Source of the DNA: Clostridia bacterium
GTDB taxonomy: Bacteria > Bacillota > Clostridia > Oscillospirales > Acutalibacteraceae
DNA: 63,133 nucleotides
Direction: 5' to 3'
NCBI GenBank assembly: GCA_017415515.1
Contig: JAFQGI010000002.1
Coordinates: 1 to 63,133 of the forward strand
Positions 1 to 63,133 of the stretch are shown one piece after another (the stretch's first letter is position 1; each line of letters opens with the position of its first letter). The notes under the pieces were generated by a model. That model saw nothing but the letters and a program-made list of their open reading frames with translations, was not told where the DNA came from and did not search any database. Both the position numbers and the translations under genes were made by a program.

Positions 1-4
1 GAGA

Positions 5-111
5 TTTTGAAAAGAGCAGATTTTTGTTCAGCCGCGGCAAAAACGCAGCGAATACTGTATGTATTCGCGAGTATTTTAACAAAGGATGAGCGAAAATCCG
101 CCTTTTCAAAA
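5..111 (+). other. Structured dyad element at left edge
   Basis: A nested set of inverted repeats. TTTTGAAAAG (5-14) pairs with CTTTTCAAAA (102-111). GCAGATTTT (16-24) pairs with AAAATCCGC (93-101) apart from one mismatch. TTTGTT (23-28) can pair with AACAAA (78-83). GCGAATAC (48-55) pairs with GTATTCGC (61-68) around a five-base loop. The whole folds as one long arm with an apical hairpin. It lies just upstream of the gene at 151 and could be a leader RNA or a copy of a dispersed palindromic repeat. An open frame runs through it into that gene but looks accidental. Confidence 0.5.
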
Positions 112-150
112 CGGAGTTCGGGTTTGACTGCTCACCCTAGGAGGGATCGT

Positions 151-810
151 ATGAAAAAAGGCTATGCCATCGCCATCGTGTGTCTTTTGCTGGCGCTGTG
201 CGTGCTGGGCGGACTGATCTATTTCGATCTGTTCCACGAACAAGACAAAGGCGACACAACCGTCAATCCCGCGGATTTCGCCCAAGCAATGCAGGACATC
301 GAGGATAGCAAGACGGTGGGCAGCCACGTTTGGATCCTGCCCGATCCCGACGGAGAACCGCAATTATTCCGCTACGATAAGCCGTTGACCTTCACCCCCG
401 AAATTCTCAAAGAGAAGAAGGCGGCGCTGCTGCACACCACCCTTAAAACGGAATACGTCACCCACGAGGGTTATTACGAACTGTACTACGACAACGGATG
501 GAAGCCGGAGTTGACCGACGGCAAACCGGTGATGTACGTGGAGGAAACCACCTACCACTATGAGAGTATGGACAGTGCCGAGGTGGTGATCGGCCCGGCG
601 GATGAGCGCATCGACCCCACCGCCGAACAACTGGATGCGGTCAAGACGATGATCGAAGAGCGTTTGGCGGCAAACCACATCACCGATGGTAAGGCTGTCA
701 TCACCGGCTTTGCCTCCTACGAGGATGCAAAGGGGGTTGCTGACCTGATCACCAGCGGCTCCTTGCCGTTTGAGATCACCGTCGTTCAACAGCCGAATAT
801 CTATCACTAA
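151..810 (+). CDS. Membrane-anchored hypothetical protein
   Basis: A 219-residue protein that I do not recognise. It starts M-K-K-G-Y followed by a hydrophobic segment at about residues 5-26, so it is probably anchored in the membrane with its body outside; there is no lipobox Cys. The rest is soluble, with a Tyr-rich middle (EGYYELYYDNGW) and a charged C-terminal half. The reading frame is open further upstream to position 7, but the ATG at 151 follows a good Shine-Dalgarno (AGGAGGG at 139-145) and begins the signal-like segment, so it is preferred. It converges on secA, with a shared terminator between them. Confidence 0.7.
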   Translation: MKKGYAIAIVCLLLALCVLGGLIYFDLFHEQDKGDTTVNPADFAQAMQDIEDSKTVGSHVWILPDPDGEPQLFRYDKPLTFTPEILKEKKAALLHTTLKTEYVTHEGYYELYYDNGWKPELTDGKPVMYVEETTYHYESMDSAEVVIGPADERIDPTAEQLDAVKTMIEERLAANHITDGKAVITGFASYEDAKGVADLITSGSLPFEITVVQQPNIYH

Positions 811-814
811 CACA

Positions 815-856
815 AACAACAGCCGATTGCGAAACGCAATCGGCTGTTGTTTTGTT
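815..856. terminator. Bidirectional intrinsic terminator
   Basis: A 17-bp perfect stem (815-831 with 835-851) and a three-base loop, with T-rich flanks on both strands. It serves the gene ending at 810 and secA, which converge here. Confidence 0.85.
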
Positions 857-859
857 TTC

Positions 860-3589
860 TTATCTGCCGCAGCACTGCTTATACTTCTTGCCGCTGCCGC
901 AAGGGCAGGGGTCGTTACGACCGATCTTCTGGGCGGCAGTCTTACGCACCGGCTGCTTCTTGTCGGTGCCGTCGGCGGAGGTGCCGGTCTCCTTGGCCAC
1001 TTGCTTACGCTGAGGCTCCTGCTGAGAGCGCAGCTGCACCGTCAGCACCGCACGAGCGGTATCCTCGCGGATGGCGGCCACCATCTGCTCGAACATATCG
1101 AAGCCCTCGTTGCGATACACCACCACGGGGTCGTGCTGACCGATGGCGCGCAGATGGATGCCACGGCGCAGTTCGTCCATATTGTCGATGTGATCCATCC
1201 AATAGCGATCCACCGTCTGCAACAGCATCACGCGCTCGATCTCCCGCATCAGCTTGTCGCCGTACTGCTCCTCCTTGGCGGCGTAGATCTTCATGGCACG
1301 CTCGGTGAGCAACTCGGTGATCTCGCTGTTCTCCATATCCTCCAAATACTGAGGCTCGTAACGGAAATCCTCGTCGGTGCACAGCCAACCGCGATAATAG
1401 CTGCGCAGACCGTCCAAATTCCACTTTTCGTGGTCCTCGTCGCCGCAATACATACCCACGTTGTCGGCGATGGACTGCTCCACCATCTTCACCACGCTGT
1501 CGTGGACGTTGCCGTCCGCCAGCACAGTGTCACGCTGACCGTAGATGACCTCACGCTGTTTGTTCATCACGTCGTCGTATTTCAGCACGTCACGGCGGAT
1601 GCCGAAGTTGCGCTCCTCCAAACGGCGCTGAGCGCTCTCCACCGCGCCGGACAGCATCTTGGCCTCGATGGGGGTGTCCTCGTCGATGCCCAGCATATTC
1701 ATCATGGCGTCCACGCGGGAGCCGCCGAACAGACGCATCAGGTCGTCCTCCAGCGACAGATAGAAGCGGGTGGCGCCGGGGTCGCCCTGACGACCGGCAC
1801 GACCGCGCAACTGGTTGTCGATACGGCGGGATTCGTGACGCTCGGTGCCCAAAATATAGAGGCCGCCCGCCTCACGCACCGCGTCTGCCTCGGGACGAAT
1901 CTGCTCTTTGTACTTGTCGTTCAGCTCGCCAAACAGCTTGCGAGCCTCCAAGATCTCGGTGTCGTCGGTCTCACCGTAGGCGGTGGACTCGGCGATCAGC
2001 TCCTCGGGGATGCCCATGCGGCGCATCTCCGCCTTAGCCAAAAACTCGGAGTTACCGCCCAGCATAATATCGGTACCACGACCGGCCATGTTGGTGGCGA
2101 TGGTGACCGCGCCCAGTTTACCTGCCTGAGCCACGATCTCCGCCTCTTTCTCGTGATACTTGGCGTTGAGCACCTCATGAGGGATGCCGGTGCGCTTTAA
2201 CAGCTTGGACAACAGCTCGGACTTCTCGATGGAAATGGTACCCACCAGCACCGGCTGCTTGCGGGAGTGGCACTCTTGGATCTGCTCGATGATGGCACGG
2301 AATTTGCCCGCCTCGGTCTTGTAAATGACGTCGGGATTATCCTCACGGATGACCGGCTTGTTGGTGGGGATCTCCACCACGTCCAGATGGTAGATCTGGT
2401 TAAACTCCATCTCCTCGGTCATGGCGGTACCGGTCATACCGGACAGTTTCTTATACAGACGGAAGAAATTCTGGAAGGTGATGGTGGCCAGGGTCTTGCT
2501 CTCCCGCTCCACCTTGACGCCTTCCTTCGCCTCGATGGCCTGATGCAGACCCTCGTTGTAGCGGCGACCGAACATAATACGACCGGTGAACTCGTCCACG
2601 ATGAGCACCTGTCCGTCCTTCACCACGTAATCCACGTCACGCTGCATAATGCCGCGGGCTTTAATGGCCTGGTTGATGTGGTGCAGCAGGGTGACGTTCT
2701 CGGAGTCCATCAGGTTCTCCACCTTGAAATAAGCCTCCGCCTTAGCCACGCCGGACTGGGTCAGGGTGGCGGTGCGAGCCTTTTCGTCCACGATGTAGTC
2801 GCCGTCGACGGTGTCCTGCTCCTCTTTCTCGTTCATTTCCTTGATGCGGAACACTTTCAGCTTCTTGGCGAACTCGTCCGCCACGTTATACAGCTCGGTG
2901 GATTTGTCGCCCTGGCCGGAGATGATCAGGGGGGTACGGGCTTCATCAATGAGGATGGAGTCCACCTCGTCCACGATGGCGAAATGGTGACCGCGCTGCA
3001 CTTTGTCCTCCTGATGCACCACCATATTGTCACGCAGATAATCAAAGCCCAGCTCGTTGTTGGTGCCGTAGGTGATGTCGGCGGCATAGGCGGCACGGCG
3101 CTGTGCCTTGTCCAGATCGTGGCAGATCAGACCCACCGACAGACCCAAGTAACGGTATACCTTGCCCATCCACTCGCTATCGCGGCGAGCCAGATAGTCG
3201 TTGACGGTGACGATGTGCACGCCCTTGCCGGTCAAGGCATTCAGGTAGGCGGGCAGAGTCGCCACCAGAGTCTTACCCTCACCGGTGCGCATCTCGGCAA
3301 TGCGGCCCTGATGCAGGATGATGCCGCCGATGACCTGCACGGGGAAATGCTTCATCCCCAGCACACGCCAAGAGGCCTCACGGCAGACGGCGTAGGCATC
3401 GGGAAGGATGTCGTCTAAGGTTTCCCCCGCCGCCAAATGATCCCGCAGGATGTTGGTCTGGTTGCGGAGAGTCGCCTCATCCATGGCGGCGTAGGTCTCC
3501 TCCAACGCCAGCACCTTATCCGCAAGCGGGCGCACCTTTTTGATTTCCTTTTGGCTGTAATCGCCGAAAATCTTTTTGAGCAAAGACAT
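860..3589 (-). CDS. secA: Preprotein translocase ATPase SecA
   Basis: The 909-residue motor of the Sec pathway, which drives unfolded preproteins through SecYEG at the membrane. The sequence shows the start M-S-L-L-K-K-I-F-G, Walker A MRTGEGKT (100-107), the DEVDS box (207-211) followed by [13 protein letters not shown], the second-helicase-lobe motif [12 protein letters not shown], and [11 protein letters not shown]. The C-terminus is the zinc-binding, SecB-contact type [13 protein letters not shown]. Length is normal for Firmicutes without large insertions. It is transcribed alone from its own promoter and ends at the shared terminator. The many lipoprotein and signal-peptide genes in this window would depend on it. 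Confidence 0.98.
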
Positions 3590-3640
3590 ATATGGTCAAA
3601 CCTTTCCTGAAAAAGTATATAAAAACACAGATTAAAATTT

Positions 3641-3669
3641 ATTATATCATATTATTTCGCCCTTGGCAA
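3641..3669 (-). promoter_or_regulatory. Promoter of secA
   Basis: On the minus strand, -35 TTGCCA (3664-3669), 17-base spacer, -10 TATAAT (3641-3646), about 50 bases before the secA start. Confidence 0.7.
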
Positions 3670-3707
3670 CCGCCAAAGGGTAAAATTTGTGTGAACGGGA
3701 AACCATC

Positions 3708-3736
3708 TTGCATATTTCGACACGATGTGCTATACT
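3708..3736 (+). promoter_or_regulatory. Promoter of the LCP gene
   Basis: -35 TTGCAT (3708-3713), 17-base spacer, -10 TATACT (3731-3736). The start codon is 35 bases further on. It is divergent from the secA promoter. Confidence 0.75.
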
Positions 3737-3770
3737 GGGGGCAACCCCAAATTTGGAGGAGGAAGCAATT

Positions 3771-4970
3771 GTGAAAATGAAAAAATGGCTGTCTTTTTTA
3801 TTAGCGCTGACTATGCTCCTGTGTTTGTGCGCCTGTGGCGACGACAGCAAAAAAGAGGAGACAAAAACATCCAAAACCACTATCACTACCAAGTCCGATG
3901 ATAAGAATCAACCAATCATAGACGATAAATTCAACGGCGAAGATCTTAACATCAACACCGAGCTCCCCACCCCCCGCATCGTAAACATCGCTCTGTTTGG
4001 CTTGGATGAGCGCGGCGAAACTGACGAAACGCTGACCGCCAACGGCAAAAGCAAAACCTATCACTCGGATGCCGTGATGATCCTCACCATCGACCGCCGC
4101 GATAGCAGCAACCCCAAAATCAAACTGTCTTCCATTGCCCGTGACACTTTGGTGTACGTAGAGGGCTACAACAGCAAAAACAGTATGACTAAGTTGACTT
4201 ATGCCTTCCAATACGGCTATAACAAAGCCAGAAGTGAAGACCAGGAGAGAAGATACACGCAGGAAGACTACAAAAACGCCGGTGCCAAAGCCGCCGTCAA
4301 AGCCCTGAACTACAATTTCCACATGAACATTACCAATTACGCTTATTTAGGTTTTATGGAGTTTGCGGATATCATCGACTATATCGGCGGCGTCACCATT
4401 AACGTACAGCAACGTGAACTGAACGAGATGAACAAGCACATTCGTTCCGCCAATGTCGAATGTGCTTTGGAGGTGAAAGAACTGAGCCAAGCCGGCGAGC
4501 AGGTGCTCAACGGTGGACAAGCGTTGGCTTATTGCCGTATTCGTAAGATCGACTCCGACTTAAAGCGCACCCAGCGTTGCCGCGACGTGCTGACGGCGGC
4601 ATATAACAAAGTCAAGACCATCCCCATTAACAAGCTGCCGGAACTGGTGAGTCAATTATTAAGCATCTGCCACACCAACTTAACCAAGGAAGAACTGTTA
4701 GAAATCGGCACCTGGGCGGTGATCAATTCCCCCGAGATTCTCAACTATACCCTGCCGGATAAGAGCGTGCAAGCCGATTGGATTTGGGCAGGAGTCCACC
4801 CCGATTACAACTGGGTGTGGATTTATGACTTGGACTATGCTTCTGCGTTACTGATCGATTTTATCTACGATAAAAACACCGCCGCAGATTTGCCTAAGCC
4901 CACCATGCCCAACGAGCCCATGATAACAGCGGCGCCCCGAACCTCTTCAACCACCATCGCAACGAACTGA
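3771..4970 (+). CDS. LytR-CpsA-Psr (LCP) family protein
   Basis: LCP proteins act outside the membrane and transfer undecaprenyl-linked polymers such as teichoic acid or capsule onto peptidoglycan. This 399-residue protein has a signal segment ending in a lipobox-like L-C-A-C, a charged linker, and the LCP core: NIALFGLDER, then SDAVMILTIDRR, then KLSSIARDTLVYV (the conserved Arg-Asp), a central GGVTINV, and near the end ALAYCRIRKIDSDLKRTQRC, which matches the usual R-x-R and D-x-x-R-x-x-R-Q motif. The C-terminus is a Pro/Thr-rich tail. GTG 3771 is chosen because GGAGGAGGA ends seven bases before it; the in-frame ATG at 3777 is the alternative. It is monocistronic. Confidence 0.88.
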   Translation: MKMKKWLSFLLALTMLLCLCACGDDSKKEETKTSKTTITTKSDDKNQPIIDDKFNGEDLNINTELPTPRIVNIALFGLDERGETDETLTANGKSKTYHSDAVMILTIDRRDSSNPKIKLSSIARDTLVYVEGYNSKNSMTKLTYAFQYGYNKARSEDQERRYTQEDYKNAGAKAAVKALNYNFHMNITNYAYLGFMEFADIIDYIGGVTINVQQRELNEMNKHIRSANVECALEVKELSQAGEQVLNGGQALAYCRIRKIDSDLKRTQRCRDVLTAAYNKVKTIPINKLPELVSQLLSICHTNLTKEELLEIGTWAVINSPEILNYTLPDKSVQADWIWAGVHPDYNWVWIYDLDYASALLIDFIYDKNTAADLPKPTMPNEPMITAAPRTSSTTIATN

Positions 4971-4973
4971 CAA

Positions 4974-5010
4974 AAAAGAGCCGACCCGTGCGGGTCGGCT
5001 CTTTTGTTTT
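4974..5010 (+). terminator. Terminator after the LCP gene
   Basis: AAAGAGCCGACCCG stem with a two-base loop, followed by CTTTTGTTTTG. Because the stem is flanked by A on the left, it can also serve the convergent gene ending at 5016. Confidence 0.85.
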
Positions 5011-5015
5011 GCTTA

Positions 5016-6329
5016 TCAGAATCCGCCGTAAAGGCTCATTAAGATCAGCTCTGCCCACAGGTCGTTGACCTGACACTTGGCATTCTCCACGTAGGTGATG
5101 TCCACGGTTTCGGTAGAGGTCTGTCCCTGAGGATGGATCTCGTCGGCAGGGTAAACGTTCTCGTCGGTCATCTTGACCACCATACCCGCGTCGTTGTATT
5201 CACGGATGGTGGTGTAGAGATAGCCTCTGGAGTTGACGTTTTGATCCTTCACGAGGCGACCTTGATCGTCGTAGGTGTAGAATCTTTCGCTGGTGGAGGT
5301 GTCGGAGACGGATACGTATTTCACCAAGCGGTTTTGGTCATCGTACTCCCACGTCTTCTGCTCACCGTGGAAAGAGGTGGACGCCGTCAAACGGCCTTGC
5401 TCGTCGTAGGTGAAGGTGGCGGTTCTCTGCTTGCCCTCCATACCGGTGCTTGTCACCTTGACGATGCGACCGTCCGCATCCTTTTCCGCCATATATTCCG
5501 CACCACCGGCTTCTGCGGACATACCATAGCTCCACGCCAACCCATCCTTGGGGTTGTAGGGGCAGAAATTGTAATTGACATTGCCGCTGTCGGAGACCGA
5601 CATCTTCATCATCACGTTGCCGTTGGGATAGTAGAAATAGCGGGTCTGGGTCTCCTTGCCGGCGGAGTTGATCTCCACCGCGGTGACGATCTTGCCGTCG
5701 TCGTCGTAGGTGTAGGTAGCCGTGCTTTCCCGATCCTCTTGGTCGTCGGCGACGTATTCCGTCTTCTTGGATATGCAGTTGCCGTGGTCATCGTACGTGT
5801 AGACGTAGGTGTAGTTGGGGTATTCCTCGCGGATGCGGTTACCCTTTTCGTCATACTCGTAAATGACGTAGCTCTCGCCGTCGCCAAAGCCGGAGTTGAT
5901 CATCTTGACCGTCCGTTCGGCGGGATACTCAAACCGCATACGGTTCTCCTCCGACTCCTCCCCGTCGGTGACGGTGCGCACCAAGGTGGCGGGACGCTTC
6001 TCAGCGTCAAAGGTGACCTCCATCCGCAGATCGGAACGATCGCCGTCGCTCTGTTGCTCATAGCCGGTCATCACCGCGCCGTTTGCCGTCCACTCGATGG
6101 AGGTGATCACCTCTTCGGTATCGTTTTGATCGCCACTCTTATCGGTGGATACGTAATGGTAGCCGCCCAGCAGTTCTTTGGCGGTGGGGTCGACGGTGAT
6201 GGCGGTGTCCGGATTGTCCTTGTTGCCGCCCTTGTCACCGCTCTCTTCCTTTTTATCCGCCGTGCCGCAGGAGCACAGCAGACACAAAAGCAGACACATC
6301 ATCAGGAATACGGATAACGCTTTTTTCAT
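5016..6329 (-). CDS. Lipoprotein with YD/RHS-like repeats
   Basis: A 437-residue surface lipoprotein. Residues 1-20 form a signal with lipobox L-L-C-S-C, followed by a charged linker. The body holds repeated units of the type Y-x-Y-D-x-x-G-[NR]-[IL], for example YEYDEKGNRI, YTYDDHGNCI, YTYDDDGKIV, FTYDEQGRLT, WEYDDQNRLV and YTYDDQGRLV. That is the YD-repeat pattern of RHS-type beta-structures, but there is no RHS core or toxin tip. Start: ATG at 6329 behind AAGGAGGA. A second protein of this kind lies at 56342. The exact role is unknown; it is probably an exposed binding or structural protein. Confidence 0.75.
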   Translation of the reverse strand: MKKALSVFLMMCLLLCLLCSCGTADKKEESGDKGGNKDNPDTAITVDPTAKELLGGYHYVSTDKSGDQNDTEEVITSIEWTANGAVMTGYEQQSDGDRSDLRMEVTFDAEKRPATLVRTVTDGEESEENRMRFEYPAERTVKMINSGFGDGESYVIYEYDEKGNRIREEYPNYTYVYTYDDHGNCISKKTEYVADDQEDRESTATYTYDDDGKIVTAVEINSAGKETQTRYFYYPNGNVMMKMSVSDSGNVNYNFCPYNPKDGLAWSYGMSAEAGGAEYMAEKDADGRIVKVTSTGMEGKQRTATFTYDEQGRLTASTSFHGEQKTWEYDDQNRLVKYVSVSDTSTSERFYTYDDQGRLVKDQNVNSRGYLYTTIREYNDAGMVVKMTDENVYPADEIHPQGQTSTETVDITYVENAKCQVNDLWAELILMSLYGGF

Positions 6330-6344
6330 ACCACATCCTCCTTC

Positions 6345-7031
6345 TTACGGCTCACGGGTGGTCAGATACCACACCGAGCGCTCAATGGAATCCTTAGAGT
6401 TGCCCCAGTCGTTGTTGCCGGCGTTGGAGTGGTCGTACATCCCGCAGAAATGGTGCACGTCCTCCCGCAGAGTGGCGAGATAATTCTTTGCCAGCAGAGA
6501 AGCGGCTTTGGCAAAATCCGGCTGCGCCTTTTTACTCATGGCGCCGGCGGAAGCCTCCACCAAGGCGGCAAAATGAGGCAGGCAGAGGCTGTCCTGCCGC
6601 TCGAACAGGTCGCGGAACTCCTTTTGCCCCTCCCAGGTGCGGCAGACGGTGGCCAGCATCTTCGCCATGGCATCCTCCATCTGCTCGCAGACGTAGCAGG
6701 TGGACAAAGCGGCGGCGGCATCCTTGGCCTGCTTTTTCGCATTCTTCCCCATAAAAGAGCCGCTGAAAACCTGCCGTTCCAGCTCCTCCAAACGGCTCTC
6801 CATAGTCAGCGCCACCGACAGGCGGTTGCGCTGACCCAGCATCTGGCGATAGTGGGTGAGGCAGAAGCCTTTTTGGTTGGTTTCGATGCGGATGTCCGGC
6901 TCCATCATAGCCGCACCCGTTATGTATTCCACCGCCCGCTTCTCCAAGGTGTTGCGCAGGCGGCAAATGGGACAGCCGTCCCCCTCCTCGAACACCTCGG
7001 CAACGGGAATATTGGTAATATCGTAACGCAT
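6345..7031 (-). CDS. DUF6062-type Cys-motif protein
   Basis: A 228-residue cytoplasmic protein of unknown function, matching from memory the Clostridia family DUF6062. Visible features are GCPICRLRNTLEKRAVEY near the N-terminus, FCLTHYRQM, a central C-Y-V-C, and SLCLPHFAAL. This arrangement of Cys and His pairs suggests metal or Fe-S binding. The frame is open upstream, but ATG at 7031 starts the conserved N-D-I-P-V-x-E-V-F segment and follows AGAGAGG. It lies 13 bases downstream of ymdB and is probably cotranscribed with it. Confidence 0.7.
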   Translation of the reverse strand: MRYDITNIPVAEVFEEGDGCPICRLRNTLEKRAVEYITGAAMMEPDIRIETNQKGFCLTHYRQMLGQRNRLSVALTMESRLEELERQVFSGSFMGKNAKKQAKDAAAALSTCYVCEQMEDAMAKMLATVCRTWEGQKEFRDLFERQDSLCLPHFAALVEASAGAMSKKAQPDFAKAASLLAKNYLATLREDVHHFCGMYDHSNAGNNDWGNSKDSIERSVWYLTTREP

Positions 7032-7044
7032 AAGGATACCTCTC

Positions 7045-7812
7045 TTACACTCGGATTCGTTTGACCGCCACGCATTTGCCGGTGGCATCGTCCAGGGTGA
7101 ACAGCACGCCGTCCATGGCACAGGGTCCCTCGGCGGTGGCAAAGCGCACCGGCAGTTTGGTGCGCATTTTCTCGATGGACAGCTCGGTGCGCACCCCCAG
7201 ACAGGAGTTCGTCGGGCCGGTCATTCCCACGTCGGTGATAAAGCCGGTGCCACCCTCCAAAACCTGCTCGTCGGCGGTGGCCACGTGGGTGTGGGTGCCG
7301 AACAGCGCCGAGATCCGACCGTCGGCATAGCCCGCCAATGCCCGCTTTTCCGCCGTGGCTTCGGCGTGAAAATCCACGATGCAGAACTTGGGATTTCCCG
7401 CCTCTTTCAGCAGCGCATCCAGCGCTTCAAAGGGGGATGTAAGCGCTTCCATATACACCGTGCCCTGCAAATTGATCACCGCCACCTGATAGCGACCGCG
7501 GTCCACGGTGGTGATGCCACGGCCGGGGGTGCCGGCAGGCAGATTGGCGGGGCGGAGCAGAAACGCGTTCTCCTCCAACAGCTCGTACACTTCGTGGCGG
7601 CGGAAGGTGTGGTTGCCGCCGGTGATCACGTCGGCACCGGCATCGAAAATGTGTTTGGCAGATACCGGCGTGATGCCGTTGCCGTCGGCGCTGTTCTCAC
7701 CGTTGACGATGCACACGTCCACCGAAAGCTCCCGCTTCACACGAGGCAGGTGCGCTTGCAAGTGGCGACAGCCGATGGCTCCCACCACGTCACCGATACA
7801 CAGGATCTTCAT
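7045..7812 (-). CDS. ymdB: YmdB-family metallophosphoesterase
   Basis: A 255-residue member of the TIGR00282 family. In Bacillus the family hydrolyses 2',3'-cyclic nucleotides and influences biofilm and sporulation decisions. The metal-site motifs are all present: KILCIGDVVG at the N-terminus, VNGENSADG, TGGNHTFRR, VDFHAEATAEKRA, and GTHTHVATADE. The family length is about 260. Start ATG at 7812 follows an AGAGGA box. The previous gene on this strand is separated by a terminator at 7838-7863, so ymdB-DUF6062 may depend on read-through or on a promoter that I could not identify. Confidence 0.92.
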   Translation of the reverse strand: MKILCIGDVVGAIGCRHLQAHLPRVKRELSVDVCIVNGENSADGNGITPVSAKHIFDAGADVITGGNHTFRRHEVYELLEENAFLLRPANLPAGTPGRGITTVDRGRYQVAVINLQGTVYMEALTSPFEALDALLKEAGNPKFCIVDFHAEATAEKRALAGYADGRISALFGTHTHVATADEQVLEGGTGFITDVGMTGPTNSCLGVRTELSIEKMRTKLPVRFATAEGPCAMDGVLFTLDDATGKCVAVKRIRV

Positions 7813-7837
7813 AGAATTTTCCTCTTTCTATGAAAAA

Positions 7838-7863
7838 CGCGGAGCGGATAAACCGCTCCGCTG
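7838..7863 (-). terminator. Terminator after the FakA-like gene
   Basis: Minus-strand stem AGCGGAGCGG / CCGCTCCGC around a TTTAT loop, followed by GTTTTTCAT. It lies between the FakA-like gene and ymdB. Confidence 0.75.
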
Positions 7864-7871
7864 TTTTTCTT

Positions 7872-9557
7872 TTATTCAACAGAGATGAAATAGTAATACA
7901 CGGGCTGACCGCCGGGGATGGCAGACACGTCCACCTCCACGCCCATGCGGGCCATCTTACCGCGGATGTTCTCACACACCGCCTCAGCGTCCCGCTCGTT
8001 GACCTCATCGCCATAAATGACGGTGATGAAGTTGACGTCCTTATCCGACGCCAAACGGCCGCGAACCAGACGGCGAGCCAAACGGGGAGCCGCCACCATC
8101 ACATCGGTGTCCACAAAGGACAATTTGCCGTTATCCAGAGCCAAGATCTGACCCTCTTGGATCTTATGACCCTCGAAATCGCTGTCACGGGCGGCAAAGG
8201 TCACCGAACCGGTAGACACGTTGTCTGCCGCCTTCTGCATGGCGATCACATTATTGTCTGTGGTTTCATCGGGGTTAAAGGCCAGCATCGCCGCAATGCC
8301 CTGAGGGATGGTGCGGGTGGGCAGCACGACCACCTGACGGTCGGCCAGCGGCACCGCCTGCTCCGCAGCAAGAATGATATTCTTGTTGTTGGGCAGCACA
8401 AACACCGTCTTGGCGGGGGTGGCCTCTATGGCAGAGAGAATGTCGTCGGTGGAGGGGTTCATGGTCTGACCGCCGGACACCACCTGATCGCAAGCCAGGT
8501 CGTCATGGAACAGGCTGTGCAGACCGTCGCCTGCCGCCACAGCCACAAAGCCGTATTCATTCTCAGGCTCCACACGCTCCAGCTTGGGCACGGCGGCATC
8601 GGCGGCGGCATCCGCCTCGCCGACCCAGCCGGCATTCTCGTGCTGGATGCGCATATTCTCGATCTTGACGGTCTCAAACTGACCGTATTTGATGGCCTCT
8701 TCCAGCGCCTTGCCGGGGTGATTGGTGTGGACGTGGACCTTAATGATCTCCTCGTCATCCACCACCACGACACAGTCGCCGATGCTCTCCAAATAAGCAC
8801 GCAGGCTCAGGGGATCCCGCTTGCATTTGGGATCGCGACCCACGATAAACTCGGTGCAATACGCAAACTCGATGTCCTGCTCATAGCTGCCCACGGTGCT
8901 CTTTTGCGCCGCCTTGGCAGGAGCCGCCTGGGTGTCGCCGGCCACGATCTCGCCGCCCTTGAACACATCCAGCATAGCCTCAATAATGACGCAGAAGCCC
9001 TTACCGCCGGCGTCCACCACGCCCGCCTTTTTCAGCTGGGGCAGCAGGTCGGGGGTGCGCTCCAACGAGGCCTCCGCCTCGGTGCAGATGGCCTCCCATA
9101 CGGCGATGGGGTCTTTGTTTTTCTTCGCAAATTTCTTACCGGCCTCAGCCGCCTCGCGGGAGACGGTCAGAATGGTGCCTTCGGTGGGTTTCATAACAGC
9201 CTTATAGGCCGCCTCCACACCATAGGACAACGCCAACGCCAAATCGTTGCCGTCGGCCTCCTCTTTCCCTTTCAAGCCCTTGGAAAAGCCGCGGAACAAC
9301 AGAGAAAGAATCACACCGGAGTTGCCGCGGGCACCGCGCAGCAGAGCCGAAGAAGCCACGTCCGCCACCTCGGTAGCGGTAGGATTCTGCAAGCGGGACA
9401 GCTCACGGGCAGCATTGGAAATGGTCATGGACATATTGGTGCCGGTGTCACCATCCGGCACGGGGAATACGTTTAAGGCGTCAACCGCCTGCTTAACATT
9501 GGACAGCGCATGGGATGCAGAAATCATTGCATCCCGCAGCATAGATCCTTTAATCAA
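7872..9557 (-). CDS. fakA: FakA-like fatty acid kinase catalytic subunit (DAK2/DhaL-DegV type)
   Basis: A 561-residue protein. The N-terminal DAK2/DhaL domain has the ATP-site signature NVFPVPDGDTGTNMS, followed by LLRGARGNSGVILSLLFRG and TEGTILTVSREA. The middle and C-terminal parts match the YloV/FakA family (DAGGKGFCVIIEAM; VVVDDEEIIKVHVHTN; PNNKNIILAAEQA). FakA phosphorylates fatty acids carried by a FakB (DegV) protein for phospholipid synthesis; no FakB gene lies in this window. The start is the TTG at 9557, with AAGGAG eight bases before it, which gives the family-like start M-I-K-G-S-M-L-R-D-A. It follows the Gls24 gene, as in the Bacillus yloU-yloV pair. Confidence 0.87.
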   Translation of the reverse strand: MIKGSMLRDAMISASHALSNVKQAVDALNVFPVPDGDTGTNMSMTISNAARELSRLQNPTATEVADVASSALLRGARGNSGVILSLLFRGFSKGLKGKEEADGNDLALALSYGVEAAYKAVMKPTEGTILTVSREAAEAGKKFAKKNKDPIAVWEAICTEAEASLERTPDLLPQLKKAGVVDAGGKGFCVIIEAMLDVFKGGEIVAGDTQAAPAKAAQKSTVGSYEQDIEFAYCTEFIVGRDPKCKRDPLSLRAYLESIGDCVVVVDDEEIIKVHVHTNHPGKALEEAIKYGQFETVKIENMRIQHENAGWVGEADAAADAAVPKLERVEPENEYGFVAVAAGDGLHSLFHDDLACDQVVSGGQTMNPSTDDILSAIEATPAKTVFVLPNNKNIILAAEQAVPLADRQVVVLPTRTIPQGIAAMLAFNPDETTDNNVIAMQKAADNVSTGSVTFAARDSDFEGHKIQEGQILALDNGKLSFVDTDVMVAAPRLARRLVRGRLASDKDVNFITVIYGDEVNERDAEAVCENIRGKMARMGVEVDVSAIPGGQPVYYYFISVE

Positions 9558-9597
9558 ATGTAAGCACTCCTTTTCGCTTTGTTTGCATGCAGGCGGA

Positions 9598-9951
9598 TCA
9601 TTCGGGCTGAATACCGTCCACAAAGACGTTGACCTTCTTGACGGTCAGACCGGTGGCCTCTTCCACCGTATAGCGCACCTTATTGACGATGCTCTTGGCG
9701 ATGGCGGCAATGTTCATGCCGAACACCACCTCGATGTGGATATCCACCACCAGGCGCTCGCCCTCGTTGCGCACGCGGATGCCGTCCTCCACCATCGCCT
9801 GGCGGCTCAGCACAGCGCGCAGACCCTTGCGGGTGCCCTTACGCACCATGCCCACCACGCCGTAGCAGGAGGAGACCGCATCACCGATGATGTAGCGGAA
9901 ATAATCCTGAGAAATTTCAATGGTACCGTACCGATTGTCGACACGAATCAT
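9598..9951 (-). CDS. Asp23/Gls24 family envelope protein (YloU-like)
   Basis: A 117-residue Asp23/Gls24 protein, a family linked to envelope stress. Typical features are GTIEISQDYFRYIIGDAV at the start, SCYGVVGMV, ERLVVDIHIEVVFGMNI, and the ending VKKVNVFVDGI. It lies 40 bases ahead of the FakA-like gene, the conserved yloU-yloV order. ATG at 9951 follows GAAAGG. Confidence 0.9.
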   Translation of the reverse strand: MIRVDNRYGTIEISQDYFRYIIGDAVSSCYGVVGMVRKGTRKGLRAVLSRQAMVEDGIRVRNEGERLVVDIHIEVVFGMNIAAIAKSIVNKVRYTVEEATGLTVKKVNVFVDGIQPE

Positions 9952-9990
9952 AGGAACACACCTTTCTGTTTAGGTTAAATCAAAACGTAT

Positions 9991-11487
9991 TTATTGCCAT
10001 CCGGCGATCCCGTGATAGGGATTGTAGCCGGTGGGGGTGACCACCGTCAAGCGGCGATCATAAGCGGCGATGCCGCCCCATCCGCACAAGGGAATATAAG
10101 GCAGGTCTGCCGCAAAGGCATCCAAAAATTCTTGCAGGGTGGTCTCGCCGCCAAGATAGCTCAGATAGGCGGCTTTGGCGGTGCTGTCCTCCGCCACGCC
10201 GTAGGAGGTGTCGCCCCCCAACAGCAATCCACGCAAGCTCATATCCGCGGTGGGACGGAACTCGCCCAAATACAGCTCGTATTCCCCCTCCGCCAAGGCT
10301 TGGCGGTATTCCTCCTCGTCCAGAGGAGTCAGGGCGATGCGTATGCCGCAGGCCTCCGCCTGGGTGCGGATGTGCTCCGCCACCACCGACCGATCCTGCC
10401 GACCGGAATAATAGATCAGCCGCAGCTCGGGTTGCTTTTTGTCGGAAACGGGATACCCCGCCTCAGCCAACAAAGCCTTGGCCTTTTCGGCGTCTTGGGC
10501 CGCAGACGGAAGGACGCACCCCTCCATCGGCTTCCAGGAAGCAGGCAAGGGGGATGCGGTCACCACCCCGCTGTCACCATAGACAGATGCCAACACCGAC
10601 CGATCCAACAGCAGGCTCAGCGCCTGCCGCACAGCGGGAACAGCCAGATGTTTGTGGGCGCTGTTGACGCCCAGCCACAACAACGTGTTCATCTCCACCG
10701 GCATGCTGGCACCGGTCACGCGGGGCAACTCGCCCTCGCTGAGGTCGTCAAAGTAATAAGCCAACCGCCCCGAAGCCAACGCATAATACCGCGCCGCCCC
10801 ATTGGGCAGATGCCGCAACGCCACCTCGGGAAACTGCACCTCGGTGGGATGCTGAGGATTTTTCGCCAAAAGCAAGCCGTCGTCGGTCTGCCGAAGCATA
10901 TACAAACCACCGCCGACAGGGGCTTGTGCCGCCGCATCGGTGAGGGTGGATGCTTTCACGATCGGGAAGGTCAAACACGCCTGTGCGTGCATATCCGGCA
11001 ACGCCAACGTGAAGGTGATCTCATTCTTCTTCCCATCACCCTTAGCGGAGGTCACGTTGGACACCAGCGAGGCGTAGTTCGGGGAGGTCTGCGCCGCCTG
11101 AAAGGACTTGACCACGTCCTCCGCGGTGACGGCAGAGCCGTCGGAGAACACCGCCCCCTCCCGCAGGGTCACCACCAAATGGGTGGCGTCGGGCTGGGTG
11201 ATCCCGGAGGCCAGCGACAGCTCAGGAATATAGCCGTCGGTGATCACCGTCAGGCTGTCGTACAGCAGATACGAAAGTTGGAGATTGACCTCCGTGGTGG
11301 CGGAAAAGGGATTGAGGGTGTCGTCGTGGCTGTATGCCAGCGCAAAGACCAACGGCTCCTCAGGGGTTTGAGCCGTGGGTGCTTTGGAGGGGGTGACGGT
11401 GTTGTCCGGCAGCTCGGGCACCTTGTCACAGCCGCCGAGCAGCAGCACGCACAGCACCAATGCCATGCACCATATACGCCGTGCCAC
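9991..11487 (-). CDS. ABC transporter solute-binding lipoprotein, family 5 (peptide type)
   Basis: A 498-residue lipoprotein. The signal segment ends in L-L-L-G-G-C and is followed by a Pro/Thr linker. The body has SBP family 5 features: LNPFSATTEVNLQLSYLLYDSL, a TVTLREG-like DGSAVTAEDVVKSFQ block, LWLGVNSAHKHLAVPAVRQALSLLL in the middle, and AKALLAEAGYPV. Such proteins deliver oligopeptides or nickel-like ligands to an ABC permease, but no permease or ATPase is next to it. The start is GTG at 11487, eight bases after AAGGAGG; the frame is open a little further upstream. It is followed after 39 bases by the Gls24 gene on the same strand. Confidence 0.88.
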   Translation of the reverse strand: MARRIWCMALVLCVLLLGGCDKVPELPDNTVTPSKAPTAQTPEEPLVFALAYSHDDTLNPFSATTEVNLQLSYLLYDSLTVITDGYIPELSLASGITQPDATHLVVTLREGAVFSDGSAVTAEDVVKSFQAAQTSPNYASLVSNVTSAKGDGKKNEITFTLALPDMHAQACLTFPIVKASTLTDAAAQAPVGGGLYMLRQTDDGLLLAKNPQHPTEVQFPEVALRHLPNGAARYYALASGRLAYYFDDLSEGELPRVTGASMPVEMNTLLWLGVNSAHKHLAVPAVRQALSLLLDRSVLASVYGDSGVVTASPLPASWKPMEGCVLPSAAQDAEKAKALLAEAGYPVSDKKQPELRLIYYSGRQDRSVVAEHIRTQAEACGIRIALTPLDEEEYRQALAEGEYELYLGEFRPTADMSLRGLLLGGDTSYGVAEDSTAKAAYLSYLGGETTLQEFLDAFAADLPYIPLCGWGGIAAYDRRLTVVTPTGYNPYHGIAGWQ

Positions 11488-11636
11488 CAAGCCCACCTCC
11501 TTCGCTCTGCAAAGGGCATAATGACGCACTTTGCATAATAAGCGTATGTATTATAGCACTTTTTTAATCAATAATCAAGATTTTTCTGCCCGAATGGAAA
11601 AATTCCACATCTGCGCGAAAAAATAACAAAAATAGG

Positions 11637-11664
11637 TTGTAATTTTTTCTATATATGCTAAAAT
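11637..11664 (+). promoter_or_regulatory. Promoter of metG
   Basis: -35 TTGTAA (11637-11642), 16-base spacer, -10 TAAAAT (11659-11664), in a clearly AT-rich patch. The roughly 70-base leader shows no T-box features. Confidence 0.6.
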
Positions 11665-11739
11665 ATAACGGTTAATGTGGTTTATTATGACCACTGACAA
11701 TAAAAACAGGGTCCATTCACCCTGAAAGGAGGCTCTCAT

Positions 11740-13698
11740 ATGAGCAAACCCAAGTTTTATATCACCACCGCCATCGCCTATGCCAGCCGCAAGCCCCACG
11801 TGGGCAACGTCTACGACATCGTATTGGCCGATATGATCGCCCGCTATAAGCGGATGATGGGCTTTGACGTACGCTTCCTCACCGGCTCGGACGAGCACGG
11901 TCAGAAAATCGAGGAATACGCCAATGCGGCGGGCAAGACCCCCCAAGAATACGTGGACGGCACCGCCGAGACCATCAAGGCGGTATGGGACAGCATGAAC
12001 GTCACCTACGACCGCTTCATCCGCACCACCGACCCCGACCACGTGGCGGTCATTCAAAAGATCTTCAAGAAATTGTACGATAAGGGCGACATTTACAAAA
12101 GCAGCTACGAAGGCAAATACTGCGTGCCCTGCGAAAGCTTCTACACCCCCAGTCAGCTGGTGGACGGCAAGTGCCCCGACTGCGGACGCGATTGCGTGGA
12201 CGCCAAGGAAGAGGCCTATTTCCTCAAGCTGAGCAAATATCAGGACAAGCTGTTGGAATATTATAACGAAAACCCCGATTTCTTTGCGCCGGTATCCCGC
12301 CGCAACGAGATGATCAACAATTTCTTAAAGCCCGGTCTCAACGACCTGTGCGTATCCCGCTCCTCCTTCAAGTGGGGCATCCCCGTGGACTTTGATCCCG
12401 ATCACGTGGTATACGTGTGGCTGGACGCGCTGTCCAACTACATCACCGGCTGTGGCTATGACCCCGACGGCTCCTCCGAGCTGTACCAGAAATACTGGCC
12501 TGCCGACCTGCACGTCATCGGCAAGGACATCGTCCGCTTCCACACCATCTACTGGCCCATCATCCTGATGGCGCTGGGTGAGCCCCTGCCCAAGCAGGTG
12601 TTGGGTCACCCCTGGCTGCTGTCCGGCGAGGACAAAATGAGTAAATCTAAGGGCAACGTGCTGTACGCCGACGAGCTGGCTAAGCGGTTTGGTGTAGATG
12701 CCGTGCGTTGGTATCTGCTGTCTCAGACCCCCTTCGCTCAGGATGGCGTTGTCACTTACGAAAATGTCATCAACACCTACAATGCCGACTTGGCCAACAC
12801 GCTGGGTAACCTGGTCAACCGCTCCATCGCCATGACCAACAAGTATTTCGGCGGCTCTGTAAAGAAGCCCGCTGCGTTGGATGCGCTGGGTCAGGAGCTG
12901 GCGGATGCTTGTAACGACACCGTCAAGAAATTCTATGAGCAGATGGACACCTGGCACAATGCCGACGCCGCCGAGACGGTGATGAATCTCGCCAAGCGGT
13001 GCAACAAATACATCGACGAGACCGCTCCCTGGGCTCTCGCCAAGGACGAAGCGAACAAGGAGCAGTTGGAGGGTGTGCTGTATAACCTGCTGGATTGCAT
13101 CCGCGTGTTGGGCATCCTGCTGACCCCCTTCATGCCGGACACCGGCGCCGCCATCCACGCCCAGTTGCAGGCGGCGGAGACCATCACCGATATGGACGCC
13201 GCCAAGTACGGTGCGGCTGACGGCTACACCGTGGGCACACCCTCTCCCCTCTTCGCTCGCATTGACGCTGTGAAGATGCTGGAGGAGATCGCCGCCGAGC
13301 AGGAGGCCGCCGCCAAAGCCGCCGAAGCGGAAGAGGAGAAAGAGGGCATCGTATTCCTGCCCGAGATCACCATCGACGACTTCTTCAAGGTAGACCTGCG
13401 TGTGGCAGAAGTCACCGCCTGCGAGCCCATCAAGAAGGCGAAGAAACTGCTGAAACTCACCCTCAACGACGGCACCAAGGAGCCCCGCACCGTGGCCTCC
13501 GGTATCGCCAAGTGGTACAAGCCCGAGGACCTGATCGGTCGCCGGGTGGTGCTGGTGGCCAACCTGAAGCCCGCCGTGCTGTGCGGCGTGGAGAGCCAGG
13601 GCATGATCCTCGCCGCCACCGACCACACCGCCGAGGGCGAAGAGGACGTCAAGGTGCTGTTTGTGGACGGTATGACCCCCGGCAGCGCCATCCACTAA
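11740..13698 (+). CDS. metG: Methionyl-tRNA synthetase
   Basis: Charges tRNA-Met with methionine. This 652-residue class I enzyme has the HIGH-type motif as H-V-G-N (20-23), a zinc knuckle in CVPCESFYTPSQL and CPDCGRDC, and KMSKSKGN (299-306). The C-terminal extension (about 545-652) is the EMAP/OB-fold tRNA-binding domain: DDFFKVDLRVAEV, then VVLVANLKPAVLCGVESQGM. Start ATG follows AAAGGAGG. The next gene starts ten bases after its stop. Confidence 0.97.
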   Translation: MSKPKFYITTAIAYASRKPHVGNVYDIVLADMIARYKRMMGFDVRFLTGSDEHGQKIEEYANAAGKTPQEYVDGTAETIKAVWDSMNVTYDRFIRTTDPDHVAVIQKIFKKLYDKGDIYKSSYEGKYCVPCESFYTPSQLVDGKCPDCGRDCVDAKEEAYFLKLSKYQDKLLEYYNENPDFFAPVSRRNEMINNFLKPGLNDLCVSRSSFKWGIPVDFDPDHVVYVWLDALSNYITGCGYDPDGSSELYQKYWPADLHVIGKDIVRFHTIYWPIILMALGEPLPKQVLGHPWLLSGEDKMSKSKGNVLYADELAKRFGVDAVRWYLLSQTPFAQDGVVTYENVINTYNADLANTLGNLVNRSIAMTNKYFGGSVKKPAALDALGQELADACNDTVKKFYEQMDTWHNADAAETVMNLAKRCNKYIDETAPWALAKDEANKEQLEGVLYNLLDCIRVLGILLTPFMPDTGAAIHAQLQAAETITDMDAAKYGAADGYTVGTPSPLFARIDAVKMLEEIAAEQEAAAKAAEAEEEKEGIVFLPEITIDDFFKVDLRVAEVTACEPIKKAKKLLKLTLNDGTKEPRTVASGIAKWYKPEDLIGRRVVLVANLKPAVLCGVESQGMILAATDHTAEGEEDVKVLFVDGMTPGSAIH

Positions 13699-13708
13699 GG
13701 TGAGCGAT

Positions 13709-14212
13709 ATGAACAAGTTTATTGAAATTTCTCCCTACGAGATGGAAGGAAATCCCTTTCAGATGATTGACAAGCAATGGATGCTGATCACCGCTGGTGA
13801 CAAGAATGCCGCCAACACCATGACCGCCAGTTGGGGTGGTTTGGGCATCCTGTGGCACAAGCCGGTGAGTTTTGCATTCATCCGTCCCACCCGCTACACC
13901 TATGAATTCACCGAGCGAGAGGAGTATTACTCCCTCTGCTTCTTCGGTGAGGAGTATCGGGACGCGCTGAAACTGTGCGGCACCGTGTCGGGCCGTGACC
14001 GGGACAAGATCGCCGAGGCGGGTCTGACCCTGCGTTACGACGCCGAAGCGCCCTATTTTGACGAAGCGGATACGGTAATGATCTGCCGCAAGCTGGCGGC
14101 GCAGGATATGGACCCCGCAGGATTTGTCGATACCTCGGTGGAGAAACACTACCACAACGACTATCACCGCATCTATACCGGTGAGATTACCAAGGTGTTA
14201 CGCAGAGCGTAA
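13709..14212 (+). CDS. Flavin reductase family protein (FMN-binding split barrel)
   Basis: A 167-residue protein resembling the flavin-reductase-like FMN-binding family. Residues about 20-60 hold WMLITAGDKNAANTMTASWGG, the usual FMN-contact segment, then SFAFIRPTRYTYEF and YSLCFFGEEYRDAL. Substrate and electron partner cannot be read from the sequence. A GTG at 13700 is in frame, but the ATG at 13709 sits six bases after AAGGTG and is preferred. It lies between metG and valS and is probably cotranscribed with them. Confidence 0.85.
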   Translation: MNKFIEISPYEMEGNPFQMIDKQWMLITAGDKNAANTMTASWGGLGILWHKPVSFAFIRPTRYTYEFTEREEYYSLCFFGEEYRDALKLCGTVSGRDRDKIAEAGLTLRYDAEAPYFDEADTVMICRKLAAQDMDPAGFVDTSVEKHYHNDYHRIYTGEITKVLRRA

Positions 14213-14232
14213 CCGATGAAAGGATGATACCA

Positions 14233-16938
14233 ATGGCAAAAGAACTGGCAAAGGTGTATGAGCCGCAGGAAGTGGAAAAGCGCATCTATCAATTCTGGAT
14301 CGATGGCAACTATTTCCACGCCAAGGCTCACGCCAAGGATAAAAACGGCAACGAGAAAAAGCCCTATACCGTGATGATGCCCCCTCCCAACATCACCGGT
14401 CAACTGCACATGGGTCACGCTCTGGACAACACCCTGCAGGATATCCTCATCCGCTGGCGTCGTATGCAAGGCTATGAGGCTCTGTGGATGCCCGGCACCG
14501 ACCACGCATCCATTGCAACGGAAGCCAAGGTTGTGGAGGCTATGCGTGAGGAAGGTCTGACCAAGGAGATGCTGGGTCGCGACGGCTTCCTGGAGCGCGC
14601 CTGGGCTTGGAAAGAGAAATACGGCAACCGCATCGTCAGCCAGCTGAAGACCATCGGCTCCAGCTGTGACTGGGAGCGCGAGCGCTTCACCATGGACGAG
14701 GGTTGCTCCATGGCGGTGAAGGAGGTCTTTGTCCGTCTGTACGAGCAGGGTCTCATCTACCGCGGCAACCGCATGGTCAACTGGTGTCCCACCTGCAAGA
14801 CCTCCATCTCCGATGCGGAGGTGGAATACGAGGAGAAGGACGGCCACTTCTGGCACCTGCTGTACACCGTGAAAGAGACGAGCGAGCAGTTGGAGCTGGC
14901 CACCACCCGTCCCGAGACCATGCTGGGCGATACCGCCGTGGCCATCAACGCCGAGGACGAGCGCTACAAGCACCTCCACGGCTGTCACGTGATCCTGCCC
15001 CTGCTGAATAAGGAAATTCCCATCGTGTGCGACGAGCACGCCGACATGACCAAGGGTACCGGCGTGGTGAAGATCACCCCCGCCCACGACCCCAACGACT
15101 TTGAGGTGGGTCGCCGTCACGACCTACCCATGGTGCGCTGCTTCACCTATGACGGTCACATGACCGGTGCGGCTGACAAAGCCGCCGCCGACGAATACAT
15201 CGCCAGTGGCAAAGCCGCCGCTGACGAGCCCACCGTGCTGGACTGCGGCAAGTACGCCGGTATGACCACCATGGAGGCTCGCAAGGCCATCCTGGAGGAC
15301 CTGACCGAGGGCGGCTACCTCAAAGAAGTGGAAGACCTCAAGCACGATGTGGGCACCTGCTACCGCTGTCACCAGACCATCGAGCCCATGGTGAGTAAGC
15401 AGTGGTTCGTGAAGATGGAGCCGCTGGCCGGCCCCGCCATCGAGGCGGTGGAGAAGGGTGAGATCACCTTTGTGCCCGAGCGCTTCACCAAGAACTACCT
15501 CAACTGGATGCGTGCCACCCGCGACTGGTGTATCTCCCGTCAGCTGTGGTGGGGTCACCGAATCCCCGCTTGGTACTGCGACAACTGCGGCGAGACCGTA
15601 GTGGCCAAGGATGCTCCCTCCGTCTGCCCCAAGTGCGGCGGCGTGCATCTGGCGCAGGATCCCGACACGCTGGACACCTGGTTCTCCTCTGCCCTGTGGC
15701 CCTTCTCCACCTTGGGTTGGCCCAACAACACCGAGGAACTGGATTATTTCTATCCCACCGACACGCTGGTCACCGGCTACGACATCATCGGCTTCTGGGT
15801 GAGCCGTATGATCTTCTCCGGTCTGCACTACACCGGCAAGAGCCCCTTTAAGACCGTGCTGATTCACGGTCTGGTGCGCGACAGCCAGGGCCGCAAGATG
15901 TCCAAGTCCCTGGGCAACGGCGTGGATCCGCTGGAGGAGATCGACAAGTACGGCGCCGACGCCCTGCGCTTTATGCTGGCCACGGGTAACAGCCCCGGAA
16001 ACGATATGCGCTATATGACCGACAAGGTGGAGGCAAGCCGCAACTTTGCCAACAAGCTGTGGAACGCCGCTCGTTTCCTGCTGATGAACTTTGCCGACCA
16101 CGAGATCACCCTGACCCTGCCCGCCGATCTCAAGCTGGAGGATAAGTGGATCCTGTCCCGCTTTAACGACCTGGTGCAGGCGGTCACCGATAATTTGGAG
16201 AAGTTTGAGTTGGGCATCGCCGTCAGCAAACTGTACGACTTTATCTGGGATAACTTCTGCGACTGGTACATCGAGCTGTGCAAGTCCCGCCTGCAGGGCG
16301 AGGACGCCGACAGCGCCCGCCGTGTGCTGCTGTACGTGATGACCGGTATACTGAAACTGCTGCATCCCTTTATGCCCTTCATCACCGAGGAGATCTGGCA
16401 GACCCTGCCCCACGAGGGCGACAGCCTGATGATTTCTGAATGGCCCGTCTATGACGAGAGCCTGTCCTTCCCCGCCGAGGAGAAGGAGATGGAGCGCATC
16501 ATGGAGGCCATCCGTGGCATCCGTAACCGCCGCGCCGAGATGAACGTGCCCCCCTCCAAGAAAGCGGATCTGTACATCGAGACCGCCTTTGCCGACACCT
16601 TCGCCGCCGGCGTGCCCTTCCTGCAGCGTTTGGCCTCCGCCGCCGAGGTGAACGTGGGCGAGAGCTTTGAGGTGCCCGGTGCTGTCAGCATCGTCACCGG
16701 TGCCGCCACCATCAAGATCCCCATGGATGCTCTGGTGGACAAGGCCGCCGAGCTGGCGCGCCTGGAGCGCGAGTATAACAACGTGAAGAAGCAGTTGGAC
16801 GGCGTGATGGCGAGACTGAACAACCCCGCCTTCACCGATAAGGCTCCCGAGGCCGTTGTCAACGGTGCCCGCGAGCAGGCAAACGCTATGCAGGAGAAGC
16901 TGAATCTGCTGACCCAGTCTATGGACGCGCTGAAATAA
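14233..16938 (+). CDS. valS: Valyl-tRNA synthetase
   Basis: A 901-residue class I synthetase that charges tRNA-Val and edits threonine. Motifs are PPPNITGQLHMGHAL with HMGH at residues 59-62, WMPGTDHASIATE, the editing-domain ATTRPETMLGDTAV, DTWFSSALWPFSTLGWP, and RKMSKSLGN with KMSKS at 555-559. The last 70 residues form the coiled coil typical of ValRS (LARLEREYNNVKKQLDG). The ATG at 14224 abuts the Shine-Dalgarno, so ATG 14233 is chosen. No T-box precedes it; it appears to be read from the metG promoter. Confidence 0.97.
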   Translation: MAKELAKVYEPQEVEKRIYQFWIDGNYFHAKAHAKDKNGNEKKPYTVMMPPPNITGQLHMGHALDNTLQDILIRWRRMQGYEALWMPGTDHASIATEAKVVEAMREEGLTKEMLGRDGFLERAWAWKEKYGNRIVSQLKTIGSSCDWERERFTMDEGCSMAVKEVFVRLYEQGLIYRGNRMVNWCPTCKTSISDAEVEYEEKDGHFWHLLYTVKETSEQLELATTRPETMLGDTAVAINAEDERYKHLHGCHVILPLLNKEIPIVCDEHADMTKGTGVVKITPAHDPNDFEVGRRHDLPMVRCFTYDGHMTGAADKAAADEYIASGKAAADEPTVLDCGKYAGMTTMEARKAILEDLTEGGYLKEVEDLKHDVGTCYRCHQTIEPMVSKQWFVKMEPLAGPAIEAVEKGEITFVPERFTKNYLNWMRATRDWCISRQLWWGHRIPAWYCDNCGETVVAKDAPSVCPKCGGVHLAQDPDTLDTWFSSALWPFSTLGWPNNTEELDYFYPTDTLVTGYDIIGFWVSRMIFSGLHYTGKSPFKTVLIHGLVRDSQGRKMSKSLGNGVDPLEEIDKYGADALRFMLATGNSPGNDMRYMTDKVEASRNFANKLWNAARFLLMNFADHEITLTLPADLKLEDKWILSRFNDLVQAVTDNLEKFELGIAVSKLYDFIWDNFCDWYIELCKSRLQGEDADSARRVLLYVMTGILKLLHPFMPFITEEIWQTLPHEGDSLMISEWPVYDESLSFPAEEKEMERIMEAIRGIRNRRAEMNVPPSKKADLYIETAFADTFAAGVPFLQRLASAAEVNVGESFEVPGAVSIVTGAATIKIPMDALVDKAAELARLEREYNNVKKQLDGVMARLNNPAFTDKAPEAVVNGAREQANAMQEKLNLLTQSMDALK

Positions 16939-16956
16939 TTAGGTATGTAAATCAAG

Positions 16957-16999
16957 CCACACCCGATGCCGTAATGGCGTCGGGTGTGGTTTTTGTTTT
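16957..16999 (+). terminator. Terminator after valS
   Basis: 14-bp stem (16957-16970 with 16976-16989, one G-T wobble), loop GTAAT, then TTTTTGTTTTG. Confidence 0.88.
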
Positions 17000-17027
17000 G
17001 GCAAGACGTCGAAGACGCCCCCTATGA

Positions 17028-17105
17028 TGCGGCGGGAGCAAGCCCCCCGCCCTACGACGCGCTACGAGGTAGGATAAAATTTGTAGGAGCGGCAACCTGC
17101 CACCC
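17028..17105. repeat. Intergenic repeat fragment, GC-rich type (R2)
   Basis: GGCGGGAGCAAGCCCCC-CGCCCTAC followed by a degenerate tail. The same core recurs at 18471-18500, again between genes. It is a short hairpin-forming segment and is not coding. Confidence 0.6.
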
Positions 17106-17181
17106 GTGTTCGTTACGCTCCGCGACCACCTCATCCGACCTCGCTATCGCTCGGCCACCTTCCCCTCGAGGGGAAGGCTTA
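17100..17181. repeat. Dispersed palindromic element R1, partial copy
   Basis: Right half of the R1 family: GACCACCTCATCCG, a small variable hairpin, then CACCTTCCCCTCGAGG and GGAAGGCTTA. It joins directly onto the R2 fragment, so the 17 kb gap is built from two repeats plus the promoter and leader of the next gene. Confidence 0.75.
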
Positions 17182-17220
17182 TAGCAAACCATCAATGTGT
17201 AGAAATAAATACAATCCCCC

Positions 17221-17249
17221 TTGCAACCCATCCGCAACTGTGCTACAAT
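17221..17249 (+). promoter_or_regulatory. Promoter of leader copy A
   Basis: -35 TTGCAA (17221-17226), 17-base spacer, -10 TACAAT (17244-17249). The two hexamers and the spacer length are identical to those of leader copy C on the other strand near 33170. Confidence 0.8.
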
Positions 17250-17256
17250 GAAAGCA

Positions 17257-17424
17257 CCACACAAAGTTTCATATTGTCTTTTGCCAGGGACTGTTTTTTT
17301 ACTTCGGTAAAAATGCAGGCTCTTATTTCGCATTTCCTGGTGAAAGACGAACAACTTTGTGTGGTAGCAAGTTGGAGCTGTGCATTTTTCGGTGCGTGGC
17401 TTCGGCTACGCACTTTTTTATTTT
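17257..17424 (+). promoter_or_regulatory. Candidate structured leader RNA with terminator, copy A
   Basis: Closing stem CCACACAAAGTT (17257-17268) with AACTTTGTGTGG (17353-17364). Second stem 17276-17288 with 17336-17348. A UUCG-capped apical hairpin ends in GGTAAAAATGCA; AAAAATGCAGGCTC (17309-17322) can pair with GAGCTGTGCATTTTT (17375-17389) as a pseudoknot. Three bases later comes terminator stem GTGCGTGGC / GCTACGCAC (17392-17413) with a U tract (17414-17424). The Shine-Dalgarno GAGGAGG follows at 17425. Copies B and C share this layout. The ligand or trans-acting partner is unknown. I do not recognise it as a known riboswitch or T-box. Confidence 0.7.
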
Positions 17425-17439
17425 GAGGAGGAAAGTAAA

Positions 17440-18336
17440 ATGGAAAAAGCATTGGTTCTCATCATCACTCTGGCTCTCCTATTCTCCGTTGCCGGCTGTA
17501 ACGACTACTACGAAAGAGACGATGACTCACCTCGTAAGACCCGTTCCACCACCAGCACCACGAAATATATCACTTTAGAGGAATGGTATGCCGATGTGGA
17601 TCTGTCTCAATTTTCCCGACACGGCCGTTCTACGGAAAACGATGCGATGTGGGTAGAAAAATCCGATTATACCGGCACCCAGTACGGATGCATCAACACC
17701 AAAGGCGAGTGGATTGTGCCTCTAACTTCGGAAATTAAAAGTGTCTCCAATTTTGATTTTTCGGATGCAGGTCTCAGCATAGTTATTATGAAAGGCAGCC
17801 AAAGAGAAGAAATGGGCGGTATCGCGGAGAAATACAGCGACGACTTCGGCGTGATCTACAATACGCAAGGAGAGGTGATGGAAAAATTTGAACTAGAGGG
17901 TGTTCTTTCTGAATGGACGCACCTGAACAACGGTAATATCTATCTTACGCAAGTCCGACCTTTCGGAACCAGCAACGAGTGTTGCCTTATGTACTGTGTA
18001 AACACTCGTCGATTCGTGGAAGTGGCGAGTCCCGCGTGGCAGAGCTTGTACAAGATCAAATATTCCGATGGACTTATGCTCGTTTATTCGCGGTCTTCTG
18101 ATACCCCGGGCACAAAATACTACGATGAAAGCGGAAGATGCTGTATCGACTTAGACAACAGCAACGAATACTACAGAGAAATTCTGTACGCTGATCATTT
18201 TGTAGACGGCCAAGCAAATGTAGAGTTCACCGGTATGGACGGAAAAATATACGCCGTAAAAATCAATAAACGCGGAGAATGGATCAGCGAACCGGAAGTA
18301 GTCTACAGCAGAAGATCCTTTGGTGACATCTTTTAA
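17440..18336 (+). CDS. Lipoprotein with WG-like repeats, downstream of structured leader
   Basis: A 298-residue lipoprotein: hydrophobic segment 3-18 with lipobox V-A-G-C. It contains a stretch like the WG (KWG) beta-repeat, GCINTKGEWIVPL, and weaker ones such as FGVIYNTQGEVM, IYAVKINKRGEWI. It is presumably on the cell surface; its ligand is unknown. The frame is open upstream through the leader terminator, but ATG 17440 has GAGGAGG nine bases before it and starts the signal. By eye it has lower GC than its neighbours, so it may be a recent accessory gene. Expression should be gated by the leader terminator. Confidence 0.72.
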   Translation: MEKALVLIITLALLFSVAGCNDYYERDDDSPRKTRSTTSTTKYITLEEWYADVDLSQFSRHGRSTENDAMWVEKSDYTGTQYGCINTKGEWIVPLTSEIKSVSNFDFSDAGLSIVIMKGSQREEMGGIAEKYSDDFGVIYNTQGEVMEKFELEGVLSEWTHLNNGNIYLTQVRPFGTSNECCLMYCVNTRRFVEVASPAWQSLYKIKYSDGLMLVYSRSSDTPGTKYYDESGRCCIDLDNSNEYYREILYADHFVDGQANVEFTGMDGKIYAVKINKRGEWISEPEVVYSRRSFGDIF

Positions 18337-18421
18337 CCGAAAGCTGTAACAACGCGAAATAGAATCCGTAAGGGACGGTGATTCCCACGTCCCGTTTATG
18401 CGTTCACCATTACCAAAGCGA

Positions 18422-18466
18422 AACCGCCTGACCGATTTCGGTTCGGTCAGGCGGTTGTTTTGTTGT
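18422..18466 (+). terminator. Terminator after the WG lipoprotein gene
   Basis: Stem AACCGCCTGACCGA with TCGGTCAGGCGGTT, then GTTTTGTTG. It lies about 90 bases after the stop. Confidence 0.8.
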
Positions 18467-18469
18467 GGG

Positions 18470-18550
18470 CGACGGCGGGAGCAAGCCCCCGCCCTACGGC
18501 ACGCAATGAGGAGAGATAGGGTTTGCAGGGGACGGTGTGGGCGTTCCGCA
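18470..18550. repeat. Intergenic repeat fragment R2, second copy
   Basis: GACGGCGGGAGCAAGCCCC-CGCCCTAC, matching 17028-17060, then a diverged tail with GGGACGGTG. A related GGGACGGTG segment is also seen at 18373-18381. Not coding. Confidence 0.55.
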
Positions 18551-18551
18551 A

Positions 18552-18590
18552 ACAACAACAGCCGCACCCGATGGGTGCGGCTGTTGTGTT
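18552..18590 (-). terminator. Terminator after the amidase gene
   Basis: Stem AACAGCCGCACCC / GGGTGCGGCTGTT with flanking CAACA, directly downstream of the minus-strand gene ending at 18594. The minus-strand tail reads GTTGTTGTTTGCGG. Confidence 0.7.
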
Positions 18591-18593
18591 AAC

Positions 18594-20885
18594 TCATCGT
18601 CGTTGGAGATGGGGAGGAAGAGTGGCGTCGGTGGGGTCGGTGACGCCGTCGGCGGAGGGGGTGCTCTCCGTGGGGACGGTACTCCCGGTGGGGGCGGTGC
18701 TCTCCGTCGGTGCCGTGGTCTCGGTGGGGTCGGTGACGGTGGGTTCGGTGGCGGTCACCGTAGTGGTTGTCGTGGTGGTCGTGGTGGTGGTCGTAGGCTC
18801 ATTCGGCACATAGGGGCCGAGACCCGGCTGACGGATGGACAGGAAATACTGCGCCGTCCCCTGCGCGATGGCCTGCGCCTTGCGCACATTGGTATCATGA
18901 TCCACAATGCCGATGTGGTCAATGGGGCTGGTCATAAACCCATTCTCAGTGAGCACCACGGGGCAATCGCTCATCCGCGCCACGAAATAATAATGCCACT
19001 TAAACCGATTGCGGTTGCCCGCAGGGGTGGTATCGTAAATATCCGCCGCCATGGTGGCGTCGTAGATATACCGTGCCGCATCGACGGAGAACAAGGTGGA
19101 GTGGAAAGCACCGAAGCCGTGAGGGCGGGAGGACGTATTGGCGTCGTGGTGGATGGCGATACACAGATCGGGCTTTAACGCCTTAAGCTGTTGGCACCGT
19201 TCGTCGGCGTTGAGATCTTCATCGGCACCGCGATTGATCACCACGGTGGCGCCCATACTCTCCAATTCGGACTTGAGCAGCATCGCCAGATTAAAATTGC
19301 GCTCTGCCTCGGGGTGATCCTCATCCAGACCGTAGGCGCCCTCACTTTTGCCGCCGTGACCTGCGTCCAGCATAATGGTGACCCCCGTCAGGTCGGCACC
19401 ATAGGCGTTGTCCGCTACGGTCACTTGGGCAGGATGGAGGAAGTAAAAGACCAACTGTCCCTTATCGTTATACGAGGCGTCCCAGCCGTAAAATCCCCCC
19501 ACACGGCGCAGATACAGCCGCAGGACGTAGTTGCCGTCCTCTTTGGTGACGGTGGCGTGGGTGAACAAGGGGTGATGATCGCCGAAATCCCACTCTCCCG
19601 TCAACGCATTCGCGTAGCAGAAAGTAATCTGCACGTATTCGCAAGTCACCGCGTCCACGGTATAGTCCTGATACTTAGGATCGGTATATTCCTGCGGCAA
19701 CAGATCCAGCAGGAAGGGAGCTTTCCACGCCGTGTCCAGCGTCAGATAGGTAGCACGCGGATCCACGATCAGACCCGCCAGAGCCAGTTGGTTGGTGTCG
19801 GGGAGTTTGCCCTCGTATTCCTTAGCCACCTGCACGATTTGGGCGGAGGGGCTATTGACCTTGCTGACATACACACGGCGTCCGCACCGCAGATTGAGGT
19901 ATTCCTTATCCCCAAAATAGGAGTGACCCACCACGTAGTCCACCGTACCCTGTGGCAGGTAATTGTTGGTGGGGCGGGAGTCGTCGTCCGCCTTGTCACC
20001 GTCAAAGGTCTCGGCGGTGAAAGTGACGATCTCGCCAACGACCGGGAGCACCGCCTTTTTGCACACGATGGTGCCGGAGGCGGCGGTATCGGTGACCCCT
20101 GCGTGGGTGGCGCGGAAGGTGACCTTACCCAGATTTAGCTCGGCAGCATTCTCCGACGGCAGCGTAAAACTGCCGGTGAAATTCACAAAGGTATTGCTCT
20201 CGATTTCGTCCTCATCCCCCTGCCCCGCCGTCTGCCGGAGGGTGATGGTTTTGCCATTAAAGGTGGCGGTGACGGCACTGCCTACGCGGGCGGACACCAC
20301 CACCGAGAAGGAAGCACCACTCTCCAGACGACGGTCTCCATCAGGGCTGTGGGAACGCATCACCACATAATCGTAGTGAATGGTGTACGTCACTTCTCTC
20401 CCTTTGTGAGAGAAAGTGAATGTGTTTTTGCCGGGGATCAGCTCCCGCTCCACCGAGAAGGAACCGTATTTGTCCCGTTTCACCTCCACGCCATCCAGCA
20501 GGAGCGGATGCTGTGGGTCGGAGGAGCCGGTAAAGGTGGTAGTCGGCTCGGTGGTGGTCACCGACGTCTTTTTGTGGGAAGTAACAGTCAGTTCCTTTTT
20601 GGGTGCTTTGGTGGTGGTAGTCGTGGGGCGTGTGGTGGTTGTGGTGGTGGCAGAGGTGGTCGTGGTGGTCGTGGTGATCGTTGTTTGAGTAGCGGTCGTG
20701 GTAGTCACGGCGGTGGAGGTGGCGATGGTGGTATCCGAGGTAGTGTTCACCGTAGATGTGGCAGAAGTCTGCTCTTTAACCGGCTGTGCAGGCCAACTAT
20801 CCATCATCAGCGTCACCACCAGCAACGCGACAAGACACACAGCGGCAAACGTCAACCACGTCCACTTGTTTTTGAGAAATTTCAC
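18594..20885 (-). CDS. N-acetylmuramoyl-L-alanine amidase (Amidase_3) with Thr-rich linkers
   Basis: A 763-residue exported cell-wall hydrolase. Residues about 8-28 form a membrane anchor or signal. A long Thr-rich linker (about 35-125) follows, then a region with beta-rich, Ig-like segments (GSFSVERELIPGKNTFTFSHKG). The zinc amidase domain lies around residues 530-720: IMLDAGHGG (first His), E in HPEAERNFNLAM, IHHDAN (second His), and LTENGFM (catalytic Glu). It cuts the bond between MurNAc and the stem peptide. The C-terminus is again Thr/Pro-rich. The start is GTG at 20885, seven bases after AAGGAGG. It is divergent from an ECF sigma gene, which may control it. Confidence 0.88.
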   Translation of the reverse strand: MKFLKNKWTWLTFAAVCLVALLVVTLMMDSWPAQPVKEQTSATSTVNTTSDTTIATSTAVTTTTATQTTITTTTTTTSATTTTTTRPTTTTTKAPKKELTVTSHKKTSVTTTEPTTTFTGSSDPQHPLLLDGVEVKRDKYGSFSVERELIPGKNTFTFSHKGREVTYTIHYDYVVMRSHSPDGDRRLESGASFSVVVSARVGSAVTATFNGKTITLRQTAGQGDEDEIESNTFVNFTGSFTLPSENAAELNLGKVTFRATHAGVTDTAASGTIVCKKAVLPVVGEIVTFTAETFDGDKADDDSRPTNNYLPQGTVDYVVGHSYFGDKEYLNLRCGRRVYVSKVNSPSAQIVQVAKEYEGKLPDTNQLALAGLIVDPRATYLTLDTAWKAPFLLDLLPQEYTDPKYQDYTVDAVTCEYVQITFCYANALTGEWDFGDHHPLFTHATVTKEDGNYVLRLYLRRVGGFYGWDASYNDKGQLVFYFLHPAQVTVADNAYGADLTGVTIMLDAGHGGKSEGAYGLDEDHPEAERNFNLAMLLKSELESMGATVVINRGADEDLNADERCQQLKALKPDLCIAIHHDANTSSRPHGFGAFHSTLFSVDAARYIYDATMAADIYDTTPAGNRNRFKWHYYFVARMSDCPVVLTENGFMTSPIDHIGIVDHDTNVRKAQAIAQGTAQYFLSIRQPGLGPYVPNEPTTTTTTTTTTTTVTATEPTVTDPTETTAPTESTAPTGSTVPTESTPSADGVTDPTDATLPPHLQRR

Positions 20886-20906
20886 CGTACCACCTCCTTT
20901 TTTGCC

Positions 20907-20935
20907 ATTATAGCACAGGGAAAAAGGGATAACAA
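20907..20935 (-). promoter_or_regulatory. Promoter of the amidase gene
   Basis: On the minus strand, -35 TTGTTA (20930-20935), 17-base spacer, -10 TATAAT (20907-20912). Confidence 0.7.
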
Positions 20936-20945
20936 GACGGAACGT

Positions 20946-20973
20946 TTGCATTTTGACATGAGTTTGGTATAAT
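20946..20973 (+). promoter_or_regulatory. Promoter of the ECF sigma gene
   Basis: -35 TTGCAT (20946-20951), 16-base spacer, -10 TATAAT (20968-20973). It is a housekeeping-type promoter, so the operon may not depend on its own sigma alone. Confidence 0.65.
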
Positions 20974-21070
20974 GTGGATAGAAACTTTTTCCAAAAATGT
21001 GACCTTGGCATATCAAAAACCGTGTATAGAGGTGAAAGGCCTTTCCATCGGCACGCAAGGAGGTGGAGCG

Positions 21071-21625
21071 ATGGACGACAAACGCATTGTGGAGCTGTTT
21101 TTTGCACGGGACGAGCAAGCTCTGACCGAAACGCGGCAAAAATACAGCCGCTATCTGCATCGGGTGGCACACAATATCCTGCAAAACGAGCAGGACGCGG
21201 AGGAATGCGTCAGCGACACCTATCTGCGGGCGTGGAACGCCATCCCGCCCCACCGCCCCTCGCGGCTGAGCGTGTATCTCGGCAAAATCACCCGCCATTT
21301 GGCGCTGGACCGCTATGCCGCCCTCACCGCTGACAAGCGAGGCGGCGGCACCCAAGCCGCCATCTTAGAGGAGTGGCGAGACGCCTTGCCTCACACTGAC
21401 GGCGACCCCGCCGACGATCTGGCAGTGCGGGATGCGCTCTCCCGCTTTTTGCGGCAGCTCCCTGCGGAACGGCGGCGGGTGTTTATCCGCCGCTATTGGT
21501 ACGGCGACACCATCCACGATATTGCCGCCGCCCAACACAGCACCGAAAGCCGCATCAAGATGATGCTCGCCCGCACCCGTGACGAGCTGAAAACATTTTT
21601 GGAGAAAGAGGGTATAGCCCTATGA
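21071..21625 (+). CDS. ECF-type RNA polymerase sigma factor
   Basis: A 184-residue sigma-70 family protein with only regions 2 and 4. Region 2 is seen in YLHRVAHNILQNEQDAEECVSD followed by TYLRAWNAIPPH. Region 4 is in FLRQLPAERRRVFIRRYWYG and IAAAQHSTESRIKMMLARTRD. The frame is open upstream, but the ATG at 21071 follows GGAGGTGG and begins the conserved part. It overlaps the next gene by four bases (ATGA), so the two are translationally coupled. The anti-sigma-like partner and the divergent cell-wall amidase suggest an envelope-stress circuit. Confidence 0.9.
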   Translation: MDDKRIVELFFARDEQALTETRQKYSRYLHRVAHNILQNEQDAEECVSDTYLRAWNAIPPHRPSRLSVYLGKITRHLALDRYAALTADKRGGGTQAAILEEWRDALPHTDGDPADDLAVRDALSRFLRQLPAERRRVFIRRYWYGDTIHDIAAAQHSTESRIKMMLARTRDELKTFLEKEGIAL

Positions 21626-22755
21626 AGAAAGAAGAAAGATTGCATCGCCTTATGGGCGAGATTGACGACGATCTGGTGGCGGACGCCGCCGCCAAGCCGA
21701 TTCCCCTCAAGGTATGGCTGCCCCGTGTCACCGCCGCCGTGGCGGCGGTGGCGCTGACGGTGGGTTTGGCCATCGCCCAGCCGTGGGCAAGCGAAAAGCC
21801 GCCGATCCAAAACGGCGGCACCACCATCACCACCACGCCTGACGGCAACGGCGAGGTGAACGGCAACGTGCCGGATGAGCCGGGCGTGCCGAGTGCCTCC
21901 GCACCCGACCACGTGGCACCGCCCATACCCACAGCCGGCACCCCCACCACCTCGGCTGAGTGGACACCTGACATTTGGTATGAGCAGCCGTGGGAAGAGA
22001 AGCCGATGTGGCGGCGATACCCCGATTTTGAGCGGTTTGAAATCGGAAACTATATCGTCTACGAAACCACCGTTGACGCCGCCAAAGTGGGTGAATATCT
22101 GCAAGACGTAAACCTCCACGGCTACGACAACTGCACACAGACTCCCTATGACGAGATCGGTAAGATCTACCGCATTGAGGGTATCAACGATACCGCCGCC
22201 GTTGCTCTGCAATATCCGGGTCGAGAGGATTATTTTCCTGCGATGAACACCAAATACTCCCCCGCCACCCTGGATGAACTGATCGAAGACCTGAACCTGC
22301 GAGAGAATATCCGCATCGGTACGGTATACTATTCCTACCACGATGAAAACGGTCGGATTCACGATAAAGAATACGCCGGCCTAACAGTGGAGAAAATGTG
22401 GGAGCTTCTGCTGAGCGACCCCACCCTGCCTAACGTAGCCGACCAACCCGTCGATTGGACACACAAGGTCGCCTTCCGCGTCGATGTGCCGCTGTTGGGC
22501 ATCACCAATCTCGGCGTCCCCTTGTCGGAGGATGGGTATATCCGCATTCACCTGATGGGTGCAGAAAAGATTTTCCACATCGGCGAGGATAAGGTGAACG
22601 CCTTTATGGCGTACGTAGAGGAAAACTGCCGTCTGCAAAAGGACGATGAGTTAATTCCTATGCCCGGCGATACCAACGCTGTTAGTGGCACCACCATGAC
22701 CTCCCCTGCCCAGCCGCCGCTGGAAACGGAAACAACGGTGCAAAAACCGCGCTGA
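21622..22755 (+). CDS. Probable membrane anti-sigma factor / regulator
   Basis: A 377-residue protein coupled to the ECF sigma gene. The cytoplasmic N-terminus is short (about 30 residues: MKKEERLHRLMGEIDDDLVA). One membrane segment lies at about 33-52 (VTAAVAAVALTVGLAIA), then a Pro/Gly/Thr-rich linker and a large outside domain. This is the topology of sigma-coupled regulators in Clostridia, though the sigma-binding part is shorter than a classic zinc anti-sigma domain. The outside domain ends in a Thr-rich tail. I do not recognise a named family for the sensor part. Confidence 0.65.
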   Translation: MKKEERLHRLMGEIDDDLVADAAAKPIPLKVWLPRVTAAVAAVALTVGLAIAQPWASEKPPIQNGGTTITTTPDGNGEVNGNVPDEPGVPSASAPDHVAPPIPTAGTPTTSAEWTPDIWYEQPWEEKPMWRRYPDFERFEIGNYIVYETTVDAAKVGEYLQDVNLHGYDNCTQTPYDEIGKIYRIEGINDTAAVALQYPGREDYFPAMNTKYSPATLDELIEDLNLRENIRIGTVYYSYHDENGRIHDKEYAGLTVEKMWELLLSDPTLPNVADQPVDWTHKVAFRVDVPLLGITNLGVPLSEDGYIRIHLMGAEKIFHIGEDKVNAFMAYVEENCRLQKDDELIPMPGDTNAVSGTTMTSPAQPPLETETTVQKPR

Positions 22756-22769
22756 TTGAGAAGAGCAAG

Positions 22770-22807
22770 AAAAACAGCCACCGCCAACTCGGCGGTGGCT
22801 GTTTTTG
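22770..22807 (+). terminator. Terminator after the sigma/anti-sigma operon
   Basis: AAAAACAGCCACCGCC stem with loop AACTC and the complementary arm ending in GTTTTTGTG. Confidence 0.88.
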
Positions 22808-22818
22808 TGAGGGGAGAA

Positions 22819-22977
22819 AAGGCTCCCCCTTGAGGGGAAGCTGGCTGACCGAAGGGCAGACTGATGAGGTGTTCCGCGGAGCGGCTATTTCGCCTTTGCA
22901 CACAACTCGTTGCGCTTTGCGACCACCTCATCCGCCTCGCATACGCTCGGCACCTTCCCCTCAAGGGGAAGGCTTGA
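22819..22977. repeat. Dispersed palindromic element R1, full copy
   Basis: Left end AAGGCTCCCCCTTGAGGGGA and right end CCCCTCAAGGGGAAGGCTT are inverted relative to each other. Inside are CTGATGAGGTGT and its counterpart ACCACCTCATCCG, also inverted. It carries no open frame of note and sits between a terminator and the metF promoter. Confidence 0.8.
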
Positions 22978-23017
22978 CAAGTCTGTACAACCCATAGACA
23001 CCTTTTCCGCATTCCTC

Positions 23018-23046
23018 TTGATTATCCCGATATAATGGTATATAAT
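23018..23046 (+). promoter_or_regulatory. Promoter of metF-metH
   Basis: -35 TTGATT (23018-23023), 17-base spacer, -10 TATAAT (23041-23046). Only about 24 bases separate the -10 from the start codon, so there is no room for a SAM riboswitch. Confidence 0.75.
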
Positions 23047-23069
23047 GGATAGTTAAGAAGGTGATTTGT

Positions 23070-23948
23070 ATGAAAATCAAGGAATTGTTGGCGCAGGAGA
23101 GTCTCTCCCTTTCCATCGAGGTGTTCCCGCCCAAAACAGAGTCGGGATTTGAGAGCGTCAAGACCGCCACCGAGGAAATTGCCGCTCTGCGCCCCTCCTA
23201 TATGAGCGTGACCTATGGCGCGGGTGGCGGCACCAGCCGCTATACCCTGGACATCGCCAAGAACATCAAAGAGCGCTACGGCGTGCCCACCCTCGCCCAT
23301 CTGACCTGCGTATCCTCCACCCGTCAGACGGTGAAAGAGCGCATCGCGGACATCCGTGAGGCGGGGATTCAGAATGTGATGGCGCTGCGCGGCGACATCC
23401 CCAAGGGGATGGAGGACACTGACCGCAGCGGCTGGGACTATCGCTACGCCATCGACTTAGTGCGGGAACTGAAAGCGGCCGACCCCGATCTGTGTATCGG
23501 CGGCGCCTGCTATCCCGAGGTGCACCCCGAGAGCCGCAACCAGGCGGAGGACATTCAGCACCTCAAAGAAAAGGTGGAGGCAGGCTGTGACTTCCTCACC
23601 ACCCAGATGTTTTTTGATAACAATCTCTTATACAATTTCCTGTATAAGATCCGACAGGCAGGCATCACCGTCCCCATCGTGCCGGGCATCATGCCCATCA
23701 CCAACGGCAATCAGGTGGAGCGTGCCATCACCCTGTCGGGGTCACTGATGCCCCAGCGGTTTAAGAGCCTGGTGGATAAGTTCGGCGACGACCCCGCCGC
23801 CATGAAGCAGGCGGGCATCGCCTATGCCACCGATCAGATCATCGACCTCTACGCCAACGGGGTGAACCACATCCACCTCTATTCGATGAACAAGCCCGAC
23901 ATCGCCGCCAAGATCATGGCGAATCTGTCGGATATTTTGGGAAAGTAA
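23070..23948 (+). CDS. metF: Methylenetetrahydrofolate reductase
   Basis: Reduces 5,10-methylene-THF to 5-methyl-THF, the methyl donor for the MetH gene ten bases downstream. This 292-residue TIM-barrel flavoprotein has SIEVFPPKTESGFE near the N-terminus (catalytic Glu), SVTYGAGGGTSRYT, THLTC-type LAHLTCVSSTR, MALRGDIPKG, and GAGCDFLTTQMFFDN with PGIMPITN. The length is usual for the bacterial form without regulatory domain. ATG 23070 follows AGAAGGTG. Confidence 0.95.
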   Translation: MKIKELLAQESLSLSIEVFPPKTESGFESVKTATEEIAALRPSYMSVTYGAGGGTSRYTLDIAKNIKERYGVPTLAHLTCVSSTRQTVKERIADIREAGIQNVMALRGDIPKGMEDTDRSGWDYRYAIDLVRELKAADPDLCIGGACYPEVHPESRNQAEDIQHLKEKVEAGCDFLTTQMFFDNNLLYNFLYKIRQAGITVPIVPGIMPITNGNQVERAITLSGSLMPQRFKSLVDKFGDDPAAMKQAGIAYATDQIIDLYANGVNHIHLYSMNKPDIAAKIMANLSDILGK

Positions 23949-23957
23949 GGAATTTTT

Positions 23958-26345
23958 ATGTGTTTTAAAGCGTTCCTAAAAGAGAATATCGTCATCCTGG
24001 ACGGCGGTATGGGGACACTGCTCCAAGCCCAGGGTCTGGGTGCGGGCGAAGCACCGGAAACATGGAACCTCACCCACCCCGATGCCATCACCGCCATCCA
24101 CCGCGCCTACTTGGAAGCGGGCAGTCACGTGGTGAGCACCAACACCTTTGGTGCCAACCCGCTCAAATACAGCGCCGAGGAATTGGAGGCTATCGTTGCC
24201 GCCGCCGTAGCCAATGCGCGGGCGGCACAGGAGGGGATTGACCACCCCACCTACGTGGCGCTGGATGTCGGCCCCAGCGGCAAACTGCTCAAACCTCTGG
24301 GCGACCTGGATTTTGAGGATGCCGTTTTCGCCTTTGCCGCGGTGGTGAAACTGGGCGTGAAATACGGCGTGGACGCCATCCTGATCGAGACCTTCAACGA
24401 CTGCTACGAGACCAAGGCGGCCATTCTCGCCGCCAAGGAGAACAGCGATCTGCCCATTTTGGTGTCCAATGCCTACGGCGCGGACGGCAAGCTGATGACG
24501 GGGGCACCCCCTGCCGCCATGGTGGCGCTGTGCGAGGGATTGGGGGTTGACGCCATCGGTGCCAACTGCTCGCTGGGTCCTCGTCAACTGGTGGGCGTGG
24601 TGAAAGAATTGCTGAAAAACGCCTCCGTCCCTGTACTACTCAAACCCAACGCGGGTCTGCCCCGTGTGGAAGAGGGCAAGACCGTGTTTGACGTAACCGC
24701 CGCCGATTTCGCCGATGCCGTTGCCGAACTGGTGCGGGATGGTGTGCGTGTGGTGGGCGGCTGCTGCGGCACGACACCCGACTATATCCGCGGGTTGAAC
24801 GAGAGCGTGAAAGCGCTTACAACCCCACCGTTGACGGATAAAGGGTTGACGGTAGTATCCTCTTATACCCACGCCGTAAACTTTGCAAACGCCCCTCTGC
24901 TGATTGGCGAGCGCATTAATCCAACAGGCAAAAAGCGGTTTAAGCAGGCTCTCATCGAGGGAGATTTGGACTATATCGTAAACGAGGGTATCGCCCAGCA
25001 GGAAAAGGGCGTGCATATCCTGGACGTCAACGTGGGCTTGCCCGACATCGACGAGCCCGCCCTGCTCTGTCAGGCGGTGGAGCGATTACAGACGGTGATT
25101 GACCTGCCGTTGCAGATCGACACCGCCGACCCGATTGCCATGGAGGCGGCTCTGCGCCGCTACAACGGCAAGGCGCTGGTCAACTCGGTCAGCGGCAAGC
25201 AGGAGAGCATGGAGGCGGTGTTCCCGCTGGTGAAAAAATACGGCGGCACCGTGATCGCGCTGACGCTGGACGAGGATGGCATCCCCGCCACCGCCGAGGG
25301 GCGTGTGGCCATTGCCCGCCGCATCCTGGACACCGCTACCGCGTATGGCATTGATAAAAAAGATATTGTGTTTGACACCTTGACGATGACCGTCAGCGCT
25401 GACCCCAACGCCGCCAACGTGACGCTGGAGGCTCTGCGCCGCATTCGTGAGGAATTGGGTTGCCACACCTCGCTGGGGGTGTCCAACGTGTCCTTCGGTC
25501 TGCCCTGCCGCGAGGTGCTGAACAGCACCTTCTTTACGATGGCGCTGGATGCAGGACTGTCCGCCGCCATCATGAACCCCCACAGCGGGGAGATGATGAA
25601 GGTGTACTATGCCCACAAAGCCCTAACCAACAAAGATGCGAACTGCGGCGACTATATCGCCGCTTCTGCCACCTTCGCCACGGCGGTGAACACCGCTGTG
25701 ACGGCGGCAACCGGCACCGAGGAATACGCTTCCGCTCTGCAGAGAGCCGTCTGCAAGGGACTAGCAAACGAAGCGGCGGCGCTGACGGCGGAAATGCTGG
25801 GTGAGAAAGAGCCGCTCACCGTGGTCAATGAGGAAATCATCCCCGCCCTCAACCGTGTGGGCGAAGGATTTGAGAAAAAGACCGTCTATCTGCCCCAGCT
25901 GATGATGGCCGCCGAGGCGGCAGGAGCCGCCTTCGAGCAAGTGAAGGCGGCGATGGCACAGGGGGAACAAACGGCGAAAAAAGGCACCTTTGTCCTCGCC
26001 ACGGTACAGGGCGACATCCACGACATCGGCAAGAACATTGTGAAACTGCTGATGGAAAACTACGGCTATGACGTGGTGGATCTGGGACGTGACGTGCCCC
26101 CCGAGACGGTGGCAGAGGCGGTGCTGGCGCACAAGGCACCCATGGTGGGACTATCCGCCCTGATGACCACCACCGTGCCGGCAATGGAGGCCACCATCCG
26201 CCTGCTGCGGGAGAAATGCCCCGCTTGCAAGATCGTGGTGGGCGGCGCGGTGCTCACCGCCGAGTACGCCGCCAAGATCGGTGCAGACAAATACGCCGCC
26301 GACGCCATGGCAACCGTGCGGTATGCAGAAGAAATCATGGGATAA
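23958..26345 (+). CDS. metH: Cobalamin-dependent methionine synthase, short form
   Basis: A 795-residue protein that transfers a methyl group from 5-methyl-THF to homocysteine by way of cobalamin. Domains in order are: homocysteine S-methyltransferase (about 1-285) with DGGMGTLLQ, GANCSLGP and the zinc Cys pair GGCCGTTP; pterin-binding (about 310-560) with GERINPTGKKRF and DVNVG; B12 cap and B12-binding (about 580-795) with GDIHDIGKNIV (His ligand of cobalt). The C-terminal SAM-dependent reactivation domain of the enterobacterial enzyme is missing, which is usual in Clostridia. Start ATG 23958 follows AAGGA. It is cotranscribed with metF. Confidence 0.93.
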   Translation: MCFKAFLKENIVILDGGMGTLLQAQGLGAGEAPETWNLTHPDAITAIHRAYLEAGSHVVSTNTFGANPLKYSAEELEAIVAAAVANARAAQEGIDHPTYVALDVGPSGKLLKPLGDLDFEDAVFAFAAVVKLGVKYGVDAILIETFNDCYETKAAILAAKENSDLPILVSNAYGADGKLMTGAPPAAMVALCEGLGVDAIGANCSLGPRQLVGVVKELLKNASVPVLLKPNAGLPRVEEGKTVFDVTAADFADAVAELVRDGVRVVGGCCGTTPDYIRGLNESVKALTTPPLTDKGLTVVSSYTHAVNFANAPLLIGERINPTGKKRFKQALIEGDLDYIVNEGIAQQEKGVHILDVNVGLPDIDEPALLCQAVERLQTVIDLPLQIDTADPIAMEAALRRYNGKALVNSVSGKQESMEAVFPLVKKYGGTVIALTLDEDGIPATAEGRVAIARRILDTATAYGIDKKDIVFDTLTMTVSADPNAANVTLEALRRIREELGCHTSLGVSNVSFGLPCREVLNSTFFTMALDAGLSAAIMNPHSGEMMKVYYAHKALTNKDANCGDYIAASATFATAVNTAVTAATGTEEYASALQRAVCKGLANEAAALTAEMLGEKEPLTVVNEEIIPALNRVGEGFEKKTVYLPQLMMAAEAAGAAFEQVKAAMAQGEQTAKKGTFVLATVQGDIHDIGKNIVKLLMENYGYDVVDLGRDVPPETVAEAVLAHKAPMVGLSALMTTTVPAMEATIRLLREKCPACKIVVGGAVLTAEYAAKIGADKYAADAMATVRYAEEIMG

Positions 26346-26346
26346 G

Positions 26347-26380
26347 AAAAACGCCTGCGAAAAATCGCAGGCGTTTTATT
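26347..26380 (+). terminator. Terminator after metH
   Basis: AAAACGCCTGCGA, loop AAAA, TCGCAGGCGTTTT, then ATT. It also suits the convergent gene ending at 26379, which its right arm touches. Confidence 0.85.
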
Positions 26381-27224
26381 ATTCTATCACCAAGGATTGC
26401 TTGCCCAACGCGGCATAGGCAACCTCCACCGCTTCCTTTTCATAGGCGACGGTGGTGCCATAGCGTGGGTCGTTGAACACATATTCTTTGTCGTTATAGC
26501 CAACCAGCAAAAGGCAATGCTCCCCTGCCGGCCAAACGAATTCTCTGCCATCCGGCAAAATCCAGGTGTTTCCCTCACCGACAGGGCGCATCTCCATGGT
26601 GGCCCACACAAGGATGGGGACGTTTTGATCGATATACCGTCGGCACAGGTCGGACAGCGCCTCGCCGGTGGTGTTCTTCACCACGTTTTTCTTGCCGACA
26701 CAACGCAACAGGGCGTTTTCGATGACCGGCGCCATACAGCCGCAAGAATACTCCGAGCGAGGATCACCCGCAAACACCTTGTAGGGGTCCGGGCCGTAAA
26801 GCCGACCGTTTTTTCTGTAAAAATACGGATCGCACTCCAAATAGTGATCCACAAACTCGTCCACGCTGACGGATATGCCCGCATGGCGCAACGCCATCAC
26901 GGCGGAAACGGATTCGCAACCCGTAGGAAAGGCGGGGTACTGTGACATCGGCGGCACCTGGACCATCGTATAGCGGGGATCGTCATTGGAAACGTCGTGG
27001 TGTGGCTTTGTACTGGGCGTATCTTCACCCCTTGTGCCAGAGAGATCCGTATCCCCCTTGTCGGGATGCGGCTTTTCATTCGGTTTTTCCTCCCCCATCG
27101 TGTTGGGCGAATCGGAGCCTTTGCCATCGACAGGGTGTGGTCTTTTCTTCGGACTGCATCCACTCATCAGCAGAACACATAACAAAAGGATAACAACACG
27201 AGACCAGAGCTTGGACACAGACAC
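26379..27224 (-). CDS. C39-like peptidase lipoprotein
   Basis: A 281-residue lipoprotein with signal and lipobox L-M-S-G-C, a charged Pro-rich linker (about 25-85), and a C39_2-type papain-like domain. The latter has YPAFPTGCESVSAVMAL (catalytic Cys), CGCMAPVIE, and GEHCLLLVGYNDKEYVFNDP (catalytic His and acidic residue). It could cleave surface peptides or peptidoglycan bridges. The start is GTG at 27224, seven bases after GAGGTG. The related gene at 41092 shares the same domain. It is divergent from a small XRE regulator, whose probable operator touches its -35 box. Confidence 0.82.
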   Translation of the reverse strand: MSVSKLWSRVVILLLCVLLMSGCSPKKRPHPVDGKGSDSPNTMGEEKPNEKPHPDKGDTDLSGTRGEDTPSTKPHHDVSNDDPRYTMVQVPPMSQYPAFPTGCESVSAVMALRHAGISVSVDEFVDHYLECDPYFYRKNGRLYGPDPYKVFAGDPRSEYSCGCMAPVIENALLRCVGKKNVVKNTTGEALSDLCRRYIDQNVPILVWATMEMRPVGEGNTWILPDGREFVWPAGEHCLLLVGYNDKEYVFNDPRYGTTVAYEKEAVEVAYAALGKQSLVIE

Positions 27225-27244
27225 AAATTATCACCTCTCGCCAT

Positions 27245-27273
27245 AGAATACCACATTTCCTGCCATCTGTCAA
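27245..27273 (-). promoter_or_regulatory. Promoter of the C39-like lipoprotein gene
   Basis: On the minus strand, a consensus -35 TTGACA (27268-27273), 17-base spacer, -10 TATTCT (27245-27250). It directly adjoins the TACTGCA repeats. Confidence 0.8.
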
Positions 27274-27305
27274 TACTGCAAAATGCAGTAAAATGAAATA
27301 CTGCA
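27274..27305. promoter_or_regulatory. Probable operator, three TACTGCA half-sites
   Basis: TACTGCA (27274-27280), three bases, then TGCAGTA (27284-27290) form a palindrome. A third half-site, TACTGCA, lies at 27299-27305. They fill the space between the C39 promoter and the XRE gene, so the XRE protein is the natural candidate to bind them. Confidence 0.6.
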
Positions 27306-27343
27306 TTTTGTTGTGTCGTATACTACTGAATGAGGTGAGAAAT

Positions 27344-27547
27344 ATGGTTTATCCGCGGATTCGGGATCTAAGAGAAGACAAGGATTTGACCCAAAAGCAA
27401 ATGGCAGACATTTTGCATTGTTCTCAGCAGGTTTACAGCAACTACGAGTTGGGACAGCGAGATATTCCCACCGAACTGTTGATCAAAATGTCTCGATTTC
27501 ACAAGGTTTCTGTGGATTATATCCTGGGACTGACCAATGAAAAATAG
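27344..27547 (+). CDS. XRE-family helix-turn-helix regulator
   Basis: A 67-residue DNA-binding protein that is only the HTH: RIRDLREDKDLTQKQMADIL, then CSQQVYSNYELGQRDIP and LIKMSRFHKVSVDYILGLT. ATG 27344 follows GAGGTG; the frame extends upstream but the HTH starts here. It is divergent from the C39-like lipoprotein gene, with repeated TACTGCA half-sites between the two starts, which suggests local and self regulation. No toxin partner is present. Confidence 0.88.
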   Translation: MVYPRIRDLREDKDLTQKQMADILHCSQQVYSNYELGQRDIPTELLIKMSRFHKVSVDYILGLTNEK

Positions 27548-27548
27548 C

Positions 27549-27580
27549 GAAACGCCTGCGACCTTGGTCGCAGGCGTTTC
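27549..27580. terminator. Terminator between the XRE gene and alr
   Basis: GAAACGCCTGCGACC, loop TT, GGTCGCAGGCGTTTC, then CTTTT. The two genes converge here. Confidence 0.85.
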
Positions 27581-27583
27581 CTT

Positions 27584-28774
27584 TTATCGCATTAGGTTAT
27601 CTAAGGTGTCCACCGTTTCGCCGTTTTCCATATACAGGCGGGGCACCCGCTCGCCGATGGCACAGATCACCTCGTAGCCGATGGTGCCGTTTTGGGCGGC
27701 CACCTGCTCGGCGGTAAGGGCGGGGGCGGTGCCGAACACCGTCACCTCATCCCCGATCTGCACCCCGTCAATGTGGCTCACGTCCAGCATCAACTGGTCC
27801 ATACACACCCGACCCAAGATGGTGGCCCGCTGACCGCGAAGGGTCAGCTGCACCCCTGCGGGACTATTCTGCCGCCAGAAGCCGTCGGCATAGCCGATGG
27901 GCACGGTGGCAATCCGCATCTCACGGTCGGCAACAAAGGTGCGGCCATAACTGACGGTGGTGCCGGCAGGCACCGTCTTGACGTGGGAGACCACGGATTT
28001 GAGGCTCATGGCCGGCTGCAAAGCAAGGGGTTGGCGCAGGTCGGCAGAGGGCTGCAAGCCGTACAGCACGATGCCGGCACGCACCATATCCAAACGAAAC
28101 TCGGGGTGATCGGACAGCGCCGCGGAATTGGCGCAATGGCGGATGGCAAAGGTGATGCCTGCCGCAGAGAAGGCGTTCAGAGCCTCCACGAAGCGGTCGC
28201 CCTGCTGATGGAACAGTTCGTCGCCGCCCACACCCTCGTCGGCGGTGGCAAAATGGGTGAACACACCCTCCGCCGCCAAGGCAGGCAGACGGCAAACGGC
28301 AATGGCGCCCCCCACCGAATCCTCCCCCGCACCGGGGACACGGAAGCCGAGGCGACCCATGCCGGTATCCAGCTTAATATGTACCTTAACGGTGACGCCT
28401 GCCGCCACCGCCGCCGCAGACAACTGGCGACCGTATTCGGCGGAATAGACACACTGGGAAAAATCCTCACGGGCCAAAATCTCGGCGCAGGCGGCGGGGG
28501 TATAGCCCAAGATCAGCACCGGGCGGGTGACGCCGAAACGGCGCAGTTGGAGCGCCTCCTCGATATTCGACACCGCAAACCAGTCCGCCCCCATCTGCTG
28601 ATACAGCGGCGCCAGCTTGCTGGCGCCGTGACCGTAGGCGTTGGCCTTTACCACGCAACAGAGCTTTACGCCGGCGGGCAGAGCCCCGCGAATGGTGGTG
28701 TAATTGTGGCGAATGGCATCCAGATCCACTTCGGCCCAGGTGCGCTCCCACACGAAATCCATGGCATTATTCAT
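27584..28774 (-). CDS. alr: Alanine racemase
   Basis: Interconverts L- and D-alanine for peptidoglycan. This 396-residue PLP enzyme has WAEVDLDAIRHNY, the PLP lysine in VVKANAYGHGA (Lys 43), HIKLDTGMGRLGF, HCANSAA, and the second catalytic residue in VSYGRTF (Tyr), followed by IATVPIGYADGFWR and GRVCMDQLMLDVS. ATG 28774 follows GGGGTGA. The lipoprotein gene 27 bases upstream on the same strand is probably cotranscribed. Confidence 0.96.
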   Translation of the reverse strand: MNNAMDFVWERTWAEVDLDAIRHNYTTIRGALPAGVKLCCVVKANAYGHGASKLAPLYQQMGADWFAVSNIEEALQLRRFGVTRPVLILGYTPAACAEILAREDFSQCVYSAEYGRQLSAAAVAAGVTVKVHIKLDTGMGRLGFRVPGAGEDSVGGAIAVCRLPALAAEGVFTHFATADEGVGGDELFHQQGDRFVEALNAFSAAGITFAIRHCANSAALSDHPEFRLDMVRAGIVLYGLQPSADLRQPLALQPAMSLKSVVSHVKTVPAGTTVSYGRTFVADREMRIATVPIGYADGFWRQNSPAGVQLTLRGQRATILGRVCMDQLMLDVSHIDGVQIGDEVTVFGTAPALTAEQVAAQNGTIGYEVICAIGERVPRLYMENGETVDTLDNLMR

Positions 28775-28801
28775 ATTTGGGTCACCCCGTTTCTGTGGTT
28801 G

Positions 28802-29332
28802 TCATCCACGCAAATCTTCCAAAATGATCTCGGTCATGCCGATCATCGCCGCGTTGGCAATGTTTTGCACGGCCATGCTGAGAGCATACCCATTCTCATA
28901 GGCGATCAGCTCGGTTTGGTTCCGATTCCAATAGGCTGCCTCGCCCAGATCATCCAACGCGATCCAGCCCACATCCGGGTTGGCGGCGATGGCGTCAAAA
29001 TCCTCCCGGGTCATATTTTCCAGCGTCAGGGTGATGGTGCGCGTGCCATCCTCTGACTCATAGGAGACCTTAGAGTCGGTGGCGTAGCCATATTCGGACA
29101 TCGTATAGCTCAGCGTCAGGCTGCCAAGCAGCTCGTTGATCTCGTCCACGCTGATGCAATCCTTGATCTTACGGTCCACCACCGGGGTGACGTAATCCTC
29201 ATAGTTGACGGTGGCACCGGTGGTTTTGTTGGAGTCTTTTTTGCTATCCGCGCCATTACCCGCTTTTCCGCAACCCGTCAACAGCAGCACCGCCGCCAAC
29301 AGGGCAACTCCTATCCGATAACTGGTTTTCAT
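28802..29332 (-). CDS. Hypothetical lipoprotein
   Basis: A 176-residue lipoprotein: signal segment with lipobox L-L-T-G-C, a Ser/Lys/Thr-rich linker, then a small acidic domain with CISVDEINELLG and TITLTLENMTREDFDAI. No family recognised. A TTG at 29338 is in frame, but the ATG at 29332 has better spacing from AAGGAG. Its position ahead of alr and its export suggest an envelope role, but that is only context. Confidence 0.7.
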   Translation of the reverse strand: MKTSYRIGVALLAAVLLLTGCGKAGNGADSKKDSNKTTGATVNYEDYVTPVVDRKIKDCISVDEINELLGSLTLSYTMSEYGYATDSKVSYESEDGTRTITLTLENMTREDFDAIAANPDVGWIALDDLGEAAYWNRNQTELIAYENGYALSMAVQNIANAAMIGMTEIILEDLRG

Positions 29333-29458
29333 AGCCAACCGCTCCTTTCGGTGAAAACGGCAAAAGAAATTTCATTTTTCTGAGATTCCGCTCTTTTCTT
29401 TTGCTTCGGTTTGTTGTATAATAAATCGGTATTCTTAGATTAAAGGAGAATTTCGTCT

Positions 29459-30046
29459 ATGGCAGACGCATTTTTGGCCGGCGTAGAGCCGGGTGGACTG
29501 ACCAACGTGCAGGAGATCCGCATCCTCCTGTGTTATATGCTGCATACCGTAGGGGCTCCCATACCCAGAGATGCCCTCACCGACATCATCACCGCCGGCG
29601 GTATGGCGAATTATTTTGATACCGAGGACGCCATCGAGGACCTGATCCGTCTGCAACATTTGGTGCAGACCGAGGACAAGCTGGTGGCCACCACCGTCAC
29701 CGGCAACCAGATCGGCGAATCGCTGGGTGTACGCATCCCCTACACCCTGCGGGAGCGGTCGGTGAAGGCCGCCCTGCAACTGCTCAAACGCCGTGAGGTG
29801 GAGCGAGACAACAAGGTGGACGTCCGCAAGCTGGAGGAGGGCGGCTATGAGGTCACCTGCTCCGTCATGGACGGTGAGCGGGCCCTGCTCAGTGTCACCC
29901 TGCGGGTCAGCGACCCCTGGCAGGCGGAGCAGATCAAGGAACAGTTCCTCACCGATCCCGCCCTGCTGTATCGCAGCAACTTAGCGGTGCTGACCGGCGA
30001 CGCCAACATGCGCCGTGCCGGCACCGAGCTGGTGATCAAACTGTAA
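29459..30046 (+). CDS. DUF4364 family protein
   Basis: A 195-residue cytoplasmic protein that matches from memory the Clostridia family DUF4364, whose function is unknown. The N-terminal half resembles a winged helix: EIRILLCYMLHTVGAPIPRDALTDII, DAIEDLIRLQHLVQTEDKLVATTVTG. That suggests DNA binding or a scaffold role. ATG 29459 follows AAAGGAGA. A TATAAT sits at 29417-29422 but no good -35 was found. Confidence 0.8.
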   Translation: MADAFLAGVEPGGLTNVQEIRILLCYMLHTVGAPIPRDALTDIITAGGMANYFDTEDAIEDLIRLQHLVQTEDKLVATTVTGNQIGESLGVRIPYTLRERSVKAALQLLKRREVERDNKVDVRKLEEGGYEVTCSVMDGERALLSVTLRVSDPWQAEQIKEQFLTDPALLYRSNLAVLTGDANMRRAGTELVIKL

Positions 30047-30121
30047 TCGCCTTCTATCCTTATTATCTTAACACACATCGCCGCAAATTACCAGCATAAT
30101 TTGCAAAAGGAGCGAATTTCT

Positions 30122-30787
30122 ATGCGAATGCGAAAGAAAAAGCATCTGGAAGACCGATTGGCGGATTGCGCCGCGCTGTGGAGCAATCTGCGGGCGGACA
30201 GCGTCCGTTTTGACGCCGACGAGGCGCCGAAATATTTGGATTATGCCGCCATCTTCGGTAACGGCAACCCTGTTCAGCTGGAAATCGGCTGCGGCAAGGG
30301 CGGTTTTATCTGCGAGCTGGCCTCTCGCCACCCCGAGGTAAACTTTCTGGCGGTGGAAAAGTACGCCAACGTGCTGGTTTCCGCCTGCGAGGAGGCACAG
30401 GACAGGGGGCTGACCAACCTGCATTTTCTGTGGGGGGACGCGGAGTATTTAGACCGCTTTTTTCCGCCCCACAGCATCGAGAAATTGTATCTCAATTTCT
30501 CCACCCCTTTCCCCAAGAATCGGCAGGCCACCCATCGGCTGACCCATCCCCATTTTCTCACCATGTATCGCAAAATATTGGCGGAGGGGGCCCACGTGAT
30601 TCAGAAAACCGATGGGCGGGTGTTCTTCCAGTATTCGCTGATGCAATTCTCCCAGTGTGGGTATACGCTGGAAGACGTTTCCCTTGACCTGCACGCCGAT
30701 GGAATCGAGGATAATATTGTGACCGAGTACGAGCGCAAGTTTATCGAGCAGGGATTGCCGATTTATCGCGTAGATGCGAAGGTATAA
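30122..30787 (+). CDS. trmB: tRNA (guanine-N7-)-methyltransferase
   Basis: Makes m7G46 in the variable loop of tRNA using SAM. This 221-residue protein has LEIGCGKGGFICELASRHP (SAM site), FLAVEKYANVLVSA, FLWGDAEYLDRFF and LYLNFSTPFPKNRQATHRLTH. In most TrmB proteins the last block reads N-F-S-D-P-W-P-K; here Asp-Pro-Trp is Thr-Pro-Phe. The C-terminal TEYERKF is also the family pattern. ATG 30122 is preferred over an upstream in-frame start because AAGGAGCG lies before it. Confidence 0.9.
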   Translation: MRMRKKKHLEDRLADCAALWSNLRADSVRFDADEAPKYLDYAAIFGNGNPVQLEIGCGKGGFICELASRHPEVNFLAVEKYANVLVSACEEAQDRGLTNLHFLWGDAEYLDRFFPPHSIEKLYLNFSTPFPKNRQATHRLTHPHFLTMYRKILAEGAHVIQKTDGRVFFQYSLMQFSQCGYTLEDVSLDLHADGIEDNIVTEYERKFIEQGLPIYRVDAKV

Positions 30788-30790
30788 ATA

Positions 30791-30922
30791 GGCTTCTCCT
30801 TGAGGAGAAGCTGTCAGCCGTTAGGCTGACTGATGAGGTGTAGCCGACGAAGTCGGCGTTATCCTTTTTACCACCTCATCCACCGCCGTTCGGCGGTCCC
30901 CCTTCCCCTCAAGGGGAAGGCT
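30791..30922. repeat. Dispersed palindromic element R1, full copy
   Basis: Left end GGCTTCTCCTTGAGGAGAAG, right end CCTTCCCCTCAAGGGGAAGG. Inner hairpins are GTCAGCC-GTTA-GGCTGAC, AGCCGAC-GAA-GTCGGCG and CCGCCG-TT-CGGCGG, separated by GATGAGGTG and CCACCTCATC. It lies directly after trmB. Confidence 0.82.
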
Positions 30923-30953
30923 ATTATGATTTCTGCATATCAAGGAGAATACT

Positions 30954-31358
30954 ATGACCAAACACGAAATGGCTATGGATTTTCACAAGCAGGGGTATAA
31001 CTGCGCACAGGCGGTAGCCTTGCCCTTCTGTGATGAAATGGGTCTGGACGCGGCGCTGGTCAAGCGCGCCACCGAAGGCTTCGGCGCCGGTATGGGCGGT
31101 CGCACCCAGACCTGCGGTGCGCTGTCCGGCGCGGTGTTTGTGGCGGGGATGCTAAACGCCGATGCCACCAACCCTACCAGTAAGATGGACACCTACAAGG
31201 TGTGCGCCAAGATGAGCGAGGATTTTGTCGCCCACTGCGGCAGCGGCGTGTGCGCCGAGATTAAAGGCCTCACCGGCGGCAAAATGCTGTGCTCGTGTAA
31301 TGAGTGCATTGCCTATGGTGTGAAATTGGTGGAACAACTGCTCGCTAACGCAGAATAA
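30954..31358 (+). CDS. C-GCAxxG-C-C family Cys-motif protein
   Basis: A 134-residue protein of the family named after its cysteine pattern (C_GCAxxG_C_C). The visible Cys sites are GYNCAQAV, QTCGALSGAVF, YKVCAKM, FVAHCGSGVCAEI, and MLCSCNECI. The family is thought to be redox-active or metal-binding and is common in anaerobes. Substrate unknown. ATG 30954 follows AAGGAG. It is flanked by an R1 repeat on the left and another palindromic repeat on the right, and is probably transcribed alone or by read-through from trmB. Confidence 0.82.
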   Translation: MTKHEMAMDFHKQGYNCAQAVALPFCDEMGLDAALVKRATEGFGAGMGGRTQTCGALSGAVFVAGMLNADATNPTSKMDTYKVCAKMSEDFVAHCGSGVCAEIKGLTGGKMLCSCNECIAYGVKLVEQLLANAE

Positions 31359-31361
31359 CCC

Positions 31362-31496
31362 CCACCGAAGCCTCCCTCCGAGAGGGAGGTGTCGCGGCAA
31401 CGCCGTGACGGAGGGAGATTTGCGAGCCGTTTTTGTTTCGCAGGCTCCCCCAGTCAGCCTAACGGCTGACAGCCCCCTCCCGGAGGGGGCCTTGCT
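31362..31496. repeat. Palindromic intergenic element R3
   Basis: Ends CCTCCCTCCGAGAGGGAGG and CCCCCTCCCGGAGGGGGCC are each palindromic. Between them are GCGGCAACGCCG, GTGACGGAGGGAG and the hairpin GTCAGCC-TAAC-GGCTGAC, which also appears inside the R1 copy at 30791. This is a related but distinct element family. Confidence 0.7.
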
Positions 31497-31513
31497 ATAT
31501 TCCTACGTAACAT

Positions 31514-31548
31514 AAAACAGCCGAGGCGGATGCCTCGGCTGTTTTTTA
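31514..31548 (-). terminator. Terminator after the sugar-type binding protein gene
   Basis: AAAACAGCCGAGGC / GCCTCGGCTGTTTT around GGAT; T runs flank both sides, so it also ends transcripts from the left. Confidence 0.85.
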
Positions 31549-31552
31549 TGGG

Positions 31553-32968
31553 TTAATTTTCACATTCTTTGATGGCGTCTTTGAACGCCTTGTCAATGTC
31601 CACAGAAAGACCGTCCAGACACTTCACCATCAGATCGCCCACCTGCTCACGAGCTTTGGAAGAGCCGTTGAAAGCGGGAGGAACAAAGTAGGAACTGAAA
31701 TTGTTAATGCTGGCCTGCACCGTACGGGCCACCAACCCGTTGTAACCATCTGCTTGGCTCAGCCATGCAGAATAAGAGGCGTGACGAGTAGCAGACTTGA
31801 TGACGGGCATATAGCCAGACGTCATCGAATAGGACATCTGAAAATCCGCATTGGTGGAGAGGAACTGAATGAACAGCCACGAAGCCATCAACTCCTGATC
31901 GGTAGTATCGGCATTTTTCAGAACGCACAAATTGGGGCCTTGGGAGACTGCTTTGGGATCGGCAGGATCCATCTGCGGAACAGGTGCCACACCCACCTCA
32001 AACTCATTTCCGGGGGCTTGATTGTAGGAAGCGCCACCGCTGGAGCCTATGCTCATATATCCATAAGAGCCGGTAAGCAGTTCCGAAGTATAACTACCGA
32101 AAAGATCTTGTGTCGTAAACAGCCCCTGCTGATAATATCCGCGCAATTCTTTCATCCACGCTCGATTTTCGGCGTTATCAAAAAGGAATTGTCCGCCATC
32201 CTTAGCGCTGATATAGTCCGTATCCATCTGCTTACACATGGTAATGAACCAGTTCGCTTCGTCATCGTAGCCTAAGGGAATGCAAGAGGGCTCCATCGCT
32301 TTGATTTGCGCACAAACCTGCCACATCTCATCCCAGGTGGTAGGCACCTTCAAACCGTACCGGTTGAAAAATGTCTTGTTGTAATACAGCACCTCTGTGG
32401 ACTTGCTCATAGGCAACGTATACATCTTGCCATCGCCGTAAGCTTTACCCTCGTTGTAGAAAGCGGTAACGAAATCCGCTTTCTGCGCATCGGTAAGACC
32501 GTATTCCGAATGGTCAATAAAATCATCCAGCGCCACAGTGGCGTTTGCTGTGTTATAGGCTACTACATGCTCCGGATAGCAAATAGCCACGTTAGGGGCT
32601 TGTCCCATCACGATCATGCTTTGTATTTGATCAAAAGTATCTTGATAGCCTCCATAGTAGGAGGGCTGAATGTGAATGTTGGGGTAGATTTTATTGAATT
32701 CCACAATATAGTCGTTTAATACGGCTTGCAATCTTGTACTCAACGTATGGGCAAAGGTGATGGTAACTACATCTTTGGGATCGAAAGATATCTCCTCTTT
32801 GTCTTCTACATCATTGTTACCATCTTGGTCATCTGTGTCAGATTGGCTGACATCCTCCCGCTGATCGTCGTCCCTGTCATCATTCTTGCTGCTGTCATCG
32901 CCGCAGGCGCACAACAGCAGCATCGTGAGCGCCAAAAGCAAGGCCAACAATCGTTTGTACATCTTCAT
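31553..32968 (-). CDS. ABC transporter solute-binding lipoprotein, family 1 (sugar type)
   Basis: A 471-residue lipoprotein with signal ending L-L-L-C-A-C, an Asp-rich linker (about 25-60), then an SBP family 1 body: VTITFAHTLSTRLQAVLNDY, FNKIYPNIHIQPSYYGGY, VLYYNKTFFNRYGLKVPTTWDEM and AEQFL-like SWLFIQFLSTNADFQMSY. Family members feed sugars or related solutes to an ABC permease; none is adjacent. Start ATG 32968 follows AAGGAGG and comes right after the terminator of leader copy C. The gene therefore appears to be controlled by termination in its leader. Confidence 0.87.
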   Translation of the reverse strand: MKMYKRLLALLLALTMLLLCACGDDSSKNDDRDDDQREDVSQSDTDDQDGNNDVEDKEEISFDPKDVVTITFAHTLSTRLQAVLNDYIVEFNKIYPNIHIQPSYYGGYQDTFDQIQSMIVMGQAPNVAICYPEHVVAYNTANATVALDDFIDHSEYGLTDAQKADFVTAFYNEGKAYGDGKMYTLPMSKSTEVLYYNKTFFNRYGLKVPTTWDEMWQVCAQIKAMEPSCIPLGYDDEANWFITMCKQMDTDYISAKDGGQFLFDNAENRAWMKELRGYYQQGLFTTQDLFGSYTSELLTGSYGYMSIGSSGGASYNQAPGNEFEVGVAPVPQMDPADPKAVSQGPNLCVLKNADTTDQELMASWLFIQFLSTNADFQMSYSMTSGYMPVIKSATRHASYSAWLSQADGYNGLVARTVQASINNFSSYFVPPAFNGSSKAREQVGDLMVKCLDGLSVDIDKAFKDAIKECEN

Positions 32969-32984
32969 TTTCTTTTCCTCCTTG

Positions 32985-33150
32985 AAATAAAAAAGTGCGT
33001 AGCCGATACCACGCACCGAAAAATGCACGGCTCCGTTTGCTACCACACAAAACTTTTTACGCCTACGACAAGTATGCGAAAATGAGCATGCATTTTTACC
33101 GAAAGTAAAAATGCACACTTGTCCCAAGCGTAGTATAAAGTTTTGTGTGG
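32985..33150 (-). promoter_or_regulatory. Candidate structured leader RNA with terminator, copy C
   Basis: Minus strand. Closing stem CCACACAAAAC (33150-33140) with GTTTTGTGTGG (33053-33043). Inner stem GACAAGT / ACTTGTC. Apical hairpin GTGCATTTTTAC-TTTC-GGTAAAAATGCA. Pseudoknot arm AAAAATGCATGCTC (33097-33084) with GGAGCCGTGCATTTTT (33034-33019). Terminator GTGCGTGG / CTACGCAC with loop TATCGG (33016-32995), then TTTTTTATTT and the Shine-Dalgarno. It matches copy A almost base for base in promoter, closing stem, pseudoknot and terminator, while the middle stem differs in sequence. Confidence 0.72.
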
Positions 33151-33157
33151 TGATTTT

Positions 33158-33186
33158 ATTGTAGCATACTGCGGTAAAATTTGCAA
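33158..33186 (-). promoter_or_regulatory. Promoter of leader copy C
   Basis: Minus strand -35 TTGCAA (33181-33186), 17-base spacer, -10 TACAAT (33158-33163). Identical hexamers and spacing to the copy A promoter. Confidence 0.8.
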
Positions 33187-33230
33187 GGTAAATGTGCGGT
33201 AGTCAATGGCATTTATCCAACTTAAACACA

Positions 33231-33272
33231 CAAAAAGCCGAGGCTACGAAAGCGTAGTCTCGGCTGTTTTGT
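33231..33272 (-). terminator. Terminator after proC
   Basis: Minus-strand stem AGCCGAGACTACG / CGTAGCCTCGGCT with loop CTTT, then TTTTGTGTG. It separates the proline operon from leader C. Confidence 0.8.
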
Positions 33273-34061
33273 TTAGCCTTTTAATTCCAGTGTGCGCTTA
33301 TACGCGGCGTCGATGGCGGAGGTGACCGTCTCGTGGAGGTTGCCGCGTTCCAAGGCGGCCACGCCTTGGAGAGTGGCACCACCGGGGGAGCAGACCGCGT
33401 CTTTCAATGCGATGGGGTCCCGACCGGTCTGCAAGATCATCTGCGCCGCACCCAGCACGGTTTGGGCGGCCAGTTGGAGGGACTGCTCACGGGACAATCC
33501 CTTTTCCACACCGCCTGCCGCCATCGCCTCAATGAAGAGATAGGCAAAGGCAGGACCGCAGCCCGACAGGGCACAGCCGGCGTCAATGAGGCTCTCCGGC
33601 AGAGCGCACAGTTTGCCCGACTGGGCCATCATCGCCACAAAACCCTCCAATTGAGGGGCAGAAACGTCGGGCGTTGCCGCATAGAGGGTCATACCCTCCC
33701 CCACCGCCACGGGGGTGTTGGGCATAATGCGGATGACGGGCAGGTCGCCTGCCCAAGCGCGAATTTGGTCGGTGGTTAAACCCGCCGCCATAGTGATGAG
33801 GACGGGGTTACCGTTCAAATAAGGCTTTAAGTCGGTGAGCATAGCCTGCATCATCTGGGGCTTGACGCCGAGGAAAATATAGTCGCACCCCGCCGCCACG
33901 GTGGCGTTGTCGACGGCGGTGGCGCCGATGGTGGCGGCTAAGGAAGCGGCTTTTTCTGCGTTGGCGTCGGCGATGAGCAGGTGGTCGCCGCCCACCGCCT
34001 TGGCGGCGGCGGTGGCAAGAGCGCCGCCCATATTGCCGGCGCCGATAAATCCGATTTTCAT
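33273..34061 (-). CDS. proC: Pyrroline-5-carboxylate reductase
   Basis: Last step of proline synthesis: NAD(P)H reduction of pyrroline-5-carboxylate. This 262-residue protein has the Rossmann start KIGFIGAGNMGGAL, GVKPQMM, ITMAAGLTT, IRIMPNTPVAVGEGM, the dimer and active-site segment ALSGCGPAFAYLFIEAM, and SPGGATLQGVAAL. It follows proA after four bases, so proB-proA-proC form one operon. Confidence 0.96.
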   Translation of the reverse strand: MKIGFIGAGNMGGALATAAAKAVGGDHLLIADANAEKAASLAATIGATAVDNATVAAGCDYIFLGVKPQMMQAMLTDLKPYLNGNPVLITMAAGLTTDQIRAWAGDLPVIRIMPNTPVAVGEGMTLYAATPDVSAPQLEGFVAMMAQSGKLCALPESLIDAGCALSGCGPAFAYLFIEAMAAGGVEKGLSREQSLQLAAQTVLGAAQMILQTGRDPIALKDAVCSPGGATLQGVAALERGNLHETVTSAIDAAYKRTLELKG

Positions 34062-34065
34062 AGTG

Positions 34066-35310
34066 TCACCTCGTATGACCGTTGCCGGTAATCACGTACT
34101 TATATGTGGTCAATTCCGCCAAGCCCATAGGGCCTCGGGCGTGGAGTTTTTGAGTGGAAATGCCCATCTCGCAACCCAGGCCGAACTCGCCGCCGTCGGT
34201 GAAGCGGGTGGAGGCGTTGACGTACACCGCAGAAGAATCCACCGCGGCGGTGAAGCGGTCGGCGGTGGCGGCGTCAGCGGTGACGATGGCCTCCGAGTGA
34301 TGGGTGGAGTGGGCGGCGATGTGGGCAATCGCCGCTTCCACGTCGTCCACCACACGGACGGCGAGGATGTAATCGAGAAATTCGGTGTCGAAGTCGGTGT
34401 CGCTTGCCACCGTGCCGTCGATGATGGTAGCGGCTGTGGCGTCCAACCGCAGTTCGGCGGTGACCGCACGATTTTCGCACAAGCGGGCTTTCAGACGGGG
34501 CAGGAAATCGGCAGCCACGTCCTTGTGGACGAGGCACACCTCGCAGGCGTTGCACACCGAGGGACGGCTCATCTTGGCATTGTCCACAATGTCCAGCGCC
34601 ATAGCCAAATCAGCCGCCTTATCCACGTAAATGTGGCAGATACCCGTGCCCGTCTGGATACAAGGCACGGTGGCGTTTTCGATACAGGCACGAATAAGAC
34701 CTGCGCCGCCACGGGGGATCAGCAGATCCACCAAATCGTCCGCTTTCATCAATTCCGTAGCGGAGGCGCGGGTGGTATCCTCGATCAAGTTGATCATATC
34801 CGCCGACAAGCCGACGGAAGAAATGCCACGGCGCAGGGCGGTGACGATGGCATTGGCGGAACGCCACGCCTCCTTGCCGCCGCGGAGCACGCAGACGTTA
34901 CCGCTTTTCACCGCCAAGGCGGCGGCATCGGCGGTGACGTTGGGGCGGCTCTCATAGATGATCGCCACCACGCCGATGGGCACGGACACCTTGCGGATGG
35001 TGAGCCCATCGGGACGGACGGTTTCGGACAGTTGGTGCCCCACCGGATCGGGGAGTGCCGCCACCTGACGGATGCCCTCCGCCATGGCGGCGATGCGCGC
35101 TTCGGTCAAGGCCAGGCGATCCAGCATCACGGGGGATATGGTGGCCTTTGCCGCCTCCATATCCTGAGCGTTGGCGGCGAGGATGGGGGCGGTGTCGGCG
35201 ATCAGCGCCTCTGCCATAGCCAGCAGGGCGTTATTCTTTTGTTCGGTGGTGAGGGTGGACAAGGTGGCGGTGGCCGCCTTGGCTCTCAACAGAATCTCGC
35301 GGGTGGTCAT
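34066..35310 (-). CDS. proA: Gamma-glutamyl phosphate reductase
   Basis: Reduces gamma-glutamyl phosphate to glutamate semialdehyde, the second step of proline synthesis. This 414-residue aldehyde-dehydrogenase relative shows PIGVVAIIYESRPNVTADAA, CVLRGGKEAWRSN-like text, DLLIPRGGAGLI, and the catalytic Cys in SRPSVCNACEV (around 250-257). The frame also allows a GTG at 35313, but the ATG at 35310 is eight bases from AAGGAG and overlaps the proB stop by one base (TGATG), giving translational coupling. Confidence 0.96.
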   Translation of the reverse strand: MTTREILLRAKAATATLSTLTTEQKNNALLAMAEALIADTAPILAANAQDMEAAKATISPVMLDRLALTEARIAAMAEGIRQVAALPDPVGHQLSETVRPDGLTIRKVSVPIGVVAIIYESRPNVTADAAALAVKSGNVCVLRGGKEAWRSANAIVTALRRGISSVGLSADMINLIEDTTRASATELMKADDLVDLLIPRGGAGLIRACIENATVPCIQTGTGICHIYVDKAADLAMALDIVDNAKMSRPSVCNACEVCLVHKDVAADFLPRLKARLCENRAVTAELRLDATAATIIDGTVASDTDFDTEFLDYILAVRVVDDVEAAIAHIAAHSTHHSEAIVTADAATADRFTAAVDSSAVYVNASTRFTDGGEFGLGCEMGISTQKLHARGPMGLAELTTYKYVITGNGHTR

Positions 35311-36083
35311 CACGCATTCTCCTTTGCGATAAATCGGGTGCCCACAGGTTTGCCCTCCACGATGTCGTACAAAACGGCAGGGTCCTGACCGTTGGCAATC
35401 ACCATGGTCACCCCCGCCTCGGTGGCAATGCGGGCGGCAGATACCTTGGTCTGCATGCCGCCGGTACCCAGCTTGCTACCGGCACCGCCCACCATCGCCT
35501 CAATAACCGGGGTAATCTCGGTCACCTCGGTGAGCAGGGTGGCGGCGGGATCGGTGTGGGGGTCGGCGGTGTACAGACCGTTGATGTCCGACAGCAGAAT
35601 CAACAGATCCGCCTGGGTATGGGTGGCAACGATGGCACCGAGGGTATCGTTGTCACCGATGACAATCTCTTCGGTGGCAACGGTGTCGTTCTCATTGACG
35701 ATGGGCAGAGCACCCAATTCCAGCAGACGGAACAGGGTGTTGCGGAAATTGTCGCGGCGATCCTCATGGGAGAGGTCGGCACCGGTCAACAAAATCTGTG
35801 CCACCGTATGATTGTGCTCGGTGAACAGCTTGTCGTAGGTATACATCAGCTCACACTGACCCACGGCGGCGGCCGCCTGCTTGGTGGGGATGTCGGTAGG
35901 GCGAGCGGGCAAATTCAGCTTGCCCACACCCATACCGATGGCGCCGCTGGACACCAAGATGAGCTGGTGACCCGCGTTCTTCAAATCACTCATAACGGCG
36001 CAGAGCTGCTCCACCCGACGAATATTCAATCGACCCGTACTGTGGGCCAGGGTGGAGGTGCCCACCTTCACAACAATACGCAT
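35310..36083 (-). CDS. proB: Glutamate 5-kinase without PUA domain
   Basis: Phosphorylates glutamate, the first and usually feedback-controlled step of proline synthesis. The 257 residues cover only the amino-acid-kinase domain: VVKVGTSTLAH, ILVSSGAIGMG, KQAAAAVGQ, VNENDTVATEEI, LLILSDINGLYT-like text and GTGGMQTKVSAA. The C-terminal PUA domain of the roughly 370-residue enterobacterial form is absent. Start ATG 36083 follows GGGAG. It is the first gene of proB-proA-proC. Confidence 0.95.
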   Translation of the reverse strand: MRIVVKVGTSTLAHSTGRLNIRRVEQLCAVMSDLKNAGHQLILVSSGAIGMGVGKLNLPARPTDIPTKQAAAAVGQCELMYTYDKLFTEHNHTVAQILLTGADLSHEDRRDNFRNTLFRLLELGALPIVNENDTVATEEIVIGDNDTLGAIVATHTQADLLILLSDINGLYTADPHTDPAATLLTEVTEITPVIEAMVGGAGSKLGTGGMQTKVSAARIATEAGVTMVIANGQDPAVLYDIVEGKPVGTRFIAKENA

Positions 36084-36123
36084 ATTCTCCCGTTCCTTTC
36101 CGAGAAAGATTCCTTATTCTAAT

Positions 36124-36152
36124 AATGTAGCACATTAAAGCGATAAAATCAA
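36124..36152 (-). promoter_or_regulatory. Promoter of the proline operon
   Basis: Minus strand -35 TTGATT (36147-36152), 17-base spacer, -10 TACATT (36124-36129), 40 bases before proB. Confidence 0.7.
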
Positions 36153-36176
36153 GAGGAATTTGTTGATGCCCTGAAT

Positions 36177-36205
36177 TTGACAAACCGCAAAAAAGGATAT
36201 ATACT
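36177..36205 (+). promoter_or_regulatory. Promoter of the membrane protein-LemA operon
   Basis: Consensus -35 TTGACA (36177-36182), 17-base spacer, -10 TATACT (36200-36205). Confidence 0.8.
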
Positions 36206-36226
36206 GTCGAACAGAGGGGGGAGTCT

Positions 36227-37837
36227 ATGAGCGACGTCATTTTCAATCCGTTGGAGGAGTATGAAAGCAAATACAAACACCTTCATTTGGAAAACACCAA
36301 TCAGTATCTCAACCAACTGGTGCAGCAATCCGGCGTGAACATTGAGCAAAACCGCGCTACCGTTCGTCAATACAACGAACGAAAGGAAAATCTGTCAAAG
36401 CTGCGCACCAAATTCAACTGGATGCGCTTTCTGCGGGTGGTGATGATCCTTACCATCCTGCTCATCCCGCTGGTCATCCTTAAAATCACGCCTCGCATAC
36501 AGGCGATGCGTGCCGACATCGCCGACGGTGACAAAAAAGTAGCCGAGCTGTTGGCTGAGGCGCAACGGCAAATGTATCCGCTCAACTGCTTGTTCACCGA
36601 TCGAGACGCCCTGAATCTCATTGAGAAAACCTTACCTCTCATGGGCTTTGAAAACTGCTTCTCCGCCAAGCAAGAGGCGGACATGACCATCAATTATAAT
36701 TTCTGCGGCAACGACGATATCGAGCAATCCACCCTGGACGTGCTGGCCGGCCATTACAACGAAAATCCCTTTTTGTTTGAAAACCGCCTAATCCACACCA
36801 TGGGCACCGAAACCTACCACGGCTACAAAACCATCTTTTGGACCGAAACCTACACCGACAGCGAAGGCCACGTGCGCACCCGCACCCGCTCGCAAACGTT
36901 GCACGCATCCGTAGTCAAGCCCAAGCCCTATTACAGCACGCAAGTGGTGCTCCACTACTGCACACAGGGCGGCCCCGAGCTGTCTTTCAGCCGACAGGCC
37001 ACCCATTTGGAGCAAAAATCCGACAAGGAGATCGAACGCTTCGTCAAGCAGGGAGAAAAGAGAATCAAGAAGATGACCGACAAGGCCATCAAAAACGGCA
37101 GCGATTTCATGGGTATGTCCAACGCCCAGTTTGAGGTGCTGTTCAACGCCCTGGACCGTACCCACGAGGTGCAGTTCCGCTCTCTGTTCACCCCGTTGGC
37201 ACAGACCAATATGGTCTCCCTCATCCGCTCCAAAGTCGGTTACGGTGACGATTTCACCTTTATCAAGCGCAACCGTTCCAACAAAATCGTTTCCGAGCAC
37301 AGTCAAGGGCGTGTGATCAACCTGCTGGCCGGTCAATATCCGTCCTATTCCTTTGACATCATTCGGGATAATTTCGTGGGCAAAAACACCGACTTCTTCA
37401 AAGCAGTGTATTTTGATTTTGCCCCGCTGTTGGCCATCCCCCTGTATCAAGAGAGGCCGGTGCACTCCTTACAGCCCATCCCGGACCTTGCCCAAACCTA
37501 CTCGCTGCAAGAATGCGAGGCGTTGGCCAACGCCGTAGACGCCTCCTACGTGGTGCACCCCGACACCAAAACCAGAGCCATCCTCAAATCCCAACACATG
37601 GGCTCTTACAACGGTGTGGACGAAACCCGCATCACCGCCTATTCCTATGATATTGCCCTGCGGGTGGACTTTATCCCCGTGCTGGGCGGCGACGGCCACC
37701 TGCACAGCGTCCCCGTAGAATGGAACGAATATCTGCCGCTGGAGGCCTATCATCATTTCTACGTTTCTGCCGCAAAAGCGGCACCCAACCAAAACGTCAT
37801 TGCAAACCGCAACGGTTTGTGTATGTGTAATTTCTAA
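36227..37837 (+). CDS. Membrane protein of unknown function, partner of LemA
   Basis: A 536-residue protein. The N-terminal 60 residues are polar and helical, one membrane segment lies at about 67-88 (FLRVVMILTILLIPLVIL), and a second coiled stretch follows. The large C-terminal part is soluble with aromatic-rich segments (TYHGYKTIFWTETYTD, YSTQVVLHYCTQGGP). I recognise no catalytic motif. It is followed after 20 bases by a LemA gene, so the two proteins probably work together at the membrane. ATG 36227 follows GAGGGGGGA. Confidence 0.72.
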   Translation: MSDVIFNPLEEYESKYKHLHLENTNQYLNQLVQQSGVNIEQNRATVRQYNERKENLSKLRTKFNWMRFLRVVMILTILLIPLVILKITPRIQAMRADIADGDKKVAELLAEAQRQMYPLNCLFTDRDALNLIEKTLPLMGFENCFSAKQEADMTINYNFCGNDDIEQSTLDVLAGHYNENPFLFENRLIHTMGTETYHGYKTIFWTETYTDSEGHVRTRTRSQTLHASVVKPKPYYSTQVVLHYCTQGGPELSFSRQATHLEQKSDKEIERFVKQGEKRIKKMTDKAIKNGSDFMGMSNAQFEVLFNALDRTHEVQFRSLFTPLAQTNMVSLIRSKVGYGDDFTFIKRNRSNKIVSEHSQGRVINLLAGQYPSYSFDIIRDNFVGKNTDFFKAVYFDFAPLLAIPLYQERPVHSLQPIPDLAQTYSLQECEALANAVDASYVVHPDTKTRAILKSQHMGSYNGVDETRITAYSYDIALRVDFIPVLGGDGHLHSVPVEWNEYLPLEAYHHFYVSAAKAAPNQNVIANRNGLCMCNF

Positions 37838-37857
37838 ATGAAAAGGAGAAAAACATC

Positions 37858-38526
37858 ATGGCAAATCAATTAGACGAACTCAACCCCGAAGTGCGTGAAG
37901 AAGGCTTAGACACCAACGTCATCGCCAAAAAGCTGCCCGCTGAGGTGGGTATCGGCTCCACCATCTTTGAGATTGCTCTGTGGCTCTGTTTCATCCTGCC
38001 CGGCCTGATCTTCCTGTTTATGAAGATCAACGCCAAAAAGCACTTTGACCAGTTGCAACAGAAGATTCAGCGTAACGCTTCCCAGATCGACAACTATTTG
38101 GAGCAACGCGTCGTGGTGCTGCAAAACTGTGCCCGCCTGCTGGATAAGGCCATCGATCTGGACAAGAGCACCTTTGAAAACATCGCCAAATACCGTTCCG
38201 GCAACACCGACGACGCCGACGCTGCCCGCAACGAGATCGGCGGTCAGCTGGACTCCATCTCCCGCGATATCAACATCGCCGTGGAGAACTATCCCGACTT
38301 GCAGGCCCACCGCGAAATTGCCGACGCCATGCAGCAGAACATGTATTTGCAGCGTGAAATCACCGCAGCCCGCGAGCTGTACAACGACACCATCAACGAG
38401 TGGAACCGGGACATCTTCGCTTGGCCCACCAAGATGATCGTTGCCGCCAAAAACGGCTACACCACCCGCATCCCCTTTGCCGCCTCCCAAGAGATCAAGG
38501 TCCAGGCCAAGGGCGTATTCTTCTAA
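37858..38526 (+). CDS. LemA family protein
   Basis: A 222-residue LemA-type membrane protein: one hydrophobic segment at about 36-56 (ALWLCFILPGLIFLFMKI), then long helices with the family pattern FDQLQQKIQRNASQIDNYLEQR and ENYPDLQAHREIADAMQQN, ending NDTINEWNRDIFAWPTKM. LemA proteins form helical assemblies at the inner membrane; their biochemical role is poorly known. Start ATG follows AAAGGAG. It is the second gene of a two-gene operon. Confidence 0.88.
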   Translation: MANQLDELNPEVREEGLDTNVIAKKLPAEVGIGSTIFEIALWLCFILPGLIFLFMKINAKKHFDQLQQKIQRNASQIDNYLEQRVVVLQNCARLLDKAIDLDKSTFENIAKYRSGNTDDADAARNEIGGQLDSISRDINIAVENYPDLQAHREIADAMQQNMYLQREITAARELYNDTINEWNRDIFAWPTKMIVAAKNGYTTRIPFAASQEIKVQAKGVFF

Positions 38527-38540
38527 TCTCACACCCGATT

Positions 38541-38575
38541 GCCGTCCCATAGTTGTATGGGACGGCTTTTTTATG
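38541..38575 (+). terminator. Terminator after LemA
   Basis: GCCGTCCCATA, loop GTTG, TATGGGACGGC, then TTTTTTAT. The -35 of the next promoter begins two bases later. Confidence 0.88.
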
Positions 38576-38576
38576 G

Positions 38577-38605
38577 TTGTCAAGCCCATCATCTTATGGT
38601 ACAAT
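38577..38605 (+). promoter_or_regulatory. Promoter of the WYL regulator gene
   Basis: -35 TTGTCA (38577-38582), 17-base spacer, -10 TACAAT (38600-38605). Confidence 0.75.
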
Positions 38606-38637
38606 AATAGTACATCAACACAAACGGAGGGATCGTT

Positions 38638-39618
38638 ATGGCAACCTTGGAAGCAAAATCGTTGACGCCGGTGCGGATCCTGCAAATTCTCCACGAGCGC
38701 AGCGATTGCGACCATCCCCTGAAGCAAGAAGATATTTTGGATGTTTTAGAGATGGATTACGGCATCGTGCTGGAACGCAAGGCCGTCGGCCGCCATCTGC
38801 AAGCCCCCAAGGCGGCAGGCTTTCCCATCGAGTCGGGACGCGGCGGCAGTTATCTGGCGGAGCGCACCTTTGAGGACGCCGAATTGCGGATGCTCATTGA
38901 CGGCGTGCTGGCCAGCAAATACATCACCGCCAACCATTCCAAAGATCTTATCCAAAAGCTATGCGAGCAATCCAGCCGGTATTTCCGCTCCCACGTCAAA
39001 AACATCTATTCCGTCCACGACTGGTCAAAAACGGATAACCAAGCACTGTTTTACAACATCGAGCTGATCGACGACGCCATCGAGCGGGGTGTGCAACTAA
39101 AATTCCAATTCAACAAATACGGCGTGGATAAAAAGCTGCACCGTTCCAGCACCCCCCGCGTCACCCCCTATCAGCTCATTCTGCACAACCAACGGTATTA
39201 TCTGATGGCCGCCCATTCCCATTGGAAGACCATGTTCTTCTATCGAGTGGACCACATCACCAACATGGAAATCGTTGAAAAAGCCGCCACCCCCATCACC
39301 GACGTGGCAGGCTTTGCCGGCGGCATCGACTATAAAACGTTGGCCTCTGCCCTACCTTATATGTACACCGATGCCCCCCGCCACATCGAATTCCGCGCGG
39401 ATAAAACCATCACCGACCAAATCATCGACTGGTTCGGCAGGGACGTGAACATTGTGACGGAGGACGAGGAGCACATCCGCGTCACCCTCAAAGCCAGCCC
39501 CATGGCCATGGAGCATTGGGCAACCCAATACATCAAATACGTGGAGATCCTGCATCCTCAATCTCTGCGGGACACCATTAAAGCCAGCCTGAATGACGCC
39601 GTGAAAAAATACAAATAA
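38638..39618 (+). CDS. WYL-domain transcriptional regulator
   Basis: A 326-residue regulator. The N-terminus is a winged helix (LTPVRILQILHERSD, LERKAVGRHLQAPKAAGFPIE). The middle holds the WYL domain: RVTPYQLILHNQRYYLMAAHSHWKTM followed by FFYRVDHITNMEI. The end is the WCX-like part (YTDAPRHIEFRADKTI to the C-terminus). WYL proteins sense nucleic acid or nucleotide ligands and often control DNA-damage or defence genes, but no such gene cluster is adjacent. ATG follows GGAGGGA. Confidence 0.88.
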   Translation: MATLEAKSLTPVRILQILHERSDCDHPLKQEDILDVLEMDYGIVLERKAVGRHLQAPKAAGFPIESGRGGSYLAERTFEDAELRMLIDGVLASKYITANHSKDLIQKLCEQSSRYFRSHVKNIYSVHDWSKTDNQALFYNIELIDDAIERGVQLKFQFNKYGVDKKLHRSSTPRVTPYQLILHNQRYYLMAAHSHWKTMFFYRVDHITNMEIVEKAATPITDVAGFAGGIDYKTLASALPYMYTDAPRHIEFRADKTITDQIIDWFGRDVNIVTEDEEHIRVTLKASPMAMEHWATQYIKYVEILHPQSLRDTIKASLNDAVKKYK

Positions 39619-39634
39619 ATCATCGGATATACAA

Positions 39635-39688
39635 CCGCCCCACAGCCTTTGGTCAGACACGACCATCGGCTGTGGGGCGGTTTTTGTT
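39635..39688 (+). terminator. Terminator after the WYL regulator gene
   Basis: CCGCCCCACAGCC (39635-39647) with GGCTGTGGGGCGG (39668-39680), 20-base loop, then TTTTTGTTTTTG. The rest of the gap to 39942 holds only a weak hairpin, ACCGATT / AATCGGT near 39725-39750, and I see no gene in it. Confidence 0.8.
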
Positions 39689-39941
39689 TTTGTGAACATT
39701 TTGCACATTCAGACCGATTTTCCAAAATCAATCGGTTTTAATTTGGAATTTTTGAAAAGTGGGTGTAAGATGGCCTCCCTTCCACAAAAAACCGCAAATA
39801 TTTGTTGTCGCTCTGTTGTCATGTACCAAAAACGTCGCATTTCCTTTGTTATGATGATACCATCGGAAATGGGCTCCACGCCCATCTCCGCCCCCTTTTC
39901 ACGCCCATCCGCCGACGTCAACGATATAGGAGGTAGATTCT

Positions 39942-40319
39942 ATGGTGTTTTTTAAGTGCGAGGCCATCCGTGCAGACAAAGTGGACCGTGAGCAACTGCG
40001 ATTGGAAGCAGAGACGCTTCCTAACGAACTGGCGGAGCTGACCTTTGAGGGCTCCCCCGCCCCCACCGAGGGCAACCAAAACCCCTTCCGCGATAAGACG
40101 GTGGCGGTGAGCGGCACCTTTGAACGGATGGATCGGGACACGGTCATCGCCCTGCTGGAATCCCTGGGGGCGATGGTCGACTCTGCGGTGACCTCTGGCA
40201 CCGATTTTCTGCTGTTCGGCAACCTGCCCAGCAGCAAAAAGGTGAGTGCCGCCATCGCCAATTCTGTGGCGATGATCAACGAACGACAATTTGCCGAAAT
40301 GCTGGAACAGAACCGATAA
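39942..40319 (+). CDS. Stand-alone BRCT-domain protein
   Basis: A 125-residue protein. Residues about 45-125 look like the BRCT domain at the C-terminus of bacterial NAD-dependent DNA ligase: RDKTVAVSGTFERMDRDTVI, LLESLGAMVDSAVTSGTDFLL, GNLPSSKKVSAAI, MINERQFAEML. The first 45 residues are a charged extension. There is no ligase or nuclease domain, so it would act as a binding module for DNA ends or a protein. ATG 39942 follows AGGAGGT. The next gene is 15 bases downstream. Confidence 0.82.
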   Translation: MVFFKCEAIRADKVDREQLRLEAETLPNELAELTFEGSPAPTEGNQNPFRDKTVAVSGTFERMDRDTVIALLESLGAMVDSAVTSGTDFLLFGNLPSSKKVSAAIANSVAMINERQFAEMLEQNR

Positions 40320-40334
40320 GAAAGGACGATTGTT

Positions 40335-40910
40335 ATGAACGAATGTTGGGTATTGACCATCAAGACCTCCCTGCCGAACACCTGCGAAAGCTATGCAGAC
40401 ATGCGCACCGACTGCCGTGTCTTTGACAGCTTCGGCAAAGCCAAAGCTGCCTTGCGGGAAACGCTGAAAAGCCTCGCCTTTACCCGCAACGCCATGTTTG
40501 ACGGTGAGGGGAAAATGAAATATTTTGAGAGCTATATTGAGGATAGCTGGGAAGACGATGAGCCGGAAGAGGATGAGGAATTTCGCTACAATGGGTGCCT
40601 CACCGCCTCCCGCCTACGCACCTTGCAGGCGGCACTGACCAAGGTGTTCGCCGGCGAGGACATTTCCCTCCCTCTCCTTGAAGATGGCGACTATATGGAC
40701 GGTATGCTGGCGATGGAAGTGCACACCAACAGCGTACAGCTGATGGGATGGGACGATGGCCCCTGCAACGGCTATGAGCCGTTGATTGCCACCAATATGT
40801 TCAATATGGTGAAAGAAGGAGACTATTATCTCTATCTTGACGATATGTTTGGAAAGGACGATTGCTCGGCAGAGCTGTACGTGGATCTGAAAAAAGCGGA
40901 GATACAATGA
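40335..40910 (+). CDS. Hypothetical acidic protein
   Basis: A 191-residue cytoplasmic protein with no recognised family. It has a strongly acidic stretch (EDSWEDDEPEEDEEF) at about residues 70-84 and a C-terminal part rich in aromatic residues (EGDYYLYLDDMFG). There is no signal or membrane segment. ATG 40335 follows AGAAAGGA. It is cotranscribed with the BRCT gene and ends at its own terminator. Confidence 0.65.
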   Translation: MNECWVLTIKTSLPNTCESYADMRTDCRVFDSFGKAKAALRETLKSLAFTRNAMFDGEGKMKYFESYIEDSWEDDEPEEDEEFRYNGCLTASRLRTLQAALTKVFAGEDISLPLLEDGDYMDGMLAMEVHTNSVQLMGWDDGPCNGYEPLIATNMFNMVKEGDYYLYLDDMFGKDDCSAELYVDLKKAEIQ

Positions 40911-40916
40911 TTCGAA

Positions 40917-40948
40917 AGAGCCGATGTGAAAAACATCGGCTCTTGGTT
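40917..40948 (+). terminator. Terminator after the acidic protein gene
   Basis: AGAGCCGATGT, loop GAAAA, ACATCGGCTCT, then TGGTTTA. The T tract is weak, so termination may be partial. The next promoter starts inside the tail. Confidence 0.65.
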
Positions 40949-40975
40949 TACATTTCAAATATATTGTGGTATACT
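40947..40975 (+). promoter_or_regulatory. Promoter of the second C39-like lipoprotein gene
   Basis: -35 TTTACA (40947-40952), 17-base spacer, -10 TATACT (40970-40975). The -10 runs into a 12-base perfect palindrome, TATACATGTATA (40975-40986), which could be an operator. Confidence 0.75.
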
Positions 40976-40999
40976 ATACATGTATACGTATTTTTTGGC

Positions 41000-41069
41000 G
41001 GCGAGCGGTGCCCTTGCGCCCATAGGTGAACAAGCCCACCCTCGCCCTCACGGTGGAACATTCTGTTCC
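41000..41069 (+). promoter_or_regulatory. Hairpins in the leader of the second C39 gene
   Basis: GGCGAGCGGTG (41000-41010) pairs with CACCCTCGCC (41037-41046) with one bulge. GGAACA-TTC-TGTTCC follows at 41055-41069. No terminator or Shine-Dalgarno masking was seen. The leader is unlike copies A-C. Confidence 0.4.
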
Positions 41070-41091
41070 CGGTAACAAGGAGAAACCGATC

Positions 41092-42765
41092 ATGAAAAAA
41101 TTAGGTTGCCTTATCCTTTCCTTCGTGCTTGTTTTGACCGGCCTTGCCGGTTGCTCGAAAAAGGAAGTTCCTTCCAAAAACGAAACGACAACCAAATCGG
41201 AGGAAAATCGCGGTCAAATCTTTGGGGAGATCCTCCTCAACAAAGATCTTGCTGAGGTTTCCCACCGTAACGGTATCGTGAAAATCGACGCCATCACTTC
41301 CGGGTTGGACACCTTTTCCTTTGACACCATCCTCGTTGATCTGGCAAAAGGCGAAAAGCTGTGCGAGGTTTCTTTCGATGAAGGTGCTTGGGTCAGCGGG
41401 TTAACCGAAAACGGGTTTTATGCCGTCAATACGCTGGCAAAAGAATTGAAGCTATACGATAAAGCGGGGAACGTGACGAAAGAGCTTGCTTTTTCGGATG
41501 TCAGCGAGCCAATGCATTTTTGTGCGTTGAGCGAGAACGAAAAGCATTTCGTGTATACCAACCCTGCGGGCACACAGGCAACAGTCATCCGGCTGACGGA
41601 TAACCAAAAAAGCGTCATCGCCCTGGATGCGCCCCCTCGCGATGCTCTCTCGTTCCGAGACAATGTGTTACAGCTTGTCAGCGTTGGCGGCGAGGTGTTT
41701 GCACTGGACGTGACGAAGGAAAGCTATACTCTCGTGTTAACAGACAAGAGGTTGCATCGCTTTTCCTCCACCTATTGCCTTGGCGAAACCGAGAGCAATT
41801 TCCTGTTGGAAAACGCGAACGGATGCTCCTACGTCCCTATCTCCTCTGCGGATGAAATCGTGGTCGGAATGGGAGAAAACGGCTTTGCCACCGCCTGCGT
41901 TTCGCAGAACAAAAACCAGGTGCGATTCTATGATCTGAACAAGAAAACCGTCTCCTATTACTACACGACCGAGCCCGTGGAGCAAATCTGTTACGTGGAT
42001 GACCAAACGGCAGTGGCGGTGACCGGCTCGCCCATGGAAAAGCGGCACAAAATCGTTCTGTGCCGACCCACATCCCCGGAACAGCTAACCGTTTTGTCCC
42101 AGGATATTCCCGTGGATACCGAGCCGGAACACGGCACCTCCCAGGAGGTGACCACGACCCCTCGCAAACTGATCCGCAACGTGCCCGCCATCCATCAATT
42201 CCCCCAGTATCCCACGGGTTGCGAATCGGTTTCCGCGGTTATGGCTTTGCGTTACGGCGGCAACCAAATCTCCGTGGAGCAGTTTGTGGAGGAATTTTTG
42301 CCCAAAAGCCGTGATTTCTATGTGGAAAACGGATTGCATTTCGGCCCGTCTCCTTATGAATATTTTATCGGAAACCCGAAATCCTCGGCTTCTTACGGTT
42401 GTATGGCGCCGGTGATTGAAAAAGCCATCCGTGCGTGCATCGACGATTCCCAATCCGTTGACAATATATCCGGCATGGCGTTGGAGGACATCTGCGATCA
42501 ATACATCGACAGGGATATTCCGGTCATCCTATGGGCCACCATCAACATGCTCGAGACCAACCCGAAAAACTCTTGGTATTTAAGCGATGGAACCCGCTTC
42601 ACCTGGCCCGGAAACGAACACTGTATGCTGTTGGTGGGCTACGATGACACCAAATACTATTTTAACGACCCCTACGTGGGGAAATTAGTGGCGTATGACA
42701 AGACGGTAACCGAGGATCGGTTTGCCGAATTGGGCAGCCAGGCTCTTGTTATTTTGCCGCAGTAA
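41092..42765 (+). CDS. Lipoprotein with propeller-like N-terminal region and C39-like peptidase domain
   Basis: A 557-residue lipoprotein. Signal with lipobox L-A-G-C, a Thr-rich linker, then about 300 residues with repeated strands that resemble a beta-propeller (VSGLTENGFYAVNT, LKLYDKAGNVTKEL, VRFYDLNKKTVSYY). Residues about 365-557 are a C39_2 domain: FPQYPTGCESVSAVMALRYGG (catalytic Cys), YGCMAPVIEKA, GNEHCMLLVGYDDTKYYFND (His and acidic residue). The peptidase half closely resembles the gene at 26379. ATG 41092 follows AAGGAGA. It stands upstream of uvrB with 33 bases between, but export and repair look unrelated. Confidence 0.82.
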   Translation: MKKLGCLILSFVLVLTGLAGCSKKEVPSKNETTTKSEENRGQIFGEILLNKDLAEVSHRNGIVKIDAITSGLDTFSFDTILVDLAKGEKLCEVSFDEGAWVSGLTENGFYAVNTLAKELKLYDKAGNVTKELAFSDVSEPMHFCALSENEKHFVYTNPAGTQATVIRLTDNQKSVIALDAPPRDALSFRDNVLQLVSVGGEVFALDVTKESYTLVLTDKRLHRFSSTYCLGETESNFLLENANGCSYVPISSADEIVVGMGENGFATACVSQNKNQVRFYDLNKKTVSYYYTTEPVEQICYVDDQTAVAVTGSPMEKRHKIVLCRPTSPEQLTVLSQDIPVDTEPEHGTSQEVTTTPRKLIRNVPAIHQFPQYPTGCESVSAVMALRYGGNQISVEQFVEEFLPKSRDFYVENGLHFGPSPYEYFIGNPKSSASYGCMAPVIEKAIRACIDDSQSVDNISGMALEDICDQYIDRDIPVILWATINMLETNPKNSWYLSDGTRFTWPGNEHCMLLVGYDDTKYYFNDPYVGKLVAYDKTVTEDRFAELGSQALVILPQ

Positions 42766-42798
42766 ACGCCGTTATCAAACGGAGAAAGGAGTGAGAAC

Positions 42799-44769
42799 AT
42801 GCCGGACAAGTTCAAATTGGTGGCGCCCTATGCGCCCACAGGCGACCAGCCGGAGGCTATCCAGCAGCTGGTGGAAGGCATTCAACGCGGTGACAAAGAA
42901 CAGACTCTGCTGGGTGTCACCGGTAGCGGCAAAACCTTCACCATGGCCAACGTGATTGCTCAGGTGAACAAGCCCACTCTCGTTCTCGCTCACAACAAGA
43001 CGCTGGCGGCTCAGTTGTGCACTGAGTTTAAAGAGTTTTTCCCCGAAAACGCGGTGGAGTATTTCGTTTCCTACTACGACTACTATCAGCCGGAGGCGTA
43101 CATCCCCTCCACCGACACCTATATTGAGAAAGACTCTGCCATCAACGACGAGATCGATCGTCTGCGCCACTCTGCCACCTCCGCCCTCTCCGAGCGGCGG
43201 GACGTGATCATCGTGGCCAGCGTGTCCTGCATCTACACCCTGGGCGACCCCATCGACTACCGCAGTATGGTGATCAGCCTGCGGCAGGGCATGCAAAAGG
43301 AGCGGGACGAACTCTTACACAAACTGGTGGAACTGCAGTATGAGCGCAACGACATCAGCCTCACCCGCAACAAGTTCCGCGTGCGGGGCGACGTGGTGGA
43401 GGTGTATCCCGCCTATTCGGAGAACACCGTGTTCCGTATCGAGTTTTTCGGCGACGAGATCGACCGCATCAGCGAAATCCACGCCCTCACCGGTGAGGTG
43501 AAGGCGGTGATCAGCCACGTGGCCTTTTTCCCCGCCAGCCACTACATCATCCCCCAAGAAAAGATGGCGGCGGCTCTCGAACGCATCCGCGAGGAGATGG
43601 AGGAGGTACACGCAAACTTTGTCGCCGAGGGAAAACTGTTGGAGGCGCAACGCATCCTCCAGCGCACCACCTACGATATGGAGATGTTGCAGGAGATCGG
43701 CTTCTGCAAGGGCATTGAGAACTATTCCCGCGTGCTGTCGGGACGGGAACCGGGCAGTACCCCCTGCACATTGCTGGACTATTTCCCCGACGATTTTCTG
43801 CTGTTTGTGGACGAGAGCCACGTGACCCTGCCCCAAGTGCGGGGCATGTACGGCGGCGACTACGCCCGCAAAAAGAGTTTGGTGGACTATGGCTTCCGTC
43901 TGCCCAGCGCCTACGACAACCGTCCGCTGAATTTTGACGAATTCTACGACCACATCAACCAAGCCGTGTTTGTGTCCGCCACCCCCGGCGAGCTGGAAAA
44001 GAGCAAGAGCGCCCAAATTGTGGAGCAGGTTATCCGTCCCACGGGTCTATTGGATCCCTTGGTGTCCGTCCGTCCCGTAGAGGGGCAGATCGACGACCTG
44101 ATGGAGGAGATTCGCCTGCGTGCCGCCCGCGAGGAGCGGGTGCTGGTCACCACCCTGACCAAGAAGATGGCGGAGGATCTCACCACCTATCTGGACACCC
44201 ACGGGGTGCGGGTGCGGTATATGCACCACGACATCGACACCATGGAGCGTATGCAGATCATCCGCGACCTGCGCTTGGGCGAGTTTGACGTGTTGGTGGG
44301 TATCAACCTACTGCGCGAAGGACTGGACATCCCCGAGGTATCCCTCATTGCCATCCTCGACGCCGACAAAGAGGGATTCTTGCGCAGCGAGACCTCCCTC
44401 ATCCAGACCATCGGCCGTGCGGCACGTAACGCCGAGGGCGAGGTCATCATGTACGCCGACAGCGTCACCCCCTCCATGGAGGCGGCGCTGGTGGAGACCG
44501 ACCGCAGACGGCAGATTCAGAGTGCCTATAACGAGGCACACGGCATCACCCCCCAAACCATCCGCAAAGACGTGCGGGAGGTACTGGAGATCTCCGCAGG
44601 GGCAGGCAGAAACAACAAAAACGCCAAGGGCATGCGCCTGACCCGCGCCGAGCGCGAGGAGCTGATTCGCCAGCTGACGAAGGAAATGAAAAACGCCTCC
44701 CGTCTGCTGGAATTTGAGCATGCGGCTATACTAAGAGATAGAATTAAAGAACTGCAAGCCATGAAATAG
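42799..44769 (+). CDS. uvrB: Excinuclease ABC subunit B
   Basis: The damage-verifying helicase-like subunit of nucleotide excision repair. This 656-residue protein has Walker A GVTGSGKT (39-46), the beta-hairpin [12 protein letters not shown] (92-103), [10 protein letters not shown]-like [14 protein letters not shown], the helicase motifs [30 protein letters not shown] and TIGRAARN. The last 35 residues are the UVR domain ([25 protein letters not shown]). ATG follows GAAAGGAG. uvrA follows after a small repeat. No LexA-type box was seen upstream. Confidence 0.98.
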
Positions 44770-44831
44770 GTGGCTCTGCGACCACCTCATCCGTCTGCTG
44801 CGCAGACACCTTCCCCTCGAGGGGAAGGCTT
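44770..44831. repeat. Dispersed palindromic element R1, right half
   Basis: GACCACCTCATCC, variable hairpin GTCTG-CTGC-GCAGAC, CACCTTCCCCTCGAGG and GGAAGGCTTA. It sits between uvrB and uvrA without any other spacer sequence, so it is likely transcribed in the uvr mRNA. Confidence 0.78.
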
Positions 44832-44872
44832 ATGAAGATTCAGCATAATTCCAACCCCGAAAGGACACTTGT

Positions 44873-47701
44873 ATGGCAAACGACAAGCTCATCATCAAGG
44901 GCGCTCGCGCCCACAACCTAAAAAATATCAGCGTGGAATTGCCCCGCGACAAACTCATCGTATTTACGGGTTTGTCGGGATCGGGAAAATCCAGTTTGGC
45001 CTTCGACACCATCTATGCTGAGGGTCAGCGTCGCTATGTGGAAAGCCTGTCCAGTTATGCCCGTCAATTCCTCGGTCAGATGGACAAGCCGGACGTGGAC
45101 CTCATCGAAGGTCTCTCCCCCGCCATCTCCATCGACCAAAAGACTACCTCGAAGAACCCGCGCTCCACCGTGGGTACGGTGACCGAGATCTTTGACTATC
45201 TCCGTCTGCTGTACGCCCGCATCGGTATCCCCCACTGCCCCATCTGCGGCAGAGAGATCCGCCAGCAGACCGTAGACGAGATCGTGGACCGCATTCTCGC
45301 CCTGCCCGAGGGCAGCCGCATTCAACTGCTGGCCCCCATCGTGCGTGGACGCAAGGGTCAGTATATCAAAGAGTTGGAGGGTGCCCGCAAATCCGGCTAT
45401 GCCCGTGCTCGGGTGGACGGCAGTCTGTACGACCTGACCGAGAAGATCGAACTGGACAAGAACAAAAAGCACACCATCGAGATCGTGGTGGACCGCTTGG
45501 TGGTGAAAGAGGACATTCGCAGCCGTCTGGCCGATTCGGTGGAGACCGCTACCTCCTTGGCGGAGGGATTGCTCACCGTCGACGTAGTCGGCGGTGAAGA
45601 GTTAACCTTTTCCCGCAACTACGCCTGCCCCGATCACGGGGTCAGCGTGGAGGAGCTTTCTCCCCGTATGTTCTCCTTCAACAATCCCTTCGGCGCCTGC
45701 CCCAAGTGTACGGGTCTGGGTGTCTTTATGTCCATGGACCCCGAACGCATCGTGCCCGACCCCTCCCTCTCCGTCCGTCAGGGGTGCTTCCCCGGCAGCG
45801 GCTGGAACTACAAGGACGGCGGCACCATCGCCAAGATGTATTTTGACGGTCTGGCGGAACATTACGGCTTCTCGCTAGACACCCCCTTTAAGGATTTGCC
45901 CAAGCAAGCGCAGGACGTTCTGCTGTACGGCACCAAGGGCGAAAAACTGAAAATGGACTACACCCGCGAATACGGCAGTGGCACCCACTATGTCGCCTTT
46001 GAGGGTGTGCTGAACAATATGCAACGCCGCTACAACGAAACCGCCAGCGAATGGGCGCGGGAGGAGTTGGAGCAGTATATGAGCCAGGTGGATTGCCCCG
46101 ATTGCCACGGACGGCGCTTGAAAGCCGAAAGTTTGGCGGTGACGGTGGGCGGTCTCAACATCATGGAACTCTGCGACAAGCCGGTGGAGGAATTGCTCAG
46201 CTTTATCGACGGCCTCTCCCTCACCGAGCGTGAGCAGTTTATCGGCGCTCGCATTCTGAAAGAAATTAAGGAGCGTTTGGGCTTCCTCAACAGCGTCGGT
46301 CTGGGGTATCTCACCCTCGGTCGCGGCGCCGCCACCCTGTCGGGCGGCGAAAGCCAGCGCATCCGCCTCGCCACCCAGATCGGTTCCTGCTTGATGGGTG
46401 TGCTGTACGTGCTGGACGAGCCCAGTATCGGCCTGCATCAGCGGGATAACGACCGCCTGCTGGCGACCCTCAAACATCTGCGGGATATCGGCAACACCCT
46501 CATTGTGGTGGAACACGACGAGGACACTATGCGTGCCGCCGACTGGATCGTGGACGTGGGCCCCGGTGCGGGTATTCACGGTGGTGAGATCATCTACTCC
46601 GGCGATGCCGAAGGCATCCTCGACTGCGAGAAATCCCTGACGGGACTGTATCTCAGCGGCAAGCGGCAAATCCCCGTACCGCAAAAGCGCAGAGAGGGCA
46701 ACGGCTGTTTTCTGACCGTCAAGGGGGCGGCGGAGAATAATCTGAAAAAGATCGACGTGGACTTTAAGCTGGGTTGCTTTAACTGCGTGACGGGTGTCAG
46801 CGGATCGGGCAAATCCAGTCTGGTCAACGCCATTCTGTATAAGCGGCTGGCGCGGGATCTCAACCGCGCCCACACCCGCCCCGGCAAGCACGAGGGGCTG
46901 GAGGGCTTGGAGCACCTGGACAAGGTGATCGACATCGACCAGTCTCCCATCGGGCGGACACCTCGTTCCAATCCCGCCACCTATACGGGTGTGTTTAACG
47001 ACATTCGCGACCTCTACGCCTCCACGGCAGATGCGAAAATGCGGGGCTATTCCGCAGGGCGCTTCTCTTTCAACGTGAAGGGCGGTCGGTGCGAGGCCTG
47101 TCAAGGTGACGGCATCATCAAGATCGAAATGAGCTTCCTGCCCGACGTGTTCGTTCCCTGCGAGGTCTGCGGTGGCAAGCGGTACAACCGCGAGACGCTG
47201 GAGGTCAAGTATAAGGGCAAATCCATCTCGGACGTGCTGGACATGACAGTGGACGAGGGTCTGGAATTTTTCAGCGCCATCCCCAAGATTGCCAAGAAAT
47301 TGCAGACCTTGGTGGACGTGGGACTGGGCTACGTGAAGATCGGACAACCCGCCACCACCCTGTCGGGCGGTGAGGCGCAGCGTGTCAAACTGGCTACCGA
47401 GCTGTCCAAGCGTGCCACCGGTCGGACGGTGTATATCCTGGACGAGCCCACCACCGGCTTGCACGCCGCCGACGTGAGCAGACTTTTGGAGGTGCTGAAC
47501 CGCCTGGTGGACGGCGGCAACACCGTCATCGTCATTGAGCATAACTTGGACGTGATCAAGACCGCCGACCACATCATCGACCTGGGCCCCGAGGGGGGAG
47601 ACAAAGGCGGCACACTGGTGGCCTGCGGCACCCCCGAAGACATTGCCGCCTGTGAGGAAAGCTATACGGGTAACTATTTGAAGAACGTATTGAAACGGTA
47701 A
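44873..47701 (+). CDS. uvrA: Excinuclease ABC subunit A
   Basis: The damage-sensing ATPase of nucleotide excision repair. This 942-residue protein has two ABC modules: Walker [10 protein letters not shown] (33-41) and a second GVSGSGKSS in the C-terminal half. It has signatures [12 protein letters not shown] and [12 protein letters not shown], and Walker [13 protein letters not shown] and [13 protein letters not shown]. Zinc sites are HCPICG (121-126) with a second Cys pair in CPKCTG, and CEACQGDG with [10 protein letters not shown]. All key motifs are intact. ATG 44873 follows AAAGGA. It forms the uvrB-uvrA operon. Confidence 0.98.
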
Positions 47702-47713
47702 AACGGCGCAAAA

Positions 47714-47742
47714 AAGCCGCCCCACGAAGGTGGGGCGGCGGA
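47714..47742 (-). terminator. Terminator after the TlpA-like lipoprotein gene
   Basis: GCCGCCCCAC, loop, GTGGGGCGGC. The minus-strand tail is TTTTTTGCGCC, so it primarily ends the minus-strand gene; uvrA faces only a weak T tract on the other side. Confidence 0.8.
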
Positions 47743-47747
47743 TGATT

Positions 47748-48635
47748 TTATGACAAATAAGGGAGAAGCAAAGACTCCCAATCGCTGACTTTCAGCAACG
47801 CACCCACGTGCATCTCGCGGATCACACCTTGACGGTCAATGATCAACGTGGTGGGGAAACCGCGCAGGGCAAAGGTCTGCACCCAGCCGGTGGGACAGGA
47901 TGCCATAGGGAAGGTCAGAGACGCATTGTTGGCGCGGAACTGACGGATATTGGCCACCGAATCATAAGGATTCAGCGCCACCATCCCCACCCGATCTTGA
48001 TACGCCGCATACGCCTCATTCATGGCAGGGAATTCCTTTACGCAAAACGGGCAGTTGATATACCAGAAGTTGAGCACCACCATCTCCTTTTCCTGCAACA
48101 TCTGAGACAAGGTAAGGGTGTTGCCGTCGCTATCGGTCACGGTGAAATCGTACATCCGGTCCCCCACCGACAGGCGCTTCCCGATCAAATCCCCCTCCGG
48201 TAGGGACGGTTTGACGGCGGTCGTAGTGGTAGCGGTGGTAACCGTCGTAGCGGTAGTCGTGGTGGTAGTGGTGGTAACCGTCGTAGCGGTAGTAGCGGTG
48301 GCGGTCGTGACGGAAGGCGTCTGCGTAGCGGTGGCAACCGTAGTGGTCGTGGTGGTGACACCCGCGGTGGCGGAGGTCACCGATGTCTGCGACACCGTAG
48401 AAGAAACCGCCCGGGTGGCAGATGTATTGACCGACGTAGTCGTGTGCGTACCCGCCGTATCAAACGTTGACAGAGTGGTTTGCTCTGTGGCGGTCACCTT
48501 CTCCGTCGTATAGGTGGAGGGCACACCGGTGCTTTGCGACACCGCAGACGAGGATTCGGAAAAGGTATCGTCACCACAGGCGCACAGGCTCATCAGCATA
48601 CCGACAGACAGCACAAACACCAACACGCGTTTCAT
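47748..48635 (-). CDS. TlpA/ResA-like thioredoxin-fold lipoprotein
   Basis: A 295-residue lipoprotein: signal with lipobox L-C-A-C, a long Thr/Val-rich linker (about 30-145) encoded by near-repeats of ACC and ACT codons, and a thioredoxin-fold domain of the AhpC/TSA-TlpA type. The redox site is FWYINCPFCVKEFPAM (C-P-F-C), and the cis-Pro region is RGFPTTLIIDRQG. It probably reduces or exchanges disulphides outside the membrane. ATG 48635 follows AGGGGGA. Confidence 0.85.
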   Translation of the reverse strand: MKRVLVFVLSVGMLMSLCACGDDTFSESSSAVSQSTGVPSTYTTEKVTATEQTTLSTFDTAGTHTTTSVNTSATRAVSSTVSQTSVTSATAGVTTTTTTVATATQTPSVTTATATTATTVTTTTTTTTATTVTTATTTTAVKPSLPEGDLIGKRLSVGDRMYDFTVTDSDGNTLTLSQMLQEKEMVVLNFWYINCPFCVKEFPAMNEAYAAYQDRVGMVALNPYDSVANIRQFRANNASLTFPMASCPTGWVQTFALRGFPTTLIIDRQGVIREMHVGALLKVSDWESLLLPYLS

Positions 48636-48669
48636 ACGTATCCCCCTAATTCTTTGTGTTCATGATTCC

Positions 48670-48698
48670 ATTGTAGACCTAATTTTCAAAAAAGTAAA
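48670..48698 (-). promoter_or_regulatory. Promoter of the TlpA-like gene
   Basis: Minus strand -35 TTTACT (48693-48698), 17-base spacer, -10 TACAAT (48670-48675). Confidence 0.65.
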
Positions 48699-48789
48699 GA
48701 CTGAATTCTTCTACTTGTTTACAATTACTTCACACTGTCACACCGTAAATAGGGTATGATAGCGGTAATTGCGGAAAGGAGGTGCACGG

Positions 48790-49674
48790 ATGTTCGGATA
48801 CGTGCGGCTTTTCAAGCCCACCATCACCATGGGCGAATACGAGCAGTACAAGGGCATCTACTGCACCCTCTGCAAGCGGCTGGGCAAGCGGTACGGTGTG
48901 CTGTCCCGCTTCACCCTCAGCTACGATATGACCTTTTTGGCGCTGTTACAGATGGCGCTGTCCGAGGAGGAGGCGGATTTCTGTCCCTCGCGGTGCAGCT
49001 TTAACCCCACCAAACGGTGCCTGAAAGCGCAAAACACCGATGCCATCGACCGAGCGGCAGACATCGGCACCGTCCTCGCCTATTACAAGCTCAAAGATAC
49101 CCTCGCCGACGAGGGTTGGGGCAAGAAAATCGGTGCATGGTGCGCCCTGCCCTTTGCCAAAGCCGCCCACAAAAAGGCGAAAAAGAACGTCCCCCACATC
49201 GACGAGGCGGTAGCGGCAATGATGAGCGCCCAAGCCCGCGTGGAGGCGGAGGCAATCGCCTCCATTGATCGGGCAGCCGAGCCCTTTGCCCTGCTGCTGC
49301 AAGCCTTAGCGGCAGAGGCGGCCGCCGACGACACCCAAAAGCGGGTGTTGGAGCGGTTCGGCTATTGTCTGGGGCGTTGGGTATACCTGATGGACGCGGT
49401 GGACGACCTGGCCGAGGATTTGGAAAAGGGGCGGTATAATCCCTATATCCTGTCCCGCCACCTGCAACAAGGGGACGAAAACGGGGTCAAGGAAGCCCGC
49501 GCCTACTCACTGTTCACGCTCAACGCCTGCTTGGCGGAATGCAAAACCGCCTACGATCTGTTGGAGATTCGCCGCTTTGACGGCATTTTACGAAACATCT
49601 TGGAAGAGGGGATGGCTCACGCCCAAAAGCGGGTCATCGCCGGAGAGGAAGAAAAACATGAGAGATCCCTATGA
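48790..49674 (+). CDS. DUF5685 family protein
   Basis: A 294-residue cytoplasmic protein that matches from memory DUF5685. It starts MFGYVRLFKPTITMGEYEQYKGIYC with the paired Cys of IYCTLCKRLG, then FCPSRCSFNPTKRC, which suggests a metal or Fe-S site. The rest is helical, with LGRWVYLMDAVDDLAEDLEKGRYN resembling a diiron or isoprenoid-like helical fold. Function is unknown. ATG 48790 follows GAAAGGAGGTG. It overlaps the DnaJ-like gene by 17 bases, so the two are tightly coupled. Confidence 0.82.
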   Translation: MFGYVRLFKPTITMGEYEQYKGIYCTLCKRLGKRYGVLSRFTLSYDMTFLALLQMALSEEEADFCPSRCSFNPTKRCLKAQNTDAIDRAADIGTVLAYYKLKDTLADEGWGKKIGAWCALPFAKAAHKKAKKNVPHIDEAVAAMMSAQARVEAEAIASIDRAAEPFALLLQALAAEAAADDTQKRVLERFGYCLGRWVYLMDAVDDLAEDLEKGRYNPYILSRHLQQGDENGVKEARAYSLFTLNACLAECKTAYDLLEIRRFDGILRNILEEGMAHAQKRVIAGEEEKHERSL

Positions 49675-50263
49675 AGTATTGGGCATCCAGCCCAACGCCA
49701 CCGACGACGAGGTGAAGGCTGCCTATCGCAGTATGGCGAGAAAATACCATCCCGACAACTACGCCGACAACCCCCTGTCCGATCTGGCACAGGAGAAGAT
49801 GCAGGAGATCAACGAGGCCTATGACGCCATCGTGCGGATGCGCAAAGAGGGCGGCAACAGCCAAAACGGTGGCTACCGCGGTCCGAGCGGTGGCCCCTCC
49901 CGCTACGGCGACATCCGCCAAATGATCATGCAAAACCGCATCATGGACGCGGAAATGCTGCTGGACGGCATCCCTGCCGCCAACCGCGATGCGGAGTGGT
50001 TTTTCCTCAAAGGCAGCGTCCTACACAAAAAAGGCTGGCTGGAAGAGGCCTACAACCACTTTGCCACCGCCTGCCGTATGGATCCCAACAACTTCGAATA
50101 CCGTCAGGCACTCAACCGTGCCGAGGCCGGCCGTCAGACCGGCAGTTACCACACCGGTCACGGCGGTGGCGCCGGTTGCAGCGGTTGTGACGTTTGCCAG
50201 TCCCTCATCTGTATGGACTGCTGCTGCGAGTGTATGGGCGGCGACTTAATTTCTTGTTGTTAA
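49658..50263 (+). CDS. J-domain protein with Cys-rich C-terminus
   Basis: A 201-residue protein. Residues 1-70 are a J domain (MRDPYEVLGIQPNATDDEVK, HPD in ARKYHPDNYADN), so it should stimulate a DnaK ATPase. A helical repeat segment at about 110-160 looks like a TPR pair (WFFLKGSVLHKKGWLEEAYNHF). The last 35 residues hold many cysteines (CSGCDVCQS, CMDCCCECMGG, ending S-C-C) and probably bind a metal. It begins inside the end of the DUF5685 gene, a conserved-looking pair. Confidence 0.88.
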   Translation: MRDPYEVLGIQPNATDDEVKAAYRSMARKYHPDNYADNPLSDLAQEKMQEINEAYDAIVRMRKEGGNSQNGGYRGPSGGPSRYGDIRQMIMQNRIMDAEMLLDGIPAANRDAEWFFLKGSVLHKKGWLEEAYNHFATACRMDPNNFEYRQALNRAEAGRQTGSYHTGHGGGAGCSGCDVCQSLICMDCCCECMGGDLISCC

Positions 50264-50272
50264 GGTGAGCGT

Positions 50273-50809
50273 ATGAGCACAAAACACGCAGGCCGCATGG
50301 CCTTAGCCGGGGTGCTGACCGCCTTGGCGTTGGTATTCCTGCTGTGCTCCTTTTTCCCCACAGCCAGCCTTGCGCTGGCGGCGATTGCCGCCCTGTGCGG
50401 CGTCCCCGTGGTGGTGGAGCTGGGGCGAAGAGCGGGATTGGTTCACTATGCGGCGGTGACGTTGTTGGCGACAATGATCGCCCTTTCCGCCGAAGGCACC
50501 GGCGTCTACATCGCTTTTTTCGGTTGGTACACGGTGTTCAAATCCTTCATTGAAGGCAAAAACCTTTCCCGTCCGACCGAATGGATCATCAAAGTGGCGG
50601 TGTTTGCCGCCGCGATAGCCGCCTATGGGGCGGTGTGGGTGTTTTTGCTGCATATGCCGCTGCCGGAGGAGCTTGTTTCTTGGATGATCCCCCTGCTGGC
50701 TGTGGGCGTATGTGTGGTTTTCGTCATATACGACGTTGCTCTGACAAGGGTCATTGACACCTATCACAGCCGTATCCGTCCCAAGATCCGCAATCTGTTT
50801 CGCTTTTGA
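50273..50809 (+). CDS. Multi-pass membrane protein
   Basis: A 178-residue integral membrane protein with about five hydrophobic segments (for example MALAGVLTALALVFLLCSFF, ALAAIAALCGVPVVVEL, VAVFAAAIAAYGAVWVFLL, MIPLLAVGVCVVFVIY). The pattern is loosely like an ECF-transporter substrate-binding (S) component, but no ligand motif is clear. ATG 50273 follows AAGGTGAG and lies ten bases after the J-domain gene, so the three genes from 48790 form one operon. Confidence 0.7.
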   Translation: MSTKHAGRMALAGVLTALALVFLLCSFFPTASLALAAIAALCGVPVVVELGRRAGLVHYAAVTLLATMIALSAEGTGVYIAFFGWYTVFKSFIEGKNLSRPTEWIIKVAVFAAAIAAYGAVWVFLLHMPLPEELVSWMIPLLAVGVCVVFVIYDVALTRVIDTYHSRIRPKIRNLFRF

Positions 50810-50815
50810 GAAATA

Positions 50816-50856
50816 AAAAATGCAAGATGCCGGTTTGCATCTTGCATTTTTTGTTT
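50816..50856 (+). terminator. Terminator after the 48790-50809 operon
   Basis: AAAAATGCAAGATGC, loop CGGTTT, GCATCTTGCATTTTT, then TGTTTTT. The right arm contains the -35 of the next promoter. Confidence 0.85.
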
Positions 50857-50870
50857 TTATGAGGTATAAT
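50842..50870 (+). promoter_or_regulatory. Promoter of the RpiR-cmk-ispH operon
   Basis: -35 TTGCAT (50842-50847), 17-base spacer, -10 TATAAT (50865-50870). The -35 and most of the spacer lie within the preceding terminator. Confidence 0.72.
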
Positions 50871-50913
50871 GTATTCAATTATTTTTTCTTTTACCGAGAG
50901 GAGGTCATTCCTT

Positions 50914-51798
50914 ATGACAAACACCACTTTGATGGGGCTGATGGACGCCCACGCCCCTCAATTTTCCAAGGGACAGCGGCGCATCGCCGACTATATCTCC
51001 CACCACTATGACGAAGCGGCCTTTATGACCGCCGCCAAACTGGGCGAAGAGGTGGGGGTCAGCGAGTCCACGGTGGTGCGCTTTGCCACCGAGCTGGGCT
51101 TTGCCGGCTATCCCCAATTTCAAAAAGCCCTGCAGGAGCTCATTCGCAGCAAGCTGACCATCGTGCAGCGCTTGGACGTCACCCGCGCCCGTATGCAGGA
51201 TGACGAGGTGCTCAAACAGGTGGCGCTCAGCGATATCAGCAACATCCGCCGCACCATCGAGGATCTGGACAGCGGCGCTTTCTACGATACGGTGAATCGC
51301 ATTGTGAGCGCTCGCCAGGTGTATGTGTTCGGCGCAGGCAGCTGCAAGCATTTGGCCGGCTTCCTCACCCACTATCTGCAACTATTGGTGGGCAACGCCC
51401 GCCGTGTAACGGTGGCCAGCCCCAGCCAGATCTGCGAGCAAATGATCGACCTTTCCCCTGAGGACGTGGTCATCGGCATCAGCTTCCCCCGCTATTCCAA
51501 GATCTCGGTGCAGGCCATGCACTATGCCAGCCAAAAAGGGGCCACCGTGGTGGCGCTGACCGACAGCGCCCTCTCCCCCATCGCCCCTTATGCCACCAAC
51601 CTGCTCACCGCCCACAGCGACATGGCCTCGGTGGTGGACAGCCTGGTGGCACCCCTGAGCGTCATCAACGCCCTCATCGTGGCCATCTCCCTGCGCACCA
51701 TGGAGCAGACCCGCACCAAGCTGGAAGAGCTGGAGCAGCTGTGGAACAGCTATGAAGTGTACCAGTCTGTGGACGAGGCGGAGAAGAACAAGGCATGA
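50914..51798 (+). CDS. MurR/RpiR family transcriptional regulator
   Basis: A 294-residue regulator with an N-terminal HTH_6 domain (FSKGQRRIADYISHHYDEAAFM, LGEEVGVSESTVVRFATELGF) and a C-terminal SIS domain that binds sugar phosphates (VYVFGAGSCKHLAGFLTHYL, DVVIGISFPRYSKISVQAM). ATG 50914 follows AGAGGAGGT; the upstream in-frame ATG lies at the promoter -10. It overlaps the next gene by four bases (ATGA). Confidence 0.9.
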   Translation: MTNTTLMGLMDAHAPQFSKGQRRIADYISHHYDEAAFMTAAKLGEEVGVSESTVVRFATELGFAGYPQFQKALQELIRSKLTIVQRLDVTRARMQDDEVLKQVALSDISNIRRTIEDLDSGAFYDTVNRIVSARQVYVFGAGSCKHLAGFLTHYLQLLVGNARRVTVASPSQICEQMIDLSPEDVVIGISFPRYSKISVQAMHYASQKGATVVALTDSALSPIAPYATNLLTAHSDMASVVDSLVAPLSVINALIVAISLRTMEQTRTKLEELEQLWNSYEVYQSVDEAEKNKA

Positions 51799-53018
51799 AC
51801 GTAATCGTCATCGGTGGCGGTGCCGCCGGCTGTATGGCGGCGGGTGCCGCCGCACGGCAGGGGCACCGCGTCACCGTCGTGGAACGCAACCCCCGCCCCG
51901 CACGCAAGGTGATGATCACCGGAAAAGGACGGTGCAACGTCACCAACAACTGCGACATCGACACCTTCATCCGCCACGTGCCGGAGAACGGGCGCTTTCT
52001 GTATTCCGCTCTCAACGCTTTCACGCCCCAAGACACGATGGCGCTGTTTGAGGAGCTGGGCGTACCGCTGAAAACCGAGCGGGGCAACCGTGTGTTCCCC
52101 GTATCCGACAAGGCGGTGGACATTGTGGACGGTCTGGCGAAATACGCCAAGGGCGGCGGCGCCCGCTTCGTGCAGGGGCGTGTCACCGAGCTGGTAATTG
52201 CCGACGGCGTATGCCGCGGGGTGAAGCTGGAGGACGGCTCCGTAATGGATGCGGATCGCGTGATCGTCGCCACAGGCGGCCGGTCCTATCCCGTCACCGG
52301 ATCCACCGGCGACGGCTACGCTTTGGCACAGCAGGCAGGGCATACCGTCACCCCCATCCGACCCAGTCTGGTGGCGCTGACCTCCCCCGACCTGTTCTGC
52401 CTCGATATGCAGGGGCTGAGTTTAAAAAACTGCGGCCTGCAGGTGCGGGACAACGAAAAAAACAAGATCATCTACAACGATTTAGGTGAAATGCTGTTCA
52501 CCCATTTCGGTGTCAGCGGCCCCATGGTGCTGTCCGCCAGCGCCCACATGCGGCAGATGGCGGCCGGTCGCTACACCCTCATCATCGACTGGAAGCCGGG
52601 GCTTAACCCCGAACAGTTGGATGCCCGCATCCTCCGCGATTTCGCCGAGCGATGCAACATGGACATTTCCAATGCGCTGGGCAAACTGCTGCCCCGTCTG
52701 CTCATCCCCGTGATGCTGGATATGGTGGACATCAAGCCGATGAAAAAGTGCAACGCCGTCACCCGTGAGGAACGGCTACGGCTGGTAGCGGGCATCAAGG
52801 CGATGCCGGTGGAGATCAGCGGCTTCCGCCCCATTGAGGAGGCCATCGTCACCTCCGGCGGCGTCAGCGTGAAAGAGATCAACGCCAAGACGATGGAATC
52901 CAAACTGGTGAGCGGCCTTTTCTTTGCCGGCGAGGTGCTGGACGTGGACGCCTACACCGGTGGATTTAATTTACAGATTGCTTTTTCCACCGGTATGGCT
53001 GCCGGAAATGCGGAATGA
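51795..53018 (+). CDS. NAD(P)/FAD-dependent oxidoreductase, YhiN/HI0933 type
   Basis: A 407-residue flavoprotein of the HI0933/YhiN (BaiN-like) family. FAD motifs: VIVIGGGAAGCMAAGAAA at the N-terminus, KVMITGKGRCNVTNN, VIVATGGRSYPVTGSTGDGY, and the C-terminal ITSGGV-type IVTSGGVSVKEI and GLFFAGEVLDVDAYTGG. The substrate is uncertain. The start overlaps the end of the RpiR gene. cmk and ispH follow, a common order in Clostridia. Confidence 0.88.
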   Translation: MNVIVIGGGAAGCMAAGAAARQGHRVTVVERNPRPARKVMITGKGRCNVTNNCDIDTFIRHVPENGRFLYSALNAFTPQDTMALFEELGVPLKTERGNRVFPVSDKAVDIVDGLAKYAKGGGARFVQGRVTELVIADGVCRGVKLEDGSVMDADRVIVATGGRSYPVTGSTGDGYALAQQAGHTVTPIRPSLVALTSPDLFCLDMQGLSLKNCGLQVRDNEKNKIIYNDLGEMLFTHFGVSGPMVLSASAHMRQMAAGRYTLIIDWKPGLNPEQLDARILRDFAERCNMDISNALGKLLPRLLIPVMLDMVDIKPMKKCNAVTREERLRLVAGIKAMPVEISGFRPIEEAIVTSGGVSVKEINAKTMESKLVSGLFFAGEVLDVDAYTGGFNLQIAFSTGMAAGNAE

Positions 53019-53052
53019 TAACCACAAAACCTTTTTTGAGGAGTGTATTGAT

Positions 53053-53724
53053 ATGATTTACGCGATTGCCATTGACGGTCCCGCCGGTGCGGGCAAAAGC
53101 ACCATCGCCAAAATCTTGGCGAAAGAACTGGAACTGATCTACGTGGACACCGGTGCGCTGTACCGCACCATCGGCTACTACGTCACCTCCCAGGGCATCG
53201 ACACCGCCGACACCGAGGCGGTGGTGGCCGCTCTGGACGGGCTTAAAGTGGAACTGAAATACGTGGAGGGCGTTCAGCGGGTGTTCGCCAACGGCGAGGA
53301 TGTCAGCGACCTGATCCGCACCCCCGCCATCTCTATGGCGGCCTCCGCCGTCTCCGCCATCCCCGCGGTGCGCGCCTATCTGCTGGACACCCAGCGGAGC
53401 ATCGCCGCCACCCACTCGGTGGTGATGGACGGCCGCGACATCGGCACCGTCATCCTGCCGGATGCCAAAATCAAGATTTTCCTCTCCGCCAGTCCCGAGT
53501 CCCGCGCCCAGCGTCGCTTTGACGAGCTGCAGGCGAAGGGCGACCCCGCCACTTATGAGGAAGTGCTGGCGGATATGATCAAGCGGGACTATGACGACAG
53601 CCACCGCGCCATCGCCCCGTTGAAGCAGGCGGAGGACGCCATCCCCGTGGACACCAGCGGCGAGACGCTGGAGCAGTCGGTGGCACGGATGAAAGAGATC
53701 GTCTATAAGAAATTAGCTGAATAA
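53053..53724 (+). CDS. cmk: Cytidylate kinase
   Basis: Phosphorylates CMP and dCMP. This 223-residue protein has the P-loop IAIDGPAGAGKSTIAK, YVDTGALYRTIGYY, VVMDGRDIGTVILPDA, FLSASPESRAQRRFDEL and DYDDSHRAIAPL. The length is normal. ATG 53053 follows GAGGAGTG; the open frame upstream belongs to the tail of the previous gene. ispH starts 12 bases later. Confidence 0.96.
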   Translation: MIYAIAIDGPAGAGKSTIAKILAKELELIYVDTGALYRTIGYYVTSQGIDTADTEAVVAALDGLKVELKYVEGVQRVFANGEDVSDLIRTPAISMAASAVSAIPAVRAYLLDTQRSIAATHSVVMDGRDIGTVILPDAKIKIFLSASPESRAQRRFDELQAKGDPATYEEVLADMIKRDYDDSHRAIAPLKQAEDAIPVDTSGETLEQSVARMKEIVYKKLAE

Positions 53725-53736
53725 GGAGTTTGCCCT

Positions 53737-55770
53737 ATGCCTGTCCGTCTTGCCGAAAGCGCCGGATTCTGCTTTGGCGTCAATAACGCGGTCAACCAAG
53801 TCTACCGTCTGCTGGACGAAGGGGAAAAGGTGTGTACCTTAGGCCCCATCATCCACAACCCTCAGGTGGTGGACAAGCTGGCATCCCGCGGCGTCACCAT
53901 CGTGGACGATCCCGCCGACGTACCTGCTGACAGCGTGCTGGTGATTCGCTCCCACGGCGTGCCCCAAAGCACCTACCGTCAGGTGGAAGCGCTGGGGGTG
54001 CGCTGCTGTGACGCCACCTGCCCCTTTGTGGCGAAGATTCATAAAATTGTGGATGAACACTCCGCACAGGGTGCAGTGGTGCTGATCGCCGGCAACCCCG
54101 AACACCCTGAGGTGTTGGGCATCCGCGGCCACTGTCACGGTGAGGAATACTGCTTCCACGACGAGGAAGAACTGGAGAATTTATTAGTGTCCCATCCTGA
54201 GTGGGACAAAACGCCCTGCATCATGGTGGCACAGACCACTTTTAACAAAACAATTTGGAAAAAGTGCGAAAAAATCGCAAAAAAACTCTGTACAAATGTA
54301 AAAATCTTTGATACAATATGCAGAGCTACTGCTAAAAGGCAGGAGGAGGCCATCTCCCTCGCCCAGCAGTGCGATCAAATGGTTATTGTCGGCGGACGAG
54401 AGAGTTCCAATACCGCCAAATTGCGCGACGTGTGCGCCGCCTACTGCCCCACCCTTTGGGTCGAGACAGCGGACGAGCTGCCCCGTGACCGCTTTTTGCC
54501 CGGTATGACGGTCGGTTTGACCGCCGGAGCATCCACCCCGGCCGATATTATAAAGGAGGTACACACAAAAATGTCCGAAATCATGAACAACGAATCCCTG
54601 GAAAAAAACTATGAGGAGATGAGCTCTGAAGAGTTTGCCGCCGCCATCGACGCGACTCTGCAGAATCCGACTGACGATAAAGTCCGCGGTCTGGTCGTTA
54701 GCATTGCGCCCAACGAGGTACAGGTCGAAGTCATCGGCCGCAAGCAGACCGGCTACATTCCGATCGATGAGCTGTCCAACGATCCCTCTGCCGATCCCCA
54801 CGACCTGGTGAAGGTGGGCGACGAGCTGTTGCTGCTCATCATGCGCACCAACGATCAGGAAGGCACCATCATGCTGTCTAAGAAGCGCGTTGACGCTCTC
54901 AAGGGCTGGCAGATCGTTGTGGATGCCGAGGCTGAGGGCGCCATCCTGGATGGCGTTGTCACCGAGGTCATCAAGGGCGGCGTGCTGGTGGTCACCAACG
55001 GTGTCCGCGTGTTCGTTCCCGCTTCCCACGCCTCTGTGGGTCGCATGGAGGATCTGAGCCCCCTGAAGGGTCAGAACGTCCAGCTGAAGATCCTGGAGGT
55101 CAACCAGAACCGCCGTCACGCTGTCGGCTCCATCCGTCTGGTGGCTCAGGCCGCCCGCAAGGAGCAGGAGGCCGCTTTCTGGGCTCAGGCCGAGGTCGGC
55201 CAGGAGTACACCGGCGCCGTCAAGTCCCTGACTTCCTATGGTGCTTTCGTGGACCTGGGCGGTGTGGACGGTATGGTGCACATCTCCGAGATGTCCTGGA
55301 GCCGCATTAAGCATCCCTCTGAGGTGATGAACGTGGGCGACACCGTCACCGTTTACATCAAGGCTCTGGATGCCGAGAAGCGCAAGATTTCTCTGGGCTA
55401 TCGCAAGACCGAGGACAACCCCTGGGAGATCTTCAAGGCTCAGTATCCCGTGGATTCCATCGTCACCGCCAAGGTTGTGGGCATGACCACCTTCGGTGTG
55501 TTCGCTCAGATCATCCCCGGCATCGACGGTCTGGTGCACATCAGCCAGATTGCCAACCACCGCGTGGAGAAGCCCCAGGACGAGCTGCAGGTCGGTCAGG
55601 AGATCACCGCGAAGATCACCGCCATCGACTATGACCGCAAGCGCATCAGCCTGAGCATCCGTGCTCTGCTGGAGCCCGAAGCTCCCGCTGAGGTGGAGGC
55701 TCCCGCCGAGGAGGCCGTTGAGGCCCCCGCTGAGGAAGCTGTCGCTGAGGAGGCTCCCGTCGAGGAGTAA
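53737..55770 (+). CDS. ispH: Fused IspH (HMBPP reductase) and ribosomal protein S1-type protein
   Basis: A 677-residue fusion known from Clostridia. Residues 1-278 are IspH, the 4Fe-4S enzyme that makes IPP and DMAPP. They contain SAGFCFGVNNAV (Cys 12), RSHGVP, DATCPFVAK (Cys 95), IAGNPEHPEV and DTICRATAKRQ (Cys 195). Residues from about 300 form four S1 RNA-binding domains (typical strands GYIPIDEL, VRVFVPASHAS, SYGAFVDLGGVDGMVHISEM, GVFAQIIPGIDGLVHISQI). The last 30 residues are an acidic Ala/Pro/Glu tail. Codon use shifts to GCT, CGT and CTG in the S1 half. An internal promoter and ribosome-binding site precede the S1 half. Confidence 0.95.
   Translation: MPVRLAESAGFCFGVNNAVNQVYRLLDEGEKVCTLGPIIHNPQVVDKLASRGVTIVDDPADVPADSVLVIRSHGVPQSTYRQVEALGVRCCDATCPFVAKIHKIVDEHSAQGAVVLIAGNPEHPEVLGIRGHCHGEEYCFHDEEELENLLVSHPEWDKTPCIMVAQTTFNKTIWKKCEKIAKKLCTNVKIFDTICRATAKRQEEAISLAQQCDQMVIVGGRESSNTAKLRDVCAAYCPTLWVETADELPRDRFLPGMTVGLTAGASTPADIIKEVHTKMSEIMNNESLEKNYEEMSSEEFAAAIDATLQNPTDDKVRGLVVSIAPNEVQVEVIGRKQTGYIPIDELSNDPSADPHDLVKVGDELLLLIMRTNDQEGTIMLSKKRVDALKGWQIVVDAEAEGAILDGVVTEVIKGGVLVVTNGVRVFVPASHASVGRMEDLSPLKGQNVQLKILEVNQNRRHAVGSIRLVAQAARKEQEAAFWAQAEVGQEYTGAVKSLTSYGAFVDLGGVDGMVHISEMSWSRIKHPSEVMNVGDTVTVYIKALDAEKRKISLGYRKTEDNPWEIFKAQYPVDSIVTAKVVGMTTFGVFAQIIPGIDGLVHISQIANHRVEKPQDELQVGQEITAKITAIDYDRKRISLSIRALLEPEAPAEVEAPAEEAVEAPAEEAVAEEAPVEE
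54289..54317 (+). promoter_or_regulatory. Possible internal promoter inside the ispH part
   Basis: TGTACA (54289-54294), 17-base spacer, TACAAT (54312-54317), in an unusual A-rich patch (54243-54320) of an otherwise GC-rich gene. It points towards the S1 half. Confidence 0.45.
54553..54573 (+). promoter_or_regulatory. Internal Shine-Dalgarno and ATG for the S1 half
   Basis: A full AAGGAGGT (54553-54560) lies ten bases before an in-frame ATG at 54571 (M-S-E-I-M-N-N), exactly where IspH ends. Translation from here would give a free 399-residue S1 protein. Confidence 0.6.
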
Positions 55771-55788
55771 TCTCCAAATAGGAATGAG

Positions 55789-55826
55789 AAAACCGACCCT
55801 GATTTTCAGGGTCGGTTTTTTGTTTT
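55789..55826 (+). terminator. Terminator after ispH-S1
   Basis: AAAACCGACCCTGA, loop TTT, TCAGGGTCGGTTTT, then TTGTTTTG. A near-identical stem ends the gene at 57709. Confidence 0.9.
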
Positions 55827-55849
55827 GGCGGACAACGTACACCCTCCAT

Positions 55850-56037
55850 AGCCTCCCCTTGAGGTTGATTTCCCCCGATGGCGGGGGAAAATGTCACCGC
55901 AGGTGACAAAAGGGGGGCCGTTTCGCGGCGAGCGAAAAGACGGATGAGGTGTTTCAAAAGATAACGCCGTCTGCGGACGGCTACACCTCATCAGCCACGG
56001 CTTGCGCCGTGCCAGCTTCCCCTCAAGGGGAAGCCTT
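55850..56037. repeat. Dispersed palindromic element R1, composite copy
   Basis: Left end GCCTCCCCTTGAGG, then an insertion-like block with CCCCCG-ATGG-CGGGGG and GTCACC-GCAG-GTGAC, then GATGAGGTG, hairpin GCCGTC-TGC-GGACGGC, CACCTCATC, hairpin CACGGC-TTGC-GCCGTG, and right end CTTCCCCTCAAGGGGAAG. It looks like R1 with a second palindromic unit nested in its left half. Confidence 0.75.
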
Positions 56038-56063
56038 GTCCCTCACCGACTTTGAATTACCTC

Positions 56064-56092
56064 TTGCCTTTTAGCTCCTCTTGTGATAAGAT
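56064..56092 (+). promoter_or_regulatory. Promoter of leader copy B
   Basis: -35 TTGCCT (56064-56069), 17-base spacer, -10 TAAGAT (56087-56092). The distance from the -10 to the closing stem of the leader is nearly the same as in copy A. Confidence 0.6.
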
Positions 56093-56098
56093 AAAAAG

Positions 56099-56328
56099 TG
56101 CCAAACAAATCTAAATAGCAAATGTAGGGTAACATTTCCTCCTTGGGGGAAGTGTATATCTTTATTTGTTTTACACAAAATGCTTGGAGGATCGGGTAAA
56201 AACACGATTTCTCCACCGAGTGTTTTGTGTGGCTTTGCCCTGCAATTGCATTTAGGATTTGTTTGGCGACAAAAGGAGTTATCGTGCTTTTCGGTGCGAC
56301 AGCTTCAGTTGTCGCACTTTTTTATTTT
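56099..56328 (+). promoter_or_regulatory. Candidate structured leader RNA with terminator, copy B (divergent)
   Basis: Closing stem from CCAAACAAATC (56101-56111 and on to 56121) with its complement ending GATTTGTTTGG (56246-56266). Second stem ACACAAAATGCTTGG (56173-56187) with CCGAGTGTTTTGTGT (56216-56230). Apical loop GGGTAAAAACACGAT: AAAAACACGAT (56198-56208) pairs with ATCGTGCTTTT (56281-56291), one mismatch. Terminator GTGCGACAGC / GTTGTCGCAC (56294-56317), TTTTTTATTTT, then AGGAGG. Layout as in A and C but sequences of the stems differ while still pairing. Confidence 0.68.
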
Positions 56329-56341
56329 AGGAGGAAAGAAA

Positions 56342-57709
56342 ATGATCCGAAAAAGCATCGCTCTTTTACTGGCACTTACCCTGCTGCTGTGCGGCACTGC
56401 CTGCGGCAAGCAAACGGCAGAAAAGCCCACCGACAGCAACGCGGACGACAATCCGCCCGCCTCGGTGGTCATCCCAGACTATACCATAGAGGATTACTTA
56501 GCCGCTATCGACCGGGGCGACTACGAGACCGTGTTGGTTTGGCTGGCACAGTACGCTGACACCGACATCCTGAATGACGAGCGCATCGTTGACTTTTTGA
56601 ACAAGATTGCCATCCTGCCTGTGGAAATACATCAGGGCGACCAGCACGACCTCTATTCTTACGATGAAAAGGGACACCTGATCAAAATAGAAAGTGTGTA
56701 CGACGGAGAACATTCCACCCACGAATATCCCCACGACGAGCACGGCAATCTGATAGACGAAGATATCATCCGTGAATACGACGCAAACGGTAACGTGGTA
56801 AGATTTGTCAGCACCAAAGTCTTCCCTTACGAGAGCGTCTTCACCTATAACGATAAGCAGCAACTCGTCCGCGAAGAGTATACCTATGAGGGTTCTGAAC
56901 CCGTAGTTTGCACGTATACCTACAACGAAAACGGACAACTGTTGGCCTTCCGCACCAGCAATGGCAACTATCGTATCTACACTTACGACGAAGACGGTAG
57001 ACTCATCGGTCAAGAATACGACAACCCCGAACCGCGTAAAGCCACTTTCTTCTACGATGAGGAAGGTCGGTACTTAGGCTATCGCTCCGCATCTCTGTCG
57101 GGAGACTCGGTGAGAGAAACGACCTATACCTACTACACCTATGACGGTAAAGACTACGTGCTGACCTATAAAGACGCCAACGAGGACAGCTATATAGACG
57201 AAACGATCTATACCTACGAAAAAGACCGCCTGATAAGCGAAAAACGCATCAGAAACGGCGAAACCATTAGCGAAACCGTGTACACCTACAACGAGGACGG
57301 TCGCCTGCTGAACAAGAACGTTTCCCACAACGGTGAGATGTACTCCGAAAGCGCCTACACCTATCAAGACGGCAAGCTCGTCTCGATTACCGAAACCCGT
57401 AACAACGGCAACGTGACGGAATACACCTACACCTACAACGAAAACGGCGATATTGCCACCATCTCCGCGGGTGACATAACCTACAACGGATACGGCGTGT
57501 GTACGTCGTTTATCATCGAGGAGGCCGATATTCGCCGCACCTATCGGGTGATGTATTACCCCGACGGCTTACCGGAGTGTTTGCCAGAGGCTCACAGCTA
57601 CACATTGAACAACCTGGTGTGGTTCCGCGGCGTGCCCGAAGCACCGCAAGCGGAGATGCCCATTATTCCGACCGATGAACTACCGTACGGTGTAATCAAA
57701 TTCTATTGA
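56342..57709 (+). CDS. Lipoprotein with YD/RHS-like repeats, downstream of structured leader
   Basis: A 455-residue surface lipoprotein. Signal with lipobox G-T-A-C, charged linker, a short helical part (VVIPDYTIEDYLAAIDRGDYE), then at least nine Y-[TD]-Y-[DN]-x-x-G-x-L units (YSYDEKGHLI, FTYNDKQQLV, YTYNENGQLL, YTYDEDGRLI, FYDEEGRYL, YTYNEDGRLL, YTYNENGDIA). It resembles the gene at 5016 in size and pattern but not closely in sequence. ATG 56342 follows AGGAGGAA; the frame is open through the leader. Its expression should depend on read-through of the leader terminator. Confidence 0.76.
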   Translation: MIRKSIALLLALTLLLCGTACGKQTAEKPTDSNADDNPPASVVIPDYTIEDYLAAIDRGDYETVLVWLAQYADTDILNDERIVDFLNKIAILPVEIHQGDQHDLYSYDEKGHLIKIESVYDGEHSTHEYPHDEHGNLIDEDIIREYDANGNVVRFVSTKVFPYESVFTYNDKQQLVREEYTYEGSEPVVCTYTYNENGQLLAFRTSNGNYRIYTYDEDGRLIGQEYDNPEPRKATFFYDEEGRYLGYRSASLSGDSVRETTYTYYTYDGKDYVLTYKDANEDSYIDETIYTYEKDRLISEKRIRNGETISETVYTYNEDGRLLNKNVSHNGEMYSESAYTYQDGKLVSITETRNNGNVTEYTYTYNENGDIATISAGDITYNGYGVCTSFIIEEADIRRTYRVMYYPDGLPECLPEAHSYTLNNLVWFRGVPEAPQAEMPIIPTDELPYGVIKFY

Positions 57710-57792
57710 TCTATCGTTTATCCCTACAACCCACCACCTGGCGGTTGTCACCATCCCCTGACAGTTGGACGCAAGATAAATTTCTGCGCAAC

Positions 57793-57834
57793 TCAAAAAA
57801 CCGACCCTGATTTTTCAGGGTCGGTTTTTTGTTG
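57793..57834 (+). terminator. Terminator after the YD lipoprotein gene
   Basis: AAAAACCGACCCTGA, loop, TCAGGGTCGGTTTTT, then TGTTG. The stem is nearly the same as that at 55789. Confidence 0.88.
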
Positions 57835-57965
57835 TAATTTTACCGATTGGTAATCAGTGTCCTGTTTTTGTCCCACTGGCTATGCTATCCTATTAACAGA
57901 ACAAGTGATTCGCCCTATTAAGCAAACAAAAAACGAACATTTTTTCGGATTTTTTCAAAAAAGGC

Positions 57966-57993
57966 TTGATTTTCTCAAAAAAGTCGTTATAAT
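57966..57993 (+). promoter_or_regulatory. Promoter of the small membrane protein gene
   Basis: -35 TTGATT (57966-57971), 16-base spacer, -10 TATAAT (57988-57993). The two LexA-type boxes start eight bases after the -10. Confidence 0.72.
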
Positions 57994-58000
57994 GAAAATA

Positions 58001-58025
58001 GAACACTTGTTCGGAACGCTTGTTC
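58001..58025. promoter_or_regulatory. Two LexA-type (SOS) boxes in tandem
   Basis: GAACACTTGTTC (58001-58012) and GAACGCTTGTTC (58014-58025) both fit GAAC-N4-GTTC, the LexA/DinR site of Firmicutes. A further half-site, CGAAC, lies at 58031-58035. They cover the transcription start. Confidence 0.72.
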
Positions 58026-58057
58026 GATTTCGAACTTCGATATAGGAGGTAGGATGT

Positions 58058-58405
58058 ATGTTTACGTTATTCATTGATTTAGGTTTGGCTTTGGTGGCGG
58101 CGCTGATGCTGCTCAAAGGGCATTACCACATCACCCGTCAGATCGCGGCGGTGCCGCTGGTGGTGGCGCTGGTGGACGCTTCCTTTGCGACACAGCTCCA
58201 GCTCTCCCTCACCCCGGTGGTCTCCACCCTGCTGGTGGCGCTGCAAGTGATCATTCTGACGGTCAGCGTCGGCGTGCTTCGGGAGGATATGGCTCGCGCC
58301 CGCCAGAAGCGTGCCCGCCGTCGCCGCGAAGAGGACTTTGCCCGTGCCCGCGCCTCTCTCCACACGGTAGAGGTGCGGCACAACTGCCTGCATCATGCGG
58401 CCTAA
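58058..58405 (+). CDS. Small membrane protein with Arg-rich tail, predicted SOS gene
   Basis: A 115-residue protein. It has two or three hydrophobic segments (about 2-20, 29-44, 51-75: STLLVALQVIILTVSVGVL), then a strongly basic stretch (ARARQKRARRRREED) and a His/Cys tail (RHNCLHHAA). I do not recognise the family. TAGGAGGT lies seven bases before ATG 58058; another ATG at 58054 is out of frame. The tandem GAAC-N4-GTTC boxes over its promoter predict induction by DNA damage, which is reminiscent of small SOS division inhibitors, but there is no LysM or other shared motif. Confidence 0.68.
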   Translation: MFTLFIDLGLALVAALMLLKGHYHITRQIAAVPLVVALVDASFATQLQLSLTPVVSTLLVALQVIILTVSVGVLREDMARARQKRARRRREEDFARARASLHTVEVRHNCLHHAA

Positions 58406-58407
58406 AC

Positions 58408-58436
58408 TTGACAAACGGCACTTTTTGCGGTAAACT
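58408..58436 (+). promoter_or_regulatory. Promoter of rnpB
   Basis: Consensus -35 TTGACA (58408-58413), 17-base spacer, -10 TAAACT (58431-58436). It begins three bases after the preceding stop. Confidence 0.82.
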
Positions 58437-58442
58437 GATAGC

Positions 58443-58813
58443 CTGAGTGAGCTGAACAGCCGCGTGGGCGGGCAACCGCACATGAGGAAAGTCCGAGCTT
58501 CACAGGGCAGGATAACGGCTAACGGCCGCCGGGGGTGACCCTAGGGAAAGTGCAACAGAAATATACCGCCTATGGCTTGGCTTATGCCTTGAGTGCGTGG
58601 CAACACGCCGCCCATAGGTAAGGGTGGAAAGGCGAGGTAAGAGCTCACCGGCGCATTGGAGACAATGCGGCCCTGTAAACCCTATCCGAAGCAACTTCGA
58701 CCGGAGCGATACATTGGCCCGATGTGCTCCAACGGAAGGCTAGAGCCGTCTGGCAACAGGCGGCCCAGATAGATGGCTGTTCACGACAGAACTCGGCTTA
58801 CAGGCTCACTCAA
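58443..58813 (+). ncRNA. rnpB: RNase P RNA, bacterial class A
   Basis: The catalytic RNA that matures tRNA 5' ends. P1 is GAGTGAGC (58445-58452) with GCTCACTC (58804-58811). The conserved core is visible: GAGGAAAGTCCGAGCTTC, then ACAGGGCAGGATAACGGC, GGGTGACCCTAGGGAAAGTG with CAACAGAAATATACC, and towards the 3' end GATAGATGGCTGTTC and ACAGAACTCGGCTTACAGG. The Gly-Pro-like ANAG-type order is that of class A. Ends are set by P1 and by the promoter. Confidence 0.96.
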
Positions 58814-58827
58814 ACTTTACAGAGATC

Positions 58828-58860
58828 GGCTCACACGTTTGTGTGAGCCTTTTTCTTGTT
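58828..58860 (+). terminator. Terminator after rnpB
   Basis: GGCTCACAC, loop GTTT, GTGTGAGCC, then TTTTTCTTGTTTTT. Confidence 0.88.
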
Positions 58861-58886
58861 TTTACGCCGTATTTTTTATGAAAGTC

Positions 58887-58916
58887 TTTACATTTATTTC
58901 TCTTTTATGTTATAAT
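58887..58916 (+). promoter_or_regulatory. Promoter of the DivIVA-like gene
   Basis: -35 TTTACA (58887-58892), 18-base spacer, -10 TATAAT (58911-58916). Confidence 0.7.
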
Positions 58917-58978
58917 GTTTTAAATATAAGGATAATTGTATCATTATGGATGATGAACATAGAGAGGATGTGGCATAT

Positions 58979-59785
58979 ATGGCTCAAAACGGTATGTTCC
59001 GAAATGCACTCAGAGGCTTCCATAAACAAGACGTTTTGCAGTATATTGACGAGATTACTGCCGCTTGGAACGAGGAGCGCAAAGCGCTGGACCAAACTGC
59101 CAACGATGCCGTAGCGGCCAAGGAGGCCATGCAGGCCGCCGCCGACGAGGCGCAGGCGCAGGCCGCCGCCGCCACCGAGCAGCAGCAGATTGCCGAAACC
59201 CAGCTGGCAGAGGTGCAGCAAAAGCTGTACGACACCACCGCCGATCTGACCGTAGCCGCCACCACCATTGAGGAGATGGCCACCCAGTTGGAGGAGGCCC
59301 AACGCCGCCTGGCACAGCTGGAACAGGAGTTGGCCACCACCGCCAATGAGCGGGACACCGCCATCGCCGACCTGGCAGATGCCAAGGCCCAGCTCACCGC
59401 CGCCGAAGGCACAGCCCGCCAGTTGGAGGAGAGCCGCCAGCAAGCGACCCGCCAAACCGAACAGATCGCTTCTCTGCGCCAGACCATCGACCGCTACGAG
59501 GCCGTGGTGGGCAGCGCTGACGCCGTCGGCCAAAAGGTAGATGGCATCGTCCGTCCCTACATTGCTCAGACCGGTCGTCAGGCGGATGCGGCGCTCAGCA
59601 ACGTGCAAGCCACCCTGGACGCCCTGTTGGCACAGTTGAACGAATTGCAAGCCGGCCTCGGCGAAACCCGCTCGGCCTTGCAGCAGTCCACCGCTGACAG
59701 CGACAACCGCGTGGCCTCCGCTTTGGACGACTGGCTGACCTCCGCCCAGAGCATCAACGGCAACAGCCGTCACTTTTTTCCGTAA
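58979..59785 (+). CDS. DivIVA-like coiled-coil protein (apparent frameshift at the end)
   Basis: A 268-residue protein as read. The N-terminus is DivIVA/GpsB-like: MFRNALRGFHKQDVLQYIDEI, the part that binds curved membrane. Residues about 35-190 are one long Ala/Gln/Glu-rich coiled coil. A second helical part follows and the frame stops just after a run of six T (59774-59779). The next frame continues with a Pro-rich linker and a basic tail (see 59802), which suggests that the real protein is about 67 residues longer. ATG 58979 is preferred because GAGAGG precedes it and the motif follows; ATG 58946 is the alternative. Confidence 0.8.
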   Translation: MAQNGMFRNALRGFHKQDVLQYIDEITAAWNEERKALDQTANDAVAAKEAMQAAADEAQAQAAAATEQQQIAETQLAEVQQKLYDTTADLTVAATTIEEMATQLEEAQRRLAQLEQELATTANERDTAIADLADAKAQLTAAEGTARQLEESRQQATRQTEQIASLRQTIDRYEAVVGSADAVGQKVDGIVRPYIAQTGRQADAALSNVQATLDALLAQLNELQAGLGETRSALQQSTADSDNRVASALDDWLTSAQSINGNSRHFFP

Positions 59786-59987
59786 TCCGCCCGCCCCTGC
59801 TGTGATCCCGAGGCAGCCTGTGCCGCAGCCCCTCCCCGTCTCACCGACAGCGGAGCCGGCAGCAGAATCGCTACCTCCCCGGCAAGGGAATAAGGGCGGT
59901 GGTTATCCCACCCACGTCACCCTGCGGTCCTCCCCTCGCAAAAAGGGATTTTGGGATCGGCTGGATGACTGGCTTTCGCGAAAATGA
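59781..59987 (+). pseudogene. Out-of-frame C-terminal tail of the DivIVA-like protein
   Basis: Reading one base on from the T run at 59774-59779 gives an open frame of about 68 codons with a Pro-rich linker (PRQPVPQPLPVSPTAEP), then a basic, aromatic end (KKGFWDRLDDWLSRK). It has no Shine-Dalgarno or credible start of its own; a GTG at 59802 is possible. It reads naturally as the end of the upstream protein. The break is either a sequencing or assembly error in the homopolymer, a real mutation, or slippage. Confidence 0.6.
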
Positions 59988-60041
59988 CGCTGTTTTCGCA
60001 CCAAAACCGTTCCAAAATTTTTAATATAGGAGTGTTTTATT

Positions 60042-60263
60042 ATGGCAGAACTGAAGTATGAGATTGTAAAAGAGTGCGGCGTGCTGTCCCAGTCCCCCAC
60101 CGGCTGGACCAAGGAGCTGAACCTGATCAGCTGGAACGATCGCGCCCCCAAGTACGACATTCGTGACTGGGCCCCCGATCGCACCAAGATGGGCAAGGGT
60201 GTCACCGTCTCCGCCGACGAGGTCATCCTGCTGCGTGACCTGCTCAACGAGCTGGATCTGTAA
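60042..60263 (+). CDS. PC4/YdbC family single-strand nucleic acid binding protein
   Basis: A 73-residue protein of the YdbC/PC4-like family: YEIVKECGVLSQSPTGWTKELNLISWN, PKYDIRDWAPDRTKMGKGVTVS, then a short C-terminal helix (ADEVILLRDLLNEL). The fold binds single-stranded DNA or RNA as a dimer. ATG 60042 follows TAGGAG. It is a small, separate gene with its own terminator. Confidence 0.9.
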   Translation: MAELKYEIVKECGVLSQSPTGWTKELNLISWNDRAPKYDIRDWAPDRTKMGKGVTVSADEVILLRDLLNELDL

Positions 60264-60276
60264 TCTGCAAGGAACG

Positions 60277-60309
60277 AAAAAACAGCGAGTTTCTGACTCG
60301 CTGTTTTTC
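60277..60309 (+). terminator. Terminator after the PC4-like gene
   Basis: AAACAGCGAGT, loop TTCTG, ACTCGCTGTTT, then TTCG. Confidence 0.85.
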
Positions 60310-60341
60310 GTCTGCACATTTTTTGATTAGGAGAGAGTTTT

Positions 60342-61178
60342 ATGTTTATCATTGAGATTCTCAAAGCCATCGCCCAGGGCATCGTGGAGGGCATCACCGA
60401 GTGGCTGCCGGTGTCCAGCACCGGACACATCCTGCTGCTGGACGCCTTTTGGAAGATGGACGCCTCCAAAGAGTTCTTTGACGTATTCAAGGTGGTCATC
60501 CAACTGGGTGCCATTTTGGCGGTGGTAGTACTGTATTGGCAGAAGCTCAACCCCTTCTCCCTGAAAAAATCCAAAGTGGAGAAAAAGAGCACTTGGGTGC
60601 TGTGGAGCAAAGTGCTGGTGGCCAGCATCCCCGCCGCTATCGCAGGACTGGCATTGGAGGATGCCATTGACGGCGTGCTGTCCACCCCCGTGGTGATCGC
60701 CGCCGCGCTGATTGTCTACGGCATCGCCTTTATCGTAATGGAGAGCCGAAAAAGCCACACCGCCAAGGTGGAAACGGTGGAGGATATCAGCTACAAGCAC
60801 GCCTTCGGCATCGGCGCCTTCCAAATGCTGGCGCTGATCCCCGGCACCTCCCGCTCCGGCTCCACCATCTTAGGCGCTTCCCTGCTGGGCACCTCCCGCA
60901 CGGCGGCGGCGGAGTTCTCCTTCTTCATGGCGATTCCCGTCATGTTGGGTGCCAGTGGACTGAAATTGGTGAAGGCCCTGCTGTTGGACAGCGTTTCTTT
61001 CTCCCCGGAAGAGTGGATTCTGCTGGCGGTGGCAACGGCGATATCCTTTGTGGTGTCGCTGCTGGTCATCCGCGGCCTGATGGCGTTTATTAAGAAGCAC
61101 AGCTTTAAGCCTTTCGGTTGGTATCGTATTGTGCTCGGCGCCGTGGTGCTGGGCTGTGTGGCGATGAACTGGCTGTAA
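60342..61178 (+). CDS. uppP: Undecaprenyl-diphosphate phosphatase (BacA/UppP)
   Basis: Recycles undecaprenyl pyrophosphate to the lipid carrier of wall synthesis and confers bacitracin tolerance. This 278-residue multi-pass membrane protein has the catalytic GIVEGITEWLPVSSTGH near the N-terminus and ALIPGTSRSGSTILGASL in the second half, with about eight hydrophobic segments. ATG follows AGGAGAG. Transcription would come from read-through or an unseen promoter. Confidence 0.96.
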   Translation: MFIIEILKAIAQGIVEGITEWLPVSSTGHILLLDAFWKMDASKEFFDVFKVVIQLGAILAVVVLYWQKLNPFSLKKSKVEKKSTWVLWSKVLVASIPAAIAGLALEDAIDGVLSTPVVIAAALIVYGIAFIVMESRKSHTAKVETVEDISYKHAFGIGAFQMLALIPGTSRSGSTILGASLLGTSRTAAAEFSFFMAIPVMLGASGLKLVKALLLDSVSFSPEEWILLAVATAISFVVSLLVIRGLMAFIKKHSFKPFGWYRIVLGAVVLGCVAMNWL

Positions 61179-61198
61179 TCGCTCGATTAGGTATGAAA

Positions 61199-61437
61199 AG
61201 GCTTCCCCTTGAGGGTAGCGAAGCGGCACGAGCGGTAATGAATGACAGTCCGGTGGACTGTCAGAACCGCGAGTGGACCGAGCCGCAGCGAGACAGCTGT
61301 CGAGCGACAGCGAGACTGATGAGGTGTAGCCGACGATAGTCGGCGTTATTAAGATTTGTGCAGACACTATCGCTCTGCGACCACCTCATCCGTCATTTGC
61401 TCCGCAAATGCCACCTTCCCCTCAAGGGGAAGGCTTG
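61199..61437. repeat. Dispersed palindromic element R1, longest copy
   Basis: Left end GGCTTCCCCTTGAGGG, right end CACCTTCCCCTCAAGG with GGAAGGCTT. Extra hairpins inside: GACAGTCC-GGT-GGACTGTC, AGCTGTCG-AG-CGACAGC, AGCCGAC-GATA-GTCGGCG, GCATTTGC-like CATTTG-CTCCG-CAAATG. The two inverted blocks GACTGATGAGGTG and ACCACCTCATCCG are again present. It fills the gap between uppP and the next terminator. Confidence 0.82.
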
Positions 61438-61458
61438 TCCTATTGTAGCCTATACGAA

Positions 61459-61498
61459 ACGAACCCGAACGCAACCGCGTTCGGGTTCGTTTTTTACT
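61459..61498 (+). terminator. Terminator between uppP and the SHOCT-like gene
   Basis: ACGAACCCGAACGC, loop, GCGTTCGGGTTCGT, then TTTTTAC. Both convergent genes could use it. Confidence 0.85.
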
Positions 61499-62401
61499 TT
61501 ACAGCTTTAACAATTCTTTCCGCTTTTGCTCAAACTCCTCGCGTGTCATATAGCCGGCTGTAACCAATTCATTATATCGATCCAATTCGGCTTTGATGTC
61601 ATTCACCGGAGCAGCATGAGGTGTCGGAGCAGCATGAGGTGTCGGAGTAGCGTGAGGTGTCGGAGTAGCGTGAGGTGTCGGAGCAGCATGAGGTGTCGGA
61701 GTAGCGTGGGGTGTCGGAGCAGCGTGAGCGATATGGGGAGCGGAGACGTTCTGCTTTGCTCTCCGATTGCGCGCCATCCATTTGATAGCTATGAACACCA
61801 TCCAAGCACTCAGCGCCATCATCACAATTCCGACCACCTTGCCAACCTTTGCGGCACCGGCATTCACCGTCGTCGGATCTTCATCCAAATCGCACACATA
61901 GCAGATACTCAAATTGCTCATCCGCTTTGCCCCGAAATCCAACCACATCTTCTCTTGCAATGTGGTGATGGCCTCTCTGAAAAACCGCGTGTGATTCTGC
62001 AAATCTTCATTAAACTCCTGCGTCTCAAAGTAACCGTCAAAAGTCAGACTTCCGATTTCGGCCTCGCTGTCCTTTATATAGTCGTCTGTCTGCTTCCACA
62101 AAGGAGACTCCGGATTGACCGGCATGCTGGCAACCACTGTATTCTCATCCTTATCCTCAAAGGATACCAGAAAATAGCGGACATCCCCCTCATTGAGTTC
62201 TCCATACCGATCCAACACCTTCAGATTTTCGATTCGGTAGAGGCTGTCCTTTTCCAAGTCACGGTACGAAACATCGGCAATATCCTCCGATGTCGTGTCG
62301 AAATTGTCGTCTGCACTGGTTAGCATCAACAAACCAACCCCAAAAAGACAAACCGACAACAGGATCATACTTACGATTTTTCTTGTGGCTACCGGTTTCA
62401 T
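61499..62401 (-). CDS. Membrane protein with PTPHA tandem repeats and SHOCT-like tail
   Basis: A 300-residue protein. The first membrane segment is at about 10-28, an outside domain of about 150 residues follows, and the second membrane segment is at about 184-208. A cytoplasmic linker of six-residue repeats P-T-P-H-A-[AT] comes next, then a short domain with NDIKAELDRYNELVTAGYMT followed by REEFEQKRKELLKL, which is the SHOCT pattern. Function is unknown. ATG 62401 follows AGAGGTG and is 11 bases after thrS on the same strand, so it is probably cotranscribed. By eye it has lower GC than thrS. Confidence 0.72.
   Translation of the reverse strand: MKPVATRKIVSMILLSVCLFGVGLLMLTSADDNFDTTSEDIADVSYRDLEKDSLYRIENLKVLDRYGELNEGDVRYFLVSFEDKDENTVVASMPVNPESPLWKQTDDYIKDSEAEIGSLTFDGYFETQEFNEDLQNHTRFFREAITTLQEKMWLDFGAKRMSNLSICYVCDLDEDPTTVNAGAAKVGKVVGIVMMALSAWMVFIAIKWMARNRRAKQNVSAPHIAHAAPTPHATPTPHAAPTPHATPTPHATPTPHAAPTPHAAPVNDIKAELDRYNELVTAGYMTREEFEQKRKELLKL
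61608..61727. repeat. 18-bp tandem repeats coding for P-T-P-H-A-[AT]
   Basis: About six to seven units of GTCGGAGCAGCATGAGGT and variants (GTAGCGTGAGG) in frame inside the gene at 61499-62401. Units differ at only a few positions, so copy number may vary between strains. Confidence 0.85.
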
Positions 62402-62412
62402 ACAACACCTCT

Positions 62413-63133
62413 TTAATCTCTCTTCTTGGTGGCAATCTCCACCAGAGCCTTGGCGATGAACTCGTCGGCGGTCATAGCGCCCAAATCCTCGCCGCTACGG
62501 GTGCGGACGGAGACGGTGCCATTCTCCATATCACGGTCACCCACCACCAGCATATAGGGCACCTTCTTGAGCTGATGCTCACGAATCTTGTAGCCCAGTT
62601 TCTCACTGCGGTAGTCGCCCTCGGCACGGATGCCAGCGGCTTTCAACTGCTCTTCCACGTTCTTGGCATACTCGTGGGCACGGTCGGTGACCGGCAGCAC
62701 CACCACCTGATCGGGAGCCAGCCACAGGGGGAACGCGCCGGCGAAACGCTCGATCAGGTAGGCCAAAGTACGCTCGTAGCAACCCAAAGAGGTACGGTGG
62801 ATGATATAGGGGGTCTTCTTCTGACCGTCGGCGTCGGTATACTCCATACCGAACTTCTCAGCCAGTAGCATATCGATCTGGATGGTGACGATGGTGTCCT
62901 CTTTGCCGAACACGTTCTTGTACTGGATATCCAGCTTGGGACCATAGAAGGCGGCCTCGTCGATACCGATGGAGTACTCCACGCCCAGATTGTCCAGAAT
63001 CTTCTTCATGACGGCCTGTGCCTCATTCCACTGCTCGGCGGTACCCTCGTACTTGTTCTTGGGGTTCTCGGGATCCCACTGGGAGAAGCGGAAGGAGCAA
63101 TTCTCCAACATACCCACGGTATCCAGGCAGTAC
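62413..63133 (-). CDS. thrS: Threonyl-tRNA synthetase, C-terminal part (cut by the window edge)
   Basis: The last 239 codons of ThrRS; the 5' end lies beyond the window. Visible are the class II motifs and anticodon domain: CSFRFSQWDPENPKNKY, AAFYGPKLDIQYKNVFG, DTIVTIQIDMLLAEKF, HRTSLGCYERTLAYLIERFAG (motif 3 with the active-site Arg), then the anticodon-binding domain PLWLAPDQVVVLPVTD and LGYKIREHQLKKVPYMLVVGD. The sequence continues in frame to the edge. It is followed after 11 bases by the SHOCT-like gene. Confidence 0.96.
   Translation of the reverse strand, partial: YCLDTVGMLENCSFRFSQWDPENPKNKYEGTAEQWNEAQAVMKKILDNLGVEYSIGIDEAAFYGPKLDIQYKNVFGKEDTIVTIQIDMLLAEKFGMEYTDADGQKKTPYIIHRTSLGCYERTLAYLIERFAGAFPLWLAPDQVVVLPVTDRAHEYAKNVEEQLKAAGIRAEGDYRSEKLGYKIREHQLKKVPYMLVVGDRDMENGTVSVRTRSGEDLGAMTADEFIAKALVEIATKKRD

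Follow-up and report, generated by a model that had tools for sequence, protein, structure and literature searches.

What kind of RNA stands ahead of the gene for a 298-residue lipoprotein-like protein (17440..18336, + strand), whose match to the WG repeat is marginal and under the Pfam cut-off, and does it govern transcription of that gene? The gene lies in a 63,133-nucleotide stretch of Clostridia DNA, analysed here as a whole and called the window. A first-pass annotation of the window had pointed to three copies of a structured leader and proposed that they are transcription attenuators of an undescribed RNA class.

The copy ahead of this gene, copy A, begins on the + strand with a promoter (17221..17249) in which TTGCAA (17221-17226) is followed, after a 17-nt spacer, by the extended -10 element TGTGCTACAAT (17239-17249). 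A stem begins at 17257, seven bases past the end of the -10 element as had been described; in the predicted fold, P1 joins CCACACAAAGTT (17257..17268, +) to AACTTTGTGTGG (17353..17364, +), a helix that also shows covariation. The same fold places an internal loop with a conserved AUA and the 5' strand of a second helix, P2, at 17271..17293 (+). At the apex, fold and duplex energy make segment a, TTTTTTTAC (17294..17302, +), the 5' strand of a local hairpin, and duplex energy and covariation make segment b, GGTAAAAATGCAGGCTC (17306..17322, +), the pseudoknot loop, which pairs with a too. Segment c, GGAGCTGTGCATTTTT (17374..17389, +), has two candidate partners, b in the pseudoknot or d in an antiterminator (17374-17384 with 17393-17403), and stops 1-2 bases 5' of the terminator stem without overlapping it. 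Segments d and e make up the intrinsic terminator (17392..17419, +; stem 17392-17413, U tract 17414-17419). The Shine-Dalgarno sequence GAGGAGG (17425-17431) comes directly after the U tract, again as annotated, and the ATG start is at 17440 (both within 17425..17442, +).

The two other copies share this layout. Copy C lies on the - strand, with its promoter (TTGCAA...TATGCTACAAT) at 33158..33186 and the element at 32986..33152; P1 pairs 33137-33150 with 33043-33056, a and b are at 33105-33112 and 33084-33100, c is at 33019-33034, and the terminator with its U tract is at 32989-33016. The gene after it (31553..32968, -) encodes an extracellular solute-binding lipoprotein (SBP_bac_8). Copy B, on the + strand, has the -10 region TTGTGATAAGATAAAA of its promoter at 56081..56096 and is a longer form with an extra arm (56099..56326): the P1 region pairs 56100-56129 with 56238-56267, the 5' strand of the local hairpin is at 56186-56194, b at 56195-56214, c at 56275-56291, and the terminator with its U tract at 56294-56323. 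It precedes a gene for a lipoprotein-like protein with RHS repeats (56342..57709, +). The local alternative UUUUUAC/GUAAAAA noted in the first pass is present in the predicted folds of copies A and C; in copy B the local hairpin is built from other bases (GGAGGATCG vs CGATTTCTCC) and is still predicted to exclude the pseudoknot. Upstream of copy B, a single protein (53737-55770, +) fuses LytB to four S1 RNA-binding domains, and past the gene after copy B there is a full-length match (288 bits) to bacterial class A RNase P RNA at 58444-58816 (+).

Scanning the window with the covariance model described below returned the three copies in the sense direction (E 2.3e-32, 2.5e-30 and 1.5e-10) and six weaker matches; two of these fall on the opposite strand of copies C and A, and the other four lie elsewhere with E 1.1 to 2.7. 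All three copies fold far more stably than shuffled sequences (z-scores -8.2 for A, -9.8 for C and -8.9 for B; 0/200 shuffles equally stable in each). The complementarity between apical loop and downstream arm, noted in the first-pass annotation, gave duplexes of -14.7 to -14.8 kcal/mol, compared to -5.1 to -5.6 kcal/mol for shuffled arms; among 2000 shuffles per copy, one equalled it in A, one in C and none in B. Taken singly, other parts are less distinctive. The promoter alone and the terminator alone are not beyond chance in the copy A stretch (one each, with 0.5 and 0.6 expected), and they carry weight because they are conserved in relatives. The antiterminator of copy C alone is also within chance, with 218 of 2000 shuffles as good, compared to 25 for A and 12 for B.

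Conservation was followed with a covariance model, R1, of 167 positions, built from eight copies in the own genome, where a DNA search had matched 10 places. The only pairs in R1 are P1 and the antiterminator, so that the pseudoknot, the terminator and the local hairpin stand outside the model fit. An exact pattern search of the genus, which returned the own genome only, was too strict, and the model was used instead. With R1 at E <= 1, 7/10 genomes of the genus were matched (own included), and the best match in each of the seven had an E of at most 2.2e-6. In the samples of more than 40 genomes, where 7-9 candidates were scored per genome and the counts are lower bounds, we found matches in 110/300 genomes of the family (E 0.01, own included), 122/346 of the order (E 0.001; 18 of them own or same family), 82/392 of the class (E 1e-4; 79 of them labelled same class only, thus from other orders) and 2/398 of the phylum (E 1e-4; the own genome and one of the same family). 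The highest counts per genome, 16 and 22 matches, came from two members of a single genus, with 150 candidates scored per genome. A pattern for the 3' core found at least 119 stretches; the 80 listed ones, which were then searched with the model, are MAGs; their labels include Oscillospiraceae, Ruminococcaceae, Clostridia and Clostridiales, and many of their names refer to the ruminant gut. Three patterns gave no match in viral contigs, copy A was unmatched in plasmids, and a phage collection yielded two matches, both in unverified faecal scaffolds. One of these scaffolds resembles a bacterial chromosome, with Clp-like and metallo-beta-lactamase-like frames (identified by eye from translations).

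The relatives were gathered into two sets. Alignments A4 and A5 (62 and 88 rows; A5 was gathered with a pattern in which some of the c:d sequence is fixed), less two antisense overlaps, two end fragments and five duplicates, gave 141 elements, of which 132 could be parsed (the earlier set; nine were unparsable). Alignment A7 (78 rows), less 8 already seen and 1 unparsed, gave 69 elements outside both the model-building and the earlier sets. Parsed elements thus total 201; counts by alignment column used A5 and A4 whole.

Over the 201 elements, with a median length of 169 nt (range 144-228 nt), the order from 5' to 3' is promoter, P1, AUA internal loop, a variable P2 and the apical hairpin a:b; once P2 and P1 are closed by their 3' strands, there follow a linker, arm c with a U run at its end, the terminator and, in many cases, a Shine-Dalgarno sequence. 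An extended -10 (TGnTAnnnT) lies within 24 nt upstream in 184/201. P1 shows double changes in 13/14 pairs in an alignment fitted to P1. The internal-loop ATA is kept in 187/201 elements, and AATA in 150/201 compared to 56 in shuffles. The loop starts with GGYAAAA in 177/201, a count that is not independent because loops were located by closely similar motifs, and the linker contains RCAA or GCA in 192/201, by a loose pattern without control. The longer form with an extra arm, to which copy B belongs, is a minority: the loop lies more than 75 nt into the element in 26/201. By a simple script without a gene caller, a Shine-Dalgarno-led start codon follows 8-22 nt past the element in 111/201 and within 130 nt in 150/201, which in these places an intrinsic terminator between promoter and start codon, as in an attenuator. 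In the remaining 51 no start was found within 130 nt, and some of these are the first copies of tandem pairs. Such pairs occur at L191 1501-1984, L199 1501-1888, L122 2355-2731, L074 2159-2704, L151 596-1057 and L235 166-571, with promoter-like sequence ahead of the second copy as well; that each copy of a pair has its own promoter is left unexplained by a plain picture of one switch per gene.

Evidence that the pairings covary came from a swap test, in which the energy of an element's own partners is compared with that of partners exchanged between elements, reversed sequences serving as decoy. For the pseudoknot in the 69 elements, own loop:arm pairs reached -15.4 compared to -11.6 when swapped (z -13.0, decoy -0.8), so the loop and downstream arm proposed in the first pass do covary; in the 132 earlier elements z was -16.5 with a decoy of -5.1. 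The pseudoknot had no part in the fitting of A5, where 91.4% of its cells are paired and double changes occur in 6/13 pairs; the double-changed cells number 48, compared to 4.2 in shuffles and no more than 17 when the arms are slid. One of five measures, further pair types, was not above shuffles (16 vs 15.1; 176/500 as high). The selection of relatives with R1 did not help this test. The local hairpin a:b gave z -12.9 (decoy -4.0) in the 132 elements and z -8.9 (decoy -2.8) in the 69. Swaps keep shared ancestry, and relatedness adds something to these scores, as the larger decoy values indicate: in the earlier set the decoy reached -5.1 for the pseudoknot, and for the local hairpin it reached -4.0.

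The first-pass account of the switch was right about the stem, the pseudoknot and the terminator and missed the step that connects the last two. RNAalifold, which cannot form pseudoknots, picked the antiterminator c:d unprompted, pairing arm c with the 5' half of the terminator, and single-sequence folds of eight copies gave the antiterminator in four and the terminator in four. In the swap test the antiterminator scored z -12.8 in the 69 elements (decoy -0.4) and z -11.8 in the 132 (decoy -1.6), a result partly helped by selection because R1, through which all relatives were found, gives credit for P1 and c:d pairs. On A5, an alignment fitted to it, 97.0% of cells pair and 7/12 pairs have double changes. 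The terminator d:e, to which the alignment was not fitted, has 98.8% of cells paired and double changes in 5/9 pairs, and the double-change counts for pseudoknot, antiterminator and terminator each exceed those of slid versions. A conserved alternative pairing that excludes the terminator, as expected of an attenuator, is thus present. In some distant copies (L261, L230 and L232) a long terminator loop appears, by eye, to match the linker before arm c, a match that would be unneeded unless the antiterminator forms. Sequence statistics thus establish the predicted pairings, their mutual exclusion, their conservation and their position ahead of genes, and the stems and pseudoknot are kept through paired changes in many Clostridia genomes, well beyond the genome in which they were first noticed.

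We believe that the element is very probably a cis-acting transcription attenuator, carrying its own promoter just before the gene and working through a ladder of four exclusive pairings. The rungs would be the apical local hairpin a:b, the long-range pseudoknot b:c, the antiterminator c:d and the intrinsic terminator d:e, each excluding the next. Because segments a to e pair only with their neighbours, two states would follow by parity. In the read-through state a:b and c:d would form together, no terminator would arise and the gene would be transcribed. In the termination state b:c would take the antiterminator strand, d:e would form and the RNA would end before the Shine-Dalgarno sequence; capture of that strand would make the pseudoknot an anti-antiterminator. 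P1, the conserved AUA internal loop and P2 would display loop b and are likely the sensor. We infer, from pairing logic, both that the element switches in the cell and which state gives which output. Two further contacts were weighed on sequence grounds, a possible triple helix in which two U tracts would lie on the A tract and a possible pairing between loop b and the Shine-Dalgarno sequence of its own gene; they form no part of the proposed scheme.

The predicted energies suit such a switch. In the 3' part, the gap between the read-through and termination folds is 0.1 kcal/mol in A, 1.5 in C and 1.0 in B; over the 201 elements the median lies -3.2 kcal/mol toward the antiterminator, and 103/201 are within 4 kcal/mol. 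The pseudoknot duplex is ~8-9 kcal/mol better than the local hairpin, a figure that leaves out the topological cost of a pseudoknot, and its formation would tip the balanced 3' part to termination. The ladder makes a prediction for each mutation of a helix, and the scheme is therefore directly testable.

The genes behind the element are varied. The 113 downstream proteins taken from the 141 elements only (start within 130 nt; first 450 residues, Pfam E <= 0.001) fall into 72 Pfam families. Among the commonest are LRR_5 (BspA-type leucine-rich repeats) with 16, DZR (double zinc ribbon) with 5, WG_beta_rep with 4, MazE_antitoxin (MazE/AbrB-type) with 4, AMP-binding with 3 and EcoRI-type methylases with 2. 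Amino-acid biosynthesis is absent among the commonest families of these 113 proteins. A crude rule gave a signal or membrane-like N terminus to 65/113, of which 29 also carry a lipobox-like site. We read this as a scattered regulon, rich in surface-type proteins, under a predicted attenuator; the variety of genes speaks more for a general signal than for feedback from a pathway. Several long-form copies (L092, L095, L085, L117, L097 and L132) are followed by a repeated partner, the gene for a small protein rich in Cys, in most cases of 63-86 residues (e.g. CLGNGEQGFECCCDECDYFLLCFPEF). Short AbrB/MazE-like proteins of 79-84 residues follow the divergent copies L238, L241, L258 and L246 (by eye); a regulator under the element could widen the element's effect.

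The signal would most likely be a small ligand or ion that shifts the choice between a:b and b:c by acting on the apical loop or on the P1/P2 domain. An indirect pointer to small-molecule binding is the conserved AUA of the internal loop. We tentatively suggest an undescribed riboswitch class, one of the abundant cis-regulatory RNAs of gut Clostridia, in which one general signal would control a scattered surface and accessory regulon through the four-rung ladder. Present in many Clostridia families, with as many as 22 matches in a genome, the element would be a major regulator of gut-bacterial surface display, and its signal would tell what is being sensed by these organisms, most of them uncultured.

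Cyclic di-GMP was considered as the general signal and rejected: GGDEF was not found in 10/18 element-bearing genomes, including the one with 22 matches (seven of the 10 are >90% complete; the own genome is only 68% complete). Somewhat less probable than a riboswitch, and still to be taken seriously, is a trans-acting RNA-binding protein, a global regulator that would bind P1 and the AUA loop or the apical loop and tip the same ladder. So many copies before unrelated genes would fit such a factor, and the bases kept at the AUA (187/201) and, by the non-independent count, at the GGYAAAA loop start (177/201) could be protein contacts. Its obvious candidates did not turn up, however: neither CAT_RBD (BglG/LicT) nor CsrA nor a second NusG was found in any of the 18 element-bearing genomes, where NusG was never present in more than one copy. 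These absences argue against BglG/LicT, CsrA or LoaP as the general partner, with the reservation that some of the genomes are incomplete, as the failure to find NusG itself in 2/18 indicates. Of 12 other genomes, unmatched in the order sample, 7 have GGDEF, 2 have CAT_RBD, 1 has CsrA and 1 has a second NusG; element-bearing genomes are not marked by any of the four.

We consider it unlikely that the ladder senses temperature, transcription speed or ion strength without a ligand, through the fine balance of a:b/c:d against b:c/d:e. The near-equal 3' folds of the window copies, and the 103/201 elements within 4 kcal/mol, speak for it, and c and d lie only a few bases apart, so that polymerase speed could choose the partner of c; base conservation in the AUA internal loop, however, is not expected from balance alone.

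Improbable, in our estimate, is a free-standing small RNA that would be made and ended by its own signals and act in trans, the gene behind it being incidental. A promoter motif in 184/201 elements together with the terminator, first tandem copies that end before the second promoter, and the 51/201 elements in which no start was found within 130 nt are all compatible with it. A Shine-Dalgarno-led start 8-22 nt on in 111/201 speaks against it, and a covarying antiterminator would be purposeless in an RNA meant to end there.

The many dispersed and sometimes tandem copies could also suggest a miniature mobile repeat with a promoter, spread by transposition, whose fold would be a by-product of inverted repeats. 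One copy (L269 3001-3121), in an unverified human-faecal scaffold labelled phage, has an integrase-like frame upstream (by eye from translation), and the element may thus travel on mobile DNA. As an account of the fold, this origin is very improbable: the sequences diverge strongly while the four pairings persist by paired changes, and a position before a start codon is common. Attenuation by a ribosome translating a leader peptide is hardly credible, since the ladder of alternative hairpins does resemble amino-acid operon attenuators but an internal Shine-Dalgarno sequence and start occur in only 23/201 elements compared to 48 in shuffles, a depletion, and amino-acid biosynthesis is not among the commonest downstream families.

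The preferred reading, an attenuator of an undescribed class, was then set against known RNAs. None of the 4227 models of Rfam 15 matched the window copies or 20 related loci at the gathering threshold, where the window gave only RNase P and the 20 loci only SAM, tRNA and 5S, elsewhere in the loci. The first-pass statement that the leader could not be matched to a T-box or to familiar riboswitch consensus sequences agrees with this, as does, together with the conserved pairings, its proposal of an undescribed attenuator. A lax search of the three window copies and of a tandem pair (L191) returned 38 weak matches, 16 of them to microRNA models and none near its cut-off. All three window copies match ncS025, with 13.5-19 bits where the cut-off is 46; TarB came up in A and C, and MIR2670 in C and B, and the tandem pair shares none of the three. 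We attribute these matches, all far under cut-off, to chance or to the terminator hairpin alone. The 224 motifs of Weinberg 2017 are reportedly included in Rfam. Within the part of the literature that our search covered, including portions of the RNA-discovery papers PMC11109978, PMC8632094 and PMC2864571, we found no description of the element. On the strength of Rfam 15 and this partial literature, we read it as an undescribed class whose features are the four-rung ladder and a pseudoknot acting as anti-antiterminator.

Several known systems resemble it in part. Cyclic di-GMP riboswitch regulons of Clostridia likewise place several copies per genome before surface-protein genes; the element differs in having no Rfam match and in that 10/18 of its genomes yielded no GGDEF. 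BglG/LicT and LoaP antitermination also control terminator read-through, whereas the 18 element-bearing genomes yielded neither a CAT_RBD protein nor a second NusG. T-box leaders, too, set an antiterminator against a terminator in Gram-positive leaders. The element, unlike these, has no Rfam T-box match, its apical loop would pair with the antiterminator strand in cis, and amino-acid genes are not among the commonest downstream. In trp-type attenuators successive segments pair 1:2, 2:3 and 3:4 and parity sets the output; the element differs in having no sign of a leader peptide, one rung that is a pseudoknot, four rungs in all, and diverse genes behind it. The fluoride/crcB and ZTP/pfl riboswitches have a long-range pseudoknot, as the element does. 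They also share with it the 5' leader position and a terminator that overlaps or lies just downstream. In the crcB and pfl passages of PMC2864571, terminators are described and the ligand is expected to raise expression. Compared to crcB and pfl, the element has no Rfam match, and its pseudoknot would, by the logic of the ladder, favour termination by removing the antiterminator strand.
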